Part shown: positions 1 to 64,000 of the stretch, piece after piece
Numbering within the stretch: position 1 is the first letter of the stretch
Layout: the number at the start of each line of letters is the position of its first letter
Origin: Paenibacillus sp. FSL M7-0420
Lineage (GTDB): Bacteria; Bacillota; Bacilli; Paenibacillales; Paenibacillaceae
Assembly (NCBI RefSeq): GCF_038002345.1
Contig: NZ_JBBOCJ010000001.1
Span: 5,146,001-5,210,000, forward strand
Direction: 5' to 3'
Length of the DNA: 64,000 nucleotides
Notes under the pieces: model-generated
The model's database searches: none
Told to the model about the DNA's origin: nothing
What the model saw: only the letters and a program-made list of their open reading frames with translations
Made by a program: the position numbers and the translations under genes

Positions 1-1216
1 TGATGTTCCCTTGCTTCACGTATTCGCTGACGGCATTGGACATGATGTTCGTGCTCTGTGCCTTGAGATCCTTATACGGCATGGACAGCCCCATATCGCT
101 AATAATAGCCTTCTGCCCGTCCTCGCTGCTGACCATCCATTCAATGAACGCTTTGGCGGCTTCCTGCTGCTCAGGCGTAGACTTCGAATCATCAATGGCG
201 AACAGCTTAGGCTCGCTGTAGGCGACTTGCGTGTTGCCGAAATCCTCCGGGTTATTGCTAACCGGCAGCGGCAGGATACCGAAGTCAGTATCGCGGCCTT
301 CCAGCGTTCCAATGACCGCCCAGCTCCAGTCTCCCATGAAGTAGAAGGCGGCAGCTCCCTTGGCGAAATCTGCGCTGTCACGGTTATAATCGGCAACGAG
401 CGGGTCGCTCTTACGTGCGTTGTACTTCTTCAGCAGATCGAAGGTATCCATCAGGCCGGTGAACTGCGGATTCTCCGTCAGCTTAACCTGCCCGTTCTTC
501 AGCTCCTCCACAAACTTCCGGTTGTCCTCGACCTTCTGCGACTGCAGGGAATAGGTCAATCCCAGATAGTGGGCGCCGAGCGACCAGTCTGCTCCGTGAA
601 GCATGACCGGTGCTTTGCCGGAGGCTTCAATCTTCTTGAAGACCGCTTCGAGGTCATCACGGGTCTTCACCGATGCTGGATCAAAGGCACCGCCGATCCC
701 CTCTTCTACCGCACGCTTGTTGTACAGCAGACCGTAGCCTTGGGCAGTCCAGGGAATACCCAGGAATTGTCCGTCCAGCAATGCGCCATCGATGGCTCCC
801 GGATTGGTCAGCGCTTCATATTTAGCCTTCTCTGGCTCTAAATCCAGAAAATCATCCTTATATTGAAGTATGGTGCCTGCATCCAGATTCACGATTGTCG
901 CCGGATTGCCGGAGGCCAGCAGGGATTGGAACTTCTCAAGCTGCGCGCCGCCGATCGGTGTAGGAATCAGTTCAATCGTTACCTGCGGATTCTGCTCATG
1001 ATACTTCTTGAACAGCTCCTCGAATACGGTATTGACTTCTGCAGAGGTATTGAAGAAGGTGAGCTTAACGTCCTTGGCGGCCTGCTCTGCTGCTGGCGTC
1101 TCTCCCTTTTCTTCCTTAACAGCACCGTTTGCCGAATTCCCCTTGGAGCAGCCTGCGAGTAACCCGGTGACCACCGTCAGAGCGATAGCGAAGCTTGCAG
1201 CTTTTCTCAATTTCAA
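1..1216 (-). CDS. Sugar ABC transporter substrate-binding lipoprotein (3' end outside window)
   Basis: Extracellular solute-binding protein of an ABC sugar importer; about 405 residues are visible and the C-terminus lies beyond base 1. The N-terminus has Lys/Arg, a hydrophobic stretch and the lipobox LAGC with the lipidated Cys at residue 23, so it should be membrane-anchored outside the cell. The mature part has the family-1 (SBP_bac_8-like) pattern, with an early segment VTIELIPTP and a late FIEWMVSSEDGQKAI segment. I chose the TTG at 1214-1216 because a GGGGGGAA ribosome binding site lies 7 nt upstream and no ATG is available. A LacI-type operator/promoter precedes it. The permeases would lie to the left. 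Substrate cannot be told. Confidence 0.88.
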   Translation of the reverse strand, partial: MKLRKAASFAIALTVVTGLLAGCSKGNSANGAVKEEKGETPAAEQAAKDVKLTFFNTSAEVNTVFEELFKKYHEQNPQVTIELIPTPIGGAQLEKFQSLLASGNPATIVNLDAGTILQYKDDFLDLEPEKAKYEALTNPGAIDGALLDGQFLGIPWTAQGYGLLYNKRAVEEGIGGAFDPASVKTRDDLEAVFKKIEASGKAPVMLHGADWSLGAHYLGLTYSLQSQKVEDNRKFVEELKNGQVKLTENPQFTGLMDTFDLLKKYNARKSDPLVADYNRDSADFAKGAAAFYFMGDWSWAVIGTLEGRDTDFGILPLPVSNNPEDFGNTQVAYSEPKLFAIDDSKSTPEQQEAAKAFIEWMVSSEDGQKAIISDMGLSMPYKDLKAQSTNIMSNAVSEYVKQGNI

Positions 1217-1276
1217 ATGAATTCCCCCCGTACTTTTGATTGTTTTGAATGCGCATACATTTCTGAATGCAACTTT

Positions 1277-1316
1277 ATGATAACCGGTTAACATATTTAT
1301 GTCAATCGGTTATCAT
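1277..1316 (-). promoter_or_regulatory. Promoter with LacI-type operator for the binding-protein gene
   Basis: On the minus strand a -35 TTGACA (1300-1305) and a -10 TATCAT (1277-1282) are 17 nt apart. A perfect 10-bp inverted repeat, ATGATAACCG (1277-1286) and CGGTTATCAT (1307-1316), covers the -10 and flanks the -35. AACCGGTT and AATCGGTT cores are typical of LacI/GalR-family half-sites. Inferred: a sugar-responsive LacI repressor, not in the window, controls this promoter. Confidence 0.7.
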
Positions 1317-1401
1317 ATTTAAATTTTAGCTAATGTAGAGGAGTGAATATGACTCTTGCAGCGGGGAAAAACGAATCCGGCCCTCGCGCCGCTTCCAGTC
1401 C

Positions 1402-1780
1402 AATTGTGGTCGGTTTTTCGACCACATTCCGCCCACGCGCCTCCGCCGCGCCCAATGTAATCGGTTTTTCGACCACATTCCGCCCACGCACCTCTCCCGC
1501 TCCAATTGTAATCGGTTTTTCGATTACATTTCGCCCACGCACCTCTCCCGCTCCAATTGTAATCGGTTTTTCGATTACATTTCGCCCACGCACCTCTTCC
1601 AGTCCAATTGTAATCGGTTTTTCGATTACATTCGGCCCAAGCGCCCTCCCCGCTGTCCAATGTAATCGGTTTTTCGATTACATTTGCCCCCCAGCCCTCG
1701 CAGCCACACATTGTAATCGGTTTTTCGATTACATTCCGCCCCCCAGCGCTCGCCGCTGCCAATTGTGTTTGGTTCTAACA
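1402..1780. repeat. Palindrome array 1: seven hairpin units at 51-52 nt spacing
   Basis: Seven copies of a 20-nt palindrome (consensus GTAATCG, loop GTTTTT, CGATTAC, often flanked by AAT and ATT) start at 1406, 1457, 1508, 1559, 1610, 1662 and 1713. Steps are 51, 51, 51, 51, 52 and 51 nt. A decayed eighth copy starts near 1765. The roughly 31-nt GC-rich spacers resemble one another (CGCCCACGCACCTC type), so this is a tandem repeat and not CRISPR. The first unit has both arms changed together (GTGGTCG/CGACCAC). The array lies between two minus-strand genes. Because 51 is a multiple of three, long ORFs cross it on both strands; I treat these as artefacts. Confidence 0.9.
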
Positions 1781-1790
1781 GGCCAGCAGC

Positions 1791-1825
1791 AAAAAAGGCT
1801 TCAGCCCAAATGAGCCGAAGCCTTT
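1791..1825 (-). terminator. Intrinsic terminator after the YesN-type regulator
   Basis: On the minus strand an outer 8-bp stem AAGGCTTC/GAAGCCTT extends inward by G-U-containing pairs to a four-base loop and is followed by six T residues. It lies just past the regulator stop codon. Confidence 0.85.
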
Positions 1826-1828
1826 CCC

Positions 1829-3433
1829 CTACAGCTTCCCCCGGTAATCCTGGGGCGTCATGCCGAACTGCTCCTTGAACACCTTAATGAAATACTGGCT
1901 GTTGGCGTAGCCGAGCTGCTCCGAGATTTCATAGATTTTCAGCTCTGAATTGCGCAGACTCGCCACCGCCTGCTCCATCTTCATGTTCAGGATATACTCG
2001 CTGATGCTGATTCCGCTGACCTGCTTGAACAGTCTGGACACATATGCCGGATGAAGCGAGACCGCGTCCGCAACGAATTGCTGGCTGGCCTCCGCCAGAT
2101 TAGCCGCGATACAGCTCTGCATCTCCTTGACGATGCCCATCCGGTTATTCTGTGTATCCCGTTCGAGCTTGCCCTGCAGGGTATCCACCAGCGCTTCCCC
2201 CCAGCTGATCAGTTGGGAGACAGAGCGGAAGAGCGTCTTCTCCAGAAGCTCGCGTCCCACCAGGTCCGATAACAGCGAATGATTCTTATGGGCTATATAG
2301 TGGAAGGAGCCGAGAATCATGGTGCGGATCTCCTCAATATATTCTTCGTTATACGCCGGCAGATTGTTGCTGAATTCCTTCATCTGCTGCAGCCGTTCCT
2401 TGTACCCCTGCCACTGGCCGGTCTCCAGCAGATGCATCAGTGTCGGGGAAGCATATAAGTCCTTGAGCGGCTGGACCGGCGAGCTCTTCTGCTTGTCCGT
2501 CAAGGAGATGAAATAGCCCTGGTCATTGCCCACTTGCTGTCTTAACGCCGACTGGGAATCCTCATACATGGCGCGGAGATCCAGCGGGAATTCCCCCGGG
2601 TAGGACAGAATCACCGAGATTCCGCCATTCAGATATTCATTGACACTGCTGTGCAGCTGATGGGTATTATGGGTTAGCTGCTTCAGAATCTTGCCTGGGT
2701 CAACCGCCCCTGCTTCATTGCTCTTCACAATAAACACCAGGTTCTCGTAAGCATCCCGGCCATGCCACAGCTCGAAGCCCGGGCCCAGCAGCTCGCAGGC
2801 GATGTTCGTCACCGCGTATTCAAAGAGCAGCTGGCTATCCAGCCCGAAGTTCGTGAAATGCTCCTCCAGACGGATCAGAATCAGGAAGACCCGGTCGTTC
2901 ACCTGAAAATCGATCTGATAACCGCTCAGCTTCTCCTTCAGCCGTTCCTGCGGATAAGATTTGCCCTGAATCAGCTCGGCCAGCAGCTTGTCCTTCAGCG
3001 CCGGAAGATGCTCCCGGAAGGCCAGCATCGCCTGCTCATAGGAGGCCGTCCGGTCGAGCTCCTTCTTAATGGTCTTAATCGTGCCCTCCAGAGCAGCTCG
3101 CAGCTTCTGATGATCCAGCGGCTTAACCAGATATTCCACTACCCCATACTGGAGGGCTTCCCGGGCATATTCGAACTCGGCATAGCCGGTTAGCAGAATA
3201 CATTTGATTCTCCGGTGGGTCCGCTGTACCTGCTTCACCAGCTCCAGCCCGCTCATCCCGGGCATAGCAATGTCCGTAATGACTATATCAACCGGGTATT
3301 GCCCGATCACCTGCATGGCCTGCGCGCCTGAATAGGCTTTATATACTTTTTCAATCCCGAAGTCCTGCCATGGAAAAGCAAGCTCCAGATCATCTACGAC
3401 ATATTGTTCGTCATCTACCAGCAGAATTTGCAG
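1829..3433 (-). CDS. YesN-type response regulator, receiver plus AraC output
   Basis: Response regulator that should control transcription of the adjacent sugar importer. Residues 1-120 form a receiver domain with acidic DDE at 7-9, phospho-acceptor Asp54 in ITDIAMPG and Lys104 in LVKPLD. A long central region follows. The last 100 residues are an AraC/XylS double helix-turn-helix ending in FGMTPQDYRGKL. The frame is open from a TTG at 3457, but that start would place the GGAGGGAG ribosome binding site inside the gene. I prefer the CTG at 3431-3433 (protein begins MQILLVDDE; about 534 aa), though an ATT one codon earlier is possible. The gene overlaps the kinase gene by about 23 nt, which suggests translational coupling. 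Confidence 0.9.
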   Translation of the reverse strand: MQILLVDDEQYVVDDLELAFPWQDFGIEKVYKAYSGAQAMQVIGQYPVDIVITDIAMPGMSGLELVKQVQRTHRRIKCILLTGYAEFEYAREALQYGVVEYLVKPLDHQKLRAALEGTIKTIKKELDRTASYEQAMLAFREHLPALKDKLLAELIQGKSYPQERLKEKLSGYQIDFQVNDRVFLILIRLEEHFTNFGLDSQLLFEYAVTNIACELLGPGFELWHGRDAYENLVFIVKSNEAGAVDPGKILKQLTHNTHQLHSSVNEYLNGGISVILSYPGEFPLDLRAMYEDSQSALRQQVGNDQGYFISLTDKQKSSPVQPLKDLYASPTLMHLLETGQWQGYKERLQQMKEFSNNLPAYNEEYIEEIRTMILGSFHYIAHKNHSLLSDLVGRELLEKTLFRSVSQLISWGEALVDTLQGKLERDTQNNRMGIVKEMQSCIAANLAEASQQFVADAVSLHPAYVSRLFKQVSGISISEYILNMKMEQAVASLRNSELKIYEISEQLGYANSQYFIKVFKEQFGMTPQDYRGKL

Positions 3434-5123
3434 AATGAGCTTCTCCCTCCTTTTCAATACGAATCCGGTAACAGGTGCCTTCGGACAGCACGGAGTCTAC
3501 GGATAACCCGGAGTCCTTGCCAAAGTACAGGCGCAGCCGCTGATTCACATTCCTTAGCCCGGTTCCGAGCTGTTCATTGCTGATGATATTGTCCTCGATA
3601 TGGCGGCGGACCGCTCCGAGCCGTTCCTCCGTCATGCCGATTCCGTTATCCTTCACGGTAATCAGAAGATACGAAGCCTCTTCTTCGGCGGCAACCGAGA
3701 TGATGCCGGGCCTCAGGCTCGGTTCAATACCATGCTTAATGCAGTTCTCCACCAGCGGCTGCAGAATCATCCTTGGCAGCCGGTATCTGCGCGCCTCTGC
3801 CGTGACACCGAACTCGAAGGTGATTTCTTTTTTGCGCAAATGAACCATATGCAGATAATGCTCGACGAAATCCAGTTCATCCTGAAGCGTCGAATCGAGC
3901 TGTTCAATCTTATGAATGTAACGGCAGTAGGAGGCCAGATGCAGCGTCATCGCGGTGACCGCATGATAATCCTCGATGCTTGCTTTGCTCTGAATGAAAT
4001 TCAGGCAGTTATAGAGAAAATGCGGATTAATCTGCGCCTGATACTGCTTCAGCTTCGCTTCCTTCACTTCAATCTCGCCCAGGAGAACCTGCTCTATCAG
4101 TGTCTGGGTATTCTCCGCCATCCGGTTAAAGGAATTGCCGAGCACCTTGAACTCATTGACCTGCAGATCGACGGCACGGCTGGAAAAGTCGCCCCGGTCG
4201 AACCGGTCAATCGCCTTCCGCAGCATGATAACCGGCTTCTGGACCTGCTTGCGGAGCAGCAGCGTGTAGAACATAATACCCACCAGCACCACCAGTACCG
4301 CATAGAGGAACAGCCGGTTATTGCGGTTAATCGGCTCGATATACTGGCGCTTGGGATAGGCGTCAATGAAATACAAATCCAGCATATCTGACTTCATGTA
4401 GTTAATCAGGTACTCTGCACGGTTCTCTGTAGCGGAGATGGTCCCCCTGTTCCCGCTAATCTGGGGACTGATCGACTGTAACAGCTCCTGCGGAAACGCC
4501 GCCCCCGGCTGGATAAAGGCCCCCTCGGAGGCATCGTATAACAGCGGCATACCGGAGACATACTGCTCCATCATTTTCACCAGATTATCCAGAGAAATCC
4601 TGACTTCAATTAACAGCGAGCTGATATGACTGCGCATGATGTTGGAGTAATATCCCTTGCCTTCCTTATCCATGTGCAGCACCCAGCGGTTCCGCGCCTG
4701 CTCCGGGGGGCTGAAGGTGCTGAAGGAGAAGGAGGAATCCGAGGATACCGTCTCTTTCTCATCCTCATAGTACAGAATCACTGTATTCTTCCAGGAGGTG
4801 GAGGCTGTGTTCAGGGCCAGCTTATCGATGATAGTCAGCTTCATCTCATATTTGGAATATTGATCCCCGAACTTCAGAATATAAGGATATCCACGCACAG
4901 ACTGGTCCTGTGACAAAGTAATGGTATTTGTCAGCACCTGTTCAAATTGCGTGGATAGCTGGGAGGTCATGAATTCAACCTCGTACATTTTATTTTTTCT
5001 CAGCTCATTCTGAATGTCCTTCACGTTCAGCCGGTAGATGAGCCAGAACGCACCTACGATGATCAGCAGCATCAGCATCAGGACAAACGACAGCCACTGA
5101 AAGATAGACAGACGATATTTCAC
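3411..5123 (-). CDS. YesM-type sensor histidine kinase
   Basis: Membrane sensor kinase partner of the YesN-type regulator; 570 aa. A membrane helix near residues 10-35 is followed by an extracellular sensor region, a second helix near 275-295, then a HAMP segment. The kinase core has the His in INPHFLYN, the N-box LVENCIKHG, the G1 box DNGIGM and GTGLRNVNQRL. I chose the GTG at 5121-5123 because GGAGGAG lies 5 nt upstream; an overlapping ATG TGA is out of frame. It lies between the binding-protein gene and the regulator gene, the usual order for Lpl-type importers in this group, and probably senses the imported sugar or the loaded binding protein. Confidence 0.92.
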   Translation of the reverse strand: MKYRLSIFQWLSFVLMLMLLIIVGAFWLIYRLNVKDIQNELRKNKMYEVEFMTSQLSTQFEQVLTNTITLSQDQSVRGYPYILKFGDQYSKYEMKLTIIDKLALNTASTSWKNTVILYYEDEKETVSSDSSFSFSTFSPPEQARNRWVLHMDKEGKGYYSNIMRSHISSLLIEVRISLDNLVKMMEQYVSGMPLLYDASEGAFIQPGAAFPQELLQSISPQISGNRGTISATENRAEYLINYMKSDMLDLYFIDAYPKRQYIEPINRNNRLFLYAVLVVLVGIMFYTLLLRKQVQKPVIMLRKAIDRFDRGDFSSRAVDLQVNEFKVLGNSFNRMAENTQTLIEQVLLGEIEVKEAKLKQYQAQINPHFLYNCLNFIQSKASIEDYHAVTAMTLHLASYCRYIHKIEQLDSTLQDELDFVEHYLHMVHLRKKEITFEFGVTAEARRYRLPRMILQPLVENCIKHGIEPSLRPGIISVAAEEEASYLLITVKDNGIGMTEERLGAVRRHIEDNIISNEQLGTGLRNVNQRLRLYFGKDSGLSVDSVLSEGTCYRIRIEKEGEAHSANSAGR

Positions 5124-5140
5124 ATGGTCTCCTCCGAATG

Positions 5141-5165
5141 AAAGGACGGCCTGGGGGCCGCCCTT
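5141..5165 (-). terminator. Intercistronic hairpin between binding protein and kinase
   Basis: On the minus strand GGGCGGCC, loop CCCA, GGCCGTCC forms an 8-bp stem with one G-U pair and a short T tract. It probably lowers read-through from the abundant binding-protein message into the kinase-regulator genes. Confidence 0.55.
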
Positions 5166-5178
5166 ATTCTTTATCTCT

Positions 5179-6885
5179 TTATTTCTGCAGGGATTGATAC
5201 CATTCATTGACCTCTGTGGTCACTTTGTCGCCGCCTGTAGTTTTCCATTTCTCTACAAAGGTATCGAATTCGTCTACCGGCGCTTTGTCATAAATAATTT
5301 TGTTCAGAATTTCCTTCTCGAGCTTCTCCAGCATATCTCCACGGGCGAGCTGAGTTTCAGTAGGCGTACCTGTGAACATCTCAGGCATTACACTGTCCTT
5401 CTGGTCGACGATGATCTTTGCTGCCAGGATCTGCTCAGGAATACGCTCAGACAGATTCTTCTCATACTGGTTAGCAGGCTCAGCGCCGCCGGCCAGCTTA
5501 GCCAGTGTATTCATCATCAGGTTAGGAATAATGGCTCCATCGTAAGTCAGGGTATAACGGATCGCATCCACCCAGCCGCCTGGAATCTTATCCGTATCCT
5601 GCTCTTTCAGGACGGTTCCGTCTTCAGCGATATCATAATCGTAGCCTTTGGCGAAGCCGTTCACGAAGGTTGTGCTGTCCGGGTTGGCCCAGTTATCAAA
5701 CAGATAGTTCTGGTAGACGAAGAATGCGTCTTTATGCTCCATATCCTTGTTGATCAATACAGCACCGGAGGCGATCTTCGTGCCGTGTCTGCCTACCTTG
5801 CCATCCGGGCCTGCCGGAAGCGGATAAGCCTTATGCACTGCACCTGGAACGTTCTTCTGCAAGTCCGGCAGCGGCCAGCCTGTCATCCAGTAAGGGCCGA
5901 CAATGATACCGGATTTGCCTGCTGTAAAAGCTTCTGTCGCTTTGTTCTCATCATACAGACCGGATTCGGAGGAGATATATCCTTCCTTCATCCATTTCTG
6001 CATCGTTGCCAGACCCTGCTTCATCTCAGGCTGAACAGAACCGTAAGCGAGCTGGTTGTCCGCTGTCTTGTTCCACTGGTTAGGCATGGCGCCGAACATC
6101 CCGAAGACCCATCCGGCTTCAGACATCCATGTGTTCAGATTATTTTTGAAGCCTACAGCCAGTCCCGTTGTATCCTTCTTGCCGTTGCCGTCAGGGTCCT
6201 GGTTCGTGAACGCATCAAGTACGGTTTCCAGCTCAGCCAGATTCGTCGGAGCCTTAAGGTTCAGCTTCTTCAGCCAATCCTCACGGATATACATGACCGG
6301 ATCATTATTATAAGCGTTTTCCAGAATCGGAATACCCATACGCTTGCCGTCTCGCATGTAGGGATTCCATACGGTTGGCTCTTCGGCCATCGCTTTTTTG
6401 TAGATATCGGAAGCATATTTGTCGAACAATTCGCCCGCATCGGTGAACTGGCCGCTGTCAATCAGATCGGAGATCAGTGACGGGCTGCCGCGGAAGGAGA
6501 TGATGTCCGGCATTTTCTCACCTGAGGTCAGCATCAGGCGCAGCTTGGTTTCATAGGCGTTATTCTGGTCGCTTACGGTCCAGAGATACTTGATGTCAAT
6601 ACCCAGCGTATCCTTGGCCCATTTGGTGTGCACGTTATTCTCGATGTTCTCGCCGTTCTTGAATTTCAGGCTGCTTGCGATGGGAAATACCGTTGAAATG
6701 GTTACCGGCTCTGTATATTTACCATTCTCAAAGGGTGCCGAATACATAGCGTCTTCGCTTGCCGCCGGCTTGTTGTCCCCTTCTGCCTTCTTGTTGTCAG
6801 CATTGCCGCCGCAGCCGGCCAGCAAGCTGCCCAGCATGACTGTGGATAACACGGCCGCCGCAGAGAATTTCATTTTCTTTATCAT
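5179..6885 (-). CDS. Sugar ABC transporter substrate-binding lipoprotein (LplA-like)
   Basis: Extracellular binding protein of a carbohydrate importer; 568 aa, within the usual LplA-type size. A lipoprotein signal with LLAGCGG at about residues 21-27 is followed by an acidic Asn/Lys-rich linker. The mature part has features of the large oligosaccharide-binding proteins: the NLAELETVLDAFTNQDPDGNGKKDTTG region with a DPDGNGKKD calcium-type loop, and a late IPGGWVDAIRYT segment. AAGGGGTG lies about 11 nt upstream of the ATG. It follows the two permease genes and precedes the YesM/YesN pair in one probable operon. The ligand is not evident; the nearby xylanase suggests a xylo-oligosaccharide, as inference only. 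Confidence 0.92.
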   Translation of the reverse strand: MIKKMKFSAAAVLSTVMLGSLLAGCGGNADNKKAEGDNKPAASEDAMYSAPFENGKYTEPVTISTVFPIASSLKFKNGENIENNVHTKWAKDTLGIDIKYLWTVSDQNNAYETKLRLMLTSGEKMPDIISFRGSPSLISDLIDSGQFTDAGELFDKYASDIYKKAMAEEPTVWNPYMRDGKRMGIPILENAYNNDPVMYIREDWLKKLNLKAPTNLAELETVLDAFTNQDPDGNGKKDTTGLAVGFKNNLNTWMSEAGWVFGMFGAMPNQWNKTADNQLAYGSVQPEMKQGLATMQKWMKEGYISSESGLYDENKATEAFTAGKSGIIVGPYWMTGWPLPDLQKNVPGAVHKAYPLPAGPDGKVGRHGTKIASGAVLINKDMEHKDAFFVYQNYLFDNWANPDSTTFVNGFAKGYDYDIAEDGTVLKEQDTDKIPGGWVDAIRYTLTYDGAIIPNLMMNTLAKLAGGAEPANQYEKNLSERIPEQILAAKIIVDQKDSVMPEMFTGTPTETQLARGDMLEKLEKEILNKIIYDKAPVDEFDTFVEKWKTTGGDKVTTEVNEWYQSLQK

Positions 6886-6988
6886 TTAATCTTGCACCCC
6901 TTTAATTAAAATTTAATCATATTAAGTATATGAGTCAATCTTTTTCAGCTTCCAGCGCGTGCATCACCCCCTTTAATAGGAAGGACGG

Positions 6989-7867
6989 CTATTCCTTAAC
7001 CGCCCCGAGGACAATTCCCTTCACGAAGAAACGCTGCAGGAATGGATACACGATGAGGATCGGCGCCATTCCGATGAAGATCTGCGCGGCTTTGACCGTT
7101 CTTTGCGAGATATTCTCCAGATCCTCCGGCCGTACGGTCACCTTACTGAAGTCCTGCTGGACAATGACCGACTGCAGGAAGGTCGCCAGCGGATAGTTGC
7201 GGTGATCCGTCATATACAGCAGGCCGTCGAACCAGGAGTTCCAATGCCCGACGATCGTGAACAGCGATAGTGTAGCAATGGCCGGCATGGATACCGGGAG
7301 ATACACGCTGAACAGTGTTCTGAAATGACCTGCTCCGTCGATGAAGGCGGCTTCTTCCATTTCTTTGGGCACAGCCCGGAAGAAGTTAAGCAGCAGAATG
7401 ATATTCCATACCGAGACGGCACCTGGCAGAATCAGTACCCATAAGGAGTTCATCAGGTGCAGCTTCTGAATCAGAATGTACATTGGCACCAGACCGCCGC
7501 TGAACAGCATGGTGAAGACCAGCAGCCAGATATACATGTTCCGGCGTCTGAACCGGGCGTTCTCTTTGGACAGCGCGTAGGCAGCCAGAATGACTACCCC
7601 CATGCTGAACAGCGTTCCCAGCACCGTGCGCTGCAGCGTCACCCAGATGGACCTGGTGAAATTCTCATTGGCTACGGTCTTGGTGTAGGCATCCACTGTG
7701 AAATCTACCGGCCACAGACCCACCAGATTGGCATTGGCTGCCGATTTCCCGCTGAACGATACAGCAAGGACGTGAATCAGCGGGACAACACACATGATTG
7801 AAACTGCGATCATCAGGATATAGTTGAACACCGTGAAGATGCGGTAAGGTTTTGTTTTATGATACAT
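6989..7867 (-). CDS. ABC sugar permease (LplC/YtcP-like)
   Basis: Inner-membrane permease subunit, 292 aa, about six membrane helices. The ATPase-contact loop (EAA motif) is visible as EEAAFIDGAGHFRTLF near residue 190. The C-terminus PFLQRFFVKGIVLGAVKE is the family's usual ending. GGAGG precedes the ATG by 10 nt. It pairs with the upstream LplB-like permease (18-nt gap) and the binding protein downstream. No ATPase gene is present; a shared MsmX-type ATPase elsewhere is usual for this family. Confidence 0.92.
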   Translation of the reverse strand: MYHKTKPYRIFTVFNYILMIAVSIMCVVPLIHVLAVSFSGKSAANANLVGLWPVDFTVDAYTKTVANENFTRSIWVTLQRTVLGTLFSMGVVILAAYALSKENARFRRRNMYIWLLVFTMLFSGGLVPMYILIQKLHLMNSLWVLILPGAVSVWNIILLLNFFRAVPKEMEEAAFIDGAGHFRTLFSVYLPVSMPAIATLSLFTIVGHWNSWFDGLLYMTDHRNYPLATFLQSVIVQQDFSKVTVRPEDLENISQRTVKAAQIFIGMAPILIVYPFLQRFFVKGIVLGAVKE

Positions 7868-7885
7868 GCCAGATTGGCCTCCATT

Positions 7886-8854
7886 CTAGAAAATACGGTA
7901 GTTAGCAAATTTATACGAAAGGCGGTAAGCTGTTACGATCAAGACAAAGCTGACAACGGATTTGAACAATCCGACCGCTGTGGAGAAGCTGAACTTACCG
8001 TCAACAATTCCTAGTCTGTAGACAAATGTATCGATGATGTCCCCTTTATCGAAGACAAGCGCGTTATACAGGTTAAAGATCTGGTCAAAGCCTCCGTTAA
8101 GCACGTTACCAAGCGCCAGTGTTCCAACAACGATGGTAATCGGCAGCATGGCCGGCATCGTAATAGACCATGTCTGCTGCCAGCGTCCTGCTCCGTCTAC
8201 CTCAGCTGCTTCATAGAGTGCCGGGTTAATTCCCGCCAGGGAGGCCAGGAAGACGATAGTGTTGAAGCCGAACTCTTTCCAGACATCACTCACTACAACG
8301 ACAAACCGGAACCAGTTCCCGTCACCCAGGAAGAAGATCGGCTGGATGCCGAATACACTGACCAGCACCTGGTTGATCAGGCCTCCGTCTCTGGCCAGCA
8401 GGTCGGAGAGGATACCGCCCAGGATCACCCATGAGAGGAAGTGGGGCATATAGACAATGGTTTGTACCATTTTTTTGAATGCCATCTTGCGGATCTCATT
8501 CAGCAGCAGTGCGAATAAGAAGGGAACGATCAGGTTGGCGATCATTTTCAGACCGGCAATAATCAGTGTGTTCCAGATGATCTGAACGTTCTCAGGAATA
8601 CTGAACAGATATTCAAAATGCTCCAGCCCCACCCACTTGGAGGCGCTAAAGCCTAAGCCCGGCTTGTAATTCTTGAAGGCAATCGCAAGGCCCGTCATTG
8701 GAATATAGGCGAAGATCACGGTTAGGATCAAAGCCGGCAGAACCATCAGATCGAGACTAAGGTTCTTGGTCCATTTCGATTTTTTCCGGGGCCTCCCCGC
8801 ATTGACATCCAGTTTCTCGCCTTTTACGCTGGCTGGCGTAACCATGTTTTTCAT
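7886..8854 (-). CDS. ABC sugar permease (LplB-like)
   Basis: Inner-membrane permease subunit, 322 aa. A charged N-terminal tail (about 35 residues) leads into about six membrane helices. The EAA loop reads YEAAEVDGAGRWQQTW near residue 225, and the C-terminus YRLSYKFANYRIF is the normal end for the family. AAAGGGGAGC precedes the ATG. It is the first gene of the importer-sensor operon running to 1829. Confidence 0.92.
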   Translation of the reverse strand: MKNMVTPASVKGEKLDVNAGRPRKKSKWTKNLSLDLMVLPALILTVIFAYIPMTGLAIAFKNYKPGLGFSASKWVGLEHFEYLFSIPENVQIIWNTLIIAGLKMIANLIVPFLFALLLNEIRKMAFKKMVQTIVYMPHFLSWVILGGILSDLLARDGGLINQVLVSVFGIQPIFFLGDGNWFRFVVVVSDVWKEFGFNTIVFLASLAGINPALYEAAEVDGAGRWQQTWSITMPAMLPITIVVGTLALGNVLNGGFDQIFNLYNALVFDKGDIIDTFVYRLGIVDGKFSFSTAVGLFKSVVSFVLIVTAYRLSYKFANYRIF

Positions 8855-8869
8855 GCTTCTGCTCCCCTT

Positions 8870-9500
8870 TGCTGGTCAACGTGTATCCGTTTACTTTGTT
8901 TATAAATTAATAATACCTAGCCGGACATGACAGATACATGATAAATACAAAGCATCGATAACAATTTGATAACCACAATATTTTTGGGCATAGCATTACG
9001 TTGGCGCTTGGATGGACGCTCCGCGAACGAAACGTTGTTACAATCGCTGTTGTCCCCAGATTTTTATTTATTCTCCTTAGCGGTGAAAATCCGGGGACAA
9101 AGGCGACCGCTGCCGCTTCTCCACAATCGTTCCGTTCTCTCCGCTGTTTGAGCGGGAGGCAATTCGAGTTAATTCCAGCTGCGCCGCCCCCAAACGAGGT
9201 TTGGGCCGCCTATTACAAAATTAGTTGGAAAAACGTATCTTAATTTAGCCGATTTGGAGCATTTGAGGAAATTAGGTGGATTTATGCTATTTATTTTCGA
9301 GGAAATCTGCTTTTTGTTCTGATCCCGGCGTAACAAGTGCCTTTTTTCCAACTACTGTCTGGCCGGGTCTATTCCGCGCGCGAACAAGTGCCCAAAATCC
9401 AACTATTTCCTGACGTAGAAGCCGGACTTCGTGGGCAATGCAGACAAAACAGTTGTCCAACCTGGGCATCGCAGACAAAACAGTCCCCAAAAGTAGACAT
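8870..9500. other. Gene-free stretch with degenerate short repeats
   Basis: About 700 bases between the permease gene start and the xylanase 3' end hold no convincing gene. Two imperfect units starting AACAAGTGCC and ending TCCAACTA begin at 9332 and 9383, 51 nt apart. GCAGACAAAACAGT occurs twice near 9437-9482. The part next to 8870 must carry the promoter of the importer operon, but I cannot place it with confidence. Confidence 0.5.
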
Positions 9501-9503
9501 CGC

Positions 9504-9543
9504 AAAAAGCAGCTGTTCTCCCTTATCGGGAGAACAGCTGCTC
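9504..9543 (-). terminator. Strong terminator after the xylanase gene
   Basis: On the minus strand AGCAGCTGTTCTCCC pairs perfectly with its complement around a six-base loop (about 16 bp) and runs into a T tract. Confidence 0.93.
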
Positions 9544-9574
9544 AAATCAATGCTATAGACTCGCGGATACTACT

Positions 9575-12500
9575 CTACGGATTGAGGCTGATTATCCGGT
9601 ACACTACCACGGCAGCCTGCTCCTTGGTCATCTGGGCCTTCGGCAGGAAGTTGCCGTTCTGCGCGCCTTGGATGACTCCTGCAGCCCGCAGCTTCTCGAT
9701 AGCGCCTGAAGCTTCCGCGCTCAGCTGGTTCAGATCCTTGAAGCTGTGAATAACAGCGGAATCGCCCTTCAGCTTGATCTGCTCCAGCTGGACGAGCCGG
9801 TTCAGCATGACCGCCATTTCCTGACGGCTGAGTGCATCGCTCGGACTGTAGAGCCCGTCTGCTCTACCTTTTACAATGCCTAAGGCTCCAGCAATGTGGA
9901 TAGCCTCGGCATATGGGGATTCCATGCTGACATCCTTGAAGACAGGTGCGGTTGTAGCAGCCTGAAGGTCAAACGCATCGACCAGCAGCTGGGCAAATTC
10001 CGCCCGGTTCATCAATACCCCCGACTCATAGGAAGCCTCTGCTCCCAGAGGAAGGATTCCCCTTGCAGCCAAAGCTTCAACACTCTCGGCAGCCCATTTG
10101 CTGCCCTTGTGATCCGTTAGCTTCACCGTGGCAATCCCATATTGTCCAAGCTCCTTGGTCTTGAAGGAGACATAGCCTGTAGCCGGATCATATTGACGTT
10201 CCTTCACAATTGCAAGCTTACCATTCTCCAGCACCTGATAGACCGCAAGCTGGTGTGCCCGCTCGCCTGACTTAAGTTCATAAGGCAGCAGCAGGGTAAG
10301 CGCAGCAGCGTCCACCGCTGTGTTCTTGGTTCCATGGATAGCAAGCGAGAAGTCCAGTACAGCTGCTCCGTTCAAGCGGGTCTTCACCGCTGCCGGCCAT
10401 CCGTCCTGGGCCACACGCTTTACTTGAAGCTGTAGAACATCCCCGGCCTGTGTATCCTGCAATTTCAGCAGTTGGGTGTTCAGGCTCAGAACCGCCCCGA
10501 AGCCGCTCTCAATCTGAATCTCCTTAATCTTCGGCTGTGCGGCCAGACTCTGAAGCGGAAGCCCGAGCTGTAGCATTTCGGCTCCTGCCGCAGGTTTAAC
10601 GGCGATCTTCAGAATGCCGCTGTCCAGTGACTGAAGCACGGCCTGGCGGACGGCCTCCGGTGAGAGATCCACATTCAGGATGCCGGCCTGATCCGGGGAA
10701 AGCTGAACGGTAAGTTTGCCATCCGTGAAGTTCACTGCTGCCGGAGCAGATGCCTTCACGGGTGGTAACGAGCCGGACGATGGATACGAAGAAGTCCCAT
10801 CTGTAGGGGTTGGCGGTGCCGCCTCAGGTGCCACAAAGGTCAAAATCCCGAAATTGGAGGTATCCCGCCACGTATCCTCTCCCCTGTCATTCCATTTACT
10901 TGTACTGCGGGTGCCGTCGCCCCGGTCATCATTGATCTGGAGATCAAGCCCGATGGAGCTTCCCTCCGCCCCCTTGATCGTGCCGAAATTAATTTTGGCT
11001 TCCACACGATACCCGGTGTCCGTATGGACCACCGCGCTGGTCAATCTGCTGTCCGAGGCGCCTCCGCCAAAGGACGCTACATTATAAATGTTAATCCGGT
11101 ATTGACCGTCATCCCCCTCATAATAAGGGGTTCTGCTGAAATTCTCATCGATGAAGATCTCCACGGAGTCCTGGTCCCATGGATTCGCGGCATCCGCCTT
11201 CAGCACGGCATCCTTCACATCTACGATCAGGTAGAGGCTGTCCTCCATCCACATTGATCTGGCTTCTGCGGTGGTGCTGTATGGAGCGGAAGTCAATTTG
11301 ACTTCAAATGGCTTCGCCTTCTCCCACTGCGCATCCATCTGTCCGTCGATCTTCACCTGACCCTTCGGCGCTTCCGCCGAATTAGGCATTGCAGAGAGCC
11401 GGAGAACCCCATAATGGCTGGTATCCGTATCCTGGGAGCTGCTTCTGTCATTCCAGTAGGCAGGAACAGAGCCCGGAGCACCGGCATCGCTGACACGGAC
11501 ATCGAGACCCAGTTCCACGCCTGCGGCACCCTTGACCGTTACGAGCGGAATTCTCGCTTCAATGATATAACCGCCCTCACGTTCTGTGCTGGTGAAGCTG
11601 ATTCCTGCTGTCCCGGAGCCCGAACGCAACAAGCTGATCTTGCGGTCATCCGGCTGATATGCCGTAGTCTTGCCATTGTTCTCATCCAGGAAAAGCTCAA
11701 CCTTGTCTTCCCCGTTCACACTTGCATCGGTAACGTCTGCCTTCACATACAGGTTATCTGTATCCCAGAGCGTATGAACCTTGGCAGTTAAGGTGCTGCC
11801 CTGTTCCAGCGGAATCCCTGCTGTTTTGCTCCACAGGGCTTTCCCGGCTGCGCCTGCCTGAGGCGTACCCTCAAGCGCAACAGCTACATTGTGAATGGCC
11901 GGCAGCTTGGAAGGGTCCGCCGCCCCCCAGAAAGCAGGCTTCGCCTTCAGCTGCTCATCGAACAACATGGCATGGTTGTTGTAGCTTTTCTCATCCTGCA
12001 CTCCCCAGATAGAGACCGAGGAGATCGTGTCCTTGTACTTCTTGTAGAGCTCGAACAGATCATTATAGCGTTTGCCCTGCCGGGCAGCGATATCTGCAGG
12101 CAGCGGAGCAGAAGGGCTAATGCCCGAATCAACATCCAGCTCGGTGATCTGAATGTCCAGCCCAAGCTGGGAGAACTGCTGGATCGTCTTTTCAATCTCC
12201 GGTATAGATGGGGAGAACAGCCCGTGATGAGATTGGAGGCCAACGCCGTCAATCAGATTTTTCGCCTTGAGCGTCTTCAGCAGCTTGTAGATATGCTCAC
12301 GCTTTTCCGGTACCTCGGTGTAATAATCATTGTAATAGAGCTTCGCTTCCGGGTCCGCCGCACGGGCGAATTCAAATGCCTTCTCGATATAGTCCGGACC
12401 AATCAGGTTATACCAGGGGGACAGTCTCATCCCGTCCGGGCCGCCGCCATTGTCAGCAATCGCTTCGTTCACTACATCCCAGGCATAGATTTTGCCCTTA

Positions 12501-13909
12501 TAGCGGTGCATAACCGTCTCGATATAGCTCTGTAGGCGCGTAAGCAGCAGCTCTCTGCTGGCCGGCTGGCCGTCAGGGCCCGTGAACATCCATTCGGCAG
12601 CATCCACATGCCACAGCAGTGCGTGTCCGCGAAGTCCCATACCGTTCGCCTGGGCAAAATCCACATATTTATCCGCCCCGTCGAACACATAAGTGCCCTC
12701 GGAAGGAGCAAGGAATTTGGGCTTCATTTCATAGGTGGCTGTGATGCTGTTGAAATGCTTCTTCAGCAATTCCCCGTAGACCCCTTCCATTTGCCAAGAG
12801 TACGCAGCAGCACCAATGGCGAAATCGTTCGCATAGATGTCTTTTAGCGCAGGGATATCCTGTTCAATACTCATCTCAGGCGCAGGTTCAATCACCACAT
12901 CATCTACATAAAAAGATAACGTATCCACAGTCTCCTCTGTAATATAAGGAGTCTCCACGAACAGGTTCACCTCAGACGGCTGGTCGCTGTACTGGAAATT
13001 CCCCTTCAGCAGATGCCATTGATCCCACTGATCGGCCTTAATGTTAACCTTATCAATCGCATTCCAGCTCTCGGAGCCGGCCTTCTTATACACCGTCATT
13101 TGCAGGCTTTTGTCGGCCTCCGGCTTCTCCTTCAGACGGACATACAGCGAGAACTGGTAGCTCTTGCCCGGCCGCAGATGCTCCTTCACACTCAGGCTTG
13201 GCCCATGGAAGCTGCGCTCTCTTCCTTCGACCAGCATACTGTTAGTTCCGGTATTGGCAGTATCCTGGCTCACGAACAGTGACTCCGGTCCAATCCGGTT
13301 CCTCCAGCCCTGAAGCGTTCCGTCTTCAAAATCCGTACGCAGCCCTTCCTCTCCCTCCGGGACTTCAACCGCTGCGGCGGTAATCTTGATATCATCCACG
13401 TAGAATGCGGTTCCTGCTGCGGCTTCTGCATAAATCTCCGTGAAGCCTACCTTATCGCCTGTAATAAAAGTACCTTCCAGATACGTCCATTCCCCGGACC
13501 CCTTCGCTCCGCTAAGTTCCGCTACAAGCGTCCAGTCCTCTTTTTCGCCGATTTTGGTATGTACCGTGAATTTGACCGGCGCCGGAGATTTCACCCACGC
13601 TCCCAACGCGTAGGCTGTGTTCGGAGTCATATGATCCGTCAGAACCTGATTAGGCCCCTCCCAATCCTTGGTCCGTCCATCTACGTACAGACTGTAGGAG
13701 CCTCCATGATAGACCTCCTTCGTTACTGTAAGCTGTTCGTCGCCTTTCTTGGTCCAGCCCTGTGCAGTGCCGTCCTCAAAGTCCGAAGCAAGAACAACTG
13801 CCGTGCCTCCCTCAGCCGCAGCATAGACCGGTGTCCGCATAGGCAGCACCGAAGCTGCCAGGACGACCAGCGCCAGCGTGAGGCTCATCATTCGTTTACG
13901 CTTGAGCAT
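9575..13909 (-). CDS. Secreted modular GH10 xylanase with CBM22, CBM9 and SLH domains
   Basis: Cell-surface endo-1,4-beta-xylanase, about 1444 aa. Order: signal peptide (cleavage near PVYAAAEG); two CBM22-type modules (about 40-335), each ending FYVDDIKI or FYVDDVVI; GH10 catalytic domain (about 340-695) with acid/base Glu near 482 in WDVVNEAI and nucleophile Glu near 590 in ITELDVD; two CBM9-type modules (about 700-1065); a Pro/Ser linker and an unassigned beta-rich region; three SLH repeats (about 1275-1444) that should bind the cell wall. A longer frame opens at 13933, but AGGAGG lies inside it, 7 nt before the ATG at 13907-13909, so I use that start. It probably supplies xylo-oligosaccharides to the neighbouring importers. 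A cre-like site lies just upstream. Confidence 0.95.
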   Translation of the reverse strand: MLKRKRMMSLTLALVVLAASVLPMRTPVYAAAEGGTAVVLASDFEDGTAQGWTKKGDEQLTVTKEVYHGGSYSLYVDGRTKDWEGPNQVLTDHMTPNTAYALGAWVKSPAPVKFTVHTKIGEKEDWTLVAELSGAKGSGEWTYLEGTFITGDKVGFTEIYAEAAAGTAFYVDDIKITAAAVEVPEGEEGLRTDFEDGTLQGWRNRIGPESLFVSQDTANTGTNSMLVEGRERSFHGPSLSVKEHLRPGKSYQFSLYVRLKEKPEADKSLQMTVYKKAGSESWNAIDKVNIKADQWDQWHLLKGNFQYSDQPSEVNLFVETPYITEETVDTLSFYVDDVVIEPAPEMSIEQDIPALKDIYANDFAIGAAAYSWQMEGVYGELLKKHFNSITATYEMKPKFLAPSEGTYVFDGADKYVDFAQANGMGLRGHALLWHVDAAEWMFTGPDGQPASRELLLTRLQSYIETVMHRYKGKIYAWDVVNEAIADNGGGPDGMRLSPWYNLIGPDYIEKAFEFARAADPEAKLYYNDYYTEVPEKREHIYKLLKTLKAKNLIDGVGLQSHHGLFSPSIPEIEKTIQQFSQLGLDIQITELDVDSGISPSAPLPADIAARQGKRYNDLFELYKKYKDTISSVSIWGVQDEKSYNNHAMLFDEQLKAKPAFWGAADPSKLPAIHNVAVALEGTPQAGAAGKALWSKTAGIPLEQGSTLTAKVHTLWDTDNLYVKADVTDASVNGEDKVELFLDENNGKTTAYQPDDRKISLLRSGSGTAGISFTSTEREGGYIIEARIPLVTVKGAAGVELGLDVRVSDAGAPGSVPAYWNDRSSSQDTDTSHYGVLRLSAMPNSAEAPKGQVKIDGQMDAQWEKAKPFEVKLTSAPYSTTAEARSMWMEDSLYLIVDVKDAVLKADAANPWDQDSVEIFIDENFSRTPYYEGDDGQYRINIYNVASFGGGASDSRLTSAVVHTDTGYRVEAKINFGTIKGAEGSSIGLDLQINDDRGDGTRSTSKWNDRGEDTWRDTSNFGILTFVAPEAAPPTPTDGTSSYPSSGSLPPVKASAPAAVNFTDGKLTVQLSPDQAGILNVDLSPEAVRQAVLQSLDSGILKIAVKPAAGAEMLQLGLPLQSLAAQPKIKEIQIESGFGAVLSLNTQLLKLQDTQAGDVLQLQVKRVAQDGWPAAVKTRLNGAAVLDFSLAIHGTKNTAVDAAALTLLLPYELKSGERAHQLAVYQVLENGKLAIVKERQYDPATGYVSFKTKELGQYGIATVKLTDHKGSKWAAESVEALAARGILPLGAEASYESGVLMNRAEFAQLLVDAFDLQAATTAPVFKDVSMESPYAEAIHIAGALGIVKGRADGLYSPSDALSRQEMAVMLNRLVQLEQIKLKGDSAVIHSFKDLNQLSAEASGAIEKLRAAGVIQGAQNGNFLPKAQMTKEQAAVVVYRIISLNP

Positions 13910-13934
13910 CTGTACCCTCCTAAGAATCATCATT

Positions 13935-13975
13935 ATAAAGCGCTTACAGAATGAATTATAGCCGATTGGAAATCG
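13935..13975 (-). promoter_or_regulatory. Xylanase promoter with CcpA cre-like site
   Basis: On the minus strand TTGTAA and TATAAT are 16 nt apart. Just downstream, TGTAAGCGCTTTAT (about 13935-13949) fits the catabolite-responsive element consensus at 13 of 14 positions. A weaker match, TGTAAACGATTTCC, overlaps the -35. Catabolite repression by CcpA is inferred. Confidence 0.6.
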
Positions 13976-14139
13976 TTTACAAATAACAATTTGATAGGAT
14001 TGATAACAAAATGATAAGCAGGGCAGGGGAATTGCAGACCACTAGCGGAACCTGTAACTATGCTACTCCCGCCACAGGTGCACCCAGAGCCACAGCAGCA
14101 TTCACACCAGACCCCCGCCCGTTTTTCCCCAGCACATTG

Positions 14140-14268
14140 TGTGTAATCGGTTTTTCGATTACATTTCGACCGCACGGCACCATCCGGCGCAATGTAATCG
14201 GTTTTTCGATTACATTTGGACCGGACACCTCCACCCGGCGCAATGTGATCGGTTTTTCGATTACATTC
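14140..14268. repeat. Palindrome array 2: three units at exact 51-nt spacing
   Basis: Three copies of the same 20-nt palindrome as at 1406-1732 start at 14143, 14194 and 14245. The third has one arm base changed (GTGATCG/CGATTAC). The spacers are GC-rich but unlike those of array 1, so the palindrome and the period are the conserved features. It lies in the 450-base gap between the GH95 3' end and the xylanase start, again between minus-strand genes. Confidence 0.9.
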
Positions 14269-14364
14269 GCCCCGCGCACCTACCCAAACAACGCAAAAAC
14301 AGCACACTCCACAATCTGAAGCGTGCTGCAATTTGCATAACTATTATTCACTCCGCGTTATCTG

Positions 14365-16734
14365 CTAAGCAAACCGTACACTAACGCGTTCCCCCGTCTG
14401 CATCTCAATACTCACCAGACCGTCCGAATCCGGCTCTACCCGTTGCCGTTCTTCTCCGCGCGTAATCTCCAGAGGGCGTTCTGCCAGCATCGGACAGACT
14501 CCCCCAAGATGAGCGGTCACCTCCGCTTGCCCGAGAACGCCAGCGCTCCAGGTCAGGTTCACTTCATAGCCGCCGCGTGCCCGTAGCCCCTTCACTCTTC
14601 CTTCGCTCCAGCTTGAAGGCAGGGCGGGCAGAAGCTCCAGATACCCCTGGTGGGATTGCAGCAGCATCTCGGCAATTCCGGCCGTAGCCGCGAAGTTCCC
14701 GTCAATCTGGAACGGCGGATGGGCGTCGAACAGGTTCGGGTAGACACCGCCGCGTTCATTGTTGACAGCCTCCGGCTGAACCAGCGTCAGCAGGTTGGAG
14801 ATTAGCTGCTTGGCGCGGTCACCCTGTCTGAATCTGGCCCATAGTCCGATTTTCCAGCCCAGGCTCCAGCCGGTTCCGCCGTCCCCGCGAATCTCAAGCG
14901 AGGTTCTGGCGGCTTCATACAGCTCGGGAACCAGCTTCTCCGTTACCGATCTGCCGGGGTAGACCCCGACCAGATGGGAGACATGGCGGTGATGAACATC
15001 CTCATCCTCCATATCCGCCGACCATTCCTGAAGCCGCCCTCCGGCACCAATCTGCAACGGCAGCAGCCGCGCGCGGGCGGCCTCCAGCTCAGCCGCAAAT
15101 TCGCCGTCCAGCTCAAGCAATCCGGCAGCAAGGCTGCAGTTCGTGAACAGCTCCGCGATCAGCGACAGATCCATGGTTGCCGCTTCGCTGACGGCATACT
15201 TCTTGCCGCCGTCTACGATTTTGTGCTCAGGAGAAGTGGATGGTGAGGTAATCAGGTACCCGTCCGGGTTCTCGATCAGCCAATCCAGGCAGAACAAGGC
15301 CGCTTCCTTCATTACCGGATACGCAGTCTCCCGCAGATAGGACAGATCGCCGCTGTACGCATAATGCTCCCACAGATGCTGGGTGAGCCATACCCCGCCC
15401 ATCGCCCAGGATGCCCAGACCGGATCTCCGTCACCGTAGCCGCCAACGGGAGCCGACTGCGCCCAGAGATCGGCGTTATGATGGGCTACCCAGCCGCGTG
15501 CGCCATAGTTAATCCGGGCCGTCTCACTGCCGTTGACCGCCAGCCTCTGGGTATAGTCAATCAGCGGCTGGTGCAGCTCGGACAGATTGCAGACCTCTGC
15601 CGGCCAATAATTCATCTCCGCATTGATATTCAGCGTGTAATTGCTGCTCCATGGCGCCCGGGTATCCTGATTCCAGATGCCCTGGAGGTTCGCCGGCTGT
15701 GTGCCGGGACGGGAGCTGGCAATTAGCAGATAACGGCCGTAATGGAACAGAAGCTCCACCAGACCAGGATCGTTACTGCCGTAGGCGGCAATTCTCTGAT
15801 CCGTCGGCATGCCCTCAGGAGCTAGGCTCTCTCCAAGATGCAGCTCTACCCGGTCAAACAGCTCCCGGTGATCGGCAACATGACGGTCCCGCAGCCCGGC
15901 ATAAGGCTCATCGATGATGCGCTGTACCGCTTCTGCAGTCTGCTGCCGCACATCATAATCCGCCTTCACTGTGCCCGATTCCGCATCGAACGAGGTTGCC
16001 GCACTGAAGTATAGAACCGCTTCCGTTGCGCCGGTAACTTGGATACCGTCAGCAGTAGCTTCCAGACGGCCTCCAGTCTGGACCGCAGCCAGACGGCCGT
16101 GGAACTCCAGACTCCGGGGGGACTCTCCACCGTAACGGACCGGCTGATCGACTTCATAATAATTCGGTGCCACATATTCAGGAGCATGTCCGGTAATCGT
16201 GTAGTGCTCCCCGTCTGCTTCCGAACGGTGGCGGAGCGGACTGTCCAGCTTCGCCCGGAAGCTGAGCCGGTTCTCCTCGCTGGCCGTTAAGCGGACAATG
16301 ATCGCCTGGTCCGGGTGAGAGGAGAAGACCTCCCGGGTATACCGGACACCGCCGATCACATAGGAGACGGTACCAACACCCGTGGACAAGTCCAGCTTCC
16401 GGCTATACTCCCCGTCTATGGTCTGCCCGTGCTCCATCGTAAGCAGCAGATCCCCCAGCGGCAGGTAGGACTGGGCGTAGGGGCCCATCATTTTTTTGCA
16501 GAGCTCATCTGCTTCTTCATTCCTGCCTTCCGCAATCAGCGCCCTTACCTCAGGGAGAACCTCGCGGGCCTCCGGATTATTCCAGTCTGTCTTGTACCCG
16601 GACCACAGCGTGTCCTCGTTCAGAGCCAGACGCTCCTTCTCAATGCCGCCAAAAATCATAGCCCCCAGCCGTCCGTTCCCGACTGGAAGCGCCTCCACCC
16701 AAAAAGTGGCAGGGGTATTAAATGAAATATTCAT
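14365..16734 (-). CDS. GH95 family glycosidase (alpha-L-fucosidase/galactosidase type)
   Basis: Probable inverting alpha-1,2-L-fucosidase or related alpha-L-galactosidase, 789 aa, the usual GH95 length. The N-terminus [20 protein letters not shown] is typical. The catalytic region carries NLQGIWNQD, then [15 protein letters not shown] with the Asn pair of the GH95 active site, and later [18 protein letters not shown] and [15 protein letters not shown]. There is no signal peptide, so it should act on imported oligosaccharides. I moved the start to 16734 because GGAGG sits 11 nt upstream; the earlier ATG at 16752 is the ribosome binding site itself. It lies 94 nt after the unknown lyase-like gene and probably shares its operon. 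Confidence 0.88.
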
Positions 16735-16828
16735 TGCGCAGCTTACCTCCATACACCGTAATTTCTAATCTGGCTGAACCCTTAATTCCTGATAAGTCCT
16801 GATAACCCTTTCATTATATAGGCATCTG

Positions 16829-18562
16829 TCAGGAAAGACGAATCCGCAGGCTATATTCCAGAGGAGTGATGAGTGTTACGATGACTTTCTGGCAGCCTTC
16901 GGGATAGCTCATCCCCCGGATATCGGCCAGGTGATGCTCATGACAGCCCTGCTCAAGCTCCATCCAGTCCTCCCCTGTGCTATAGCGGAGTGTTCCGGCG
17001 GTCCAGAAGGAAGCCTCGCTCATCCCCGGTACCGGCGTCAGCGCGGAGCCTTCAAGTCTGCCCTCGCTGCCGAAGAGCAGGACGATCTGGGTCAGCACAT
17101 CTGCCGGAGACGGCGCTGAGAAGTGCAGATCCCAGCCACCTTCCCACTCGCTTACCTTCACGCAGACACTGCTCGTCTGGTTATGGGTAAGCGGCCGCTC
17201 GCCATGAGGCAGCAGATACCACGGGCTGGTAGGCAGGCCGGTCCGGGATGGCAGCTTGTCCGCAGGAATCGTGCCGTAATACCCCTTTCCGGCTACAGAC
17301 TCCAGACGATAGCCGCCTGAAATCTCCGTCAGTGTATCCATCGTAATCAGTCCCGGCTCGAAGCTAGAAGCCAGCTGAACTCCCAGCATCCTTGCCCGCC
17401 CATGCCGCAGCGAGAACAGCGAGGAAGCCTCGGTCATCACGCTTACACTGGTATTCCCGCTGCGCACCCGGGCTACCGGAGCGCCGAATTCCGTATGCTG
17501 CTTGCTGTGGCGGACAGGCCCGCCGTAGCCGCCCTGCCCGATTCGGCCAATCAGCTCCTGACGCCCCCACGCACCATTAATTACCTTGCGGTAGCTGTCC
17601 GGCAATTCTCCCGGCGCGACTGAAGCCGCCTGCATCTGCGGATAGAGCAGGAACCCCAGCATAATCTGATTGGGCAGAGAACCCGGATGGATAACCGAGC
17701 GGCCTGCCAGCTCCGCGAGAGCCGCGAATTCCGGGTCTCGGTCATGCTCAGCCATCAGCTGATAGCACAGATAATAGTCAGCCAGCGAGTAGACGCTGCC
17801 GAAATCCTGCCGCCCCGAGTAATCGGTGACCACCTCACCATCCGGGTGAACCAGATATTTCATCATCCGCAGATTCAGGCGCACAGGCTCCAGCAGCTCA
17901 GGACGGTTCAGATCCTGCGCGGCGTAATAGAGCATAATGTCACTGACCGTATTGTAGATTCCGTTACTCCGCTCCGTCCATTCGCCGTCCGGCGTAATGT
18001 CCATCCCCTCCTGAAGCCATTCTCCGGCTCTTGCCTGCAGCTCCTCCAGGGCAAAGATCCGGTATAAAGACCCCAGCGCGGCAGTCAGCACCCAGCGGTG
18101 ATTCGGGGTATGCACACCCCCGGTAAGCATTGCCGGAATCGTACGCTCCAGGAAGACTCTAATCTGATTCGTCACCGGCTTCAGCGGCGGCCAGCTCTGC
18201 CGCTCCAGCAGCGTAAGGATATTGGCTAATCCGACTACCACGAACGCCGTATCCGGCGGGGAATGATAATTCGTCCAGCCCGGCGAGATTGTACCGTCCT
18301 CATGCTGGAACCGCTGCATGAATACCATCCCCTCCTGCAGCTGGTCCAGGAGGACCAGATCCCGGTAGTATCGGGACTGCGGATTCACCAGCGCACCCGC
18401 CCAGGCCGCCAGACACTGGGCTGTGCCTGTGTGATTCGGCCAGGCTACGCCGCTCAGCGGATCACGCACGCCCCCGGAGTACCGGCTCTCCCGGTCAGTT
18501 ATTTGCTGCTCCATGGATTCCTCTGTCCATTTGTCATTAATGATCGTTATCTTCTTGAACAT
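16829..18562 (-). CDS. Unrecognised protein, lyase-like (alpha-barrel plus beta-sandwich) layout
   Basis: I do not recognise the family securely. The 577-aa protein has an N-terminal helical half with repeated Trp/Tyr-rich helices (DPLSGVAWPNHTGTAQCLAAWAG; WTNYHSPPDTAF; NHRWVLTAALGSLYRIF; WTERSNGIYNTVSDIMLYYAA) and a C-terminal beta-rich half. This is the layout of heparinase II/III and other (alpha/alpha) barrel polysaccharide lyases, or of a related glycosidase. No signal peptide is seen, so it is probably cytoplasmic. The start is the ATG at 18560-18562, preceded by AGGGTGAG; a frame open to 18829 overlaps the permease gene. It overlaps nothing and follows the permease stop by 8 nt, so it belongs to that importer operon. 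Confidence 0.65.
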   Translation of the reverse strand: MFKKITIINDKWTEESMEQQITDRESRYSGGVRDPLSGVAWPNHTGTAQCLAAWAGALVNPQSRYYRDLVLLDQLQEGMVFMQRFQHEDGTISPGWTNYHSPPDTAFVVVGLANILTLLERQSWPPLKPVTNQIRVFLERTIPAMLTGGVHTPNHRWVLTAALGSLYRIFALEELQARAGEWLQEGMDITPDGEWTERSNGIYNTVSDIMLYYAAQDLNRPELLEPVRLNLRMMKYLVHPDGEVVTDYSGRQDFGSVYSLADYYLCYQLMAEHDRDPEFAALAELAGRSVIHPGSLPNQIMLGFLLYPQMQAASVAPGELPDSYRKVINGAWGRQELIGRIGQGGYGGPVRHSKQHTEFGAPVARVRSGNTSVSVMTEASSLFSLRHGRARMLGVQLASSFEPGLITMDTLTEISGGYRLESVAGKGYYGTIPADKLPSRTGLPTSPWYLLPHGERPLTHNQTSSVCVKVSEWEGGWDLHFSAPSPADVLTQIVLLFGSEGRLEGSALTPVPGMSEASFWTAGTLRYSTGEDWMELEQGCHEHHLADIRGMSYPEGCQKVIVTLITPLEYSLRIRLS

Positions 18563-18570
18563 CTGTCTGC

Positions 18571-19443
18571 TCACCCTTTCACCGCCCCGGTCATTACCCC
18601 CGAGACGAAGTATCTTTGCAGCCATGGATAGACGAGCAGAATAGGCACTGTGGCGAACATTACAGTAGCCGCCTTCAGACTCTCCGGCACAACCGTGCTG
18701 ACCGCGTTCCCCTCCATTCTCATCAGATCGGATACCTGGCTGTTCTGGATCATATGATAGAGCTTCAACTGGAGCGGATACAGCTCCGGCTTCGTGATAT
18801 ACATCAGCGTGTCCTGGAATCCGTTCCATCTGCCGACGGCATAGAACAGACTTAAGGTAGCAAGCACGGGCGTGGATAACGGCAGAATGATACGGATCAG
18901 CGTCCCGAATTGGCTGCTGCCGTCAATCTCAGCAGATTCCTTGAGCGCGTCAGGAATACCCGCCAGAAAAGAAATCAGGATAATCATATAGAAGGGGCTG
19001 ATCAGCCCGGGCAGCACCAGCGCCCAGATCGTATTCAGCAAATGCAGCTCACGTGTCAGAATATATTCTGGAATAATACCGCCGCTGAAGAACATGGTGA
19101 CGACAATGAGGAACATGAAGATTTTACGGCCTTTCAGATCCTTCTTCGACAGGGCATAGCCCGCCGCAACCGTCATCATCATGCACAGCGCTGTGAACAG
19201 CACCGTCAGGAATATGGTGAAGACCAGTGAGCGGATCATAGCGGCATCACTGAACACTTTTTTATACGCCTCAATATTGAAATCCATAGGGAACAGAGTG
19301 ATTCTGCCCGAAGCAATCGGGACCGTTCCGCTGAAGGATACCGCGAGGATATGCACGAATGGAATCAGACATGCCAGTACCGATAAGGTTAAGCAGATCA
19401 CAATCCATGTGTCAAACGCCTTGTTAGCTGCTCTTTCATTCAT
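18571..19443 (-). CDS. ABC sugar permease (LplC-like), second importer
   Basis: Inner-membrane permease, 290 aa, about six helices. The EAA loop reads ALKESAEIDGSSQFGTLIR near residue 185, and the C-terminus QRYFVSGVMTGAVKG is family-typical. The ATG at 19441-19443 has GGGAG 8 nt upstream and is preferred to the GTG at 19452. It follows the LplB-like permease by 27 nt. The imported sugar is unknown; co-transcribed GH95 and lyase-like genes suggest a fucosylated or acidic plant oligosaccharide. Confidence 0.9.
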   Translation of the reverse strand: MNERAANKAFDTWIVICLTLSVLACLIPFVHILAVSFSGTVPIASGRITLFPMDFNIEAYKKVFSDAAMIRSLVFTIFLTVLFTALCMMMTVAAGYALSKKDLKGRKIFMFLIVVTMFFSGGIIPEYILTRELHLLNTIWALVLPGLISPFYMIILISFLAGIPDALKESAEIDGSSQFGTLIRIILPLSTPVLATLSLFYAVGRWNGFQDTLMYITKPELYPLQLKLYHMIQNSQVSDLMRMEGNAVSTVVPESLKAATVMFATVPILLVYPWLQRYFVSGVMTGAVKG

Positions 19444-19470
19444 AATGTACACTCCCGATCCAAAGGTTGA

Positions 19471-20373
19471 TTATAGGATGCTCTCGTCTGTAAGCTTCTT
19501 GGAGATATAGTTCGCCGCCAGCAGGAACAGAAGTCCGACCACCGCCTGGAACAATCCAACCACCGTAGCCAGCGTATACTGCCCCGATTCCAGACCGATC
19601 CGGTAGACAAAGGTACTCAGCACATCCGAGTATTCCATAACCGCAAGGTTACCGATCACAAACGGCCGCTCGAAGCCAATCGAGATCATGTTGCCCAGAT
19701 TAATGATCAGCAGCGTAACAATTGTCGGCTTGATCCCCGGAATCGTAATATGCAGAATGCGCTTGATTCTTCCGGCCCCATCGACCTCCGCCGCTTCGAA
19801 CAGCTCTTTATTGATGCCTGCGAGTGCCGCCAGATAGAGAATCGTCCCCCAGCCAGCGCTCTGCCAGACACCAGTCAGCAGGTACGTGATCAGCCAATAA
19901 TTTTTGTCAGAGAGAAAAGGAATGGCATCCAGCCCCAGACTCGTTAACAGGTTGTTAATCATCCCGGACTGCTGGCCAAAGAGCTGGTACACAATCCCGC
20001 CGATGATTACCCAGGAAATAAAATGCGGAATATACAGAATCGTCTGCGACAGCTTCTTGAACCAGACCACCTTCAGCTCAAATAGCATAATGGCAATAAT
20101 CAAGGGGGCGGGAAAAGAAATGATCAAATCCAGAAAGTTCAGCATCAACGTGTTGCGTAAGGTTATATAAAAGTCCTGATTCGCAAATACCTCGCGGAAT
20201 CCGTCAAGACCAATCCATTCACTGCCACCAATGCCTTTGAAGAAGTTGAAGTCCTTGAACGCAATCTGCACACCATACATTGGACCGTATTTGAAAATAA
20301 TAAAGAACAGCATGGGTAAGATCAGCAATGTGTACATCTGCCAATTTCTGCGGAAATAACGGGTGTATCCCAC
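19471..20373 (-). CDS. ABC sugar permease (LplB-like), second importer
   Basis: Inner-membrane permease, 300 aa. The EAA loop reads LFEAAEVDGAGRIKRIL near residue 190. The GTG start at 20371-20373 has GGAGG 7 nt upstream. It lies between the binding-protein gene (96-nt gap) and the LplC-like gene. Confidence 0.9.
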   Translation of the reverse strand: MGYTRYFRRNWQMYTLLILPMLFFIIFKYGPMYGVQIAFKDFNFFKGIGGSEWIGLDGFREVFANQDFYITLRNTLMLNFLDLIISFPAPLIIAIMLFELKVVWFKKLSQTILYIPHFISWVIIGGIVYQLFGQQSGMINNLLTSLGLDAIPFLSDKNYWLITYLLTGVWQSAGWGTILYLAALAGINKELFEAAEVDGAGRIKRILHITIPGIKPTIVTLLIINLGNMISIGFERPFVIGNLAVMEYSDVLSTFVYRIGLESGQYTLATVVGLFQAVVGLLFLLAANYISKKLTDESIL

Positions 20374-20469
20374 AACGATTCCTCCTCCACTGTGCCCCTA
20401 AGGCTGTAAGGGGAAGCAGCCAAGACCAGCAGCCCTGCCGCTCCCCTCCCTCACGGACCTCGAATTCAA

Positions 20470-22062
20470 TTATTTCTGCTCGCTGTAGGCAGCCTTGCGT
20501 TCATCCAGAATGGCCTGTCCGCCGCTCGACATGTAGTCCTTCAGCATACTCTCATAGGTAACTTCAAATTCGCTAGGGGAGACCATTGTAGATTTCACCA
20601 TCAGCTGCTTGATTTTATCGCTAAGTGTCGTGCCGTATTTGCTCTCGGCCTCAATAGGACGGCTAGTGAATACCGGCTCAATCGGGTTAGTGGTGGAAAT
20701 CGTCAGTGATTTCGCAATGATATCCTGATACTGGGTGCGGAAGCTCTTCACGAAGGCTTCATTATTCTTCTCCTGGCTCTCAAAAATCCGTCCGTTCGCA
20801 ATAATCCCGATATCCCCGCCGCCAGACAGCTTGTTCGAGGATTCGACAGACAGATCCGGAATGGAGACCGGCACGCCGTCTTCCAGCTTGTAATGCTCGC
20901 CTTCAATCCCGTTCTGGATATATTGCAGATGACCATCTGTAGACATCCAGTCCAGATACTTAATTGCTTCCACCGCATGCTTGCTGGACTTGGGAATCAT
21001 GATATACATCCCGTTCGGAGCAGATACCGGCTTGGCCGTCTTCCCCTCGCTGTTCGTGAACGGATCAATGGCGCTCAGCACAGCCTTCGGGTTATTCTTC
21101 GTCAGAACGTCATAAGTACCATCAGGGTAGAAGATCGCATCGTTATCATCGCTGAATGCGCCCACAAGCCCGTTCCCGATATTCTGTGTAAGGGTCTCTT
21201 TATTCTCATCCAAGGCAAAATCCTTGCTGATCAGCCCTTCGTTATACAGCTTGTTCATATATTGAATGGCATCCTTGAATCCGGGCAGCAGAATCGGGTA
21301 GTCCCGGGAGCTCAGGTTCTGTGTAAGCTCGAAGCGCTCCTGCTCGCTGACAGGCTTAATGAAGGACCAGACCAGCGAATCATACTGCGCCGCAGCAATC
21401 GTCATGCCCAGCGGAATCACCTTGCCGCCGGTTTCACCCGGATCTTTGGTTTTGAACGCGGTCAGTGTATTATATAGCTCCTCTGAGGTAGCCGGAACGG
21501 GAAGCCCCAGCTTATCCAGCCAATCCTGACGGATGAAGGAAGCATATTTACCTATCGTAGAGCGTTTGGCGGGAATGCTATACTGGACGCCATCGTATTG
21601 ACCGTAGCGCAGAGTATCTTCCCCAAGGAACTTGGTCAGGTTCTGTCCGTGTTCTTGCAGCAGCGGAGTCAGATCCGTCAGCCCGCCCTGCTCGGCATAT
21701 TTGTTGAAGGTCCCGGAATCATAGGTGAAGACGATATCAGGAACATCGGTTCCGCTGGCCATCAGCACATTAAGCTTGGTCACTTCTTCCGAGCGGGGGA
21801 TAGGCACGAATTCCACATTAATATTGTTAGCCTTGCCGAAATTCTCTTTCACATAATTGGTGAGGAAATTATCAGATGCCGTAACACCGGCTGGCGCATT
21901 GCCACGGTCAAAAATTTCGATCTTCAAGCTGCCGGCTGGTGCTGCACCGTTGCCGCTTGCTCCACTGGAATCTTTAGACGAGCATGCAGACAATACCATG
22001 GATGACATAAGAACCGCTAAGAGACCGAGAGCCAACTTTCTTTTACCGTTATCATTTGTCAT
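20470..22062 (-). CDS. Sugar ABC transporter substrate-binding lipoprotein, second importer
   Basis: Extracellular binding lipoprotein, 530 aa. The signal sequence ends in the lipobox LSACSSK, followed by a Ser/Gly/Ala linker. Mature features match the large LplA-type proteins: IPRSEEVTKLNVLMASGTDVPDI early and SSKHAVEAIKYLDWMST late. The ATG at 22060-22062 with AGGTGA upstream is preferred to the GTG at 22074. It is the first gene of the operon running to GH95; a 350-base promoter region separates it from the AraC gene. Confidence 0.9.
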   Translation of the reverse strand: MTNDNGKRKLALGLLAVLMSSMVLSACSSKDSSGASGNGAAPAGSLKIEIFDRGNAPAGVTASDNFLTNYVKENFGKANNINVEFVPIPRSEEVTKLNVLMASGTDVPDIVFTYDSGTFNKYAEQGGLTDLTPLLQEHGQNLTKFLGEDTLRYGQYDGVQYSIPAKRSTIGKYASFIRQDWLDKLGLPVPATSEELYNTLTAFKTKDPGETGGKVIPLGMTIAAAQYDSLVWSFIKPVSEQERFELTQNLSSRDYPILLPGFKDAIQYMNKLYNEGLISKDFALDENKETLTQNIGNGLVGAFSDDNDAIFYPDGTYDVLTKNNPKAVLSAIDPFTNSEGKTAKPVSAPNGMYIMIPKSSKHAVEAIKYLDWMSTDGHLQYIQNGIEGEHYKLEDGVPVSIPDLSVESSNKLSGGGDIGIIANGRIFESQEKNNEAFVKSFRTQYQDIIAKSLTISTTNPIEPVFTSRPIEAESKYGTTLSDKIKQLMVKSTMVSPSEFEVTYESMLKDYMSSGGQAILDERKAAYSEQK

Positions 22063-22361
22063 ATTTCCTGTCACCTATCCCTTTCGATTTCTGATTTCAA
22101 TCAGCCTGTTGTCTCTGTATGATGCTTACGGCTTGACCATGTGATGAATTATTACATCGTTTGCGGAATTCGACAATATACATGTTTCCTATTGAATTTT
22201 CATGAAAAAACCAATGAAATTGCAGCTTTTTTCATTCTGAATATACAATTATCGCAGGAATGCTTCACGAAAATTGTATCCATAAACCTAAATACCTAAC
22301 TCATATATAACTAATCATGTTATGTATTTACTACCCATTGCACCAAACCTCCCACAATAAT
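22063..22361. other. AT-rich intergenic region upstream of the second importer
   Basis: About 300 bases without a gene. A weak minus-strand promoter (TTGTCG, 16 nt, TAATAA near 22150-22178) may drive the importer operon. I see no other structure. Confidence 0.3.
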
Positions 22362-22408
22362 CAAAAAAAGCGCAAACCCGGAATCTGCTGAAGCCGGATT
22401 TACGCAAT
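22362..22408 (-). terminator. Terminator after the AraC membrane regulator
   Basis: On the minus strand a 12-bp stem (GCGTAAATCCGG with CCGGGTTTGCGC, two G-U pairs) with a twelve-base loop is followed by seven T residues. Confidence 0.85.
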
Positions 22409-22410
22409 GC

Positions 22411-24660
22411 TTATTCATCTTTATGGAGCTTCAATTTGCGGTAATCTCCCGGGGTCATACCCGTAATACGCTTGAAGACCCGTCCGAAGGTAATGGAATT
22501 AGCATATCCAATCTGCAGGGCAATATCCTGTATGCTCTCAGAAGTCGTCTCCAGCAGTTCCTTGGCCTTCATCAGCCGCAGCTCTGCGAGAAAGTCCACG
22601 AACTTCATATTGAATTCTTCCTTGAACAGGTAGCTGGCGTATTTCGCAGAGATCTGGAACCGTTCGCTCAGATGATTCAAGGACAGATCAGGATTAGCAT
22701 AATGCTCTTCGATATAATGCTTAACCTCGGTAATCATCACCCGGTGGCTCTTCAGCTCATTGACAGACACATAGACATGGTAGGTTTCATTCAGCCAGCC
22801 GGTCAGCAGCTCCCGGATCTCTTCAAGATCGGTGCTGCCCCGGATGCGTTCCCGCAGACCACTGCTCCATGCTGCCGCGAGCTGACGGTCCAGCGTCTCC
22901 GCTATGCCCTTAAGCTCCTGCTCCAGCGCCTGGAGCAGCACTTCCAGTAGCATATAGATCTCTTCGTCCTTCAGGCGGTCCTTGCGGAAGGAATCGAAGA
23001 TTTCGTCCAGCCGGATTCGCCAGTTCTCGCCCGACAGGCGGAATTCACGGACCAGCTGGGTGAAGCTGCCGAAGTATTTATAGCTCTGTAGCCCGGAATC
23101 GACCGGCTGATCCATTTGGACTGCCGCAATATCTGTTCCCAGGGCCAGCCTGTGACTGAGCACCTCAGCTGCTGCCGCGTAAGAATCCCGGATCTCCCGC
23201 CAGTCCCGGACGACCGTGCCCACTCCGAAGGTCAGGGATACCCGCAGATTATCCATAATCCAGCGGTGGCAGTCTCTTGCCAGCTCCAGCATCGTATCGC
23301 TGTCATTCTTCACCGGCCGGAACCGGAGGCCAATGATCATCCCAAGCCGCTCCCCGCTGATCCATTCGGCCCAGGCCTGTAGCTGCTTATCTGCCATCAG
23401 GTCCCCCAGTACATTGGTTAAGGCGAATTTCAGCAGGTTCTGATCCTGAGCAGGCAGCGCATGCCAGTCCTTCTCCCGGTTCAGCTCGGCTGCGAATACA
23501 ACGAACGCTTCGAACTCCCTGGTGCCCTCGAAGGGGTCCAGCGTCTCCAGCCGCTCTGCCGCATCCTCCAGCCTTTGCCCGCTGAGGAAATCCAGGAATA
23601 GCTCCCGGCGCTGAATAACCAGATTCTCATAACGTTCCCGCTCATAGTCGGTAGTGATCTGCACCAGCCGGTCCAGCGCGTTATGCATCAGAGCCAGCTC
23701 ATCGGAAGCTACGGCAGGCGCGGCATTCTGGGCCGCAGGCTGGAGTCCTTGAATCCGCACCATCAGTTGATGGATGGGCCGGTAATTCCGCCTGGTGATG
23801 TAGATGATGTACACTACGCCCAGCGCAATCGTCAGCAGCCCGAGAATGAACCAGACGTAGGAAATCACCGAGATCCAGTCGAATAAGCGCCCGGCCCGGA
23901 GTCCGCTCTCGAAGGTCCAGCCCAGATTCTTCGCCTCGACCTTCGAGAGCGTTCTATTCTTCCCGCCGTCTGCGGCAGGAGCGGAATCATAGATCGCCGT
24001 CCCTGAGACATCCTTGATCCGCAGGAAGGACAGTTCTCCACTAGTCAAGCTGTCCACCAGACGTTCTATGCGGTACACACTCACATTAATAACAATATAG
24101 CCATCGGAGCCCCAAGGAATCGGCAGCCTGCTGGCCAGGCTGATCACTGGCCGTAAATCCTGAGAGTTCCTGGGTTGAACCATCCGTACAGCGCTCCACC
24201 CCTGCTGCTGCTTATTCGCGGAGAGCTGCTGCAAATATTCCGCCTCCAGCCCCTGGCCCTGTCCTGGATTCACGTATCCGCTCTGGCCCAGCATCAGCTT
24301 GTCCTTGTTACGGTAGACATAGATCGAATCAATCAGGCTGAAGCGTTCAGATAGCCGGTTCATGCTCTGCACAATTTCATACGAGCTGCCAGCCGGTGAG
24401 TCTGTGCCGGAAGGAGCATCCAGGAAGTCATTATAAGAATAGTTATTTCCGATCTCCTGTAGCACCCCCAGCTCTATATCATTCAAGGTCCGCTCCACCG
24501 TATCCGCCACATAGCTGGTAGATATGTAATTGGCCTTCTCCGTCTCGCTGCGGGACAGCTCCGTAATGACCATGAAGGCCAGGAAGATTAGAACAGTGAC
24601 TACAAGCAGGAAGACAGGGAAGTATGAGAATAGCATCCGACTATACCAACTGCGCTTCAT
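22411..24660 (-). CDS. Membrane-bound AraC-family regulator with extracellular sensor
   Basis: One-component transcription regulator, 749 aa. Membrane helix 1 is at about 10-33 and helix 2 at about 262-290; the 230 residues between are an extracellular Cache-like sensor. A cytoplasmic linker leads to a C-terminal AraC double helix-turn-helix (about 650-749) with LSERFQISAKYASYLFKEEF and IALQIGYANSITFGRVFKRITGMTPGDYR. GGGGGAAG precedes the ATG. It starts 18 nt after the MFS gene stop, so it is in that operon, but it also directly precedes the second importer, its most likely target. Confidence 0.9.
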   Translation of the reverse strand: MKRSWYSRMLFSYFPVFLLVVTVLIFLAFMVITELSRSETEKANYISTSYVADTVERTLNDIELGVLQEIGNNYSYNDFLDAPSGTDSPAGSSYEIVQSMNRLSERFSLIDSIYVYRNKDKLMLGQSGYVNPGQGQGLEAEYLQQLSANKQQQGWSAVRMVQPRNSQDLRPVISLASRLPIPWGSDGYIVINVSVYRIERLVDSLTSGELSFLRIKDVSGTAIYDSAPAADGGKNRTLSKVEAKNLGWTFESGLRAGRLFDWISVISYVWFILGLLTIALGVVYIIYITRRNYRPIHQLMVRIQGLQPAAQNAAPAVASDELALMHNALDRLVQITTDYERERYENLVIQRRELFLDFLSGQRLEDAAERLETLDPFEGTREFEAFVVFAAELNREKDWHALPAQDQNLLKFALTNVLGDLMADKQLQAWAEWISGERLGMIIGLRFRPVKNDSDTMLELARDCHRWIMDNLRVSLTFGVGTVVRDWREIRDSYAAAAEVLSHRLALGTDIAAVQMDQPVDSGLQSYKYFGSFTQLVREFRLSGENWRIRLDEIFDSFRKDRLKDEEIYMLLEVLLQALEQELKGIAETLDRQLAAAWSSGLRERIRGSTDLEEIRELLTGWLNETYHVYVSVNELKSHRVMITEVKHYIEEHYANPDLSLNHLSERFQISAKYASYLFKEEFNMKFVDFLAELRLMKAKELLETTSESIQDIALQIGYANSITFGRVFKRITGMTPGDYRKLKLHKDE

Positions 24661-24678
24661 AGAGCTTCCCCCTTCTTC

Positions 24679-25881
24679 TTATTCAGACTGCTGCTTTTTA
24701 TGTGAAATGGACTTGACTCTGTACAGCAGCAATGCACCTAACGCGGCGCTGACCGTACAGGAGAAATACATCAGTCCCGGGCCTCCGCTATCCAGCAGAT
24801 ACCCGTTCAGCAGATTCCCGGCAATGCCTCCAAGACCCACAAACACCATATTGAACAGGCTTTGTCCTGTGGCTTGCAGCTCTTTGCCCGTAATAGAGGC
24901 CACATATTCCACAGCCGCAATGTAAAAGAAACCAAAAGACATGCCGTGCAGCGTCTGGACACCTATCATAACACCGGGAACAGGAATGAGCCATTGGATC
25001 GCCCAGCGGAGCATGTAGACAACAGAGGCCAGCATGAGTGTTTTCTCATAGCCGTACTTCTTCAGAACGCTTGCGGCCACGAGCATTGCCGGAACACTGG
25101 TAATGGAAGCAATCATCAGGGCGATGCCTGACCACGCGAAGCTCCCGCCCGCCATCTGGAAGGTCAGGACAAAGAAGGAGTTGAAGGCCGTAAGCGTCTG
25201 GTTCACCAGAAAACAACCGGCGAGAAACAACAGAAAGACCCGGTTACCCAGCAGCTGCCTGATTCCGCTGGTGAAGGTTACATGCTGCGTCCGCCGCTCC
25301 ACATTCACCGGGATGGTCATCACGAGCATAAGAGCAAGCAGGTTGAAGAGCAGGAAGGGAATCCACAGCTCGGTGACCCCCAGCCAGTTCAGATACAATC
25401 CGCCGAAGTACCCTCCCAGCGCCGTGCCGATACTGCCGAACAGCCGGATGGTCCCGAACGAGGTACCTGCGGCTGAAGCTGCATTCACTGCATAAGCGTC
25501 GGCAACCGGCGTCTGGGTGCTCTGAAAAATCGTATACAAGCTGTATACCAGCACAATTACGACAAGCCATTTTACATTGTAGAGATAGACTATGGTGCCA
25601 GGAACAATCAGGGTAAGCATCAGTACCAGTCTTGTTCGTTGATAGCGGTCCACCAGAATTCCCCATAACGGCTGAAACAGAATCGCCAGCAAGGTGCCGA
25701 AGGCCATCATAATTCCAATTCTCTGGCTCGTCATGCCCTGATGAACCAGAAGGGAGGTGACATACGGGTTGAAGCTGCCCCCGGCCAGACCTGTGAACAG
25801 ATACAGCCCGCGCATCTTCAGCAGGACCTCGCTCTCTTTGCTGCCTACAGAGAATCTCATTATACTTGTTCCGCGTCTCAT
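24679..25881 (-). CDS. MFS transporter
   Basis: Major facilitator permease, about 400 aa with about 12 membrane helices, of the MFS_1-like/PPP type. The loop between helices 2 and 3 reads GILVDRYQRTRL, a variant of the MFS A motif. The start may be 25881 (GAGGGT 8 nt upstream) or 25887; both overlap or abut the ROK kinase stop, which suggests coupling. Co-transcription with a sugar kinase-like gene makes a sugar or glycoside substrate likely, by inference. Confidence 0.85.
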   Translation of the reverse strand: MRRGTSIMRFSVGSKESEVLLKMRGLYLFTGLAGGSFNPYVTSLLVHQGMTSQRIGIMMAFGTLLAILFQPLWGILVDRYQRTRLVLMLTLIVPGTIVYLYNVKWLVVIVLVYSLYTIFQSTQTPVADAYAVNAASAAGTSFGTIRLFGSIGTALGGYFGGLYLNWLGVTELWIPFLLFNLLALMLVMTIPVNVERRTQHVTFTSGIRQLLGNRVFLLFLAGCFLVNQTLTAFNSFFVLTFQMAGGSFAWSGIALMIASITSVPAMLVAASVLKKYGYEKTLMLASVVYMLRWAIQWLIPVPGVMIGVQTLHGMSFGFFYIAAVEYVASITGKELQATGQSLFNMVFVGLGGIAGNLLNGYLLDSGGPGLMYFSCTVSAALGALLLYRVKSISHKKQQSE

Positions 25882-25891
25882 ATTCATACCC

Positions 25892-26875
25892 TCAGTTCTG
25901 CCCGGTTCCTGCGTTCAGCCTGCTTCGGGCCGCCGCCGCAGCACCTATCGCTCCCGCCTGATTGCCGAGCACCGCCTGCCGGATCAATAAAGATTGCTCA
26001 GGAGTATACCGGCTGACCCGCGCTACAACCTCCTGCACATAGCCCGGGTTCTTCTCCACGACACCGCCGCCCAGAATGACCAGCTCCAGATCCAGCGTAA
26101 TCGCTATATTCTTGACCGCCGCCGCCATCTGTTCATACGCATGATCCAGCAGCGCAAGTGCTGTCTCATCCTGCCGCTGCGCCGCTGCAAATACATGCTC
26201 CGCCCGGACCGCATCGCCCTGCGCCAGCTCCCGGATCAATGAACTGCTGTTATTCCCGTGCAGCCTGGCCGCCGCCTTCGCCCCGATTCCCGTGCCGGAT
26301 ACCTCCATCTCAAACGGGCCGAACTCACTGTACTCCGGATCGGCAGCAGCATGAACCGCTCCCGGCTCAACGATGAGATAGCCGATCTCACCCGCCGCGA
26401 AGCTGGCACCCCGGTAGAGCTGGCCGTTCAGGAACAAGGCGCTGCCCACCCCAGTCCCGACCGTGATCATAATGAAATGCTCAGACCCCGCAGCAGAGCC
26501 CGCTGCATACTCGCCCATAGCCGCCATATTCACATCGTTATCCAGCACCACCAGTCCGGGATAGTAAGCCGCAATGACCGGACGGATATCCATAGTTGCA
26601 GGCCAATTGAGCGCCGGTGCGCTGGTCAGGGTGCCGGTGCGCTCATTCATGACTCCCGGGAACCCGATGCCCACTCCCTGCAAGGAGGAGAGCGAACTGC
26701 CGTTACGCTGGCAGAGCTGCTCCAGTTCAGCGAATAACCAGCGGAAGAATACCTCCGGCTCCCGGCTCAGCTGCGTCTCCACCTTGTACTGTTCAAGCAC
26801 CGTTCCTTCTTCATCTGTGAGGCATAGCAGTGTCTTGGTGCCGCCCACATCAATTCCGGCAGTTAACATATTCAT
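25892..26875 (-). CDS. ROK-family kinase-like protein lacking the zinc motif
   Basis: Sugar kinase-type ROK protein, 327 aa. The phosphate loop is GIDVGGTKTLLCL at the N-terminus, the catalytic Asp sits in DNDVNMAAMGEY, and the second ATP loop is GTGVGSALF. The usual GEIGH reads GEIGY, and the CxCGxxGC cluster that binds zinc is absent (the segment is EYSEFGPFEMEVSGTGI). GGGGGAATCCTAG precedes the ATG. It lies between the ROK repressor and the MFS gene. It may be a kinase for an unusual sugar or a sensor; activity is not certain. Confidence 0.85.
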   Translation of the reverse strand: MNMLTAGIDVGGTKTLLCLTDEEGTVLEQYKVETQLSREPEVFFRWLFAELEQLCQRNGSSLSSLQGVGIGFPGVMNERTGTLTSAPALNWPATMDIRPVIAAYYPGLVVLDNDVNMAAMGEYAAGSAAGSEHFIMITVGTGVGSALFLNGQLYRGASFAAGEIGYLIVEPGAVHAAADPEYSEFGPFEMEVSGTGIGAKAAARLHGNNSSSLIRELAQGDAVRAEHVFAAAQRQDETALALLDHAYEQMAAAVKNIAITLDLELVILGGGVVEKNPGYVQEVVARVSRYTPEQSLLIRQAVLGNQAGAIGAAAAARSRLNAGTGQN

Positions 26876-26917
26876 CTAGGATTCCCCCGTCATTCTATAA
26901 AATATATGCTTACGCTC

Positions 26918-28096
26918 CTATGCCCGCATCTCACGAAAAGCCAATTGGACCGCGGTCTGGACCGCTCCAAGCACCACATCCTTGTCCCCGTGGCTGGAGG
27001 CAGCCAACCGGGGCTTCCGGTGCAGCCCGCCTAGCCTGGCTTCCAGCCTTTCCAGCAGGATCTCTCCATGGCTGCCCAGTTCGCCTCCAAACACCACAGT
27101 CGCTGGAGCCATCACTGTACAAATGCTGCCCACAGCCTCTGCCAGCAGATTGCAGTAGGCCTCGATAATAGTCAGTGCAAGGGGCTCGCCTCTGCGCGCT
27201 GCATCCCATATCTGCGCTGCCGTTCCTCCAGGTGTGGACAGCAAATGCGCTGTATCAGCTGCACCTGTGTATTCTTTTGCCATCCGATGGGCCAGTTGCC
27301 TTAATCCGTCTGTAGACAGTACGTCCTCCAGCCTGCCTGCGCTCAGCATCAGATTCGCCAGCTCGCCTGCACCGCCGCCAAGCCCCCGGTAGATCTCCCC
27401 GTGGATAATGAGGCCGCCCCCGGTTCCTGCACCGATGGAGAAGTATAGGAGAGAGCCGCTTGCCTCCATTCCCGAAGAGGCATACTCCGCCAGAGATGCG
27501 AGGTTGACATCATTCTCTGTCACAAGGGGCACGGGGAACAGCCGGGCCAGATTAGCCCTTGCTAGCACCCCTTCACACCCGCGCAGCGGGGCAACCAGGT
27601 CAGACACGCTGCCATCTGCCGGGTCTACTACGCCTGGAATCCCGAAAGCCGCGGCCCGCAGCTTCTCCCGGGAGATCCCGGAATCCGCAAGCAGTCCCTC
27701 TATGCTCTGAACCAGGAAGTCTTGACACACCGCCTCTGTCAGCCCGCCCTCCGGCATAGACAGCTGCTTGTAATAGCAGATCTCTCCGCTCATATCTGCG
27801 AGTGCTATGCGCAGGCCGCTTCCCCCGACCTCGGCCCCTAGGGTATAGCAGCATTTCGGGTTGAATTCCACTAGTGTTGCCTTGCGGCCCTGGGTGTTCT
27901 CCGCTCTGCCGGTCTCTCTGACCAGTCCGCGTTCTATAAGATGAGCAATGGCCGAGGATACCGTAGGCTTGCTTAAGCCGGTATACCGGCTAAGATCCGC
28001 TCTGGATTGCGGCCCGCCGCCGATAATCCGGTCCAGAATCAGAAATTCATTCAGATTGCGCATGACCTTGGGGGTCCCGGCCGTTTGAATTCTCAC
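26918..28096 (-). CDS. ROK-family transcriptional repressor (XylR/NagC type)
   Basis: DNA-binding repressor, 392 aa. A winged helix-turn-helix occupies about residues 12-75 (SRADLSRYTGLSKPTVSSAIAHLIERGLV), followed by a ROK domain with LGAEVGGSGLRIALAD and ENDVNLASLAEYASSG. GTGGGLIIHGEIYRG is the second phosphate loop. Zinc cysteines are absent. The start is a GTG with GGAG upstream. It heads the probable operon ROK repressor, ROK kinase, MFS, AraC. A palindrome lies in its promoter, suggesting autoregulation. Confidence 0.9.
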   Translation of the reverse strand: MRIQTAGTPKVMRNLNEFLILDRIIGGGPQSRADLSRYTGLSKPTVSSAIAHLIERGLVRETGRAENTQGRKATLVEFNPKCCYTLGAEVGGSGLRIALADMSGEICYYKQLSMPEGGLTEAVCQDFLVQSIEGLLADSGISREKLRAAAFGIPGVVDPADGSVSDLVAPLRGCEGVLARANLARLFPVPLVTENDVNLASLAEYASSGMEASGSLLYFSIGAGTGGGLIIHGEIYRGLGGGAGELANLMLSAGRLEDVLSTDGLRQLAHRMAKEYTGAADTAHLLSTPGGTAAQIWDAARRGEPLALTIIEAYCNLLAEAVGSICTVMAPATVVFGGELGSHGEILLERLEARLGGLHRKPRLAASSHGDKDVVLGAVQTAVQLAFREMRA

Positions 28097-28111
28097 GATT
28101 TATACTCCGTT

Positions 28112-28152
28112 CTATATATAGTTAATTAAGTTTACTAACTTAATGTATAGTT
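28112..28152 (-). promoter_or_regulatory. Promoter and palindromic operator of the ROK repressor
   Basis: The perfect palindrome TTAAGTT-TACT-AACTTAA lies at 28126-28143, 30 nt before the GTG start. On the minus strand it covers a weak -35 (TTAAGT) and the spacer before TATATA. Its size and place fit XylR-type operators. Confidence 0.6.
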
Positions 28153-28202
28153 AAATATACAGTCTTTCGGGCGATTTATCCAGCCCCTAATAAAACAGTA
28201 GT

Positions 28203-28878
28203 CCACAGATCAGCTCTGCGGATTCTTGGAATATTCGATTTTGCGACGAGCTTGGGGGGAGGAACTGATGTGTACGAGCCTCATGTTGGGGACTGAGATT
28301 CCGCTATTTTGCCGAAATTGCTGCTTATTCGCTTGTTCGAGGACTGAGATTCCGCTATCTGACTTAGAAGTCACCCAAACGGCCTATTTGTGCAGCAATA
28401 GCGGATTGTCAGTCCGCCAAAAGTCACTATGGCGCTGTAAATCCACAATAGCGGAATCTCAGTCCGCAGCCACTTTGAAAACTTGGCCATAGCAGTTTAG
28501 CCGATGCCCTTGACCACACACTTTCTATTACCTATGCACACTTGACCATCCGCAGCATTCGCTCGGCCCTTTTCCCGGTCAGGTCAGGTCCGCCCCTCCC
28601 TCCCCAGCAGCAAGAACCCACAGATCAGCTCTGCGGATTCTTGGAATATTCGATTTTGCGACGAGCTTGGGGGAACTGATGTGTACGAGCCTGATGGCAC
28701 GGACTTAGAATCCGCTATTTTGCCGAAATTGTTACTTATTCGCTTGTTCGCGGACAGAGATTCCGCTATCCGCCCTAGAAGTCACCCAAACAGCCTGTTT
28801 GAGCAGCAATAGCGGATTGTCAGTCCGCCAAAAGTCACTATGGCGCTGTAAATCCACAATAGCGGAATCTCAGTCCGC
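28203..28878. repeat. Direct duplication of a 265-bp intergenic element rich in GGACTGAGATTCCGC motifs
   Basis: Copy A (28203-28467) and copy B (28618-28878) are nearly identical, including CCACAGATCAGCTCTGCGG at the left and AATAGCGGAATCTCAGTCCG at the right. Each copy holds two forward motifs like GGACTGAGATTCCGCTAT and two inverted ones like ATAGCGGAATCTCAGTCC. I see no gene across 28144-28938, and the element has no transposase or target-site duplication that I can identify. The 150 bases between the copies are unremarkable. Confidence 0.9.
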
Positions 28879-28895
28879 CCCCCACCACTAACCGC

Positions 28896-28922
28896 AAAAG
28901 TCCGCAGATCCTCCTGCGGACC
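28896..28922 (-). terminator. Terminator after the GNAT gene
   Basis: On the minus strand GTCCGCAG, loop GAGGAT, CTGCGGAC is followed by TTTT. Confidence 0.8.
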
Positions 28923-28938
28923 GGGAATGCGTGCCAGG

Positions 28939-29550
28939 CTAATTCAGCATTTTCTCCATATGCAGCACTTTGTGGAAGCCGGCCTGAGCGGAGAACAAGC
29001 GGGTATTCTGCACCTTGAAGGTCTTGAACCCCACCCGCTCATACAGCTTCTTCGCCAGCGGATTAGTATCCACGACTTCCAGCAGCACCTTACTGCGGTC
29101 CGCCTCCCGGGACCACGCGAAGACGGCCTCCAGCAGCCGGGTTCCGACGCCAAGTCCTCTCGCTTCCGCAGACACTACAAGCGGATCGATATGCACTGCA
29201 TTTGTGGGGGTATTACCATGGAGCAGGCGGAAGATGCCATAGGCTGCATAACGCCAAGCGCCGCCGAGCAGCCCGAAGGTCTGTCTGAGCGAACGGTAAC
29301 TCAGCGTCATGAAGAAGCCATCTCCTGTCTCCAGACCGGCAAAGCCTACGACCCTTCCCTCATATACCGCGTACAGGGCCTTGTCATAACGCAGACAGCG
29401 GCTCAGGACCTCCACAATATCCTGCTCTTTACGGGAGAAGATCCATATTCCACTGAATTTCAAGGTAAAAGCCTGATAGTATAGCCTGGCGACCTCACGT
29501 TTCTGTTCTTCATCCAAGTGATCTGCGATCTCTACTTGTAGTGTTGACAT
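28939..29550 (-). CDS. GNAT-family N-acetyltransferase
   Basis: Acetyl-CoA-dependent acetyltransferase, 203 aa. Motif A reads HIDPLVVSAEARGLGVGTRLL, with the acetyl-CoA pyrophosphate loop RGLGVG. Motif B reads VLLEVVDTNPLAKKLYERVGFK. AAGGAGG precedes the ATG. It lies 65 nt downstream of a TetR-type gene and is probably controlled by it. The acceptor is unknown; self-resistance or small-molecule modification are guesses. Confidence 0.88.
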   Translation of the reverse strand: MSTLQVEIADHLDEEQKREVARLYYQAFTLKFSGIWIFSRKEQDIVEVLSRCLRYDKALYAVYEGRVVGFAGLETGDGFFMTLSYRSLRQTFGLLGGAWRYAAYGIFRLLHGNTPTNAVHIDPLVVSAEARGLGVGTRLLEAVFAWSREADRSKVLLEVVDTNPLAKKLYERVGFKTFKVQNTRLFSAQAGFHKVLHMEKMLN

Positions 29551-29615
29551 ACAGGTTCCTCCTTATTGTTCCACTCCAGATTCTATCTGCCTTGGTGAAC
29601 GAGTGCTCTTCACGG

Positions 29616-30191
29616 TTACCTGCCGTTCTCTTGCCCTGTTCTGCCGAAGCCTTGGAGGACTGTATGAACCAGCAGCTGCGGAGCGTCATTCTTCGCCAGA
29701 TTCCCCTTCTGGATCTCCTGCCAGGCAACGAACAACAGATTATACATGACCGTGATGATCCAGTGGGCGGGCATTCCGGTATTCAGCAGACCGCGCGCCT
29801 GCCAGCCCTCCACCGCTTCCCGCAGCGGCTGCTTAATCCGTGCTTCCTCAGCTACAATATGCGGGTTCTCGTCCACTGAGGCAGCGAAGCTGAGAAAAGA
29901 CACCTTGCCGCCCAATGGAATCAGCACCTCGAACACTTCCGTAAGGAATGGAAGCATATCGTGCTCCTCTGCGGTAACGCCCCCGAGCGCTTCATCCACC
30001 AGCCCGATCGCATTCAACGCCAGCGCATCCAGCAGCAGCTCCCTGGTGGAGAAATAGCGGTGCAGCGTCGCAATGCCGATCCCTGCGTGATCCGCGATCT
30101 CCTGCAGCGTAGCGGTCGGCTTGAACGCCAGCAGCTCCGTCGACGCGTCCAGAATAGCCTTCCGTTTGTTATCTTTAACACTGGTTTTCAT
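29616..30191 (-). CDS. TetR/AcrR-family regulator
   Basis: Likely repressor, 191 aa from the ATG at 30189-30191 (protein begins MKTSVKDNKRKAIL); a frame opens 48 nt earlier at 30239 without a good ribosome binding site. The N-terminal HTH is at about residues 8-55 (ATLQEIADHAGIGIATLHRYFSTRELLLDA). The C-terminal ligand domain is not assignable. It heads the TetR-GNAT pair. Confidence 0.88.
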   Translation of the reverse strand: MKTSVKDNKRKAILDASTELLAFKPTATLQEIADHAGIGIATLHRYFSTRELLLDALALNAIGLVDEALGGVTAEEHDMLPFLTEVFEVLIPLGGKVSFLSFAASVDENPHIVAEEARIKQPLREAVEGWQARGLLNTGMPAHWIITVMYNLLFVAWQEIQKGNLAKNDAPQLLVHTVLQGFGRTGQENGR

Positions 30192-30240
30192 GAATATGGC
30201 CTGCCTCTGCTGTAGAATATGTGAGATTTCAGTTAACATA

Positions 30241-30280
30241 ATGATACTTTAATTATTATAATGATATGTTTATCTATCAT
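30241..30280 (-). promoter_or_regulatory. Putative TetR promoter/operator region
   Basis: ATGATATGTTTATCTATCAT (30261-30280) has ATGATA/TATCAT arms, and a further ATGATA lies at 30241-30246. On the minus strand a TATAAT is embedded at about 30254-30262. Autoregulation is inferred. Confidence 0.4.
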
Positions 30281-30334
30281 TTAAGTTTATTTTATACCGG
30301 GAGGTGGGTGGTGTCAAATTGTTCAAGGCCAAAG

Positions 30335-30386
30335 CAAAAACCCCCTCAAGAAAGCTGAACGCTTCTGTAAGGGGGTTGCTTTTTCC
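30335..30386. terminator. Bidirectional terminator
   Basis: AACCCCCT pairs with AGGGGGTT around a 25-base loop region. GCTTTTTCC follows on the plus strand and TTTTTGC on the minus strand. It separates hicB from the TetR gene. Confidence 0.75.
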
Positions 30387-30414
30387 TCCACGGGGGAGGT
30401 TTGTTATCTATGGA

Positions 30415-30840
30415 TTATCTTCTTTCATTCACACCGAGCTGTTCCTTCAATGCATCCTGTAAAATCCGCGAGTAATTCACATTATTTTTCGCGGCGAGGT
30501 CATCCAGCCATTTGGGAATAGTTAGTGTTTTTTTCACGGAACGCTCTGATATGGAACTTCGGTAGGGTGGCATGAACACTTCGATTAGAGCAGCAATTTT
30601 CCCTGTTCCTGCTGTGAGTGTATTGAGTACATCAATACCAGAGGGAGCAGGAATCAAGTCTCCGTCTTCCTCCATCCCAAATAGGTGCAGCGCGAGACAA
30701 TCTTTGGCCATATAGAACGCTTCGTCTATATTCTGACCGCAGGTAATTGCACCAGGAAGATCAGGGAATTCTACAGTAATTCCATCTTCGTCTTGTTCAA
30801 AGGTCGCAAAATAGCGGTAAAATTTCAATTTATCCTTCAT
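30415..30840 (-). CDS. hicB: HicB-like antitoxin (orphan)
   Basis: Antitoxin of a HicAB type II system, 141 aa. The N-terminal HicB fold (about 5-60) has FEQDEDGITVEFPDLPGAITCGQNIDEAFYMAKDCLALHL. The C-terminus carries a ribbon-helix-helix/Arc-like DNA-binding segment (KKTLTIPKWLDDLAAKNNVNYSRILQDALKEQL). AAAGGAG precedes the ATG. The toxin gene that should lie just upstream survives only as a 3' fragment, so the antitoxin now stands alone, probably as a DNA-binding protein. Confidence 0.88.
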   Translation of the reverse strand: MKDKLKFYRYFATFEQDEDGITVEFPDLPGAITCGQNIDEAFYMAKDCLALHLFGMEEDGDLIPAPSGIDVLNTLTAGTGKIAALIEVFMPPYRSSISERSVKKTLTIPKWLDDLAAKNNVNYSRILQDALKEQLGVNERR

Positions 30841-30864
30841 TTGTATAGTCTCCTTTCGATGGAA

Positions 30865-30957
30865 CTATTGAAGTCCTGCCTGCTTGAGGATACTTATGAT
30901 GGTTTTCTTCGGCAGATCTTTGTTGGGATGTGGTAAAGATAATACGTGTTGCAGCAC
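30865..30957 (-). pseudogene. hicA: hicA toxin remnant (C-terminal third)
   Basis: Reading the minus strand from 30957 gives 30 codons ending LPHPNKDLPKKTIISILKQAGLQ and a stop. This is the conserved C-terminal half of HicA (family pattern VPHPxKDLPKGTLRSILKQAGL), which is normally about 60 aa. The N-terminal half with the catalytic His region is gone, and an in-frame TGA lies directly upstream at about 30961-30963. The 24-nt distance to hicB matches an intact hicAB order. Confidence 0.8.
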
Positions 30958-30964
30958 GTGTCAA
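30936..30964 (-). promoter_or_regulatory. Promoter with palindromic spacer inside the hicA remnant
   Basis: Minus-strand TTGACA (30959-30964) and TATCTT (30936-30941) are 17 nt apart. The spacer holds the inverted repeat ACGTG-TTGCAG-CACGT (30944-30959). Inferred: promoter of the orphan hicB, possibly with HicB autorepression. Confidence 0.6.
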
Positions 30965-30993
30965 TAGTTGAGTATACACAGTGTTAAATATTA

Positions 30994-31041
30994 TAAAAAA
31001 ACCCCTTAAAAAGCTCTAATAAGCTTCTTAAGAGGTTAGAA
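30994..31041 (-). terminator. Terminator after the GH51 gene
   Basis: On the minus strand AACCTCTTAAGAAGCT pairs with AGCTTTTTAAGGGGTT (two G-U pairs and one mismatch) around TATTAG, then a T tract. Confidence 0.85.
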
Positions 31042-31062
31042 TGTCGCCACTCAGATTACTGA

Positions 31063-33012
31063 TTACTTCTTCCCGCACTCCATCCGCAGCACATGGAACG
31101 ACTTCGGCTCCAGTGTATAGACCATCCGGCTTGCGGTCTCAATCGGCACACGCTTAGGCGCGATATTGCACGGTGCCTCAATCGAGTTCACTTCCGCCTC
31201 CTGTCCCTGCATGACATACGCCTCCCCGCGTCCGGTCAAGCTCAGCGCAGTCTCCAGCTCCACCTGAACCTTGCGGTCTAGCGTGTTCACCAGCTTCACG
31301 TAAAGGACTTGCTGCTCCTCATCATAAGAGACAGTGTAAGGAATCTCCTCCTGATCATGTACGGTCTGCAGCACCTTTGTTCCCATCAACGTACTGTACA
31401 TTTGCTGCACATAATAGCTTGGTGTGCCGTAGCTGCTCTCCCCGTCGAACCAGATCATATCCGGCGACCACTGGGCATAACCGAGTCTGGCGAACAATGG
31501 AGCATAGGAGGCCAGCACGACGATGTCGGCATTGCGCTCAAGCCCCGTCAGGAATGCAGCCTCTGCCAGCGCAGCCCCCCAGCTGTTGAAGTGCGGCATA
31601 TTCATCCCGTTGCCGTAGTGACCCGCATATTCCCCGGCGAACACCTTAATATCCCGCGGATACTTATCATAGAAATGCACGTTCTCGCACAGCCATTCCG
31701 GCTTCACATAATAATGCTCATCCACCGCATATACGAAATTCGGATTGCCCTCAGCCCGCTTGCGGTAATACTCCCACGCCCGGGTGTAGTTGTCTGAGCT
31801 GACATCCGGCCCGGCAGAGCCGATCAGCTGCACAGACGGGTACGCTGCATGAATCGCCTGCTCAAACAGATCGTATCTGGTGAAAAAGTCCGCGTGCTCC
31901 GTCTCCCACTGCTCATTGCCGATCCCGATCATCTCCAGACCAAATGGTTCCGGGTGACCCATCTCACTCCGCAGGCGGCCCCACGGTGAATCCACCGGTC
32001 CGTTGGCGAATTCCAGCAGGTCCAGCGCATCCTGAATATACTCCTGGAAATCTTCATCGTGTACACCCACATGCTCAGTAGACTGGAACTGGCAGGCCAG
32101 CCCGACATTCAGCACCGGAATCGGCCGCGCCCCCAGGTATTCACACAGCAGAAAATACTCATAGAACCCAATACCCAGGCTCTGATTATAGTGGCTGTAC
32201 TCACTCGTGTACTGATTCTCTTCATTATTCCCGTGCAGCGCCCAGCGGCTGCTGTTATTCTTGCGCTGTTCGGCGGCACCCACACTCCGCTTCCATTGGT
32301 AGCGGTTCTCCAGGTTATAGCCCTCAACAATGCATCCTCCCGGGAACCGCAAGAAGCCTGGCTTCATCTCCTCCAGAAGTTCAACCAGATCCCGGCGGAA
32401 CAGACCCAGCACGGCATCGGAGGGAATCATGGAGATGAAGTCGAAGCAGACCGTGCCCGGCGCATCCAGCCGGATGACGAAATCTCCATACGACACAGTT
32501 TCATTACTGCTAAGCTGCGCTGTATAGCGTGTCCACTCTTCCCCTACTGCTGCCGCGATGACAGCCTGCGCTATAACCGCGCTATTTTTCTCAACGGAAA
32601 CCTCAATTCCCCCTGCATACCCCTCCGCTCTGGCATAGAAGGATACCGCATACGTAAGCCCCGGCTTCAGGGACACACCATCATAGGCCTTATTGGTAAA
32701 AGCGTTCTGCGTCTCCCCGGCGGTAAACGCCAGGTAATGGGGATTGACCTCATTCTGCGGATGCTCCGTCTGAATCTGAAGCTTAGCCCCGCTGGCCGCC
32801 TCAGCCGGATATGCTGTCCAGCCATAGAGCCCGTCGTAGCTCTCGCTGTAGCTCCCCCTGTCGCCCGTCGCCTTCATGAACTCGAAGGAACGGTTCTCAA
32901 TCATCTCGGCATGCAGTCCGCCATCCAGCCCATAGTTGATATCTTCGAAGAACAGCCCGATCATCCCTTTTGAGATCGATACTGCGGGTTTATCTGTAAT
33001 TTGTATTTTCAT
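31063..33012 (-). CDS. GH51 alpha-L-arabinofuranosidase
   Basis: Removes terminal alpha-L-arabinofuranosyl groups from arabinoxylan or arabinan oligosaccharides; 649 aa. The barrel starts IGLFFEDINYGLDGG. A carbohydrate-binding insertion lies at about 55-190, and the barrel resumes with LRFPGGCIVEGY. The acid/base is Glu near 367 in GIGNEQWE; the nucleophile is Glu near 459 in FAGEYAGH. No signal peptide, so cytoplasmic. AGGGGAAATAA precedes the ATG. It follows the GH5 gene by 59 nt; both are probably under the divergent AraC regulator. Confidence 0.92.
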   Translation of the reverse strand: MKIQITDKPAVSISKGMIGLFFEDINYGLDGGLHAEMIENRSFEFMKATGDRGSYSESYDGLYGWTAYPAEAASGAKLQIQTEHPQNEVNPHYLAFTAGETQNAFTNKAYDGVSLKPGLTYAVSFYARAEGYAGGIEVSVEKNSAVIAQAVIAAAVGEEWTRYTAQLSSNETVSYGDFVIRLDAPGTVCFDFISMIPSDAVLGLFRRDLVELLEEMKPGFLRFPGGCIVEGYNLENRYQWKRSVGAAEQRKNNSSRWALHGNNEENQYTSEYSHYNQSLGIGFYEYFLLCEYLGARPIPVLNVGLACQFQSTEHVGVHDEDFQEYIQDALDLLEFANGPVDSPWGRLRSEMGHPEPFGLEMIGIGNEQWETEHADFFTRYDLFEQAIHAAYPSVQLIGSAGPDVSSDNYTRAWEYYRKRAEGNPNFVYAVDEHYYVKPEWLCENVHFYDKYPRDIKVFAGEYAGHYGNGMNMPHFNSWGAALAEAAFLTGLERNADIVVLASYAPLFARLGYAQWSPDMIWFDGESSYGTPSYYVQQMYSTLMGTKVLQTVHDQEEIPYTVSYDEEQQVLYVKLVNTLDRKVQVELETALSLTGRGEAYVMQGQEAEVNSIEAPCNIAPKRVPIETASRMVYTLEPKSFHVLRMECGKK

Positions 33013-33071
33013 TTATTTCCCCTCCGCCACTTTTCCTTGTCTGTATATTTTCCAGTTCTCTATTTACCAGC

Positions 33072-34085
33072 TCATAAATAAGTAATTATCTCAGACGTAA
33101 TGCTGCTGTCGTAGCGGTCAGAGATGCCGAAGTCCATCTTTTTATACGTCCAGGCGGCCCGGCCGATCTTGTATTGTTCGAACACGCCATGCACATCCTT
33201 GTACCAGTTCACCACGCTCTGCGATGGGGCTTGCTCAATGACTCCATATTCGCCGCAGTACAGATATACGTTTCGCTCTGCTGCAACATCGATTGCATTC
33301 TGGATCAGGCTGGTCATGTATGCCGGACCCATCTCGCTGATACCTTCTGCATGAAGCCCGGAGCCGAAAGCGCCAATAGCCGCCGAAGTGCTGCGGTAGT
33401 TCTTCAGGTCACCCGGATAGTCCATGTCGCTCTTAGGCATTTGCTCCACCCAAGCCGCACGCTGGTGTGTGAACAGGAACGGCTCATAGAAGTGGAAGGT
33501 ATACACGATATTCTCATCAAAAGGCTGTTCCAGCAGCCCAAGGGTATGCACGCTGTTCCACTGGATGCCGCCGATAACGATTTTGGTCTCCGGGGCGTGC
33601 TTGCGGATCTCGGCAATCGTCCGGTGAGCCAGTGCATTCCAGCGGCTGCTGTCCTGCTCCACAATCTCATTCAATAATTCAAAAGCCACAGTATCCTTAT
33701 AGCCGGCATACCGGCTGGCAATCGCCTTCCACAGATTCAGGAACCGCTCCTGGAGCGCCGGATCATCGAACAGGGAATTCTCGGCCACGCTGTTGAAGGA
33801 GAACCCGGGCGTTTTATGCAGATCAATAATGAGATTCAGCCTATGGGCAGCACACCAGCGGATACAGTTGTCGATATGCTTGAACCCGGCGTAAGTCTCA
33901 GCATTCCCCGAATCCTCTATCACTTCATAATCCACCGGCAGCCGGACATGGTCCAGGCCCCACGAAGCAATCGTCTCGATATCCTTCTCCGTAATGAAGC
34001 TATCATAATGGGCATGCTGATAAGGACACTGGGACAGCCAGCCTCCGAGATTCACCCCTCTGGTATAACCCGTCCATTCTTTCAT
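33072..34085 (-). CDS. GH5-family glycoside hydrolase
   Basis: Cytoplasmic endo- or exo-beta-glycosidase of GH5, about 337 aa. The N-terminal RGVNLGGWLSQ and later VRLPVDYEVIED are GH5 landmarks. The acid/base Glu lies in FELLNEIVEQD and the nucleophile Glu in YCGEYGVIEQA. Two starts are close (34094 and 34085); the second has GAGAGG 9 nt upstream. No signal peptide. Substrate could be a beta-glucan, xyloglucan or mannan oligosaccharide. Confidence 0.88.
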   Translation of the reverse strand: MKEWTGYTRGVNLGGWLSQCPYQHAHYDSFITEKDIETIASWGLDHVRLPVDYEVIEDSGNAETYAGFKHIDNCIRWCAAHRLNLIIDLHKTPGFSFNSVAENSLFDDPALQERFLNLWKAIASRYAGYKDTVAFELLNEIVEQDSSRWNALAHRTIAEIRKHAPETKIVIGGIQWNSVHTLGLLEQPFDENIVYTFHFYEPFLFTHQRAAWVEQMPKSDMDYPGDLKNYRSTSAAIGAFGSGLHAEGISEMGPAYMTSLIQNAIDVAAERNVYLYCGEYGVIEQAPSQSVVNWYKDVHGVFEQYKIGRAAWTYKKMDFGISDRYDSSITSEIITYL

Positions 34086-34143
34086 CACGATCATCCTCTC
34101 CGGCCTCAGCCTTCATTGTAAGCTCTTACTTCTACCTGTCTTA

Positions 34144-34244
34144 AGCATAGATAAACCCTGGCCGCAGAACAATTACACATCGTGCGTAAGTACTAACATA
34201 TTGTGCAATCCTCATTTACAAAAGGCACCCTTAGCTTCTACAAT
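34144..34244. promoter_or_regulatory. Divergent promoters with AraC-type direct repeat
   Basis: Plus strand: TTTACA (34215-34220) and TACAAT (34239-34244) lead to the AraC gene. Minus strand: TTGTTC (34167-34172) and TATGCT (34144-34149) lead to GH5. Between the promoters, two half-sites end in TCGTGC and TTGTGC with their GTGC cores at 34182 and 34203, exactly 21 nt apart. This is the two-turn direct-repeat spacing typical of AraC dimers. Confidence 0.6.
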
Positions 34245-34272
34245 AGACCTATCTGCTGCGCAGGAGGTTCAT

Positions 34273-35070
34273 ATGAACATACACAATATCGGCTACAATC
34301 ACAGCCATGACGCGGACTTCATCATCAACAGGCCCCAAGGGTCGGGAGACTATATGCTGTTGCTGCTGAAGACGCCGGCCATCTTCACTTTGAAGGGAGA
34401 GAGCCGGGTGACGGGGCCGGACTCCTTCATCCTGTACAGTGAGCATACGCCCCAGTTCTACCGGGCTTACGGGTCACAATTCACCAATGACTGGTTCCAT
34501 TTCCGGCTGGACAAGCCGGGGGATGAAGCGCTGCTGCATCGGCTGGTGATCCCCAGAGATGAAGTAATCCCGATTGGCGATCTGAACGAGCTGTCGATCA
34601 TCATTAACCATTTGTGCTATGAGGTGTATTCCGAGAACCCGCATAAGGACGAAACGATTGAATTATATCTCCGGCTATTCTTCATTAAGCTCAGCAACCG
34701 GATTCATTCGGCCCAGAAGGAAGTCGGCAACACGCACTACAACAAGATGTCCGTCATCCGCACCAAAATCTACAACCAGCCCTTCCTCAACTGGACCATC
34801 GACGGACTGTCCCACGAGCTGACCATGAGCCGCTCCTGCTTCCAGCATCTGTATAAAGACTACTTCGGCGTAAGCCCAATGGCCGACGTCATCGCCAGCC
34901 GGATCGAACATGCCAAATACCTGCTCACCACCACAGACATCTCCGTCAAAAAAATCGCAGAAATGAGCGGCTACGCCAGCGAGATCCACTTCATGCGCCA
35001 GTTCAAGCAGCAGACGGGGCAGACGCCGTCGCAGTATAGGGAGCACGTAATAAAGCCAGACCGCTTGTAA
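34273..35070 (+). CDS. AraC-family transcriptional regulator
   Basis: Regulator of 265 aa with an N-terminal cupin-type ligand domain (about 1-150; GPDSFILYSEHTPQFYRAYGS) and a C-terminal AraC double HTH (ELTMSRSCFQHLYKDYFGVSPMADVIASRIEHAK; IAEMSGYASEIHFMRQFKQQTGQTPSQYR). I use the ATG at 34273 with CAGGAGG 5 nt upstream; a TTG 72 nt earlier lies within the promoter. It is divergent from GH5-GH51, its likely targets. Confidence 0.92.
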   Translation: MNIHNIGYNHSHDADFIINRPQGSGDYMLLLLKTPAIFTLKGESRVTGPDSFILYSEHTPQFYRAYGSQFTNDWFHFRLDKPGDEALLHRLVIPRDEVIPIGDLNELSIIINHLCYEVYSENPHKDETIELYLRLFFIKLSNRIHSAQKEVGNTHYNKMSVIRTKIYNQPFLNWTIDGLSHELTMSRSCFQHLYKDYFGVSPMADVIASRIEHAKYLLTTTDISVKKIAEMSGYASEIHFMRQFKQQTGQTPSQYREHVIKPDRL

Positions 35071-35093
35071 GCAGTCTGGCTTTATTTTTAGTG
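35049..35093. terminator. Bidirectional terminator between converging genes
   Basis: AATAAAGCCAGAC pairs with GTCTGGCTTTATT with a further GCTT/AAGC inside, and T tracts on both strands. It overlaps the last codons of the AraC gene and the end of the VOC gene. Confidence 0.88.
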
Positions 35094-35462
35094 ATATTCC
35101 AAGAACTCAAGACGATTCCCAAAAGGGTCGTTTATATAGAAACGCCTGACGCCTTCACCCGCCCTTGCTTCATCATTCGTGACTTGAATGTTATTCTGCA
35201 GCAGGTACTCACGCAACTCATTCAAGTGCTCTACATGAAATGCCGGATGCGCTTTGGTAGCGGGAACAAAATCCCGTTGAACCCCGATATGTACTTGATG
35301 CGTCCCACATTGGAACCAAACCCCGCCACGCTTTTGCAACAATTCTGGTTTGGGTATCTCCATCCAGCCTAACAACCCATTGAAGAATCTCCGGGCCTCA
35401 GCTTCACAGCCTTCCGGGGCTGCCAGTTGTACATGGTCTAGACCATAATAATTGTAGGTCAT
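35088..35462 (-). CDS. VOC-family protein (glyoxalase/bleomycin-resistance fold)
   Basis: Small metal-dependent enzyme or binding protein, 124 aa, with two beta-alpha-beta-beta-beta modules. Landmarks are LDHVQLAAPEG with the first His, VHIGVQ, HPAFHVEHLNELREYL and FYINDPFGNRLEFLEYH with the final Glu. TCCTCCTT on the plus strand gives a GGAGG site before the ATG. Substrate not evident. Confidence 0.85.
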   Translation of the reverse strand: MTYNYYGLDHVQLAAPEGCEAEARRFFNGLLGWMEIPKPELLQKRGGVWFQCGTHQVHIGVQRDFVPATKAHPAFHVEHLNELREYLLQNNIQVTNDEARAGEGVRRFYINDPFGNRLEFLEYH

Positions 35463-35636
35463 CCATCTTCCTCCTTAGCAGTTTCATCTAATGAAACTTG
35501 ATTTCATAATATAGTTATATATTATAGTAATTCACAATATAAATCTATAAAATAACCCCACAAAGTGGGGCTTAAGCTTCGATGATGACTCAGGTACTTT
35601 GCGGGGACCCCAAAACATATAAATTCTCTTGTAAAA

Positions 35637-35672
35637 AAACAGCCCCCTCTAAGGCGGACTGCTTCATAACTT
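35637..35672 (-). terminator. Terminator after the macro-domain gene
   Basis: On the minus strand AGCAGTCCGCC, loop TTAG, AGGGGGCTGTT pairs with wobbles and runs into a T tract. The rest of 35463-35710 holds only a small CCCCAC/GTGGGG hairpin near 35553. Confidence 0.65.
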
Positions 35673-35710
35673 AAAGCTTATAGATAGCAGAAGTATAGTG
35701 CACAGATAAT

Positions 35711-36160
35711 TTAAATCTTATATAAAGTTACTTCATAGTCTGCAAAAACCTTCCCGATCATCTCCTCCACCACACTCCACTCCCCGTTCGCCAGCCCGCA
35801 GCCAATGTTGTACGGAAGCGCCACAGACAGACCCTTGGCTTGCGCTTCTATCTTCAGAGTGGTTAACGCTTGCTCCAACGCAGCATAATCGGTATACCGG
35901 ATTTTGCTTCTTCCATAGTTAAGCTGGCCGAACAGATTCGCCGTGTACTTCGCGCCCGTCTGCACCAGCTGGCAGTGTCCGAGCAGCTCGTCAGGCGTGT
36001 AAGAGTCACAGTATTTTTTATACTCAGGATATAAATTCGGATAACGGTCCCGCAGAATCCTCGCAATCCCCGACCCCATCACCCCCTGACAATTCACCTG
36101 ATGTCCCAGAATATCTTCACTGGCCTCTAATAGATCGCCGTTTACGATTTGGATGGTCAT
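35711..36160 (-). CDS. Macro-domain protein (ADP-ribose-binding hydrolase type)
   Basis: 149-aa single macro domain that should bind ADP-ribose and may remove ADP-ribose from proteins or nucleic acid. It starts IQIVNGDLLEASEDILGHQVNCQGVMGSGIA, in the style of the ALC1-like/TARG1 branch. The substrate loop YNIGCGLANGEWSVVEEM lies near the end. AAGGAGAGAACC precedes the ATG. No toxin or DarT-like partner is seen beside it, so an antitoxin role is not supported here. Confidence 0.9.
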   Translation of the reverse strand: MTIQIVNGDLLEASEDILGHQVNCQGVMGSGIARILRDRYPNLYPEYKKYCDSYTPDELLGHCQLVQTGAKYTANLFGQLNYGRSKIRYTDYAALEQALTTLKIEAQAKGLSVALPYNIGCGLANGEWSVVEEMIGKVFADYEVTLYKI

Positions 36161-36202
36161 GGTTCTCTCCTTGTTGTTGTGACTTTGGTGTTTGGTTACC
36201 TT

Positions 36203-36850
36203 TTATAATCCCATCATGTCCCGGATCTTGTCCACCGTCTCTAGTACAAACTCATCTACTTCCGCTTCCTTCATATAAACAGGTTCATATTCTATGGGCA
36301 CTTCAGTGTTACAATAAAAGTGAATGATATTCTGTATTTGCTTATAGGTCTGACCCTTAGGGAAGAACGGTAAGTATTCAGGATATTGCTGAATATGCTG
36401 CACATCAGTCCAAAACACATGATTGCCATGCAGCTTCAAATATTTGAAGTCCAGCCAATACCAGTCCCGCTTTACCAGCTGATTGTAATTGGGAGTACCT
36501 TTTATAGCTTGATGTACCGTCTCCTCCTGCTTGCTCTTAGTTAACTTGATCCATTCGACATCCGTTATAAGATGACAGTAATACCCCCAATAGTAGGAAC
36601 CTGCGCCAGAAGTAAGCTCAACATCCTTCAATGCATACTGCTCCCGGAACAGCTCAGGCTGAATCCCCTGTCCATCCTTAAAGTGGGTAACACTCTTAGG
36701 TACATGCCGAAATGGAGCAAGACTCCCCTCCTCATCAACGATCCCACAATCCGGGCCAATATTTCCTACCAGAAAATCAACCTTGGATACCGGAACTCCC
36801 GCCTTCATTAATGCTTCAGCTATTCTAAAATGAGTAACCCATGTAGCCAA
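36203..36850 (-). CDS. Zinc-dependent phospholipase C-like protein
   Basis: 215 aa, probably cytoplasmic hydrolase. Conserved His and Asp residues that could bind metals are in MATWVTHFRIAE, GNIGPDCG, VTHFKDG and YWGYYCHLITDVEW. This pattern resembles the zinc-dependent phospholipase C/S1-P1 nuclease-like group, but I am not sure of the family. No signal peptide. It lies 42 nt before the macro gene and may be co-transcribed. Confidence 0.55.
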   Translation of the reverse strand: MATWVTHFRIAEALMKAGVPVSKVDFLVGNIGPDCGIVDEEGSLAPFRHVPKSVTHFKDGQGIQPELFREQYALKDVELTSGAGSYYWGYYCHLITDVEWIKLTKSKQEETVHQAIKGTPNYNQLVKRDWYWLDFKYLKLHGNHVFWTDVQHIQQYPEYLPFFPKGQTYKQIQNIIHFYCNTEVPIEYEPVYMKEAEVDEFVLETVDKIRDMMGL

Positions 36851-36898
36851 TAAGCATTCCTCCTGAGACTAACTATACTCTTATAATACACATTTTAC

Positions 36899-38668
36899 CT
36901 ACACATACCACTTCCGCTGCGCCTCATACATCGTCCGATACTCGCCCGCCGTGCTCATAAGCTCCTCATGCGTGCCGTCCTGCACGATCCGTCCGTCCTT
37001 CATCACGATAATTCGATCCGCGAGCTTCACAGAGCCTAATCGGTGGGAAACCAGGATTGCGGTTTTATCCCGGCATAGGGCGGCGAAATCGTTGTACAGA
37101 TGGGTCTCCTCCAGCGGATCGATGGCCGCCGTGGGTTCATCCAGAATCATCAGGTCGCTGTCCCGGAACAATCCGCGCGCAATCGCCACACGCTGCCATT
37201 GACCGCCGGACAGATCGGTACCGCCGAACTCGCGTCCCAGCATCGTATTCAGCCCTTCCTTAAACCCTTCACCGGATAAAAGCATCCCGGCCTCCTCGCA
37301 CACGGATACTACTGCGGAATCATCTGCTGGTTTAGAACATTGGCTGATTCGCACATTCTCTCGTAAGGTCTCATTATACTTGCGGTAGTGTTGAAAAACA
37401 GCCGACGTTCGCTCATAGCTAGTCCGTGAGGCCTCCACCTCCCCATACCACACTTCCCCTGCCGTAGGCGGGTATAAGCCCATAATGATGCGGCACAGTG
37501 TGGTCTTCCCGCTTCCATTCTCGCCTACAATTGCCAGCGTCTGCTTATTGGGGATGATCAGGTCGATCTCCTCCACCGCATTTCGGGTTGCCAGCGGATA
37601 ACGGAATCGGACACCTTTTAGCTCAATATCACGGTCTGTCGGCCTTGGCAGGGTGTGAGTTCTCTGAATAAGCTCGTCGATGAAATCCAGAAAATTCTCA
37701 GTAGACCCGATATTCTCCGTAGCCCAGGCGATTCTCTCGGTGATCAGTTTGTTCATGAACCGGTACAGACTGCCAATCGAAGCCAGCACCGCCGCAAAAG
37801 CTCCAATCGAAATCTCCTGCCTCATCACAGACACGAACAGCATATACACGATCAGGCCGTAGCCTATAACCGTCACTATATTCAGAATGAGCTGAACGAG
37901 CTGCTTGCGCACCTGCGTCCGAAGTACAATAGCGTTCAACCGTTGCAGGGCAGAGGTATACAGATTCTCGAAAAATGCAGTAGCTCCCAGCAGCCGGGTC
38001 TCCGAGAGATACGCTTTGTCCGTCAAGCACCGTTCGTAGTAGTCACTTTCCCGCCGGATCGGGGCAGATGCCGCCTCCAGATTCTTGAATGCTGACATCA
38101 GCACCCCTTGGGAGAGCATCACCGGGATGAATACGACGACAATACTTAGCGCAAGCACTGGCTTGAGCGTGAACAGATACCACCCGATGAACACAAAATA
38201 AGTCGTATAGTAGAACAGAATATCCAGTAAGGTAGTACCGATCCAGATCAGCTTGCCGCTCCCGTTCACAGCCTTGTGGATATAATCCAGCCGCTTCGTG
38301 TCCTCGAATTCAGAGACCTGTAACGAATCTACTCTCTTAAAAATCATCAGGTTCAGGTGCTTGCCCACGCTTAGCCCGTAAATCTCCTCATAACAGTTCC
38401 CGAGTCCGTCCATGACATGATAGAACAGATATATAAGCGCCAGCTCGCCCAAGGAAAATAGAATCATCTTGAATTCTATTCGATCTGTAGCATAGGCAGC
38501 CGCTGCATCCAGAAACCTCTGCATAAATAATACCTGCAACACCCAGGAGACCGCCTGGAGTAAGGCAATACCGATGTACGTGTAAGACATCCCGGGATTC
38601 ACCTGGAATAAAAGACGCAGGCATCTGGTCCCGTTCCTCAGGAATCCCTGCCCCTGTAGTCTATCCAT
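36899..38668 (-). CDS. ABC exporter half-transporter, subunit B
   Basis: 589-aa membrane-ATPase fusion. Six helices lie in about residues 20-310 and the nucleotide-binding domain in about 345-585. Walker A reads GENGSGKTTL, the signature is LSGGQWQRVAIARG, and Walker B is LMILDEPTAAIDP. The true start is the ATG at 38666-38668, which overlaps the upstream gene's stop (38661) by 8 nt. With the preceding homologue it should form a heterodimeric exporter. Substrate unknown. Confidence 0.88.
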   Translation of the reverse strand: MDRLQGQGFLRNGTRCLRLLFQVNPGMSYTYIGIALLQAVSWVLQVLFMQRFLDAAAAYATDRIEFKMILFSLGELALIYLFYHVMDGLGNCYEEIYGLSVGKHLNLMIFKRVDSLQVSEFEDTKRLDYIHKAVNGSGKLIWIGTTLLDILFYYTTYFVFIGWYLFTLKPVLALSIVVVFIPVMLSQGVLMSAFKNLEAASAPIRRESDYYERCLTDKAYLSETRLLGATAFFENLYTSALQRLNAIVLRTQVRKQLVQLILNIVTVIGYGLIVYMLFVSVMRQEISIGAFAAVLASIGSLYRFMNKLITERIAWATENIGSTENFLDFIDELIQRTHTLPRPTDRDIELKGVRFRYPLATRNAVEEIDLIIPNKQTLAIVGENGSGKTTLCRIIMGLYPPTAGEVWYGEVEASRTSYERTSAVFQHYRKYNETLRENVRISQCSKPADDSAVVSVCEEAGMLLSGEGFKEGLNTMLGREFGGTDLSGGQWQRVAIARGLFRDSDLMILDEPTAAIDPLEETHLYNDFAALCRDKTAILVSHRLGSVKLADRIIVMKDGRIVQDGTHEELMSTAGEYRTMYEAQRKWYV

Positions 38669-40472
38669 GCTGCACCATACTCTCTGCCTCATACCACGAC
38701 TTCTGGCTGGCGAACATTTTCCGGTAGATTCCATCCGGGATTTCCAGCAATTGCTCATGGGAGCCCTGCTCCGCAATCCGCCCGCTTCGCACCACCAGGA
38801 TCACATCCGAGATTCTCGCAGCACCTAGCCTGTGGGTGATGTAGATAGTGAACCGGTCTGCGCGGATGCTGCTGAACATTTCATATAGCCGGCTCTCTTC
38901 GATGGGGTCCAGCGCAGCCGTAGGCTCGTCCATAATATGGATAGCTGAGCTGGAGTACAACAGTCTGGCTATCGCCAACCGTTGCCACTGCCCGCCGGAG
39001 AGGTCCAGACTGTTCTCTTGGATTTTGCCGACGTAAGTATCGAGACCGTATTCCAGCCCCTGGACCATCCTGTCCAGATTCATCTTGCTTATGCTGTGAC
39101 GGATTCGCTCTTCATCTAGCCTAAGAATATTCCCCAGCCTTATATTATCCTGGATCGTCAGCGCGTACCTGGCGTAATTCTGGAAAACCACTGCGATGAT
39201 GCTTTTCAGCTCCGGGTAGCTGTACTCCCGCAGGTTCTTATTATTAATGTAGATTTCGCCCTCGTAGTTATCGTACATCCCGGTAAGCAGTTTGATTAGG
39301 GTAGACTTTCCGGCCCCGTTCTCCCCGACAATGGCATAGCTTTTCCCGCTAACCATGGTGAACGAGCATTGATTCAATATGTATCTCTCCGTATCCGGGT
39401 AGCGGAAGCTCACCTGCCTGAATTCCAGCGATTGAAAGACGAAGCCGCCCCACTCCACAGGCAGAGCAGCAGCATCCTTCTTCTCACTGAGTCCGGCAAA
39501 AGCAGAGAAGTCCTGCAGATACTCCTTCATCCGCGCATGCTCCTGCATCGTCTCGGCTAACTGCCAGGACATCCTCTGCACAAGGCTGAAGATCGCGGTC
39601 ACCAGCGAAATGTAGAGGCCAATCGATACCTCGCCCAAGTGCAGCGCAGGCAGTAGCAAGGCCACAATAATGATGCCGATCAGCAGGGCGATGATCGAGC
39701 CGCTTTTCAGATGAATGAAGCTGCGGATCTGTATCTTCTTCTCCACCAAGTATGTCTGATCATACAGCTTATCGTACCGCTCCCTGAGCGCCGGACCATA
39801 ACCGAATAACGTGCGTTCCTCCGCATCCTCCCGGCTGGTCAGGATATGGGCCAGATCCGCACTCCTTCTACGTATCCGTTGCGCATCCATCCCCAGCACA
39901 TAATTCGCTTTGCCCGTCTTCATGGCAATATAGAACAAAGGCACCGCAACCAGTACAATCACTATCCCCGTAACGAACGTGGACGACATCACAATCACAA
40001 GCAGCGAAGCAGTCCCAATCAGCAGATTCAGTCCACTCATCATATTGTTGAACCCGCCCATGAAATGACCCACCGGATCTCCGCACACCCTATCAATTAA
40101 CTCCGAAGTCTCCTTATTCTCAATATGCTGATACGCAAGCCGCGCCCGCTTGAGCACCATCTCCCGCTTCAGCCGCACATTCAGCCGGTTGCGCCCCGTC
40201 AGCTCAATCAGCTGCATCAGGCTGGGAAGCAGATGAGTGACGATCACATAACCCAAAATCAGCGCAAGCGGCCTATAGATTAACGAATACTCCGCCCGGC
40301 CATTCACAATATGGGTCGCCGTATTAATGAAATAAGCCATCACCAGCGTCTGATACGCAGGCATCAGGGCATCCACCAGCATATACCCCACCGCCGCCGC
40401 CGTCTGCACCGGAATCACCCGAAGCGGAATCCTGATTAGATCGAATACTGTATATTTTCTTGAAGTAAGCAT
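38661..40472 (-). CDS. ABC exporter half-transporter, subunit A
   Basis: 603-aa membrane-ATPase fusion with six helices in the N-terminal half. Walker A is GENGAGKSTL, the signature LSGGQWQRLAIARL, Walker B IHIMDEPTAALDP and the switch ITHRLGAA. AAGGAGACTAC precedes the ATG at 40470-40472; the frame is open to 40532. The pair resembles peptide or lipid exporters of Firmicutes. It lies between the CPBP protease gene and subunit B, which hints at peptide maturation or immunity, as inference. Confidence 0.88.
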   Translation of the reverse strand: MLTSRKYTVFDLIRIPLRVIPVQTAAAVGYMLVDALMPAYQTLVMAYFINTATHIVNGRAEYSLIYRPLALILGYVIVTHLLPSLMQLIELTGRNRLNVRLKREMVLKRARLAYQHIENKETSELIDRVCGDPVGHFMGGFNNMMSGLNLLIGTASLLVIVMSSTFVTGIVIVLVAVPLFYIAMKTGKANYVLGMDAQRIRRRSADLAHILTSREDAEERTLFGYGPALRERYDKLYDQTYLVEKKIQIRSFIHLKSGSIIALLIGIIIVALLLPALHLGEVSIGLYISLVTAIFSLVQRMSWQLAETMQEHARMKEYLQDFSAFAGLSEKKDAAALPVEWGGFVFQSLEFRQVSFRYPDTERYILNQCSFTMVSGKSYAIVGENGAGKSTLIKLLTGMYDNYEGEIYINNKNLREYSYPELKSIIAVVFQNYARYALTIQDNIRLGNILRLDEERIRHSISKMNLDRMVQGLEYGLDTYVGKIQENSLDLSGGQWQRLAIARLLYSSSAIHIMDEPTAALDPIEESRLYEMFSSIRADRFTIYITHRLGAARISDVILVVRSGRIAEQGSHEQLLEIPDGIYRKMFASQKSWYEAESMVQHG

Positions 40473-40585
40473 GTAGTCTCCTTGTTGGAATGAATTATGG
40501 TAGGGACGAATCACAATAGGAAAGACTCGCAAAGCGTGCCCTAATTCATAGTATCATTTCCATCCTGGAGGAATAACCTGTCAGA

Positions 40586-41275
40586 TTATAGGGATAGCGT
40601 AGAATAATAGAGAAGATTAAGGCCGTTATACACGATATGCACCACGACTCCCGGCCAGATGGAGCCTGTCTTGCGGAACAGGTACGCCACCAGAACACCG
40701 ACCATGAACGCGTCTAACAGGATCACGGTGAATCCATGAACCACGCCGAAAATTGCAGCGCTGCCTACTATTCCGGCCCATGGGCCATAACGGTTCAGTG
40801 CATTGGCAATGACGCCGCGGAAGACAAATTCCTCGCTTAGCGGCGTTAGAATGGCCCCGGTGATAAGCAGAATAAACATGGAGAGCGGACCGCCTTGCGC
40901 TGCCGTCTGGAAGTCCGCCTGGGTGTTGATCTCGGTAACAAAGTGATAATAGATCCCTTCGATCACAAAACATCCCCCGAACGCGGCAATCCCGATGACA
41001 ACCGCCATCAGCAGCCATTTCCGCTCCGTCATCCGAAACCCGAAAGCGCGTAAATTGCGAATCCGCAGGGCGTAGGCTGCAAACAAAGCCAGGAAGCCAA
41101 TCAGACCATTGGCTGCACCTCCGATATTAATCCGCAAGATGGCTTGCTCATCAGGAATTTGAAGCATCCAGACCCCAAGGATTACGACGCCGATCATATA
41201 GAGGGACAGTGCAGTTAGAATCTCCGGCCAGCCGGGCCGGGTGTGAGGCATTTCAGTTAAGGAAGGGCTGCTCAT
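40586..41275 (-). CDS. CPBP-family intramembrane glutamic protease
   Basis: Membrane protein of the Abi/Rce1 type, 229 aa, about seven or eight helices. Motif 1 is SEEFVFRG with the Glu pair and Arg; motif 2 is FGVVHGF; motif 3 is HIVYNGLN. Such proteins cleave prenylated or leader peptides, or give immunity to bacteriocins. The start is the ATG at 41273-41275 (GGGGGA upstream); an earlier in-frame ATG at 41299 has no ribosome binding site at usable distance. Its start is overlapped by a leader ORF. Confidence 0.88.
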   Translation of the reverse strand: MSSPSLTEMPHTRPGWPEILTALSLYMIGVVILGVWMLQIPDEQAILRINIGGAANGLIGFLALFAAYALRIRNLRAFGFRMTERKWLLMAVVIGIAAFGGCFVIEGIYYHFVTEINTQADFQTAAQGGPLSMFILLITGAILTPLSEEFVFRGVIANALNRYGPWAGIVGSAAIFGVVHGFTVILLDAFMVGVLVAYLFRKTGSIWPGVVVHIVYNGLNLLYYSTLSL

Positions 41276-41309
41276 TGCCAGTCCCCCGATCGTGACCATT
41301 TTTACTCAT
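41253..41309 (-). CDS. Possible 18-codon leader ORF overlapping the CPBP start
   Basis: Minus-strand ATG at 41307-41309 with AGGAGG 8 nt upstream opens an 18-codon frame (MSKNGHDRGTGNEQPFLN) that ends 22 nt inside the CPBP gene in another frame. This is a far better ribosome binding site than the one at the protease start, so it may couple or attenuate protease translation. It is not known to be translated. Confidence 0.45.
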   Translation of the reverse strand: MSKNGHDRGTGNEQPFLN

Positions 41310-41478
41310 ACTATTTTCCTCCTACTCTTCTCATCGAAGCTCGAATTTGTTGCTCAGACCTATCCTACCAACCCCGCCGGAACGGAACTTAAACGAACCA
41401 CTGAATTTTTGCTTAATTTTGTCCCCGCTGTTTAGGTTCTGTTAAGATAACTATGCTATTTTGAACAAGGGTGACAAA

Positions 41479-42213
41479 ATGCCAAATCTATCCGCGATTA
41501 AAATCGCTATCGTTGACGACGAACCTTCGATCATCACCATGCTGCAAATGGTGCTTCGCCGCGAAGGCTTTCAACAACTGTACGGGGCTTCCACTTGTAC
41601 TGAAGCTATTAGCCTGGTACAACGCGTGGTTCCCGATATCGTCCTGCTTGACATTATGCTTCCCGACGGCAGCGGGCTGGAGCTCTGCTCCAAAATCCGC
41701 GAATACGGGAATCCTTATATCCTGTTCCTCACTGCCAAGGCGACTGATCTCGATATTCTAAAAGGCTTCGCCATGGGCGGGGATGATTATATCACCAAGC
41801 CCTTCAACCCCCTGGAGGTAGCCGCAAGAATTCAAGCACGCATACGCCGTTTGGAGCCGGAAGCTCTGGCAGCCAGTGCTGCGAAATATCCGGATGCGGG
41901 AATTTACCGGTTCAGTCGCTTCACCCTAAACGAGGCGGAGGGCGAACTGACCGTTGAGGGACAGCCTGTTCCTTGCCCTGCACAGGTCTTCCAACTATTA
42001 CTGCACTTCTGCCGGCATCCCGGAATCGTCTTCTCCAAAACCCAGCTCTACGACAAAGTCTGGGGCATCAACGGCCAGGGCGATGATTCGACCGTGATGG
42101 TGCATATCCGCCGCATTCGGGAGCGGATCGAACTCGATCCCGGCGACCCGAAGCTGCTGCTTACGGTACGCGGACTGGGCTACAAGCTGGTGAAGGAGCC
42201 GGAGGAACGATGA
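41479..42213 (+). CDS. OmpR-family response regulator
   Basis: 244-aa regulator. The receiver domain has VDDEP, the phospho-Asp in DIVLLDIMLPDGSG and Lys in YITKPFNPLE. The C-terminal winged helix (about 145-240) ends VMVHIRRIRERIELDPGDPKLLLTVRGLGYKLV. AAGGGTGACAAA precedes the ATG at 41479. The stop overlaps the kinase start (ATGA). It is divergent from the CPBP-ABC genes and probably regulates them. Confidence 0.92.
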   Translation: MPNLSAIKIAIVDDEPSIITMLQMVLRREGFQQLYGASTCTEAISLVQRVVPDIVLLDIMLPDGSGLELCSKIREYGNPYILFLTAKATDLDILKGFAMGGDDYITKPFNPLEVAARIQARIRRLEPEALAASAAKYPDAGIYRFSRFTLNEAEGELTVEGQPVPCPAQVFQLLLHFCRHPGIVFSKTQLYDKVWGINGQGDDSTVMVHIRRIRERIELDPGDPKLLLTVRGLGYKLVKEPEER

Positions 42214-43949
42214 GAATCCAGCAACGCATGGCCTTCCACTTCACGTATCAGTTGATTTTCTATGCGCTGGCGATTGTGACCATTGCCTTGGCTGCCTGCA
42301 TCATGTTCTTCCAGAACATGACCAGCAATGAGATCCGCCGGAACTTTCCGGTTGGCGTCCTGGAGCAGATCTCCCAAGAAGCCCAGTACAAAGACGGGAA
42401 GCTTCATATCTTTTCCCAGTGGAACAAGCTTATTGGGGAGAAGGGGATGTGGCTGCAGGTGGTTAGTGCGGAGGGAGACGTAGTCTACAGCATTAATACA
42501 ACGTCCAACTCTGCACTGCCTGCCTCCTATTCCACCGCTCAATTGCTCGATATCCAGGAGACACGGAGGCTGGGTTCTTATGCTGTGCAGACACAACTGA
42601 ATTTCTCGTTCAAGGACCCGCTTCTATATGTACTCGGTTATCCAACTCCTGACCTGGACCAGCTTACAGAGTGGTTCAACGCTTACGGACAGCAGGGCAT
42701 GGTAAGGAGTGAGGCGGTTCCCCTCTTGGAACAGCAGCTTCGGGAGACCAGCAGTTATCTGCAAGTGATCGATCCTGAGAGTAACACCGTACAAGGCATC
42801 GGCGATCAGACATATGTACCAAAAGCATATCGGCCCTTGGACATTCTGGCCATCCAGCAGTCTCCAGACAACTACGACGCGGGCATTGTGGCCCACCGGG
42901 ACGAGCCGAGCGGGATGACCTGGATCGTCTATACGACCCACGCAGCGGGACTCCCTCTGAAGCATCCTGTATTGGAAAATGTAACGCCAAGGCTGATCTG
43001 GATTGCAGTGCTGATCCTGATCCTCGCGCTGTCGGTCTCCATCTGGCATGGCTACCGCTTCGGGCGGCCCCTGATTCTGTTCGCAGGCTGGTTCGAACGG
43101 ATGGGCCAAGGGCAATACGATGAGGTGCTTACCGCCAAGGACAAGCGCAAGGTATTCCGCCGCAACGGCACGATGCGAACCCGCAATCGGCTCTATCAGG
43201 AAGTTATTCAAGCCTTTTATCAGATGACTCATCAATTGGCTCAAATCGAGAGGGACCGCAAGAGGCTGGAGAAAGAGCAGGCGGAGTGGATGTCAGGAAT
43301 CTCCCATGATCTGCGCACCCCTCTGGCCACGATTCAAGGCTACGGGTATATGCTGGAGAAGCTGCCCGAGCAATGGAGCCAAGAAGAAATGCGGATCATG
43401 GGCGCGACCATCCGGGAAAAAGGGGATTATATGCTGGAGCTGATCTCCGACTTCTCGCTGATCCACGAGCTTAAGCAGAGCGATTCCATCATGGTCCGCC
43501 GGGAGACAGATCTGGCAGAGTTGGTGCGCTGCTCGGTGTTGAAGTACGTCAATGACGCCACTATGTCTGAGTATCTGTTTCACTACACCGGGGAAGAGGG
43601 TTCCCTGCTCATACAGGCAGATGCCACCTGGTTACAGCGGCTGATGGACAATTTGCTGTCCAATGCCGTCAAGCATAATCCGCCCGGCACCACCATTACC
43701 GTCACTCTTACCCGAGTCCATGACAGAGCTTGCATACGGGTACTTGATAATGGCAAAGGAATGGACGAGGAAACACGGCATCATCTGTTCAACCGCTACT
43801 ACCGCGGAACCAACACCGAAGAATCCACAGACGGCTCCGGCCTCGGCATGAGCATCGCCAAGACCATCGTGGAGGCACACGGTGGGGAAATCAAGGTTCA
43901 ATCGACAACCGGGCAAGGCACGGAGTTTGAGATTGTTTTGCCGTGCTGA
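42210..43949 (+). CDS. Sensor histidine kinase (HisKA/HATPase)
   Basis: 579-aa kinase. Membrane helices are at about 12-35 and 262-285, with a 225-residue extracellular sensor between. The phospho-acceptor His is in WMSGISHDLRTPLATIQGYG. The ATPase part has DNLLSNAVKHNPPG, LDNGKGMDEE, the F-box HHLFNRYYRG and GSGLGMSIAKTIVEAHGG. It is translationally coupled to the regulator. Confidence 0.92.
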   Translation: MRIQQRMAFHFTYQLIFYALAIVTIALAACIMFFQNMTSNEIRRNFPVGVLEQISQEAQYKDGKLHIFSQWNKLIGEKGMWLQVVSAEGDVVYSINTTSNSALPASYSTAQLLDIQETRRLGSYAVQTQLNFSFKDPLLYVLGYPTPDLDQLTEWFNAYGQQGMVRSEAVPLLEQQLRETSSYLQVIDPESNTVQGIGDQTYVPKAYRPLDILAIQQSPDNYDAGIVAHRDEPSGMTWIVYTTHAAGLPLKHPVLENVTPRLIWIAVLILILALSVSIWHGYRFGRPLILFAGWFERMGQGQYDEVLTAKDKRKVFRRNGTMRTRNRLYQEVIQAFYQMTHQLAQIERDRKRLEKEQAEWMSGISHDLRTPLATIQGYGYMLEKLPEQWSQEEMRIMGATIREKGDYMLELISDFSLIHELKQSDSIMVRRETDLAELVRCSVLKYVNDATMSEYLFHYTGEEGSLLIQADATWLQRLMDNLLSNAVKHNPPGTTITVTLTRVHDRACIRVLDNGKGMDEETRHHLFNRYYRGTNTEESTDGSGLGMSIAKTIVEAHGGEIKVQSTTGQGTEFEIVLPC

Positions 43950-43950
43950 G

Positions 43951-43997
43951 TAAAAAAGGGTTCCAGTTCTGATGAGCTGGAGCCCTTGTTTCTGTTT
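43951..43997 (+). terminator. Terminator after the two-component genes
   Basis: AAGGG-TCCAG and CTGGA-CCCTT arms enclose a ten-base loop, with a single-base bulge on each arm, followed by a T-rich tail. A separate palindrome AGTATGAATACATACT lies at 43999-44014. Confidence 0.6.
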
Positions 43998-44112
43998 AAG
44001 TATGAATACATACTCAAAGGCATCCATTGTCATCCCACATTTAACAGAATTTATATTACTATTCCTAAGGATTCATGTAATCTCCATCATTCTGTAGAGT
44101 AAACTACGTGGA

Positions 44113-44141
44113 TTTAACAGTTTATATCTTTTACTGTTAAA
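44113..44141 (+). promoter_or_regulatory. Inverted repeat upstream of the DUF6809-like gene
   Basis: TTTAACAG (44113-44120) and CTGTTAAA (44134-44141) are perfect complements separated by 13 AT-rich bases, 24 nt before the start codon. An operator or 5'-leader hairpin is possible. Confidence 0.4.
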
Positions 44142-44165
44142 CACAAAGATGAAGGAGATGAGTAA

Positions 44166-44480
44166 GTGGAAAGTATCCTAGAAAGCCTGTATCATGGCAA
44201 CTTGCATCCCGATGAAAACATTATACCCGATGACCTACAGTACTCTATTTTAAGAAAAAGAACATCTGACATCATAGAGGTTTGGAAGGAGCGGCTTTCA
44301 GCGGAGGAATTCGACGAATTAGAAGCACTGTTAGACTTGTATGGTCAAACTCATGGCATGGAGTTGGCAGCTAGTTTCAAGTGTGGATTTCGCTTGGGAG
44401 CGGGGATTATGGTAGAGGTTTTGACCGGGGAGAAGGGGCTTGCTGGTCGGTTGAGTGTTGATGGTGATAAGACTCAGTAA
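44166..44480 (+). CDS. DUF6809-like small protein
   Basis: 104 aa, acidic and helical, with no signal peptide. The N-terminal ILESLYHGNLHPDE and the later FKCGFRLGAGIMVEVLTG resemble the DUF6809 family often found in Firmicute mobile or accessory regions. The function is unknown. The start is a GTG with AAGGAG 11 nt upstream. Confidence 0.65.
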   Translation: MESILESLYHGNLHPDENIIPDDLQYSILRKRTSDIIEVWKERLSAEEFDELEALLDLYGQTHGMELAASFKCGFRLGAGIMVEVLTGEKGLAGRLSVDGDKTQ

Positions 44481-44575
44481 TTAACAGAATGAATTGTAAA
44501 TGATGATGACCTGCTCTTTATAGTGGATCAGATTCTAAACAATCCAGATTATTTGCCTAATACTTAACAATGATT

Positions 44576-44610
44576 AAAGCCCGCCGACCAGTAAGGTTGA
44601 TGGGCTTTTA
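44576..44610 (+). terminator. Terminator, first copy of a repeated AGCCCGCCGACCAG hairpin
   Basis: AAAGCCC and GGGCTTTT arms with inner CGACC/GGTTG enclose AGTAA. Very similar hairpins recur at 46330-46358 and 47104-47136. It serves the DUF6809-like gene. Confidence 0.8.
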
Positions 44611-44757
44611 CTTTTATTAAAGTGACTATTTTACCATAATTATGTACTTTTAATGTCTTAAATCTATATATCCCAAATATAAGAATTAATGTTTAGACAC
44701 AGTCACTTAAAAAACTTTATTCTTATCACATCTTATTACAAAGGTGGTATTCAAAAA

Positions 44758-45663
44758 GTGTCAAGATCATTTAAAATCGTCATCTCGACTTTTTCAGTAT
44801 TATTGATTATTGCTGTACTTTCCTCATTCACTTTTCCTTTATTAACCTCCGCTGAAGAGAGTTCAACACCCAAAAATTTGATTCCTATTATGACCTCTAA
44901 TGATGCTCCGACTGGGCATGTAACTGCTAGTAGCGTTTGGGTTAGTGTTGATGGGATAGCTCACCACCAACCATTTAGACTTTTTGATGGAGATTTAACC
45001 GATGTTGGATGGGGTACCAGCCAAGGTAATAAATCTGGATGGGTTGCATATGAATTTGATCGCCCGGTTGTAGTCAACCAGTATGCATTATTGTCTCGTC
45101 CATGGATTGAGCAAGATATTTATAAAGGAGAAACACCTAAAGACTTTACTTTGGATGCATGGGACGGAACAAACTGGATTGTGCTCGATTCTGAGGTAGA
45201 TATTACAGACTGGAAGCCAAACGTAAAAAAAGTATTTTCTTTCACTAATAAAAATCCTTATAAAAAATATAGATTAAATATCACTGATAATAATGGGGAA
45301 CCTAGAGATGTAGCATTAGGAGCAATAGAAATGTATAGTACTGCTACAGCCGCACCCGAGCCGACCGCACCTCCAAAACCTATTGAAACTCCAGTACCCA
45401 CTCCTACTAATTTACCTGAATTACCCAGCGGCGACCGCGCATTATTGACAGTCACATTAACAAATGGAGTTGATAAAGAATTCGACCTTCCCATTTCTGA
45501 AGTTGATGCTTTCCTAACTTGGTACGACTCAGCGAACGGATCTGCTCGGTATGGAATTGATAAATACGACTACAACAAAGGCCCCTTCAGTAAACGCACT
45601 GAATACGTAATACATGATAAGATCCTAACTTTTGAAGTAAGTGAGTATACAACAACCGAATAA
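44758..45663 (+). CDS. Secreted protein with discoidin (F5/8 type C)-like domain
   Basis: 301 aa, exported. A long signal sequence (SFKIVISTFSVLLIIAVLSS, then TSAEES) is followed by a beta-sandwich at about 35-185 with F5/8C features (AFDG-like LFDGDLTDVGWGT, WVAYEFDRPVVVNQYAL, FTLDAWDGTNWIVLDS, KYRLNITDN). A Pro/Thr-rich linker (about 190-215) leads to a C-terminal domain of about 80 residues that I do not recognise. The GTG start follows AAGGTGG. Base composition is clearly more AT-rich than the flanks, suggesting transfer. It may bind sugars or the cell surface. Confidence 0.75.
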   Translation: MSRSFKIVISTFSVLLIIAVLSSFTFPLLTSAEESSTPKNLIPIMTSNDAPTGHVTASSVWVSVDGIAHHQPFRLFDGDLTDVGWGTSQGNKSGWVAYEFDRPVVVNQYALLSRPWIEQDIYKGETPKDFTLDAWDGTNWIVLDSEVDITDWKPNVKKVFSFTNKNPYKKYRLNITDNNGEPRDVALGAIEMYSTATAAPEPTAPPKPIETPVPTPTNLPELPSGDRALLTVTLTNGVDKEFDLPISEVDAFLTWYDSANGSARYGIDKYDYNKGPFSKRTEYVIHDKILTFEVSEYTTTE

Positions 45664-45692
45664 GTAGTCCCATTATGTATGATACTCTTTAT

Positions 45693-45727
45693 AAAAAAGC
45701 CCCGCCAGAGATAGCGGGGCTAAGCAC
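45693..45727 (-). terminator. Terminator after the small lipoprotein gene
   Basis: AGCCCCGC and GCGGGGCT enclose eight bases. On the minus strand the T tract follows directly; the plus strand has no T tract. Confidence 0.8.
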
Positions 45728-45735
45728 AATGGTGA

Positions 45736-46275
45736 TTATTGCAGAATCGTAGCCATTTGTTTATCGGTAAGTATGATGCTATATGCATACCCATTATCAT
45801 CAAACATTGCTGATATTAAGTAAACTTTGGTGCCATCATAATCATTTTTCAACCATTCATCTTTATTTAAAAATTTCCCATTTACTGAGTCATATGCATA
45901 GTCTAAATTCGATTCATTTTCCCCAAAGTTTTGATTTCCGTATTTTTCCTTAATCTCATCTCTCAGCATTCCTATTTTTAGTTCTTTATTCGTTATGTAA
46001 ACATTCTTTGAATCCTCACCTATTCCAATACCCACTACTTTTTCATCTCGGTACATAATTCTTATGCCATCATTATAACTGAATCTATTTTTGCCGACTT
46101 TTTCCCCTTCCCCAATCACCTTTTCTGCTGCTGTACGACTCATACCGTAGCTTACAATTTGCTTTTCATCGTTTACTCTCATTATTGCTAAATCACCTGT
46201 GGTCAGCCCACTTTTTGAAGAGCCGCACGCAGTCAGCAAAACCAAAAAAAACAATACTAAAATCTTCTTACGCAT
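45736..46275 (-). CDS. Small lipoprotein of unknown function
   Basis: 179 aa. The N-terminus RKKILVLFFLVLLTACGSS carries a lipobox (LTAC), so the protein is anchored outside the membrane. The rest is charged and AT-rich in coding, with two weakly similar halves (GMSRTAAEKVIGEGEKVG and KIGMLRDEIKEKYGNQNFG), a pattern seen in SmpA/BLIP-like repeats. The ATG at 46275 has GGGGG 7 nt upstream. No partner is evident. Confidence 0.7.
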   Translation of the reverse strand: MRKKILVLFFLVLLTACGSSKSGLTTGDLAIMRVNDEKQIVSYGMSRTAAEKVIGEGEKVGKNRFSYNDGIRIMYRDEKVVGIGIGEDSKNVYITNKELKIGMLRDEIKEKYGNQNFGENESNLDYAYDSVNGKFLNKDEWLKNDYDGTKVYLISAMFDDNGYAYSIILTDKQMATILQ

Positions 46276-46329
46276 GTCCATTCCCCCATGATAATTTCCC
46301 TAAAGTTTACCATGGACAGAAAAAAGAAA

Positions 46330-46358
46330 AAAGCCCGCCAACCAGTAAAGTTGACGGG
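46330..46358 (-). terminator. Terminator, second copy of the repeated hairpin
   Basis: On the minus strand CCCGTCAAC, loop TTTACTG, GTTGGCGGG is followed by CTTTTTT. It lies just beyond the secreted-peptide pseudogene. Confidence 0.8.
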
Positions 46359-46384
46359 ATGAATTGATTTAAAAACCTTCTATA

Positions 46385-46686
46385 TTAATAGATGGTCGTC
46401 TTGTAGTAAACGTATTTGTAGCGGAAGTAACCCCCAAGAAAGCTGCCCCATTTTTCAGAATATGTAGGAGCTAAAGGTGTGTTAGTTTACCAATTAGTAT
46501 AGGTAATTGTTTTATAGTAAACATCGGGGAATCCAGCCTGAAGATCTTCCCAGCCCCCTCCAAGTGATTGGTTCGTTTGAAGAATTCTAGTATAATCAAT
46601 AACATCAGCTACTTGTGCAGCGGAAGCAACGGGAGCGATAGTAAAAATTAGAGACAACGCATTATACCTGCGAATCTCTTTTTCAC
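46385..46686 (-). pseudogene. Secreted small-protein gene broken by a frameshift and a stop
   Basis: A GTG at 46684-46686 with AAAGGTG upstream starts KKRFAGIM. One base is missing near 46661, after which the next frame reads ALSLIFTIAPVASAAQ, completing a normal signal peptide. The mature part runs VADVIDYTRILQTNQSLGGGWEDLQ and reaches TYTNW before an in-frame TAA at 46487-46489. The same frame then continues TNTPLAPTYSEKWGSFL to YYKTTIY and a stop at 46385. With the missing base restored, the length is exactly 101 codons. The family is not recognised. Confidence 0.65.
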
Positions 46687-46689
46687 AAA

Positions 46690-46878
46690 ATCACACCTTT
46701 CGTTATTAGGATAACCCAACTTTATTCCATAAATAATAATTGTTGGTATAAGATAAAAATACTTTCCATATATAGTTAAAAATTTACCGTTTTATGTACG
46801 TTAAAAATTCAAATTGATCTCGCTAATGCAATTTCCGGCCATCTTAACCATACCTGAATGATACCCCTTCTACTATTC
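46690..46878. other. AT-rich stretch with no visible gene
   Basis: About 190 bases with no gene or clear structure. They include the upstream region of the broken secreted-peptide gene. Confidence 0.4.
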
Positions 46879-46881
46879 CGC

Positions 46882-47100
46882 CATAATCATGGATTTACTC
46901 TTCAGGGTAATCGTTATATTGGTACCAGACAAATACTCGTGTTTGTGACATCGCCGCAACTATGAAGTTTATATCGCTCTCCAGGACTTTCTATGCGCTA
47001 TGTAACTTTTCAAGACACTTTTGCATTTGGTATGAAGGATTTCTGCCAAGGCTTAAATCATTCTCTGCCGAACGACGAGGCCAGTGTCATAAGACTTTAA
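46882..47100 (+). pseudogene. Decayed reading frame ending before a terminator
   Basis: Plus-strand translation in one frame gives HNHGFTLQGNRYIGTRQILV to SPQL, a TGA at 46963-46965, then SLYRSPGLSMRYVTFQDTFA to NDEASVIRL and a stop at 47098-47100. A terminator hairpin begins 3 nt later. This suggests the 3' end of a lost gene, but no start codon or family can be named. Confidence 0.35.
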
Positions 47101-47103
47101 CCA

Positions 47104-47136
47104 ATAGCCCGCCGACCAGTTAAGGTTGACGGGCTT
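47104..47136. terminator. Third copy of the repeated AGCCCGCCGACCAG hairpin
   Basis: AGCCCGCCGACC, loop AGTTAA, GGTTGACGGGCT; the T tract is weak. It is very similar to the hairpins at 44576 and 46330. Confidence 0.6.
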
Positions 47137-47249
47137 CTGCCTATGTTGTAAAAGCAAGGTTATTTGCGGGTTTATATGTTGTATTAAGCCACGCTCCTAC
47201 CATTGACGAAGCAACTGCTTGCAACGGATCGGCGTAACGCCTCTCACAT

Positions 47250-48974
47250 TCAAGAGGCTTGCGTCGCATACAATCGTGCATAAATGCCGCCGCTACGCAG
47301 CAGTTCCTCATGCGTACCCGTCTCGGCTATCTCTGTGCCCTCCAGCACGACGATCTGGTCGGCATGACGGACCGTGGATAGCCGATGGGCAATCACCAGT
47401 GTTGTGCGATCCTTCGATATTTCGTCCAGCGCCTGCTGGATCTCTTGCTCGGTCTTGGTATCCAGCGCCGAAGTCGCTTCATCCAGAATGAGGATTGGCG
47501 CATTACGCAGAATCGCCCGTGCTATCGAAATCCGCTGTTTCTGCCCTCCTGACAGCCGTACACCGCGTTCACCAATCACCGTATCGTAGCCTTGCTCCAT
47601 CTGTGCTATGAAATCATGCGCTTTCGCCGCTTTCGCTGCGGCCATCACATCTTTCCCGGTTGCATCCGCCCATCCATAAGCGATATTGTCATACACGGAG
47701 CCGTCAAACAGGAAGGTGTCCTGCAGCACCATCGAGATATTGTCACGCAGGCTGGAGAGCGTCACATCCCGAATATCAATACCATCCACTCGAATCGAAC
47801 CGGCCTGAGGGTCGTAGAATCGGTTAACGAGACTGGCCAATGTCGTCTTTCCTACACCGGTTGTACCTACAAGCGCGACCGTCTTTCCGGGATCAATAGT
47901 CAGGTTCAGCCGTTCTAGTACAGGCGCACCCTCCTGATATACGAAGGTGACATCTTGAAAAGATATCTGTCCTTGTACACGCGGTAAGCTGACTGCGTCT
48001 CGCTTCTCCTGTATATCCTCCTCTTCTTCCAGCACCTCGTATACCCGTTTAAGACCTGCGGCGGCTCGCCCGGTCATCTCCACCAGATTGGAGAAGGACT
48101 TTACCGGCTGATAGAACATACCCAGGTAGGCGATGAATCCGATGATATCAGCAATGCTGACCTCGCCTGTTGCCATTAATCTGCCGCCTAGAATCACGAC
48201 AAACACAGTACCCAGCGCAGTGACAAAGGCTAACAACGGCACAGACGTTTCATAGAACAGACTGGCGCGCAAATAGGTCTTCGTATGTTTCATAGCCAGA
48301 CGAGATACGTTGCCCTGCTCCTCCTCCTGCCGATTAAAAATTTGGATTTCCTTCATGCCCGCCAAGTTCTCCTGCACCTTGCCGGAGATTTCTCCCCGCG
48401 TTTTGGAATTCTCTCCCCACAGCGGCGACAAATGCTTGCTCTGCCATATCGTAATCGCAAGCAGCAACGGAATCGTAATCAGACTGATCAGTGCCAGCTT
48501 CACATTAATCGTCAAGAGAAGAATGCCTACTCCGATAAAGGTCAATGCGTTGATGATAAAGTCAGGAATAGCATGGGCAATGAAAATTTCAGCTTCCATC
48601 GCATCATTCACAACGCGCCCGGTCAAGTCACCCGTCCGGCTTCGGTGGAAATAGCGCAAGCTCATCTGCTGATATTTGCTATACAATCTTGTTCTTAAAT
48701 CTGCTACATAATGAAGTGCCGCATAATGGTTCATATAGCCGGCCAGTGATGTTCCGATGGCTTGCAGACAGGTGGCTCCAAGCAGCAACAAACCAATCTT
48801 CAGCGCTTCCGCGGCAAACTGGCTGCTGCCTTCGGTAGCCAATTGGGTCAACGACCGAAGCGCCCAGGGCAGATAAAACCCGGCCATTGTGGCCATTACG
48901 ACACCGGCAAATCCAATCCCTAACTGCAACCAGTATTTCCGTGCGCCCAGCAGGACACGCCATGCGGTTGTCAT
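47250..48974 (-). CDS. ABC transporter, membrane-ATPase fusion, in siderophore operon
   Basis: 574-aa half-transporter, probably a homodimer. Six helices lie in about 20-300. The nucleotide-binding domain (about 335-574) has Walker A VGTTGVGKTTL, signature LSGGQKQRISIARA, Walker B ILILDEATSALDT and switch IAHRLSTV. Its ATG overlaps the stop of the FecE-type gene (ATGA), so it is the last gene of the iron operon. It could export a siderophore or move a ferri-siderophore; the sequence does not decide. Confidence 0.88.
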   Translation of the reverse strand: MTTAWRVLLGARKYWLQLGIGFAGVVMATMAGFYLPWALRSLTQLATEGSSQFAAEALKIGLLLLGATCLQAIGTSLAGYMNHYAALHYVADLRTRLYSKYQQMSLRYFHRSRTGDLTGRVVNDAMEAEIFIAHAIPDFIINALTFIGVGILLLTINVKLALISLITIPLLLAITIWQSKHLSPLWGENSKTRGEISGKVQENLAGMKEIQIFNRQEEEQGNVSRLAMKHTKTYLRASLFYETSVPLLAFVTALGTVFVVILGGRLMATGEVSIADIIGFIAYLGMFYQPVKSFSNLVEMTGRAAAGLKRVYEVLEEEEDIQEKRDAVSLPRVQGQISFQDVTFVYQEGAPVLERLNLTIDPGKTVALVGTTGVGKTTLASLVNRFYDPQAGSIRVDGIDIRDVTLSSLRDNISMVLQDTFLFDGSVYDNIAYGWADATGKDVMAAAKAAKAHDFIAQMEQGYDTVIGERGVRLSGGQKQRISIARAILRNAPILILDEATSALDTKTEQEIQQALDEISKDRTTLVIAHRLSTVRHADQIVVLEGTEIAETGTHEELLRSGGIYARLYATQAS

Positions 48975-49828
48975 GTGGCAATCGCCTCCTTCTGCCCCTT
49001 AGCCTCTGGGAATCCTTGATCTACTTCTTGGTCTCTACGCTTATCACGCAATAGCTCGTACGTCACATACACCGGCCGCCCTGTTCGTGGTTCCAGCATA
49101 ATCTCGGCATCAATGGCAAACACCTCACGCAGCGTCTGTACCGTCATTACACGCTCTGGCGAGCCATGCTCCACCACCTGGCCCTCACGAATCGCCACCA
49201 TATAGTCGGAGAAGCGTGCTGCCAGATTCAGGTCATGCAGTACCATCACAATCGTCACGTGCTGACTGCGATTCAGGTCATAGAGCAGTTCCAGTACTTC
49301 GAGCTGATGCGCCAGGTCCAGATAGGTGGTGGGTTCATCCAGCAGGATCAGATCGGTCTGCTGGGTGAGCGCCATCGCAATCCATACGCGCTGACGCTGA
49401 CCGCCAGAGAGCGTATCCACCTCACGATGCTCGAACGCTGTAAGCTGGGTAACCGCTAAGGCCCAGGCTACTACTTGCTTATCCTCTTTGGAGAGCTTGC
49501 CGAAACCCCGTTGATGAGGAAAACGTCCATAGGCGACTAACTGGCCGACCGTCAAACCGCTCGGTGCGGTTGGCGTCTGCGGCAGAATCGCCATCTGCTT
49601 GGCGACTTCCTTGGTGGACAGTGTGCGGATATCGGCACCATTCAGATAGACCGTACCATTATTCGTCTTGAGCAGCCGGCCGACTGCCTTGAGTACAGTT
49701 GATTTGCCGCATCCATTGGGACCAATAATCGAGGTGATCTGTCCACGCGGAATCTGCAAATCCAGTTCTTTGACGATAAGCGTGTCATTATAGGCAATAT
49801 CAATTTGCTCTGCTGTAATACTTTCCAT
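48971..49828 (-). CDS. Iron-siderophore ABC ATPase (FecE/FhuC type)
   Basis: 285-aa ATPase that powers ferri-siderophore import. Walker A GPNGCGKST, Q-loop MAILPQTP, signature LSGGQRQRVWIAMAL, Walker B LILLDEPTTYLD and switch VLHDLNLAARF are all present. AGGAGG precedes the ATG. It lies 9 nt after the second permease gene. Confidence 0.95.
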   Translation of the reverse strand: MESITAEQIDIAYNDTLIVKELDLQIPRGQITSIIGPNGCGKSTVLKAVGRLLKTNNGTVYLNGADIRTLSTKEVAKQMAILPQTPTAPSGLTVGQLVAYGRFPHQRGFGKLSKEDKQVVAWALAVTQLTAFEHREVDTLSGGQRQRVWIAMALTQQTDLILLDEPTTYLDLAHQLEVLELLYDLNRSQHVTIVMVLHDLNLAARFSDYMVAIREGQVVEHGSPERVMTVQTLREVFAIDAEIMLEPRTGRPVYVTYELLRDKRRDQEVDQGFPEAKGQKEAIAT

Positions 49829-49837
49829 GACGTCCTC

Positions 49838-50851
49838 CTAATTGGCCTTCGCTAGTAAATAAAGAAAGTACGGAACACTGATGACCGTAATGACGATTCC
49901 CGTCGGCACATCTCCCCCCAGGTTAACCGTGCGCGTAATCGTGTCTGCCAGCACCACGACTAATCCGCCGGTCAGGCTGGCAGCCGGAATGAGCAATTTG
50001 TGATCGGGCCCGACCAGTTTTCTTGCCATATGCGGAGCGATCAAGCCAACGAAGAAGAAGCTTCCGCCAACAGCCACAGCGCCAGAGGATAAAGCAACAG
50101 CAGCGATCGACAACCCCAAAAACTGCCGCTTCACAGAAAGACCCAGCCCTTCTGCCGTCTGATAGCCCAGATGGAGGGTGTTCAGCATCCGGGACTTGTA
50201 GAAAATATAGCCGATTAAAATCAAGACCCATGGTGCCAGTACGGAAATATAGCGCCAATCAGCGCCCCACAAGCTTCCCGCCAGCCAATTCAGCATGAAG
50301 TCCATCTGCGAATCATCCAGCTTGAGTGTCAGGAAGGTGGTCAGCGCCCCATACCCGCTTCCGAGCGCGACCCCGGTTAAGATCAGACCGATTGGCGAGA
50401 GGTTTCGCCCGCGGTGATAAGATAATAAGAAGATCAATCCCGCCGCCAGCAGGCCGCCAACAAAGGCCAGCAGCGGCAGGGCAATGAAGGAACTTTTTCC
50501 TGTCGATGCGATGAATACTACGAAGAACAGGACAAACAAACCTGATCCTGAACTAATCCCCAGTGTCCCCGGACTAGCCATGTCGTTGCGCAGCAAACTC
50601 TGCATCACGACCCCACCCGCTCCCATTCCCAGACCTACCAAGATCGACAGTACGATTCGTGGCATTCGAAAATCGAACAGGATCAGATTGTGCTTGCCGG
50701 TACCGTTACCCAGGAGAACGTTCAGCACTTCCAGCGGTGAAAGATTCATCTTGCCGGAATTCATGCTAATGACAGCAAACATAAGGATGAGCAGCACAAG
50801 CACTACATTGATGAGGATACCCCGTTGCACCGTATAACGCTGCTTGATCAT
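49838..50851 (-). CDS. FecCD-family siderophore permease 2
   Basis: 337 aa with about ten membrane helices. Landmarks are FRMPRIVLSILVGLGMGAGGVVMQSLLRNDMASPGTLGISSG and the ATPase-contact region FVGLIAPHMARKLVGPDHK. It overlaps the upstream permease gene by 4 nt (ATGA). With permease 1 it forms the transmembrane heterodimer. Confidence 0.95.
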   Translation of the reverse strand: MIKQRYTVQRGILINVVLVLLILMFAVISMNSGKMNLSPLEVLNVLLGNGTGKHNLILFDFRMPRIVLSILVGLGMGAGGVVMQSLLRNDMASPGTLGISSGSGLFVLFFVVFIASTGKSSFIALPLLAFVGGLLAAGLIFLLSYHRGRNLSPIGLILTGVALGSGYGALTTFLTLKLDDSQMDFMLNWLAGSLWGADWRYISVLAPWVLILIGYIFYKSRMLNTLHLGYQTAEGLGLSVKRQFLGLSIAAVALSSGAVAVGGSFFFVGLIAPHMARKLVGPDHKLLIPAASLTGGLVVVLADTITRTVNLGGDVPTGIVITVISVPYFLYLLAKAN

Positions 50852-51873
50852 TCGAATTCCCTCCTTTGCCTGCGGGCGAGGAAGAGAAAGTACGGCACAC
50901 CAATGATGGAAAAAATAATGCCAATCGGTGTTTCGAACGGCCTATTAATCAAACGGCCAGCCAGATCGGCCGATACGGTCAGCAACGCGCCATATAGCGC
51001 AGCCGCCGGAATAATGTACCGATAGTCGACACCGACCATATATCGCACAATATGCGGGGTAATCAGACCCACAAAACCGATTGGGCCAACCACGACAACA
51101 GCCAATCCAGTCAGCACGAGCACGATAATCGTCGATAGCCCCTTGACCAGTCCGCTACGGATACCGAGTCCACTTGCCACATCCTCTCCCAGACTGAGCA
51201 GTGTAACGGAAGGAGCCAGCGCCAGCGCCAGCAGTATACCACCAACAAATAAGGGGGAGATAATCAGTAGTTCCCCCCACTTGGCCCCCGCTGTACTGCC
51301 TGCCGTCCAGAATGCCAATGCCCGGCCCAGGTTGTAATTGATCGCCAAATACTGACTGAGTGCGCCAAACAGCATGGAGATGGACAGCCCTGCCAGTACC
51401 AGCCGCTGAGGCGTCATTCCGCGCTTGCCCAGTGACGCAATGAAGTAAGTGATCCCGGTCGCGAGCGCTGCTCCCAGACATGCAAACAGCATCATTTGCC
51501 CATACGAATAACCCGGTAGAAACGCCAGGCATAGCGCAATCGCGAATGCTGCCCCGGAGCTGATCCCCATCAGCCCGGAGTCGGCCAGCGGATTGCGCGT
51601 TGTCCCCTGCATGATCGCACCACAAACCGCAAGGCTACATCCGACGATCAGATCGGCTACAGTACGCGGAAGACGTAGGGTTTGAATAATTTGATGTTCA
51701 GTGAGCGTTGGATCAAACCGGAAAATAGCCTCCCATGCAGTCGCTAACCTCATATCAGCGGCACCAAAGCTAATCGACGCCGCTGACATGAGAACCGTTA
51801 ATCCAAGCCCTACCACCATGTAGATGGTGAAGTTCACCGCCCCACGGCGATTTTGTTCAGGCTTGTTTTTCAT
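50848..51873 (-). CDS. FecCD-family siderophore permease 1
   Basis: 341 aa with about ten membrane helices. Landmarks are LRLPRTVADLIVGCSLAVCGAIMQGTTRNPLADSGLMGISSG and FVGLITPHIVRYMVGVDYR. AGGGGACC precedes the ATG. It lies 17 nt after the AraC/binding-protein gene. Confidence 0.95.
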   Translation of the reverse strand: MKNKPEQNRRGAVNFTIYMVVGLGLTVLMSAASISFGAADMRLATAWEAIFRFDPTLTEHQIIQTLRLPRTVADLIVGCSLAVCGAIMQGTTRNPLADSGLMGISSGAAFAIALCLAFLPGYSYGQMMLFACLGAALATGITYFIASLGKRGMTPQRLVLAGLSISMLFGALSQYLAINYNLGRALAFWTAGSTAGAKWGELLIISPLFVGGILLALALAPSVTLLSLGEDVASGLGIRSGLVKGLSTIIVLVLTGLAVVVVGPIGFVGLITPHIVRYMVGVDYRYIIPAAALYGALLTVSADLAGRLINRPFETPIGIIFSIIGVPYFLFLARRQRREFE

Positions 51874-51890
51874 CGTATTTCCAGGTCCCC

Positions 51891-52886
51891 TTATTTAGCT
51901 AATGCCAGCAATTGATTGATAATATGATCAATCAATGCACTGGAAGTCATTATATCCGTGGACCAAGATAGCGATGAACCCACCGTTACGATCCGGTTAT
52001 GTTGCACAGCGGGTAGTGATTTCCAAACCGCATGATCAGCAGGAACTTCCGTATCTCCTAAGGCGATCAAATAATCCCCCATGTAAGCGGGCAAGACCTC
52101 CATAGAGATCTGTCCCCAATATTTATCCGCGTCAATAATATCAGATTGAACTTTTGACGGTGCCTTCATTTGAAGCTGATTATACATAAGCTCGCCAACC
52201 GCATGCTTGGCTCCAGCGATGGAGTTCGTTTTATCACCGAATTCTCCCATAGTAATCGTCACGTCTGCAAGGCCGGCATTCTTAAGGGATAGCTTCGCTT
52301 CTTCGATTTTGTTAGCATAAGCATCCAAAACAGCCTCAGCCTCTTTCGGCTTATTCAGAACATCGCCAATGAAATGGATACGCTCCTCTGTGGTCATATC
52401 ACCATAAGGGACATAAATGGTCGGGGCAATTTTGGATAAATCCTCATAATTCTCTTCGCCCCATGCTAATATGATCAGATCAGGCTCAAGCGTCATGACA
52501 TCTTCCGGCTCCATTTTTATGTTAACTGAATCTTTAATCTCGTTAGAATAGACCGCCTCTGTCTCGCCCTTTGTCGCTCTCGCCACACCTAGAGGAGTTA
52601 CACCCAAAGCTACCACATCACCAACCAGATAATCGACTACAACACGCTGAGGGTTGCCCGGCACCTCAACATCACCCTTTACTGTAGATATCTTTCTGGT
52701 CTGCGAGACTGCTTCTGAAGCTTTCGTCTCCTGTACTTCCGGTTGTGTCGTCTGCCCGGTCTCCGCAGGCGGATTCACCGTTCCCCTATTATTCGCTGGC
52801 GTCCCCGACGTACATGCCGTCAGCAGCAGCATCAGGCTCATCGCCGCCACAAAGATCATTTCTTTACTTCGTACTTGTCCAAACAT
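51891..52886 (-). CDS. Nested start: stand-alone siderophore-binding lipoprotein
   Basis: Within the fused frame, an ATG at 52884-52886 with GGGGAA 7 nt upstream gives a 331-aa protein of ordinary size for siderophore-binding lipoproteins, starting MFGQVRSKEMIF and with LTAC at its residue 25. A promoter with a Fur box lies just upstream (52938-52966). Separate production of the binding protein from this start is inferred and would explain the lipobox in the middle of the fusion. Confidence 0.65.
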   Translation of the reverse strand: MFGQVRSKEMIFVAAMSLMLLLTACTSGTPANNRGTVNPPAETGQTTQPEVQETKASEAVSQTRKISTVKGDVEVPGNPQRVVVDYLVGDVVALGVTPLGVARATKGETEAVYSNEIKDSVNIKMEPEDVMTLEPDLIILAWGEENYEDLSKIAPTIYVPYGDMTTEERIHFIGDVLNKPKEAEAVLDAYANKIEEAKLSLKNAGLADVTITMGEFGDKTNSIAGAKHAVGELMYNQLQMKAPSKVQSDIIDADKYWGQISMEVLPAYMGDYLIALGDTEVPADHAVWKSLPAVQHNRIVTVGSSLSWSTDIMTSSALIDHIINQLLALAK

Positions 52887-53858
52887 GCTTGATTCCCCAT
52901 CTCTATAAGACTTGACTAGACTCGCCAGTTCCCTCTCATTGTATTGAAGATGAGAATCATTATCAATACCATCAACCTGCATAGGTAGTGCGTTTATTTT
53001 CCGATAATCACTCGGCGTCATCTTGTAATACTTCTTAAACATCCGAAACAAGTTCTTCTCATCAGCAAATCCAGATCCTGTTGCTATCTCTTTAATGGTT
53101 GCCTCTGTATACTTCAAGTCATGACAGGCAGCTTCAATCCTTCTCTGAATGAGATACTCCTGTAAGCTCATCCCTTCCTTCTTTTTGAACAACCGCGTTA
53201 ATTGCCCGCCACTGATCCCAAACATAGCGGCAATATCCTGGAACATAATCGGCTCCCTGTAATGCTTATCGAGATATACCTTCGCAGAACAGGCTGGATT
53301 GGGCTGGAGATAGCGAATCTCGCCACCCTCTAAATCTCTGAACACCCTATGAATCAATTGATATAGATAAGCTTTGGCCTGTAGCTGATCCATCGCCTTG
53401 CCGCGGTTCCAGTCATTCATCATCTGTTGAAACCAGTCGAGCAGCAAGATAGGATTACTTGGTGTATAACCAAACTGTTGAACAAATGGATTGACTTGCT
53501 CCAGTAGTTGCTGCAGGTACCTCCTGGAGAAGAGAGGGGATTCAGCTTTATACAACACCATGAAGGTCTTCACCTTCTCCCCTGTAGACGAAATACTAAG
53601 CAGGCTCCCCTTGCCGCCGTGAACCAAACCGAAGCGTTCCATCCCAAATGTGGTCTCATTCAGTTGAATTTGCGCTTCCCCTCCACATACATAGATAAGC
53701 ATGCTGCTAGGCATTTTATATTGCTCCAATGGATATTGGGGCGCTACATGATGTAAGCGTACATCTATCAATGTAATGATTGAACGTGCCCAGATGCGGG
53801 CCATCATGTCGATCATCTCCGGTGTATAGGCATGGCTTGCTTCTGATTTCTCTTGCAT
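51891..53858 (-). CDS. AraC regulator fused in frame to a siderophore-binding lipoprotein
   Basis: One open frame of 655 codons joins two proteins. Residues 1-190 form a cupin-like ligand region. Residues 195-295 are an AraC double HTH (DIAAMFGISGGQLTRLFKKKEG; IATGSGFADEKNLFRMFKKYYKMTPSDYRK). A 30-residue hydrophilic linker follows. From residue 325 the chain reads like a complete lipoprotein: helix MIFVAAMSLMLLLTAC with lipobox Cys349, then a Peripla_BP_2 domain (VVVDYLVGDVVALG; LEPDLIILAWGEENYEDLSKIAPTIYVPYGD). B. subtilis Btr also joins AraC to such a domain but, as I recall, without a signal sequence. A Fur box precedes the gene. GAGGGAG lies 9 nt before the ATG. Confidence 0.88.
   Translation of the reverse strand: MQEKSEASHAYTPEMIDMMARIWARSIITLIDVRLHHVAPQYPLEQYKMPSSMLIYVCGGEAQIQLNETTFGMERFGLVHGGKGSLLSISSTGEKVKTFMVLYKAESPLFSRRYLQQLLEQVNPFVQQFGYTPSNPILLLDWFQQMMNDWNRGKAMDQLQAKAYLYQLIHRVFRDLEGGEIRYLQPNPACSAKVYLDKHYREPIMFQDIAAMFGISGGQLTRLFKKKEGMSLQEYLIQRRIEAACHDLKYTEATIKEIATGSGFADEKNLFRMFKKYYKMTPSDYRKINALPMQVDGIDNDSHLQYNERELASLVKSYRDGESSMFGQVRSKEMIFVAAMSLMLLLTACTSGTPANNRGTVNPPAETGQTTQPEVQETKASEAVSQTRKISTVKGDVEVPGNPQRVVVDYLVGDVVALGVTPLGVARATKGETEAVYSNEIKDSVNIKMEPEDVMTLEPDLIILAWGEENYEDLSKIAPTIYVPYGDMTTEERIHFIGDVLNKPKEAEAVLDAYANKIEEAKLSLKNAGLADVTITMGEFGDKTNSIAGAKHAVGELMYNQLQMKAPSKVQSDIIDADKYWGQISMEVLPAYMGDYLIALGDTEVPADHAVWKSLPAVQHNRIVTVGSSLSWSTDIMTSSALIDHIINQLLALAK
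52938..52966 (-). promoter_or_regulatory. Internal promoter with Fur box inside the fused gene
   Basis: Minus-strand TTGATA (52961-52966) and TACAAT (52938-52943) are 17 nt apart. TGATAATGATTCTCA (52951-52965) overlaps the -35 and matches the 7-1-7 Fur consensus TGATAATnATTATCA at 13 of 14 defined positions. It lies 52 nt upstream of the nested lipoprotein start. Confidence 0.7.
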
Positions 53859-53880
53859 CTATCCGCGCTCCCTCATCAAT

Positions 53881-53901
53881 TGATATTGATTATCAATATC
53901 A
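53881..53901 (-). promoter_or_regulatory. Fur box upstream of the siderophore operon
   Basis: GATATTGATTATCAATATC (53882-53900) is a perfect 9-1-9 palindrome and contains two overlapping 7-1-7 Fur sites, each with one mismatch. It lies 23 nt before the AraC-fusion start. Iron repression by Fur is inferred. Confidence 0.85.
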
Positions 53902-54223
53902 TATTTCATGAGGTAAGTATATCATCATTAAGTAAACTTGGGTTGTTTTGTAGGAAGGGTTAGGCTCGATATCATCAAAATCGTAGAACCCTTAGCACGC
54001 TATCCTCGATTTTCAAATATGGCAGTTTAAGTTCACCCTCAACCATTTCCTCCAATCATTCAGACCGTTAATATTCGTTTCCCCTATATCCATACTCATC
54101 GTTTATCCCTCGTTACAAAGGGCTTATTTCATTATGAATTTTGTGTGCTATGGGCATATGCCGTGTTGGATATGGGTTATAGTCCATAGACTGTTGACGA
54201 GATATTATTTGAGGAGGTTACTT
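53902..54223. other. Gene-free region between iron operon and small-protein genes
   Basis: About 320 bases with no gene I can support. The part near 54130-54223 must hold the promoter of the 97-aa protein; no clear boxes are seen. Confidence 0.4.
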
Positions 54224-54517
54224 ATGGAAACGAATTATCAACAAGTTGCCTGGAATTGTATGAATAAGTATGTCGGTATTACGACAACGGACGGTCAGTC
54301 TCACGACGGGTTTATTGCTCAAATCGATCAGAACAACGTTATACTTGCCATTCCCACAAATGAAATGATGGGCCAGATGAACGGAATGCCTGCTAACGCA
54401 ACAGCCTACAGACAATTCGGATACTATCCGGGATTCTACCCGCGCCGCCGCTTTTATCCAAGACCGATTCCCTTTGGTGCCATTACAGCTTTATACTTGC
54501 TTCCATTTTTCATTTAA
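54224..54517 (+). CDS. Small protein, 97 aa, unknown function
   Basis: Starts METNYQQVAW with GAGGAGG 6 nt upstream. Residues 8-40 (MNKYVGITTTDGQSHDGFIAQIDQNNVILAIPT) form a small beta-barrel-like pattern similar to that of YuzF-type spore-former proteins. The tail has a Tyr/Arg/Pro-rich region (GYYPGFYPRRRFYPRP) and a short hydrophobic end. It precedes the DUF2642-like gene by 66 nt, so the two are probably a pair. A spore or envelope role is a guess. Confidence 0.65.
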   Translation: METNYQQVAWNCMNKYVGITTTDGQSHDGFIAQIDQNNVILAIPTNEMMGQMNGMPANATAYRQFGYYPGFYPRRRFYPRPIPFGAITALYLLPFFI

Positions 54518-54583
54518 TAATGATTAGGGAATTCGTTATTGCATGGGCATCCGCCCAGTTCTTTATGTGGGCATTAGCATAGG

Positions 54584-54733
54584 ATGATGTATAACCAGGT
54601 AGTGCTCGAAACCACTCGCGGAGGGATTAGCGGCTGCTTAGTGGAAGTTAAGCCAGACCACGTTGTATTGCATACCAGGGGCCGGAAGTTTTTCGTACGA
54701 ATCTGCGAGATTGTCTGGATCATGCCAGAATAG
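54584..54733 (+). CDS. DUF2642/YuzF-like small protein
   Basis: 49 aa: TRGGISGCLVEVKPDHVVLH, then RKFFVRICEIVWIMPE. This is the DUF2642 pattern (VKPDHIVLxxxxxKFxIRIxEIVWIMP) found in sporulating Bacillales. The ribosome binding site is weak (TAGG directly before ATGATG), so translation may be coupled to the upstream 97-aa gene. A terminator follows at 54745. Confidence 0.72.
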   Translation: MMYNQVVLETTRGGISGCLVEVKPDHVVLHTRGRKFFVRICEIVWIMPE

Positions 54734-54744
54734 ATTTTGTGAGG

Positions 54745-54769
54745 GAGCTACGACAGTAGCTCTTTTTTT
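54745..54769 (+). terminator. Terminator after the DUF2642-like gene
   Basis: GAGCTAC, loop GACA, GTAGCTC, then seven T residues. Confidence 0.92.
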
Positions 54770-54777
54770 GATTTGCC

Positions 54778-54963
54778 AAAGAAATTCTATACAAGGTGCT
54801 GCACGGTGAACACGGTGACTCCTTACGACAAATTGTAACGGAGGGGAGTCCAAGCGTTCATATTAAAAACGCAATCGAGCACATTCTGAATCATTATCAG
54901 GATTCATTCCGCATTGAGGATTTGACACAACTTGCGAAGATGAGCGTTCCGTCGTTCCATAGG
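54778..54963 (+). pseudogene. Fragment of an AraC-family regulator
   Basis: 62 codons read KEILYKVLHGEHGDSLRQIV to FRIEDLTQLAKMSVPSFHR. This is the segment leading into the first HTH of AraC regulators of the type with EILYRVLxGExGxxLRQIA. There is no start codon, and the frame breaks at FHR where the second half of the HTH region should begin. The same frame then becomes meaningless. Confidence 0.78.
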
Positions 54964-54968
54964 CCAGC

Positions 54969-55826
54969 GAAGAGAGCCTCGGCAGAGCGTTCAAGGATTT
55001 CGCTACACGGGAGAACGTCGTCATTGCCACCAAACTGGGTGCTCCCATGCGTTCAGGACCTAACTCATTCGGGCTCTCTCGCAAAGCGATTATGACCGAA
55101 ATTGACCACAGCTTGCGACGTCTTGGAACGGATTATATCGACCTGTACCAGATTCATCGCGCTGACCCTTTTACCCCGTGGGAAGAGACGCTTGAAGCCC
55201 TCCATGATCTCGTAAAAATGGGCAAAGTACGCTATTTGGGCGCCTCCACCATGAGAACTTGGCAGTTCGCAAAGGCCCTGCATCTCCAGAAAGAGCACGG
55301 TTGGGCCCGCTTCATCTCCATGCAACACAACTACAACCTGATCGCCCGCGAGGAAGAGAACGAGATGATCCCGCTCTGTGCCGACGAAGGGATTCAGACG
55401 ATGGTCTTCAGTCCGCTGTCGCGGGGCGTCCTTGCCCGGCCTTGGGGTACACAAACGCCCCGCTCCGAGACCGAAACCGGTGCTGCCCAATACTATCAGG
55501 CAACTGCAGCAGCCGACCAAAAGATTGTGGAAGCCATCGGTCACGTTGCAAAGGAACGCGGAGTTAGCCGCGCCGAAATCTCACTCGCCTGGCTGTACCG
55601 CAACCCCGTCGTTGCCGCGCCCATCGTGGGAGCGCTCAAAACCAGTCATATTGACGATGCGATCAAAGCCCTCTCGATCAAGCTATCCGACGAAGAAGCA
55701 GAAAGACTGGAAGCTGCATACACCCCTCGCATCGACGTAAATGTTAGAAATTCCGACCCGAAGTCGATAGCCCGCATGGCGGCAACCGTTGGGCATGAGG
55801 TTGCAATTCCGGGTGGGGGGAAGTGA
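54969..55826 (+). pseudogene. Aldo/keto reductase lacking its N-terminus
   Basis: From 54969 the frame reads EESLGRAFKDFATRENVVIATKLG, then LRRLGTDYIDLYQIHR and LAWLYRNPVVAAPIVGA, all standard for NADPH-dependent aldo/keto reductases of about 325 aa. About 40 to 60 N-terminal residues, including the first strands and the usual GxxE start of the cofactor barrel, are missing and replaced by the AraC fragment in another frame. Translation from an internal ATG at 55047 would give 259 aa lacking the catalytic Tyr region, so activity is unlikely. Confidence 0.8.
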
Positions 55827-55838
55827 ATTGAATAGAGT

Positions 55839-55871
55839 AATAGGCCCATGCAGGTTGCATGGGCCTATTGG
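55839..55871. terminator. Bidirectional terminator
   Basis: TAGGCCCATGCA, loop GGT, TGCATGGGCCTA, a perfect 12-bp stem, with short A and T tracts on its flanks. Confidence 0.75.
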
Positions 55872-55962
55872 ACCAATGTAACAATTTCACTCTCTCAATA
55901 TTTAGTGAACTATATAATTACATATCTAAAACCGCAATTCTTTTAAAACCAAAAGATTCAAT

Positions 55963-56124
55963 TTAGGCTTGTTCTTCTGTTTTTAATTTTGGAACTGCCC
56001 AAACTAATGAATATTTAGCTCTTGTATTAGCAACATAACCTATTCTTCCTGATTCCAGCTCTTTTTCGAGCCAATGTTCCCCACTGAAAGCAGGACAGCT
56101 TCCTAATGCTTCAGCTTCAACCAT
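55963..56124 (-). CDS. Short ORF, 53 codons, unknown; possibly a gene remnant
   Basis: Minus-strand ATG at 56122-56124 opens MVEAEALGSCPAFSGEHWLE, through SGRIGYVANTRAKYSLVWAV to TEEQA. The composition looks protein-like, but there is no ribosome binding site, and the start abuts a terminator hairpin. It may be the tail of a lost gene. Confidence 0.35.
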   Translation of the reverse strand: MVEAEALGSCPAFSGEHWLEKELESGRIGYVANTRAKYSLVWAVPKLKTEEQA

Positions 56125-56126
56125 CT

Positions 56127-56162
56127 AAATACATAAAAAGCCGCCAATCCGGCAGCTTTTTA
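56127..56162 (-). terminator. Terminator after the fructokinase gene
   Basis: AAAAAGC-GCC and GGC-GCTTTTT arms enclose five bases, with A and T tracts on both sides, so it can act on both strands. Confidence 0.75.
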
Positions 56163-56189
56163 TGCACTTATTCTAACATCATTCAACCA

Positions 56190-57080
56190 CTACCTTACCT
56201 TTGAGCGTGAATCGAATGCTTGTACTCCCAGTGCTAATGCCCCGCACAAGCCAGCATTATCGCCGAGCATAGGTGCTACAATATAATGTCCCATATCCGA
56301 TACAATCGGCTTGGCACTCACGTATCCATTTAGAAGGCTGCCTACTTGCTCCCGGATCATCGGGAATAAGTGGATTTGTTTCATCACGCCCCCGCCGAGA
56401 ATGACTTTCTTAGGGGATAACGTCAGGATGACATTCGATATGGCCTGCGCGATGTAGAATGCCTCCATCTCCCATGCCGGGTGGTCTTCCGGCAGGGTAT
56501 CGCCCTTAGCCTTCCATCTTGCTTCTAGCGCCGGGCCGGCGGCCATACCTTCCAGACAATCGCCATGATAGGGACAATTGCCACCAAAGTCATCGTTCGG
56601 ATGCCGCCTTGTGAGGATATGTCCACCTTCTGGATGAACAAGTCCATGTACCAGGTTACCCTCGGTATAGACGCCGACTCCTACGCCAGTCCCGATCGTA
56701 TAGTAGACGCAGCTATCCAATCCTTGTGCTGCACCCCATGTGGCTTCGCCCAACGCGGCAGCATTGACGTCCGTATCCCAACCAACCGGAACATCGAAGA
56801 CCGATTTTAGCGTACCCAAGAAATTATATCCGGACCAGCCAGGTTTTGGCGTTGTCGTCACATAACCGTAAGTCGGACTGGAGAGTTCGAGGTCAATCGG
56901 ACCAAATGATCCAATCCCTATGCTATCGACTCTCTTCTCCCGGAAGTAGGCGATGACATTCTCCATCGTCTCTTCGGGTCGACGGGTCGGAAAGTGAATC
57001 CGATCCTCAATCTCCCCTTCTTCGTTCCCGACACCGCAGACAAACTTTGTTCCGCCTGCTTCAATTGCCCCGATACGCAT
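56190..57080 (-). CDS. ROK-family fructokinase
   Basis: Phosphorylates fructose released by the GH32 enzyme; 296 aa. The phosphate loop is GAIEAGGTKFVCGVG, the catalytic Asp is in DTDVNAAALGEA, and the zinc site (HPNDDFGGNCPYHGDCLEG with His and three Cys/His ligands) is intact, as in bacterial ScrK/Gmu-type fructokinases. The ATG at 57078-57080 has AAGGAGG 8 nt upstream and overlaps the GH32 stop by 20 nt, so the two are coupled. Confidence 0.9.
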   Translation of the reverse strand: MRIGAIEAGGTKFVCGVGNEEGEIEDRIHFPTRRPEETMENVIAYFREKRVDSIGIGSFGPIDLELSSPTYGYVTTTPKPGWSGYNFLGTLKSVFDVPVGWDTDVNAAALGEATWGAAQGLDSCVYYTIGTGVGVGVYTEGNLVHGLVHPEGGHILTRRHPNDDFGGNCPYHGDCLEGMAAGPALEARWKAKGDTLPEDHPAWEMEAFYIAQAISNVILTLSPKKVILGGGVMKQIHLFPMIREQVGSLLNGYVSAKPIVSDMGHYIVAPMLGDNAGLCGALALGVQAFDSRSKVR

Positions 57081-58611
57081 GAGCTTCCTCCTTGACCTCA
57101 TCTCTCCATATGCTTCCCAGCTCATTGATTTGGAGCGACATCAGCTTTACGTCTCCGCCAACCGCGTAGAGCTCAAGTCCGTTGCTCTCGGAAGCGGGGA
57201 AAATCATGTCCGAGATGACCGCTAGACCCTCACCACCGAACACTTCAATCGAAGACCAATCCATGAAGATGGACATGCGTACACGGTTATTCACAGGCGT
57301 CAGCGGTGCCTGGTGCTTAGCTGCGAAGTCCGGATGGAAATTCGTAGTGCCTGAATTCGTGCGATCGACAAACAACTCCATCTTGAGGGTATCGTACCCC
57401 ACCACCGTTTCTTCATCTGCAGACTTTCTAACCTTCATTCCGAACTCCGTTGCGGTTCCAATTTCGAATTCCGCGGTCAATTCCGCTCTATCAGTGGTGA
57501 TGTCCGCCAGCGGATTCATATCCGGAACCAAGGTTACATTCTCCAGAGCCATAAGCGGTGAACCTATCCTTCTCAATTCTTCTACCGGTTCTTGCACCAG
57601 ACGAAGGCCTTCCCGATAGGTTCTCAACTTCAACTCCCGTGGAATGGATGCATTTCCCCGCCACTTGTCAGTCGGAAGCGTCCCGGCATACCGCCAGTTG
57701 TTCATCCAGCCGATCCAGAGCTTACGGCCGTCTCCTTCCGGTATATCGCTCCAGGTGACGGCTGCATAGAAATCGGACCCGAAATCAATCCATTTCACAT
57801 CATGAACCGAAAGAATAGGCTCGTCAGGTGTAAATGTCTTACCATCGAAGCTGCCGACGAAGTACATCATACCGGAGCCGCCTGCCGGTGGTTCAGGTTC
57901 GTTCGGGTTCACTCCATTACAATCGCCCACACTTAGAATGAGCACCCACTTCTTCTGATTGGGATCACCATCGACATGAATCGAGAATAGATCCGGACAT
58001 TCATAAACGCCGCGATGTGTTCCGATGACGTCAGCGCCAAATGCACTAGCAAATGCCCATTCCTTCAAATTCGGAGAAGTGTAGAACTCCACACGGTCTT
58101 GAACAGCCAGAGTCATAATCCAACTAGATGTATCCTCATGCCAGAATACCTTCGGATCGCGGAAATCAAGCGTCGTCTCCGGAAACAATACCGGGTTTCC
58201 TTCATATTTTGTCCAAGTCCGTCCCTTGTCTCTGCTGTAGGCGATGCTTTGAACCTGCGGCTTACCTGGCTGCACCTTGTTGTCGTTATTCGTATAGATC
58301 GCCACAAGCCCTGACCCGTACTCATCAAAAAAACCACTAGTGTTTTGTGTATCGACTACCGCGCTTCCAGAGAAAATCGCACCGTCCTCACCTGGCGGCA
58401 AGGATGCTTCAAGCTCCTCCCAATGGACCAGATCGGTGCTTACCGCGTGCCCCCAATGCATTCTTCCGAAATCGGGTTGGCTTGCGAACGGCGTGTGCTG
58501 ATAAAAGAGGTGGTACTCATTCTCGTAATACACCATTCCGTTCGGATCGTTCATCCAGTTTTGTTGTGGCGAATAATGATACTGCGGACGGAACTTCTCT
58601 GTATAATTCAT
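57061..58611 (-). CDS. GH32 beta-fructosidase (levanase/sucrose hydrolase type)
   Basis: 516 aa, cytoplasmic (no signal peptide). The nucleophile is Asp22 in WMNDPNG; the transition-state Asp is in FRDPKVF (about 150) and the acid/base Glu in YECPDLF (about 205). A C-terminal beta-sandwich follows. Uptake by an ABC importer rather than a PTS points to unphosphorylated sucrose or short fructans as substrate. The ATG at 58609-58611 has GGGAG upstream; the frame is open 13 codons earlier without one. Confidence 0.92.
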   Translation of the reverse strand: MNYTEKFRPQYHYSPQQNWMNDPNGMVYYENEYHLFYQHTPFASQPDFGRMHWGHAVSTDLVHWEELEASLPPGEDGAIFSGSAVVDTQNTSGFFDEYGSGLVAIYTNNDNKVQPGKPQVQSIAYSRDKGRTWTKYEGNPVLFPETTLDFRDPKVFWHEDTSSWIMTLAVQDRVEFYTSPNLKEWAFASAFGADVIGTHRGVYECPDLFSIHVDGDPNQKKWVLILSVGDCNGVNPNEPEPPAGGSGMMYFVGSFDGKTFTPDEPILSVHDVKWIDFGSDFYAAVTWSDIPEGDGRKLWIGWMNNWRYAGTLPTDKWRGNASIPRELKLRTYREGLRLVQEPVEELRRIGSPLMALENVTLVPDMNPLADITTDRAELTAEFEIGTATEFGMKVRKSADEETVVGYDTLKMELFVDRTNSGTTNFHPDFAAKHQAPLTPVNNRVRMSIFMDWSSIEVFGGEGLAVISDMIFPASESNGLELYAVGGDVKLMSLQINELGSIWRDEVKEEAHAYRGN

Positions 58612-58640
58612 GTTTCTCCCACTCCTCCAGAATAATAATA

Positions 58641-58681
58641 GTCGGAGCATGGCCTGCTATAGCATGAACTCACACTCCGAC
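58641..58681 (-). terminator. Intercistronic hairpin between binding protein and GH32
   Basis: GTCGGAG (58641-58647) and CTCCGAC (58675-58681) pair, with further pairing possible inside. The tail on the minus strand is only T-rich (TATTATTATT), so partial termination or message processing is likely. Confidence 0.45.
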
Positions 58682-58704
58682 GGTATGCATTATAATGTAA
58701 CTGG

Positions 58705-60294
58705 CTATTTCCCCGCTCTGTCGTAACCTGTTTGTTTGATTTTCAGCCAATCCTGCATGCCAAGACGATCAAGCTCTTTGATGAATGCGTCCCACTCTTT
58801 GTCCACGTTCGCGCCTTGCATCCATTCCGTACGCTTCTTCAGAATATATGGCCACAGGTCGGCTTCGGTTTGGGTCAGGCGCTCTGATTCCTCTTTGGAG
58901 AAAAACACTCTCGGATATATATGCTCAGCTTTCATATCCGGCACATAGATCTTCTTCAAAATATCAATGCGATAGGCCGCATCGTCCGGCATCGTCGTTA
59001 CCTTACCGTAATAGGAATCGAGAATAGCTAACGGTCCGCCAGCGCTCGTTTTGACGCGCAGCTCGTTCGGTGAAGCACCGTTCAGCGGCAAGTGCTTCAG
59101 CATTTTAGTAGCTTCGTCCATTTCAAAAATATTCTGTTGCGTTTCGTCGCCATAAGTTCCCCAATTGTTCTGTACAGACTGGGACGGATCATACATTGCG
59201 TCTATCCATTTAATCGTCGCTTCGATGTTCTTGTTATCGGCTGTGATCACCATTCTGCCGCGGTCAAATCCCATACCGTTCGCACGGGCTACATTCTTCC
59301 AGCCGTTCGGCCCTTCCAGTGCCGGCATCGGTTCAAACGGACTGTCCATGCCGCTCACATTCGCCTTGTCCCAGGTGAAGTACAAGCCGTAGCGATCATC
59401 TTTTGCTTTGGCTATAAATTTGTTCCAGTCTTGGGTAATGAATTCCGGATCGATCAGACCCGCTGCGTACAGCTCCTGAAAGTACTTCATGCCTTCCTTA
59501 TAGCCCGGCGCCAATACGGCATTGTTCACCTTGCCGTCATTGTCGACCAGCGTTAGATCCCCGTTAAAGCCAGCTCCGAAGGAACCGAGAAGGAAACTTA
59601 AATCCTCGTTGGCCCCGTCATCATTAATAAAAGAAACCGGAATCTCGTCGGCTTTGCCATTGCCATTCGGATCCTTCGTTTTGAACGCGATCAACACTTG
59701 TTTCAGTTCCTCCGTCGTCTTTGGCATTTGCAGGCCAAGCTTATCCAGCCATGCCTTGTTAATCCATGGAATATTGTTGACAGAGTGAATACTCTCCTTG
59801 CCTTCACCAAGCTCCTCAATCCAAGGGAATGCGAGGATGTGCCCGTCCGGTGAAGTCATCATACCTTTGTATTGGGGTGCCTGTTCCAGCACCTTACTGA
59901 GGTTCGGCATTTTCTCAGGCGTAATGTATTCCTCGACAGGAATGATTGTGCCGTCATTGGCCAATTTCAACAAATCGAAATCACTGAGGCCGGCGTTGAA
60001 AAGCGCATCCGGAAGCTCACCTGTGGCCAAAGCGAGATTCCGCTTCTCGACGTACACATCTTCCGAATAGACTTTCCAGTCGATATGAATGCCGGTCTTT
60101 TCTTCCAGGCGTTTGAAGATCAGCTTCTCATTCGGGTCTTGAGGAGCAAGCGGCGAGTTCGGCGTCATGAAGGTTAGGGTTTGATCACCGGAATTCCCCT
60201 TTTCTTTGTCGCCTTCTTTATCGCTGCTGCATCCCGTAATTGCCATAACAGCCCCCAGGGAAATAATGGATACTGTTTTCTTAAAATGTTTCAT
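58705..60294 (-). CDS. Sugar ABC transporter substrate-binding lipoprotein, fructan importer
   Basis: 529 aa. The signal ends in the lipobox ITGCSSD. Mature features are of the LplA-like type: FMTPNSPLAPQDPNEKLIFKRLEE near the start, the calcium-type loop DPNGNGKADE, and WPYILKKRTEWMQGANVDKEWDAFIKEL at the end. AAGGGGAG precedes the ATG. It follows the two permease genes and precedes GH32 and fructokinase, so the ligand is probably a fructo-oligosaccharide or sucrose. Confidence 0.92.
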   Translation of the reverse strand: MKHFKKTVSIISLGAVMAITGCSSDKEGDKEKGNSGDQTLTFMTPNSPLAPQDPNEKLIFKRLEEKTGIHIDWKVYSEDVYVEKRNLALATGELPDALFNAGLSDFDLLKLANDGTIIPVEEYITPEKMPNLSKVLEQAPQYKGMMTSPDGHILAFPWIEELGEGKESIHSVNNIPWINKAWLDKLGLQMPKTTEELKQVLIAFKTKDPNGNGKADEIPVSFINDDGANEDLSFLLGSFGAGFNGDLTLVDNDGKVNNAVLAPGYKEGMKYFQELYAAGLIDPEFITQDWNKFIAKAKDDRYGLYFTWDKANVSGMDSPFEPMPALEGPNGWKNVARANGMGFDRGRMVITADNKNIEATIKWIDAMYDPSQSVQNNWGTYGDETQQNIFEMDEATKMLKHLPLNGASPNELRVKTSAGGPLAILDSYYGKVTTMPDDAAYRIDILKKIYVPDMKAEHIYPRVFFSKEESERLTQTEADLWPYILKKRTEWMQGANVDKEWDAFIKELDRLGMQDWLKIKQTGYDRAGK

Positions 60295-60342
60295 ACTAAT
60301 TCTCCCCTTTTAAATGTCTTCATTTATATAACTGTAGGCTCT

Positions 60343-61227
60343 CTACTTGAGGGAACCGACCATGACACCTTTTTCGAAGTATTTCTGGAAGAAAGGATAC
60401 ATTACAAGAAGCGGAAGACTGGAGACTACGATGGCCGCATACTTCATCAATTCGGACAATCGTGCTAACTCAGCCTGTTCCTTAATTGAAGAGACAATAT
60501 TCGGATCAACCTTGTTCAGAATCAGAATACGCCGAAGTACGAGCTGTAGCGGATATTTATCTTGATTCTCCAAGTAGATCAGAGATTGAAAGAAATCATT
60601 CCAGTGACCAACGAAAGCATATAACGCAAGGACAAACACGATAGGCTTGGAGAGCGGAATGATAATGCTAAAGAAGATTGTGAAATCTGAGGCACCGTCA
60701 ATCTTAGCCGCTTCGTTCATTTCCTTTGGCAAGCCCCGGAAGAACGTACGGGCCAGAATAATGTTCCAGACACTCACTGCACCCGGGATCACGAGCGCCC
60801 AGATGGTATCAAGCATGCCCAGACTCTTCACCACGAGATAAGTCGGGATCAGACCCCCGCCAAAGAACATGGTGATAATGAAAAGCGTCATAATTATTTT
60901 TCTTCCGACGAAGTCGTCGAGCGCCAATGGATATCCTGCAAAGACGCAGACAGAAACCGTTATCACTGTGAAAACGGAGGAATATAGCAACGCGTTCAGA
61001 AATCCACCAATGATTTTGTCATCCGATAAAATCATTCTATATCCCTCAAGGCTATAATCTGAGAAGTCGAAGGATAACCCCTTATTCAGAAGTGCCGTCG
61101 GTTCCATGAACGAAGCCACGACCATATAAATCAGCGGACCAATAATCGCTACAACGAGGAGAACCAGCAGGGTGAAGATAACACCGAGCACGACCTTGTC
61201 CATCTTAGTTGGTTTAATACTGTCCAT
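60343..61227 (-). CDS. ABC sugar permease (LplC-like), fructan importer
   Basis: 294 aa, about six membrane helices. The EAA loop reads EMNEAAKIDGASDFTIFF near residue 190, and the C-terminus FFQKYFEKGVMVGSLK is family-typical. AAAGGAG precedes the ATG. Confidence 0.92.
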   Translation of the reverse strand: MDSIKPTKMDKVVLGVIFTLLVLLVVAIIGPLIYMVVASFMEPTALLNKGLSFDFSDYSLEGYRMILSDDKIIGGFLNALLYSSVFTVITVSVCVFAGYPLALDDFVGRKIIMTLFIITMFFGGGLIPTYLVVKSLGMLDTIWALVIPGAVSVWNIILARTFFRGLPKEMNEAAKIDGASDFTIFFSIIIPLSKPIVFVLALYAFVGHWNDFFQSLIYLENQDKYPLQLVLRRILILNKVDPNIVSSIKEQAELARLSELMKYAAIVVSSLPLLVMYPFFQKYFEKGVMVGSLK

Positions 61228-61241
61228 GATGATCTCCTTTC

Positions 61242-62207
61242 CTATACAATTCCATCGCCATCGTTAACCCGTTTCACGATAAAATTCACCGTAAACAGCA
61301 TAATGAGGTTAATGACGGTATTAAACAATTCCACGGCAGCGGAGAACGAATAGTTCGCCTGCTGGAAGCCGATCCGATAGACATAAGTACTGATTACATC
61401 CGATTTCTCCATGTTCATTTCGTTCCACATCAGAATGGCTTTGTCACCGCCACCGGCCATAATGCCGCCTGCCGCGAGAATGATCATGATCGCAATAACC
61501 GGCCTGATGGTTGGTATATCAATATGCCTTATACGCTGAAGCAGGCTTGCACCGTCAAGTGTCGCCGCATTATGCAGCTCCGGATCCACATTGGCCAATG
61601 CAGCCACATATATAATGGACGACCATCCAGCCCCCTGCCAGATTCCGGAGAGGATATACATCGGACGGAAATATTCCGGTTCTGACATGAACGAGAGCGG
61701 CATTCCGCCAAAGGCCACAACTAATTTATTTACCGGGCCTGTTGGAGAGAATAAGACAAAGAGCATACCCACAACAACAACAACAGAAATGAAGTTCGGC
61801 GCATATAAGAACAATTGAATGTTCTTTTTCATCGCGGCCTTGCGTACCTGATTCAACATTAATGCCAGAATAATCGGCACCGGGAATCCCAGCAACAGAC
61901 CGTAAATGTTCAACTGAAGGGTATTGAATAACAATTGCTCAAAATTGGGTGCATTAAAGAATCGTTCGAAGTGATGAAACCCAACCCAGTCACTCCCCAA
62001 AATACCTTTTCGAAAGCTGTAGTCTTTAAAAGCGATCAGAACACCATACATAGGGAGATATTTAAAAATAATAGTCAATACGACTGCCGGAAGGACAAAA
62101 AGGTAAAGCCAATAGTTGTTCTTGATATACCTGAGTTTCTCCATAAGTCCTGTGCGATTCCTAGCTTCCGGTCTTTTATTTTGTGTGATTCCAGAAGTTT
62201 GTTGCAA
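61242..62207 (-). CDS. ABC sugar permease (LplB-like), fructan importer
   Basis: 321 aa, about six membrane helices. The EAA-type loop reads LHNAATLDGASLLQRIR, with Asn in place of the usual Glu. I chose the TTG at 62205-62207 because GGGGGAGGAG lies just upstream; the frame extends to 62300 through the leader. It is the first gene of the operon that ends with fructokinase. Confidence 0.88.
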   Translation of the reverse strand: MQQTSGITQNKRPEARNRTGLMEKLRYIKNNYWLYLFVLPAVVLTIIFKYLPMYGVLIAFKDYSFRKGILGSDWVGFHHFERFFNAPNFEQLLFNTLQLNIYGLLLGFPVPIILALMLNQVRKAAMKKNIQLFLYAPNFISVVVVVGMLFVLFSPTGPVNKLVVAFGGMPLSFMSEPEYFRPMYILSGIWQGAGWSSIIYVAALANVDPELHNAATLDGASLLQRIRHIDIPTIRPVIAIMIILAAGGIMAGGGDKAILMWNEMNMEKSDVISTYVYRIGFQQANYSFSAAVELFNTVINLIMLFTVNFIVKRVNDGDGIV

Positions 62208-62315
62208 CTTCTCCTCCCCCTCAATACTCATTTGCAAAACATAAATGTGATTTTGGATACTTCTCGCGCGAAAGTAAGTGCTTCCATAAGTCACTGACAA
62301 CAGCTTAGCAAATTC

Positions 62316-62372
62316 AATTTACAACATCACGATTACTTCGTCAAGACTTTTTACGACTGCAAAAGTAAACAT
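62316..62372 (-). promoter_or_regulatory. Promoter of the fructan operon with an upstream repeat
   Basis: Minus-strand TTGACG (62339-62344) and TAAATT (62316-62321) are 17 nt apart. GTTTACTTTTGCA on the minus strand (62358-62370) lies just upstream of the -35 and recurs on the plus strand at 62514-62526. It is a candidate LacI-family half-operator. Confidence 0.6.
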
Positions 62373-62513
62373 ATGCACACTTAAAAAGCACTCTTTCATT
62401 TTAATAACGTAAAATTCATTAATTTTCCTGCTCAAAACAACGAAATAATAGTTTTATATTCCGAAAAAGCCATCACGAGGTGAATGCACACCATCCACCT
62501 TCTTTGTGCATTT

Positions 62514-62538
62514 GTTTACTTTTGCACAAAATGTAAAC
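62514..62538 (+). promoter_or_regulatory. Candidate LacI-family operator
   Basis: A 25-nt near-palindrome with outer arms GTTTAC and GTAAAC and 9 of 12 symmetric pairs. It lies about 55 nt upstream of the -35 of the LacI-type gene. Confidence 0.55.
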
Positions 62539-62592
62539 CTTAACACTCGTTCTTTTTCCTTTTTCTCCATTTGTTCATTTGTAACAATTAAG

Positions 62593-62621
62593 TTGACAAT
62601 TATATTATTTTATACTACGAT
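62593..62621 (+). promoter_or_regulatory. Promoter of the LacI-type gene
   Basis: TTGACA (62593-62598) and TACGAT (62616-62621) are separated by 17 nt in an AT-rich region. Confidence 0.5.
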
Positions 62622-62667
62622 TATTTTGGTCGAGAACGCACTACTTCTGCTAAAGGAGCCATTCTCT

Positions 62668-63705
62668 TTGAACAAAGAAAAAGTAACCATTCAAGATATA
62701 GCCGATTCGCTTGGACTATCTAGGAATACTGTATCCAAAGCATTAAATAATAATCCTTCTATACCGGATGAGACACGCAGCAAAGTGGTCAGAAAAGCTA
62801 TTGATATGAATTACAAGCAGTTCGCCTTGTTCGAACAAGAAGTCACACCTGCCAAAAAAACCGGCAATATCGCCCTGCTTACAGCAAATATGCCGAACAA
62901 TTCACATTTTGGCACATCACTGCTAAGCGGCCTCGAACAAAAAATCAGCTCCGAAGGCTTTAATTTGTCGATACATATCGTTCGAGAGAATGAACTCGAT
63001 TCGTCGGCTCTTCCTGTCAATTTCGACAAAAGTAAAGTAGATGGCATTGTCTGTATCGAATTGTTCGACAAGAGCTACTCGGAGTTTATTACGTCATTTG
63101 AGATCCCGACATTATTCATTGACGCTTCAGCAGAACTGACGTTTTCTGAGATGAAGGCAGATCTGCTGCTGATGGAGAACATTCACAGTTCTTTCAGTAT
63201 AACGAAGAAGCTCATTGATGAAGGAATTACGGAGATCGGGTTTATCGGCGATTCCCGCCACTGCATGAGCTTCAACGAGCGTTGGGACGGGTTCACCAAA
63301 GCCATGTATGCCGCCCGGATTGATCTTGATGAATCCTTCTGCATTCTCGAAGACGACCGGCGCATCGCTGACTATAAGTGGCTTAAGCAGCGACTAGCCA
63401 GCATGACAAATCTTCCACCCGCGTTCGTATGCGCCAATGACTACATCGCTATTAATGTCATTCGTATCTTAAAGGACCTTAATATCCAAATTCCTGGTGA
63501 GGTTAAGGTCTGCGGATTCGATAATTCCCCGGAGTCGCGAATCGTGGAACCCCACTTGACCACCGTTCATATCCACCGGTCCGAAATGGGCTTTCTTGCG
63601 GCCGAGATGCTTCTGTCCAAAATCGAAAATCCCGGTAGACCTCCGCTGGTTACGCATGTGAAGACGATGCCGCTTTTCCGTCAATCGACGGGTCATGAGG
63701 AGTAG
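62668..63705 (+). CDS. LacI-family transcriptional regulator of the fructan cassette
   Basis: 345 aa, normal LacI length. The N-terminal HTH (about 4-50) reads VTIQDIADSLGLSRNTVSKALNNNPSIPDETR; a periplasmic-binding-protein-like effector domain follows, with GIVCIELFD, EIGFIGDSRHCMSFNERWDGF and PPAFVCANDYIAINVIRIL. I use the TTG at 62668 with AAAGGAG 8 nt upstream; the longer frame translates the promoter. It is divergent from the fructan importer operon and should control it. Confidence 0.92.
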   Translation: MNKEKVTIQDIADSLGLSRNTVSKALNNNPSIPDETRSKVVRKAIDMNYKQFALFEQEVTPAKKTGNIALLTANMPNNSHFGTSLLSGLEQKISSEGFNLSIHIVRENELDSSALPVNFDKSKVDGIVCIELFDKSYSEFITSFEIPTLFIDASAELTFSEMKADLLLMENIHSSFSITKKLIDEGITEIGFIGDSRHCMSFNERWDGFTKAMYAARIDLDESFCILEDDRRIADYKWLKQRLASMTNLPPAFVCANDYIAINVIRILKDLNIQIPGEVKVCGFDNSPESRIVEPHLTTVHIHRSEMGFLAAEMLLSKIENPGRPPLVTHVKTMPLFRQSTGHEE

Positions 63706-63769
63706 AGTGTAGAACCATGCCGTAGACTGCGCGTTGGCAGAAGTTGAGTGTTGCGCGTGTCGCGAAGCT

Positions 63770-63826
63770 TACAACAAGGAACCCTTTCAGCAAACGTTAT
63801 GCTGAAAGGGTTCCTTGTTTTTTATT
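63770..63826. terminator. Strong bidirectional terminator
   Basis: A perfect 20-bp stem (AACAAGGAACCCTTTCAGCA and its complement) around a seven-base loop, with T tracts on the plus strand and A-rich flank on the other. It separates converging genes. Confidence 0.93.
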
Positions 63827-64000
63827 TCATGCAGCAATTATCCGTAGCAATCAACGGACGCTTAAGCAACTCCCATCCGGTCTTGGCGGATATAAAAGAG
63901 GCAAGCTCCCACCCCATCCGGTAATGCGTCTGATAGCCGGGATGGTAACGGCCTCCCCAGCCTTCTACCTCTGGATGAATCAGCCCTAAATCAACCAAGA
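63822..64000 (-). CDS. C-terminal end of an unidentified protein (5' part outside window)
   Basis: The minus strand reads about 59 codons, including LVDLGLIHPEVEGWGGRYHP, then MGWELASFISAKTGWELLKR and a stop at 63822-63824. It is clearly coding and Trp/Tyr-rich, but too short for me to name a family. It converges on the LacI-type gene. Confidence 0.6.
   Translation of the reverse strand, partial: LVDLGLIHPEVEGWGGRYHPGYQTHYRMGWELASFISAKTGWELLKRPLIATDNCCMK

Follow-up and report, generated by a model that had tools for sequence, protein, structure and literature searches.

The window, that is, the whole stretch of 64,000 nucleotides of Paenibacillus sp. FSL M7-0420 analyzed here, carries on its minus strand an open reading frame (51891 to 53858) of 655 open codons, counted from the ATG at 53858, in which the ORF itself, Pfam matches and relatives delimit an AraC regulator, a linker, a lipoprotein signal and a siderophore-binding domain. 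The three transporter genes behind it are read in this same direction. The AraC-type helix-turn-helix (HTH) occupies residues 209 to 287 (52998 to 53234; Pfam HTH_18, 1.6e-22) and is followed by a linker of residues 289 to 324 (52887 to 52994) that, from its low dS and a trough of synonymous change (see below), appears to be both coding and control DNA. A lipoprotein signal segment, delimited by reading of the sequence and by comparison with orthologs, spans residues 325 to 348 (52815 to 52886) and ends in the lipobox LTAC (52812 to 52823), whose cysteine, Cys349 (codon 52812 to 52814), was invariant in all 41 aligned family members. The remaining part contains a Peripla_BP_2 siderophore-binding domain (residues 413 to 629, 51972 to 52622; Pfam, 8.5e-18), for which the nearest solved chains by sequence were 8xet, 3hxp, 5fly, 3g9q and 3mwf, the first three being hydroxamate-siderophore binding proteins. 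Downstream, a FecCD permease begins 17 nucleotides past the end of the frame (50848 to 51873; PF01032, 1e-89) and is likely co-transcribed with it, followed by a second FecCD permease (49838 to 50851; PF01032, 2.4e-85) and an ABC transporter ATPase (48971 to 49828; PF00005, 2.7e-32). The original prediction had described an AraC regulator and a siderophore-binding lipoprotein in a single frame, with a full lipoprotein signal between the two parts, and both descriptions stand.

A single chain with an AraC HTH ahead of a Peripla_BP_2-like domain is also the design of Btr (YbbB), the bacillibactin one-component regulator of Bacillus subtilis, in which the AraC part precedes a sensor resembling siderophore-binding proteins, described as FeuA-like (PMC9609785). 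The NCBIfam model TranspRegBtr matched residues 41 to 288 of the window protein with 61.8 bits, under its equivalog cut-off of 900. Another feature of Btr is that no export signal lies between the parts, whereas the window protein has a full lipoprotein signal ending at Cys349 there, together with a control region. In 12 of 13 Btr-like control ORFs no stretch of 19 residues exceeded a hydropathy of 1.6 (the remaining one, L109, reached 2.27), which upholds the contrast with Btr-type fusions drawn by the original prediction. By these two tested features, the intervening signal and the score of 61.8 against 900 bits, the window protein is not Btr; it probably works like Btr.

The fusion is genuine and contains no missed stop. 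Besides the gene in the window, the same genome has three further full-length copies with 31 to 34% identity, making four such genes in total. The fusion was found in the related genomes in which it had been suggested to look for it: 41 of 100 genomes of the genus had matches at E <= 1e-60, and at E <= 1e-55 at least one match was obtained in 118 of 295 genomes of the family, distributed over 11 of its 19 genera. Class-wide, 42 of 398 genomes gave matches (E <= 1e-45), and 20 of those 42 lay outside the family. Among 14 named loci, 12 were 78 to 90% identical across the whole length, including those of Paenibacillus silagei, P. tritici, P. eucommiae, P. gorillae, P. paeoniae, P. xylanexedens, P. 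radicis and P. amylolyticus; of the other two, one was 40% identical and one matched along just 125 residues. The paralogs and the full-length relatives in the genus, the family and the named loci rule out a sequencing error or missed stop as the origin of the frame. The original prediction had named an intervening stop codon in related genes as the observation that would speak against the fusion; this was not encountered, and among the relatives examined only one locus (L170) was frameshifted there. Broken copies do exist, with breaks in the AraC or the binding part (L082, L111, L122, L157, L241, L242, L251, and L185, one of the 12 highly identical loci, with a frameshift in its AraC part).

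The main set of ORFs was collected with the fused protein as the query, which biases it toward open frames. A search with the AraC part only, which is blind to the downstream sequence, offsets this bias only among the matches listed, and most of these lay in frames of more than 600 amino acids. It listed 28 matches that were new with respect to the genus search; 20 were inspected, the other 8 being frames of 579 to 609 amino acids, a Btr-like length. The inspected matches comprised 13 intact fused lipobox ORFs, 4 Btr-like ORFs, 1 fused ORF broken in the binding part, 1 fused ORF with Ns and 1 split gene. The latter, L170, is one base shorter between the Fur box and the Shine-Dalgarno sequence (both described below) than its near relatives. 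Since its AraC half and its lipoprotein half are both intact, the fusion would be dispensable in L170. On a tree of 62 representatives (a set chosen for open frames), at least 23 changes in linker length were counted, all of them in frame, and the other two forward frames across 63 linkers contained 83 and 357 stops. The open frame thus seems to be under selection, and the long chain is therefore probably made.

At the junction of the two parts, the linker contains what we infer to be an active promoter and translation start. In the window, a proposed -35 element, TTGATA (52961 to 52966), nearly invariant among 18 distinct sequences of the window clade, is separated by 17 nucleotides from a proposed -10 element, TACAAT (52938 to 52943), of which five of six positions were invariant and the sixth was kept in 16 of the 18; both match the consensus. 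A Fur box overlaps the -35 and the spacer, and 64 nucleotides later comes the ATG of Met325 (52884 to 52886), supported as an internal start by start scoring, orthologs and clade conservation. It is preceded by a clade-conserved Shine-Dalgarno-like TGGGGA (52894 to 52899), a modest GGGGA site with a predicted duplex energy of -5.5. The ATG and most of the Fur box were likewise invariant in the 18 clade sequences, which had been preselected for a Fur core of >=12. Lipoprotein siderophore-binding proteins characteristically have the lipobox cysteine 21 to 25 amino acids past a start equipped with a Shine-Dalgarno sequence; here the distance is 24.

A similar organization was found in most of the main set, which contains 143 distinct ORFs judged to be fused and to have a lipobox in mid-frame, or 63 representatives with <80% mutual identity. 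At least one member, the Btr-like L174, was taken in wrongly because it resembles a lipobox by chance; it and the N-containing L159 were both scored as misses. Three representatives whose Fur core scored <12 (L061, L173 and L174) were excluded from the codon and promoter counts. A sigma-A-like -10 (at least five of six positions) ahead of the Fur box was present in 80% of the 60 representatives versus 5% of null windows, drawn from the same ORFs with unmatched A+T. Internal start codons were ATG in 116 of the 143 ORFs, GTG in 18 and TTG in 9, with a mean Shine-Dalgarno energy of -7.86 compared to -2.54 at 4535 other in-frame starts. The start followed the Fur box after 25 nucleotides in 89 of 138 ORFs and after 64, as in the window, in 17, and the lipobox cysteine came 21 to 25 residues after the start in 140 of 143. 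We set aside a TATAAA right after the Fur box as the -10 of the main family, because the transcript would then presumably begin within the Shine-Dalgarno sequence. The junction is thus a predicted control region, usually with promoter, Fur box, Shine-Dalgarno sequence and start, so that the second half could also be expressed by itself as a lipoprotein of the usual kind.

The 7-1-7 Fur box consensus we take to be TGATAATNATTATCA. In the window, the internal box reads TGATAATGATTCTCA on the coding strand (52951 to 52965) and matches 14 of 15 core positions, placing a Fur box just upstream of the start, as in Fur-regulated lipoprotein genes of this type. Internal cores of >=14/15 were found in 123 of the 143 ORFs and 53 of the 63 representatives, but in none of 152 null windows, none of 108,159 other positions of the same ORFs and none of 241 control ORFs (other ORFs of 350 amino acids or more). 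None of the 13 Btr-like ORFs had an internal core above 12, while in the window genome all 10 free lipoprotein genes that were inspected had a core of 12 to 15 near the start. In this respect the nested half is a Fur-type lipoprotein gene like any other, but unusually located. Upstream of the whole frame there is a further palindromic site resembling a Fur box, TGATATTGATTATCAATATCA (53881 to 53901), recognized by reading the sequence; Fur-like cores of >=13/15 occurred in this location in 48 of 63 representatives versus 4 of 1260 shuffles, and the core of the representative of the window clade scored 13.

Most linkers encode a peptide like Tyr-Ile-Asp-Asn-Asp-Asn-His-Tyr-Gln-Tyr, which is simply the in-frame reading of TGATAATNATTATCA, and a linker rich in Asp, Asn, His and Tyr might have produced a Fur box by chance. 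Codon choice and the synonymous trough rule this out. Within the motif, the codons for these four amino acids ended in T in 262 of 268 cases versus 178.9 expected (z = 10.8; 60 of the 63 representatives), compared to 134 of 178 in the part of the linker that precedes the motif, and the Gln codon was CAA in 37 of 42 cases, compared to 36% elsewhere. Synonymous resampling of a single gene was weak on its own, the observed score being reached in 1927 of 12,100 resamples. By codon choice, the motif codons are selected for their DNA sequence. In a comparison of 16 orthologs, one of them the window gene, dS was 0.113 for the linker versus 0.37 for the AraC part. When 12 ortholog groups (90 of the 143 ORFs) were pooled, it was 0.089 in the promoter and Fur box and 0.19 in the whole linker, compared to 0.49 in the AraC part and 0.50 in the binding domain, with a linker dN/dS of 0.64. 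Along the frame (12 clusters), the synonymous difference was 0.13 to 0.25 around the Fur box and 0.29 to 0.42 in other windows, making the linker the only part of the ORF in which synonymous change drops deeply. The low dS together with this dN/dS indicates that the linker is held as DNA and hardly as protein, yet stays open.

When the representatives were aligned on the -10 element, a conserved AT..TCCA appeared twice, 22 bp apart, just upstream of the internal -35 and within the coding sequence of the regulator, the second copy extending into the -35. The two halves resembled each other more within genes (7.80 of 13 positions) than between genes (5.93 of 13) in 50 of the 60 representatives, those with a good promoter fit (the other 10 were excluded for weak fit). 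The z score was 8.3 at a shift of 22, whereas |z| did not exceed 2.7 for any of 32 alternative shifts, and in 20 representatives with <50% identity the observed value was not equalled in any of 20,000 permutations. A spacing of 22 bp, not being divisible by three, puts the copies in different codon frames, so that a repeat in the protein cannot explain them. AraC-type regulators usually bind direct half-sites about two helical turns apart that adjoin the -35, and the family representatives show this layout. The repeat is thus probably the operator of the regulator itself in most of the family. We did not find it in the window gene or its clade, where a Fur box is present and the promoter sits in another register, nor did we find a copy upstream of the regulator's own frame (mean score of 15.44 versus 15.49 for shuffles, 45 genes).

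In two un-nested relatives (L160 and L163), where the regulator is Btr-like and the lipoprotein has a gene of its own, the same repeat occurs in the intergenic DNA preceding that gene, with scores of 19.4 and 18.7 (95% of shuffles were below 8.5 and 5.9, respectively). It is not general before free lipoproteins, since among ten such genes of the window genome only two (L020 and L023) exceeded 95% of shuffles. Half-site position 10 was G in 17 of 46 representatives (4 of the 50 had been excluded for misregister), of which 16 had Ala or Gly at HTH residue 267, compared to 1 of the 29 without this G; the window protein has Glu at this residue. However, the independent changes supporting the association were 3 to 0 on one tree (p = 0.25) and 1 to 0 on another, which are too few.

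Fused ORFs that depart from the common pattern were also found. Three have no internal Fur box (L061 and L046, 10/15; L173, 8/15). Outside the family, we found 25 distinct lipobox ORFs, after removal of duplicates, with an internal Fur core of >=12, only 7 of which reach 14. Alongside these were L238 and L240, without lipobox, and the broken L242. The former two are still fused and have the repeat (scores of 18.5 and 21.2, with no shuffle baseline), a promoter recognized by eye and a Fur-like box of 13/15; in L240, a separate lipoprotein gene lies directly behind. As they remain fused after the loss of the lipobox, the long chain appears to be kept where the nested lipoprotein is gone, which one would expect of a chain with importance of its own. 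The two ORFs also suggest that Btr-like cytosolic regulators can arise via loss of the signal, or the reverse.

The reading that we favor, with a probability of roughly 0.7, is that one frame gives two products, a free lipoprotein under the control of Fur and a long Btr-like regulator that uses the same binding protein as its sensor. Under iron starvation, Fur would leave both the upstream and the internal boxes. The upstream promoter would then drive synthesis of the long chain, in which, as in Btr, the AraC regulator comes first and the binding protein forms the C-terminal sensor, while the internal sigma-A-type promoter and Fur operator, written in linker codons, together with Met325 would give a normal lipoprotein siderophore-binding protein. 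In the window, the internal promoter would also feed the two FecCD genes and the ATPase gene behind the frame. In most of the family, we infer that the long chain senses the ferri-siderophore and binds the 22-bp repeat, so that the nested gene would be switched on with the ligand bound and Fur off. Because sensor and transporter would share one ligand-binding sequence, they could not drift apart in specificity. As a guess, the signal of the long chain, uncleaved or slowly processed, might serve as a putative membrane anchor, leaving the DNA-binding part inside and the binding protein outside. The original prediction had envisaged such a membrane-spanning chain, or release of the regulator by signal peptidase II; either may apply to the long product only. 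Its observations of the single frame, the signal with Cys349 and the contrast with Btr hold, but it overlooked the control region at the junction. In its fullest form, in which the coding sequence of a regulator holds its own operator, a Fur box, a promoter and its whole target gene, with a membrane-spanning sensor and a free lipoprotein encoded by the same codons, the arrangement is a tentative proposal to which we assign somewhat less than even odds.

Other explanations bear either on the frame as a whole or on the fate of the long chain. ToxR/CadC-type membrane-spanning regulators have a DNA-binding part, a hydrophobic segment and a sensor in that order, which is also the order of parts in the window frame, whose topology is putative. 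A single sensor chain of this kind, with no separate lipoprotein, would account for the retention of the open frame and for the hydrophobic segment between the parts (mean Kyte-Doolittle hydropathy over 19 residues of 1.99 in the representatives). It seems most improbable, since it leaves unexplained the invariant lipobox cysteine as well as the Fur box, Shine-Dalgarno sequence, start and synonymous trough at the junction; the window protein also differs from ToxR and CadC in having an AraC fold instead of a winged helix, a lipobox and a nested gene. The opposite view, that these are two ordinary adjacent genes with an accidentally open frame and a long chain without a role, would fit the hardly constrained amino acids of the linker (dN/dS of 0.64) and the two intact halves of L170. 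We regard it as highly unlikely: the AraC-only search, inspected among the matches listed, gave a single frameshift between the parts, the 23 or more length changes in linkers of the 62 representatives (a set built from open frames) all preserve the frame, the 83 and 357 stops lie in the other two frames across 63 linkers, and L238 and L240 remain fused after losing the lipobox.

Two further possibilities overlap with the two-product reading, as they concern only what happens to the long chain. It might be processed by Lgt and signal peptidase II, the released regulator acting alone, as the canonical lipobox with its invariant cysteine would permit. The conservation of the lipobox counts as no evidence for such cutting, because the short form needs it anyway, and this fate appears quite unlikely. 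Alternatively, the long chain could stay in the cytosol like Btr, its buried signal ignored, and sense imported ferri-siderophore. Both the domain order, which is that of Btr, and the two ORFs that keep the fusion and the repeat without a lipobox agree with this option, against which stands the strongly hydrophobic signal segment of most representatives; we consider it unlikely.

The two-product reading combines elements of known kinds, namely AraC regulators with a binding-protein sensor (Btr), Fur-controlled lipoproteins and internal promoters. With respect to Btr, the sensor codons of the window gene would double as those of a transport lipoprotein. Ferric-hydroxamate-binding lipoproteins of the FhuD/FtsB/SirA type share with the window gene the similarity of the binding domain, the lipobox and the Fur box before the start, but in the window the promoter and start lie inside the coding sequence of another protein. 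Genes nested in frame and expressed from an internal promoter or start yield a short protein encoded by the 3' half of the longer frame; here, unlike in such genes in general, the internal control region also comprises a Fur box and, in most family members, what is likely an operator of the regulator encoded immediately ahead in that frame. In the literature that we searched, mostly papers available free of subscription, we recognized no description of the combined arrangement.

If correct, the arrangement would be a simple way to lock a sensor and a transporter to one ligand, with one binding-protein sequence serving both. Many Paenibacillaceae (118 of 295 genomes matched) would then carry AraC-type genes that conceal a transport lipoprotein, in a family whose genus Paenibacillus is credited with the highest reported number of such binding proteins per siderophore cluster, a ratio of 29.43 (PMC13293324). 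The variants of the half-site and of the HTH provide a ready-made set for decoding AraC specificity. Finally, nested genes of this type would offer a possible path from Btr-like regulators to lipoproteins or in the opposite direction.

Immediately behind the uptake genes that follow the fused gene (two FecCD permeases and an ATPase) is an exporter-type ABC transporter with membrane and ATPase parts in a single chain (window 47250-48974). A 127-aa ORF (window 54134-54517), for which a Pfam search returned no match, adjoins the regulator. Within the control region carried by the linker, a stretch of the form CTAG...CTAGTC (window 52914-52928), located between the -10 element and the Shine-Dalgarno sequence, is well conserved in the window's clade. 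Elsewhere in the window genome, two ORFs judged by eye to be transposase-like (L019:1918-3159 and L027:2790-4031) are found close to siderophore-binding-protein genes, and their first 45 residues are identical.

Adjoining pairs of fused regulator-lipoprotein genes were found at eight loci (L076, L089, L226, L230, L250, L252, L253, and L254), which suggests tandem duplication. In a Paenibacillus polymyxa record (L188:4001-4378, L246), all that is left of the regulator is a 125-aa ORF matching its N terminus, with no fused frame behind it. One relative (L170:802-2777) is a naturally split copy, in which the lipoprotein start overlaps the regulator end in a different frame, and the distance from its Fur box to the Shine-Dalgarno sequence is 1 base shorter than in near relatives.

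Two other relatives, L240 and L238, encode fused regulators that retain the repeat, the promoter, and a Fur-like box within the frame and lack the lipobox. L238 has a His at the position where the lipobox Cys would be expected, and in L240 a distinct lipoprotein gene is located immediately 3' of the fused regulator. These two genes are possibly intermediates with the Btr-like forms, AraC regulators whose binding-protein-like sensor follows without a lipoprotein signal.
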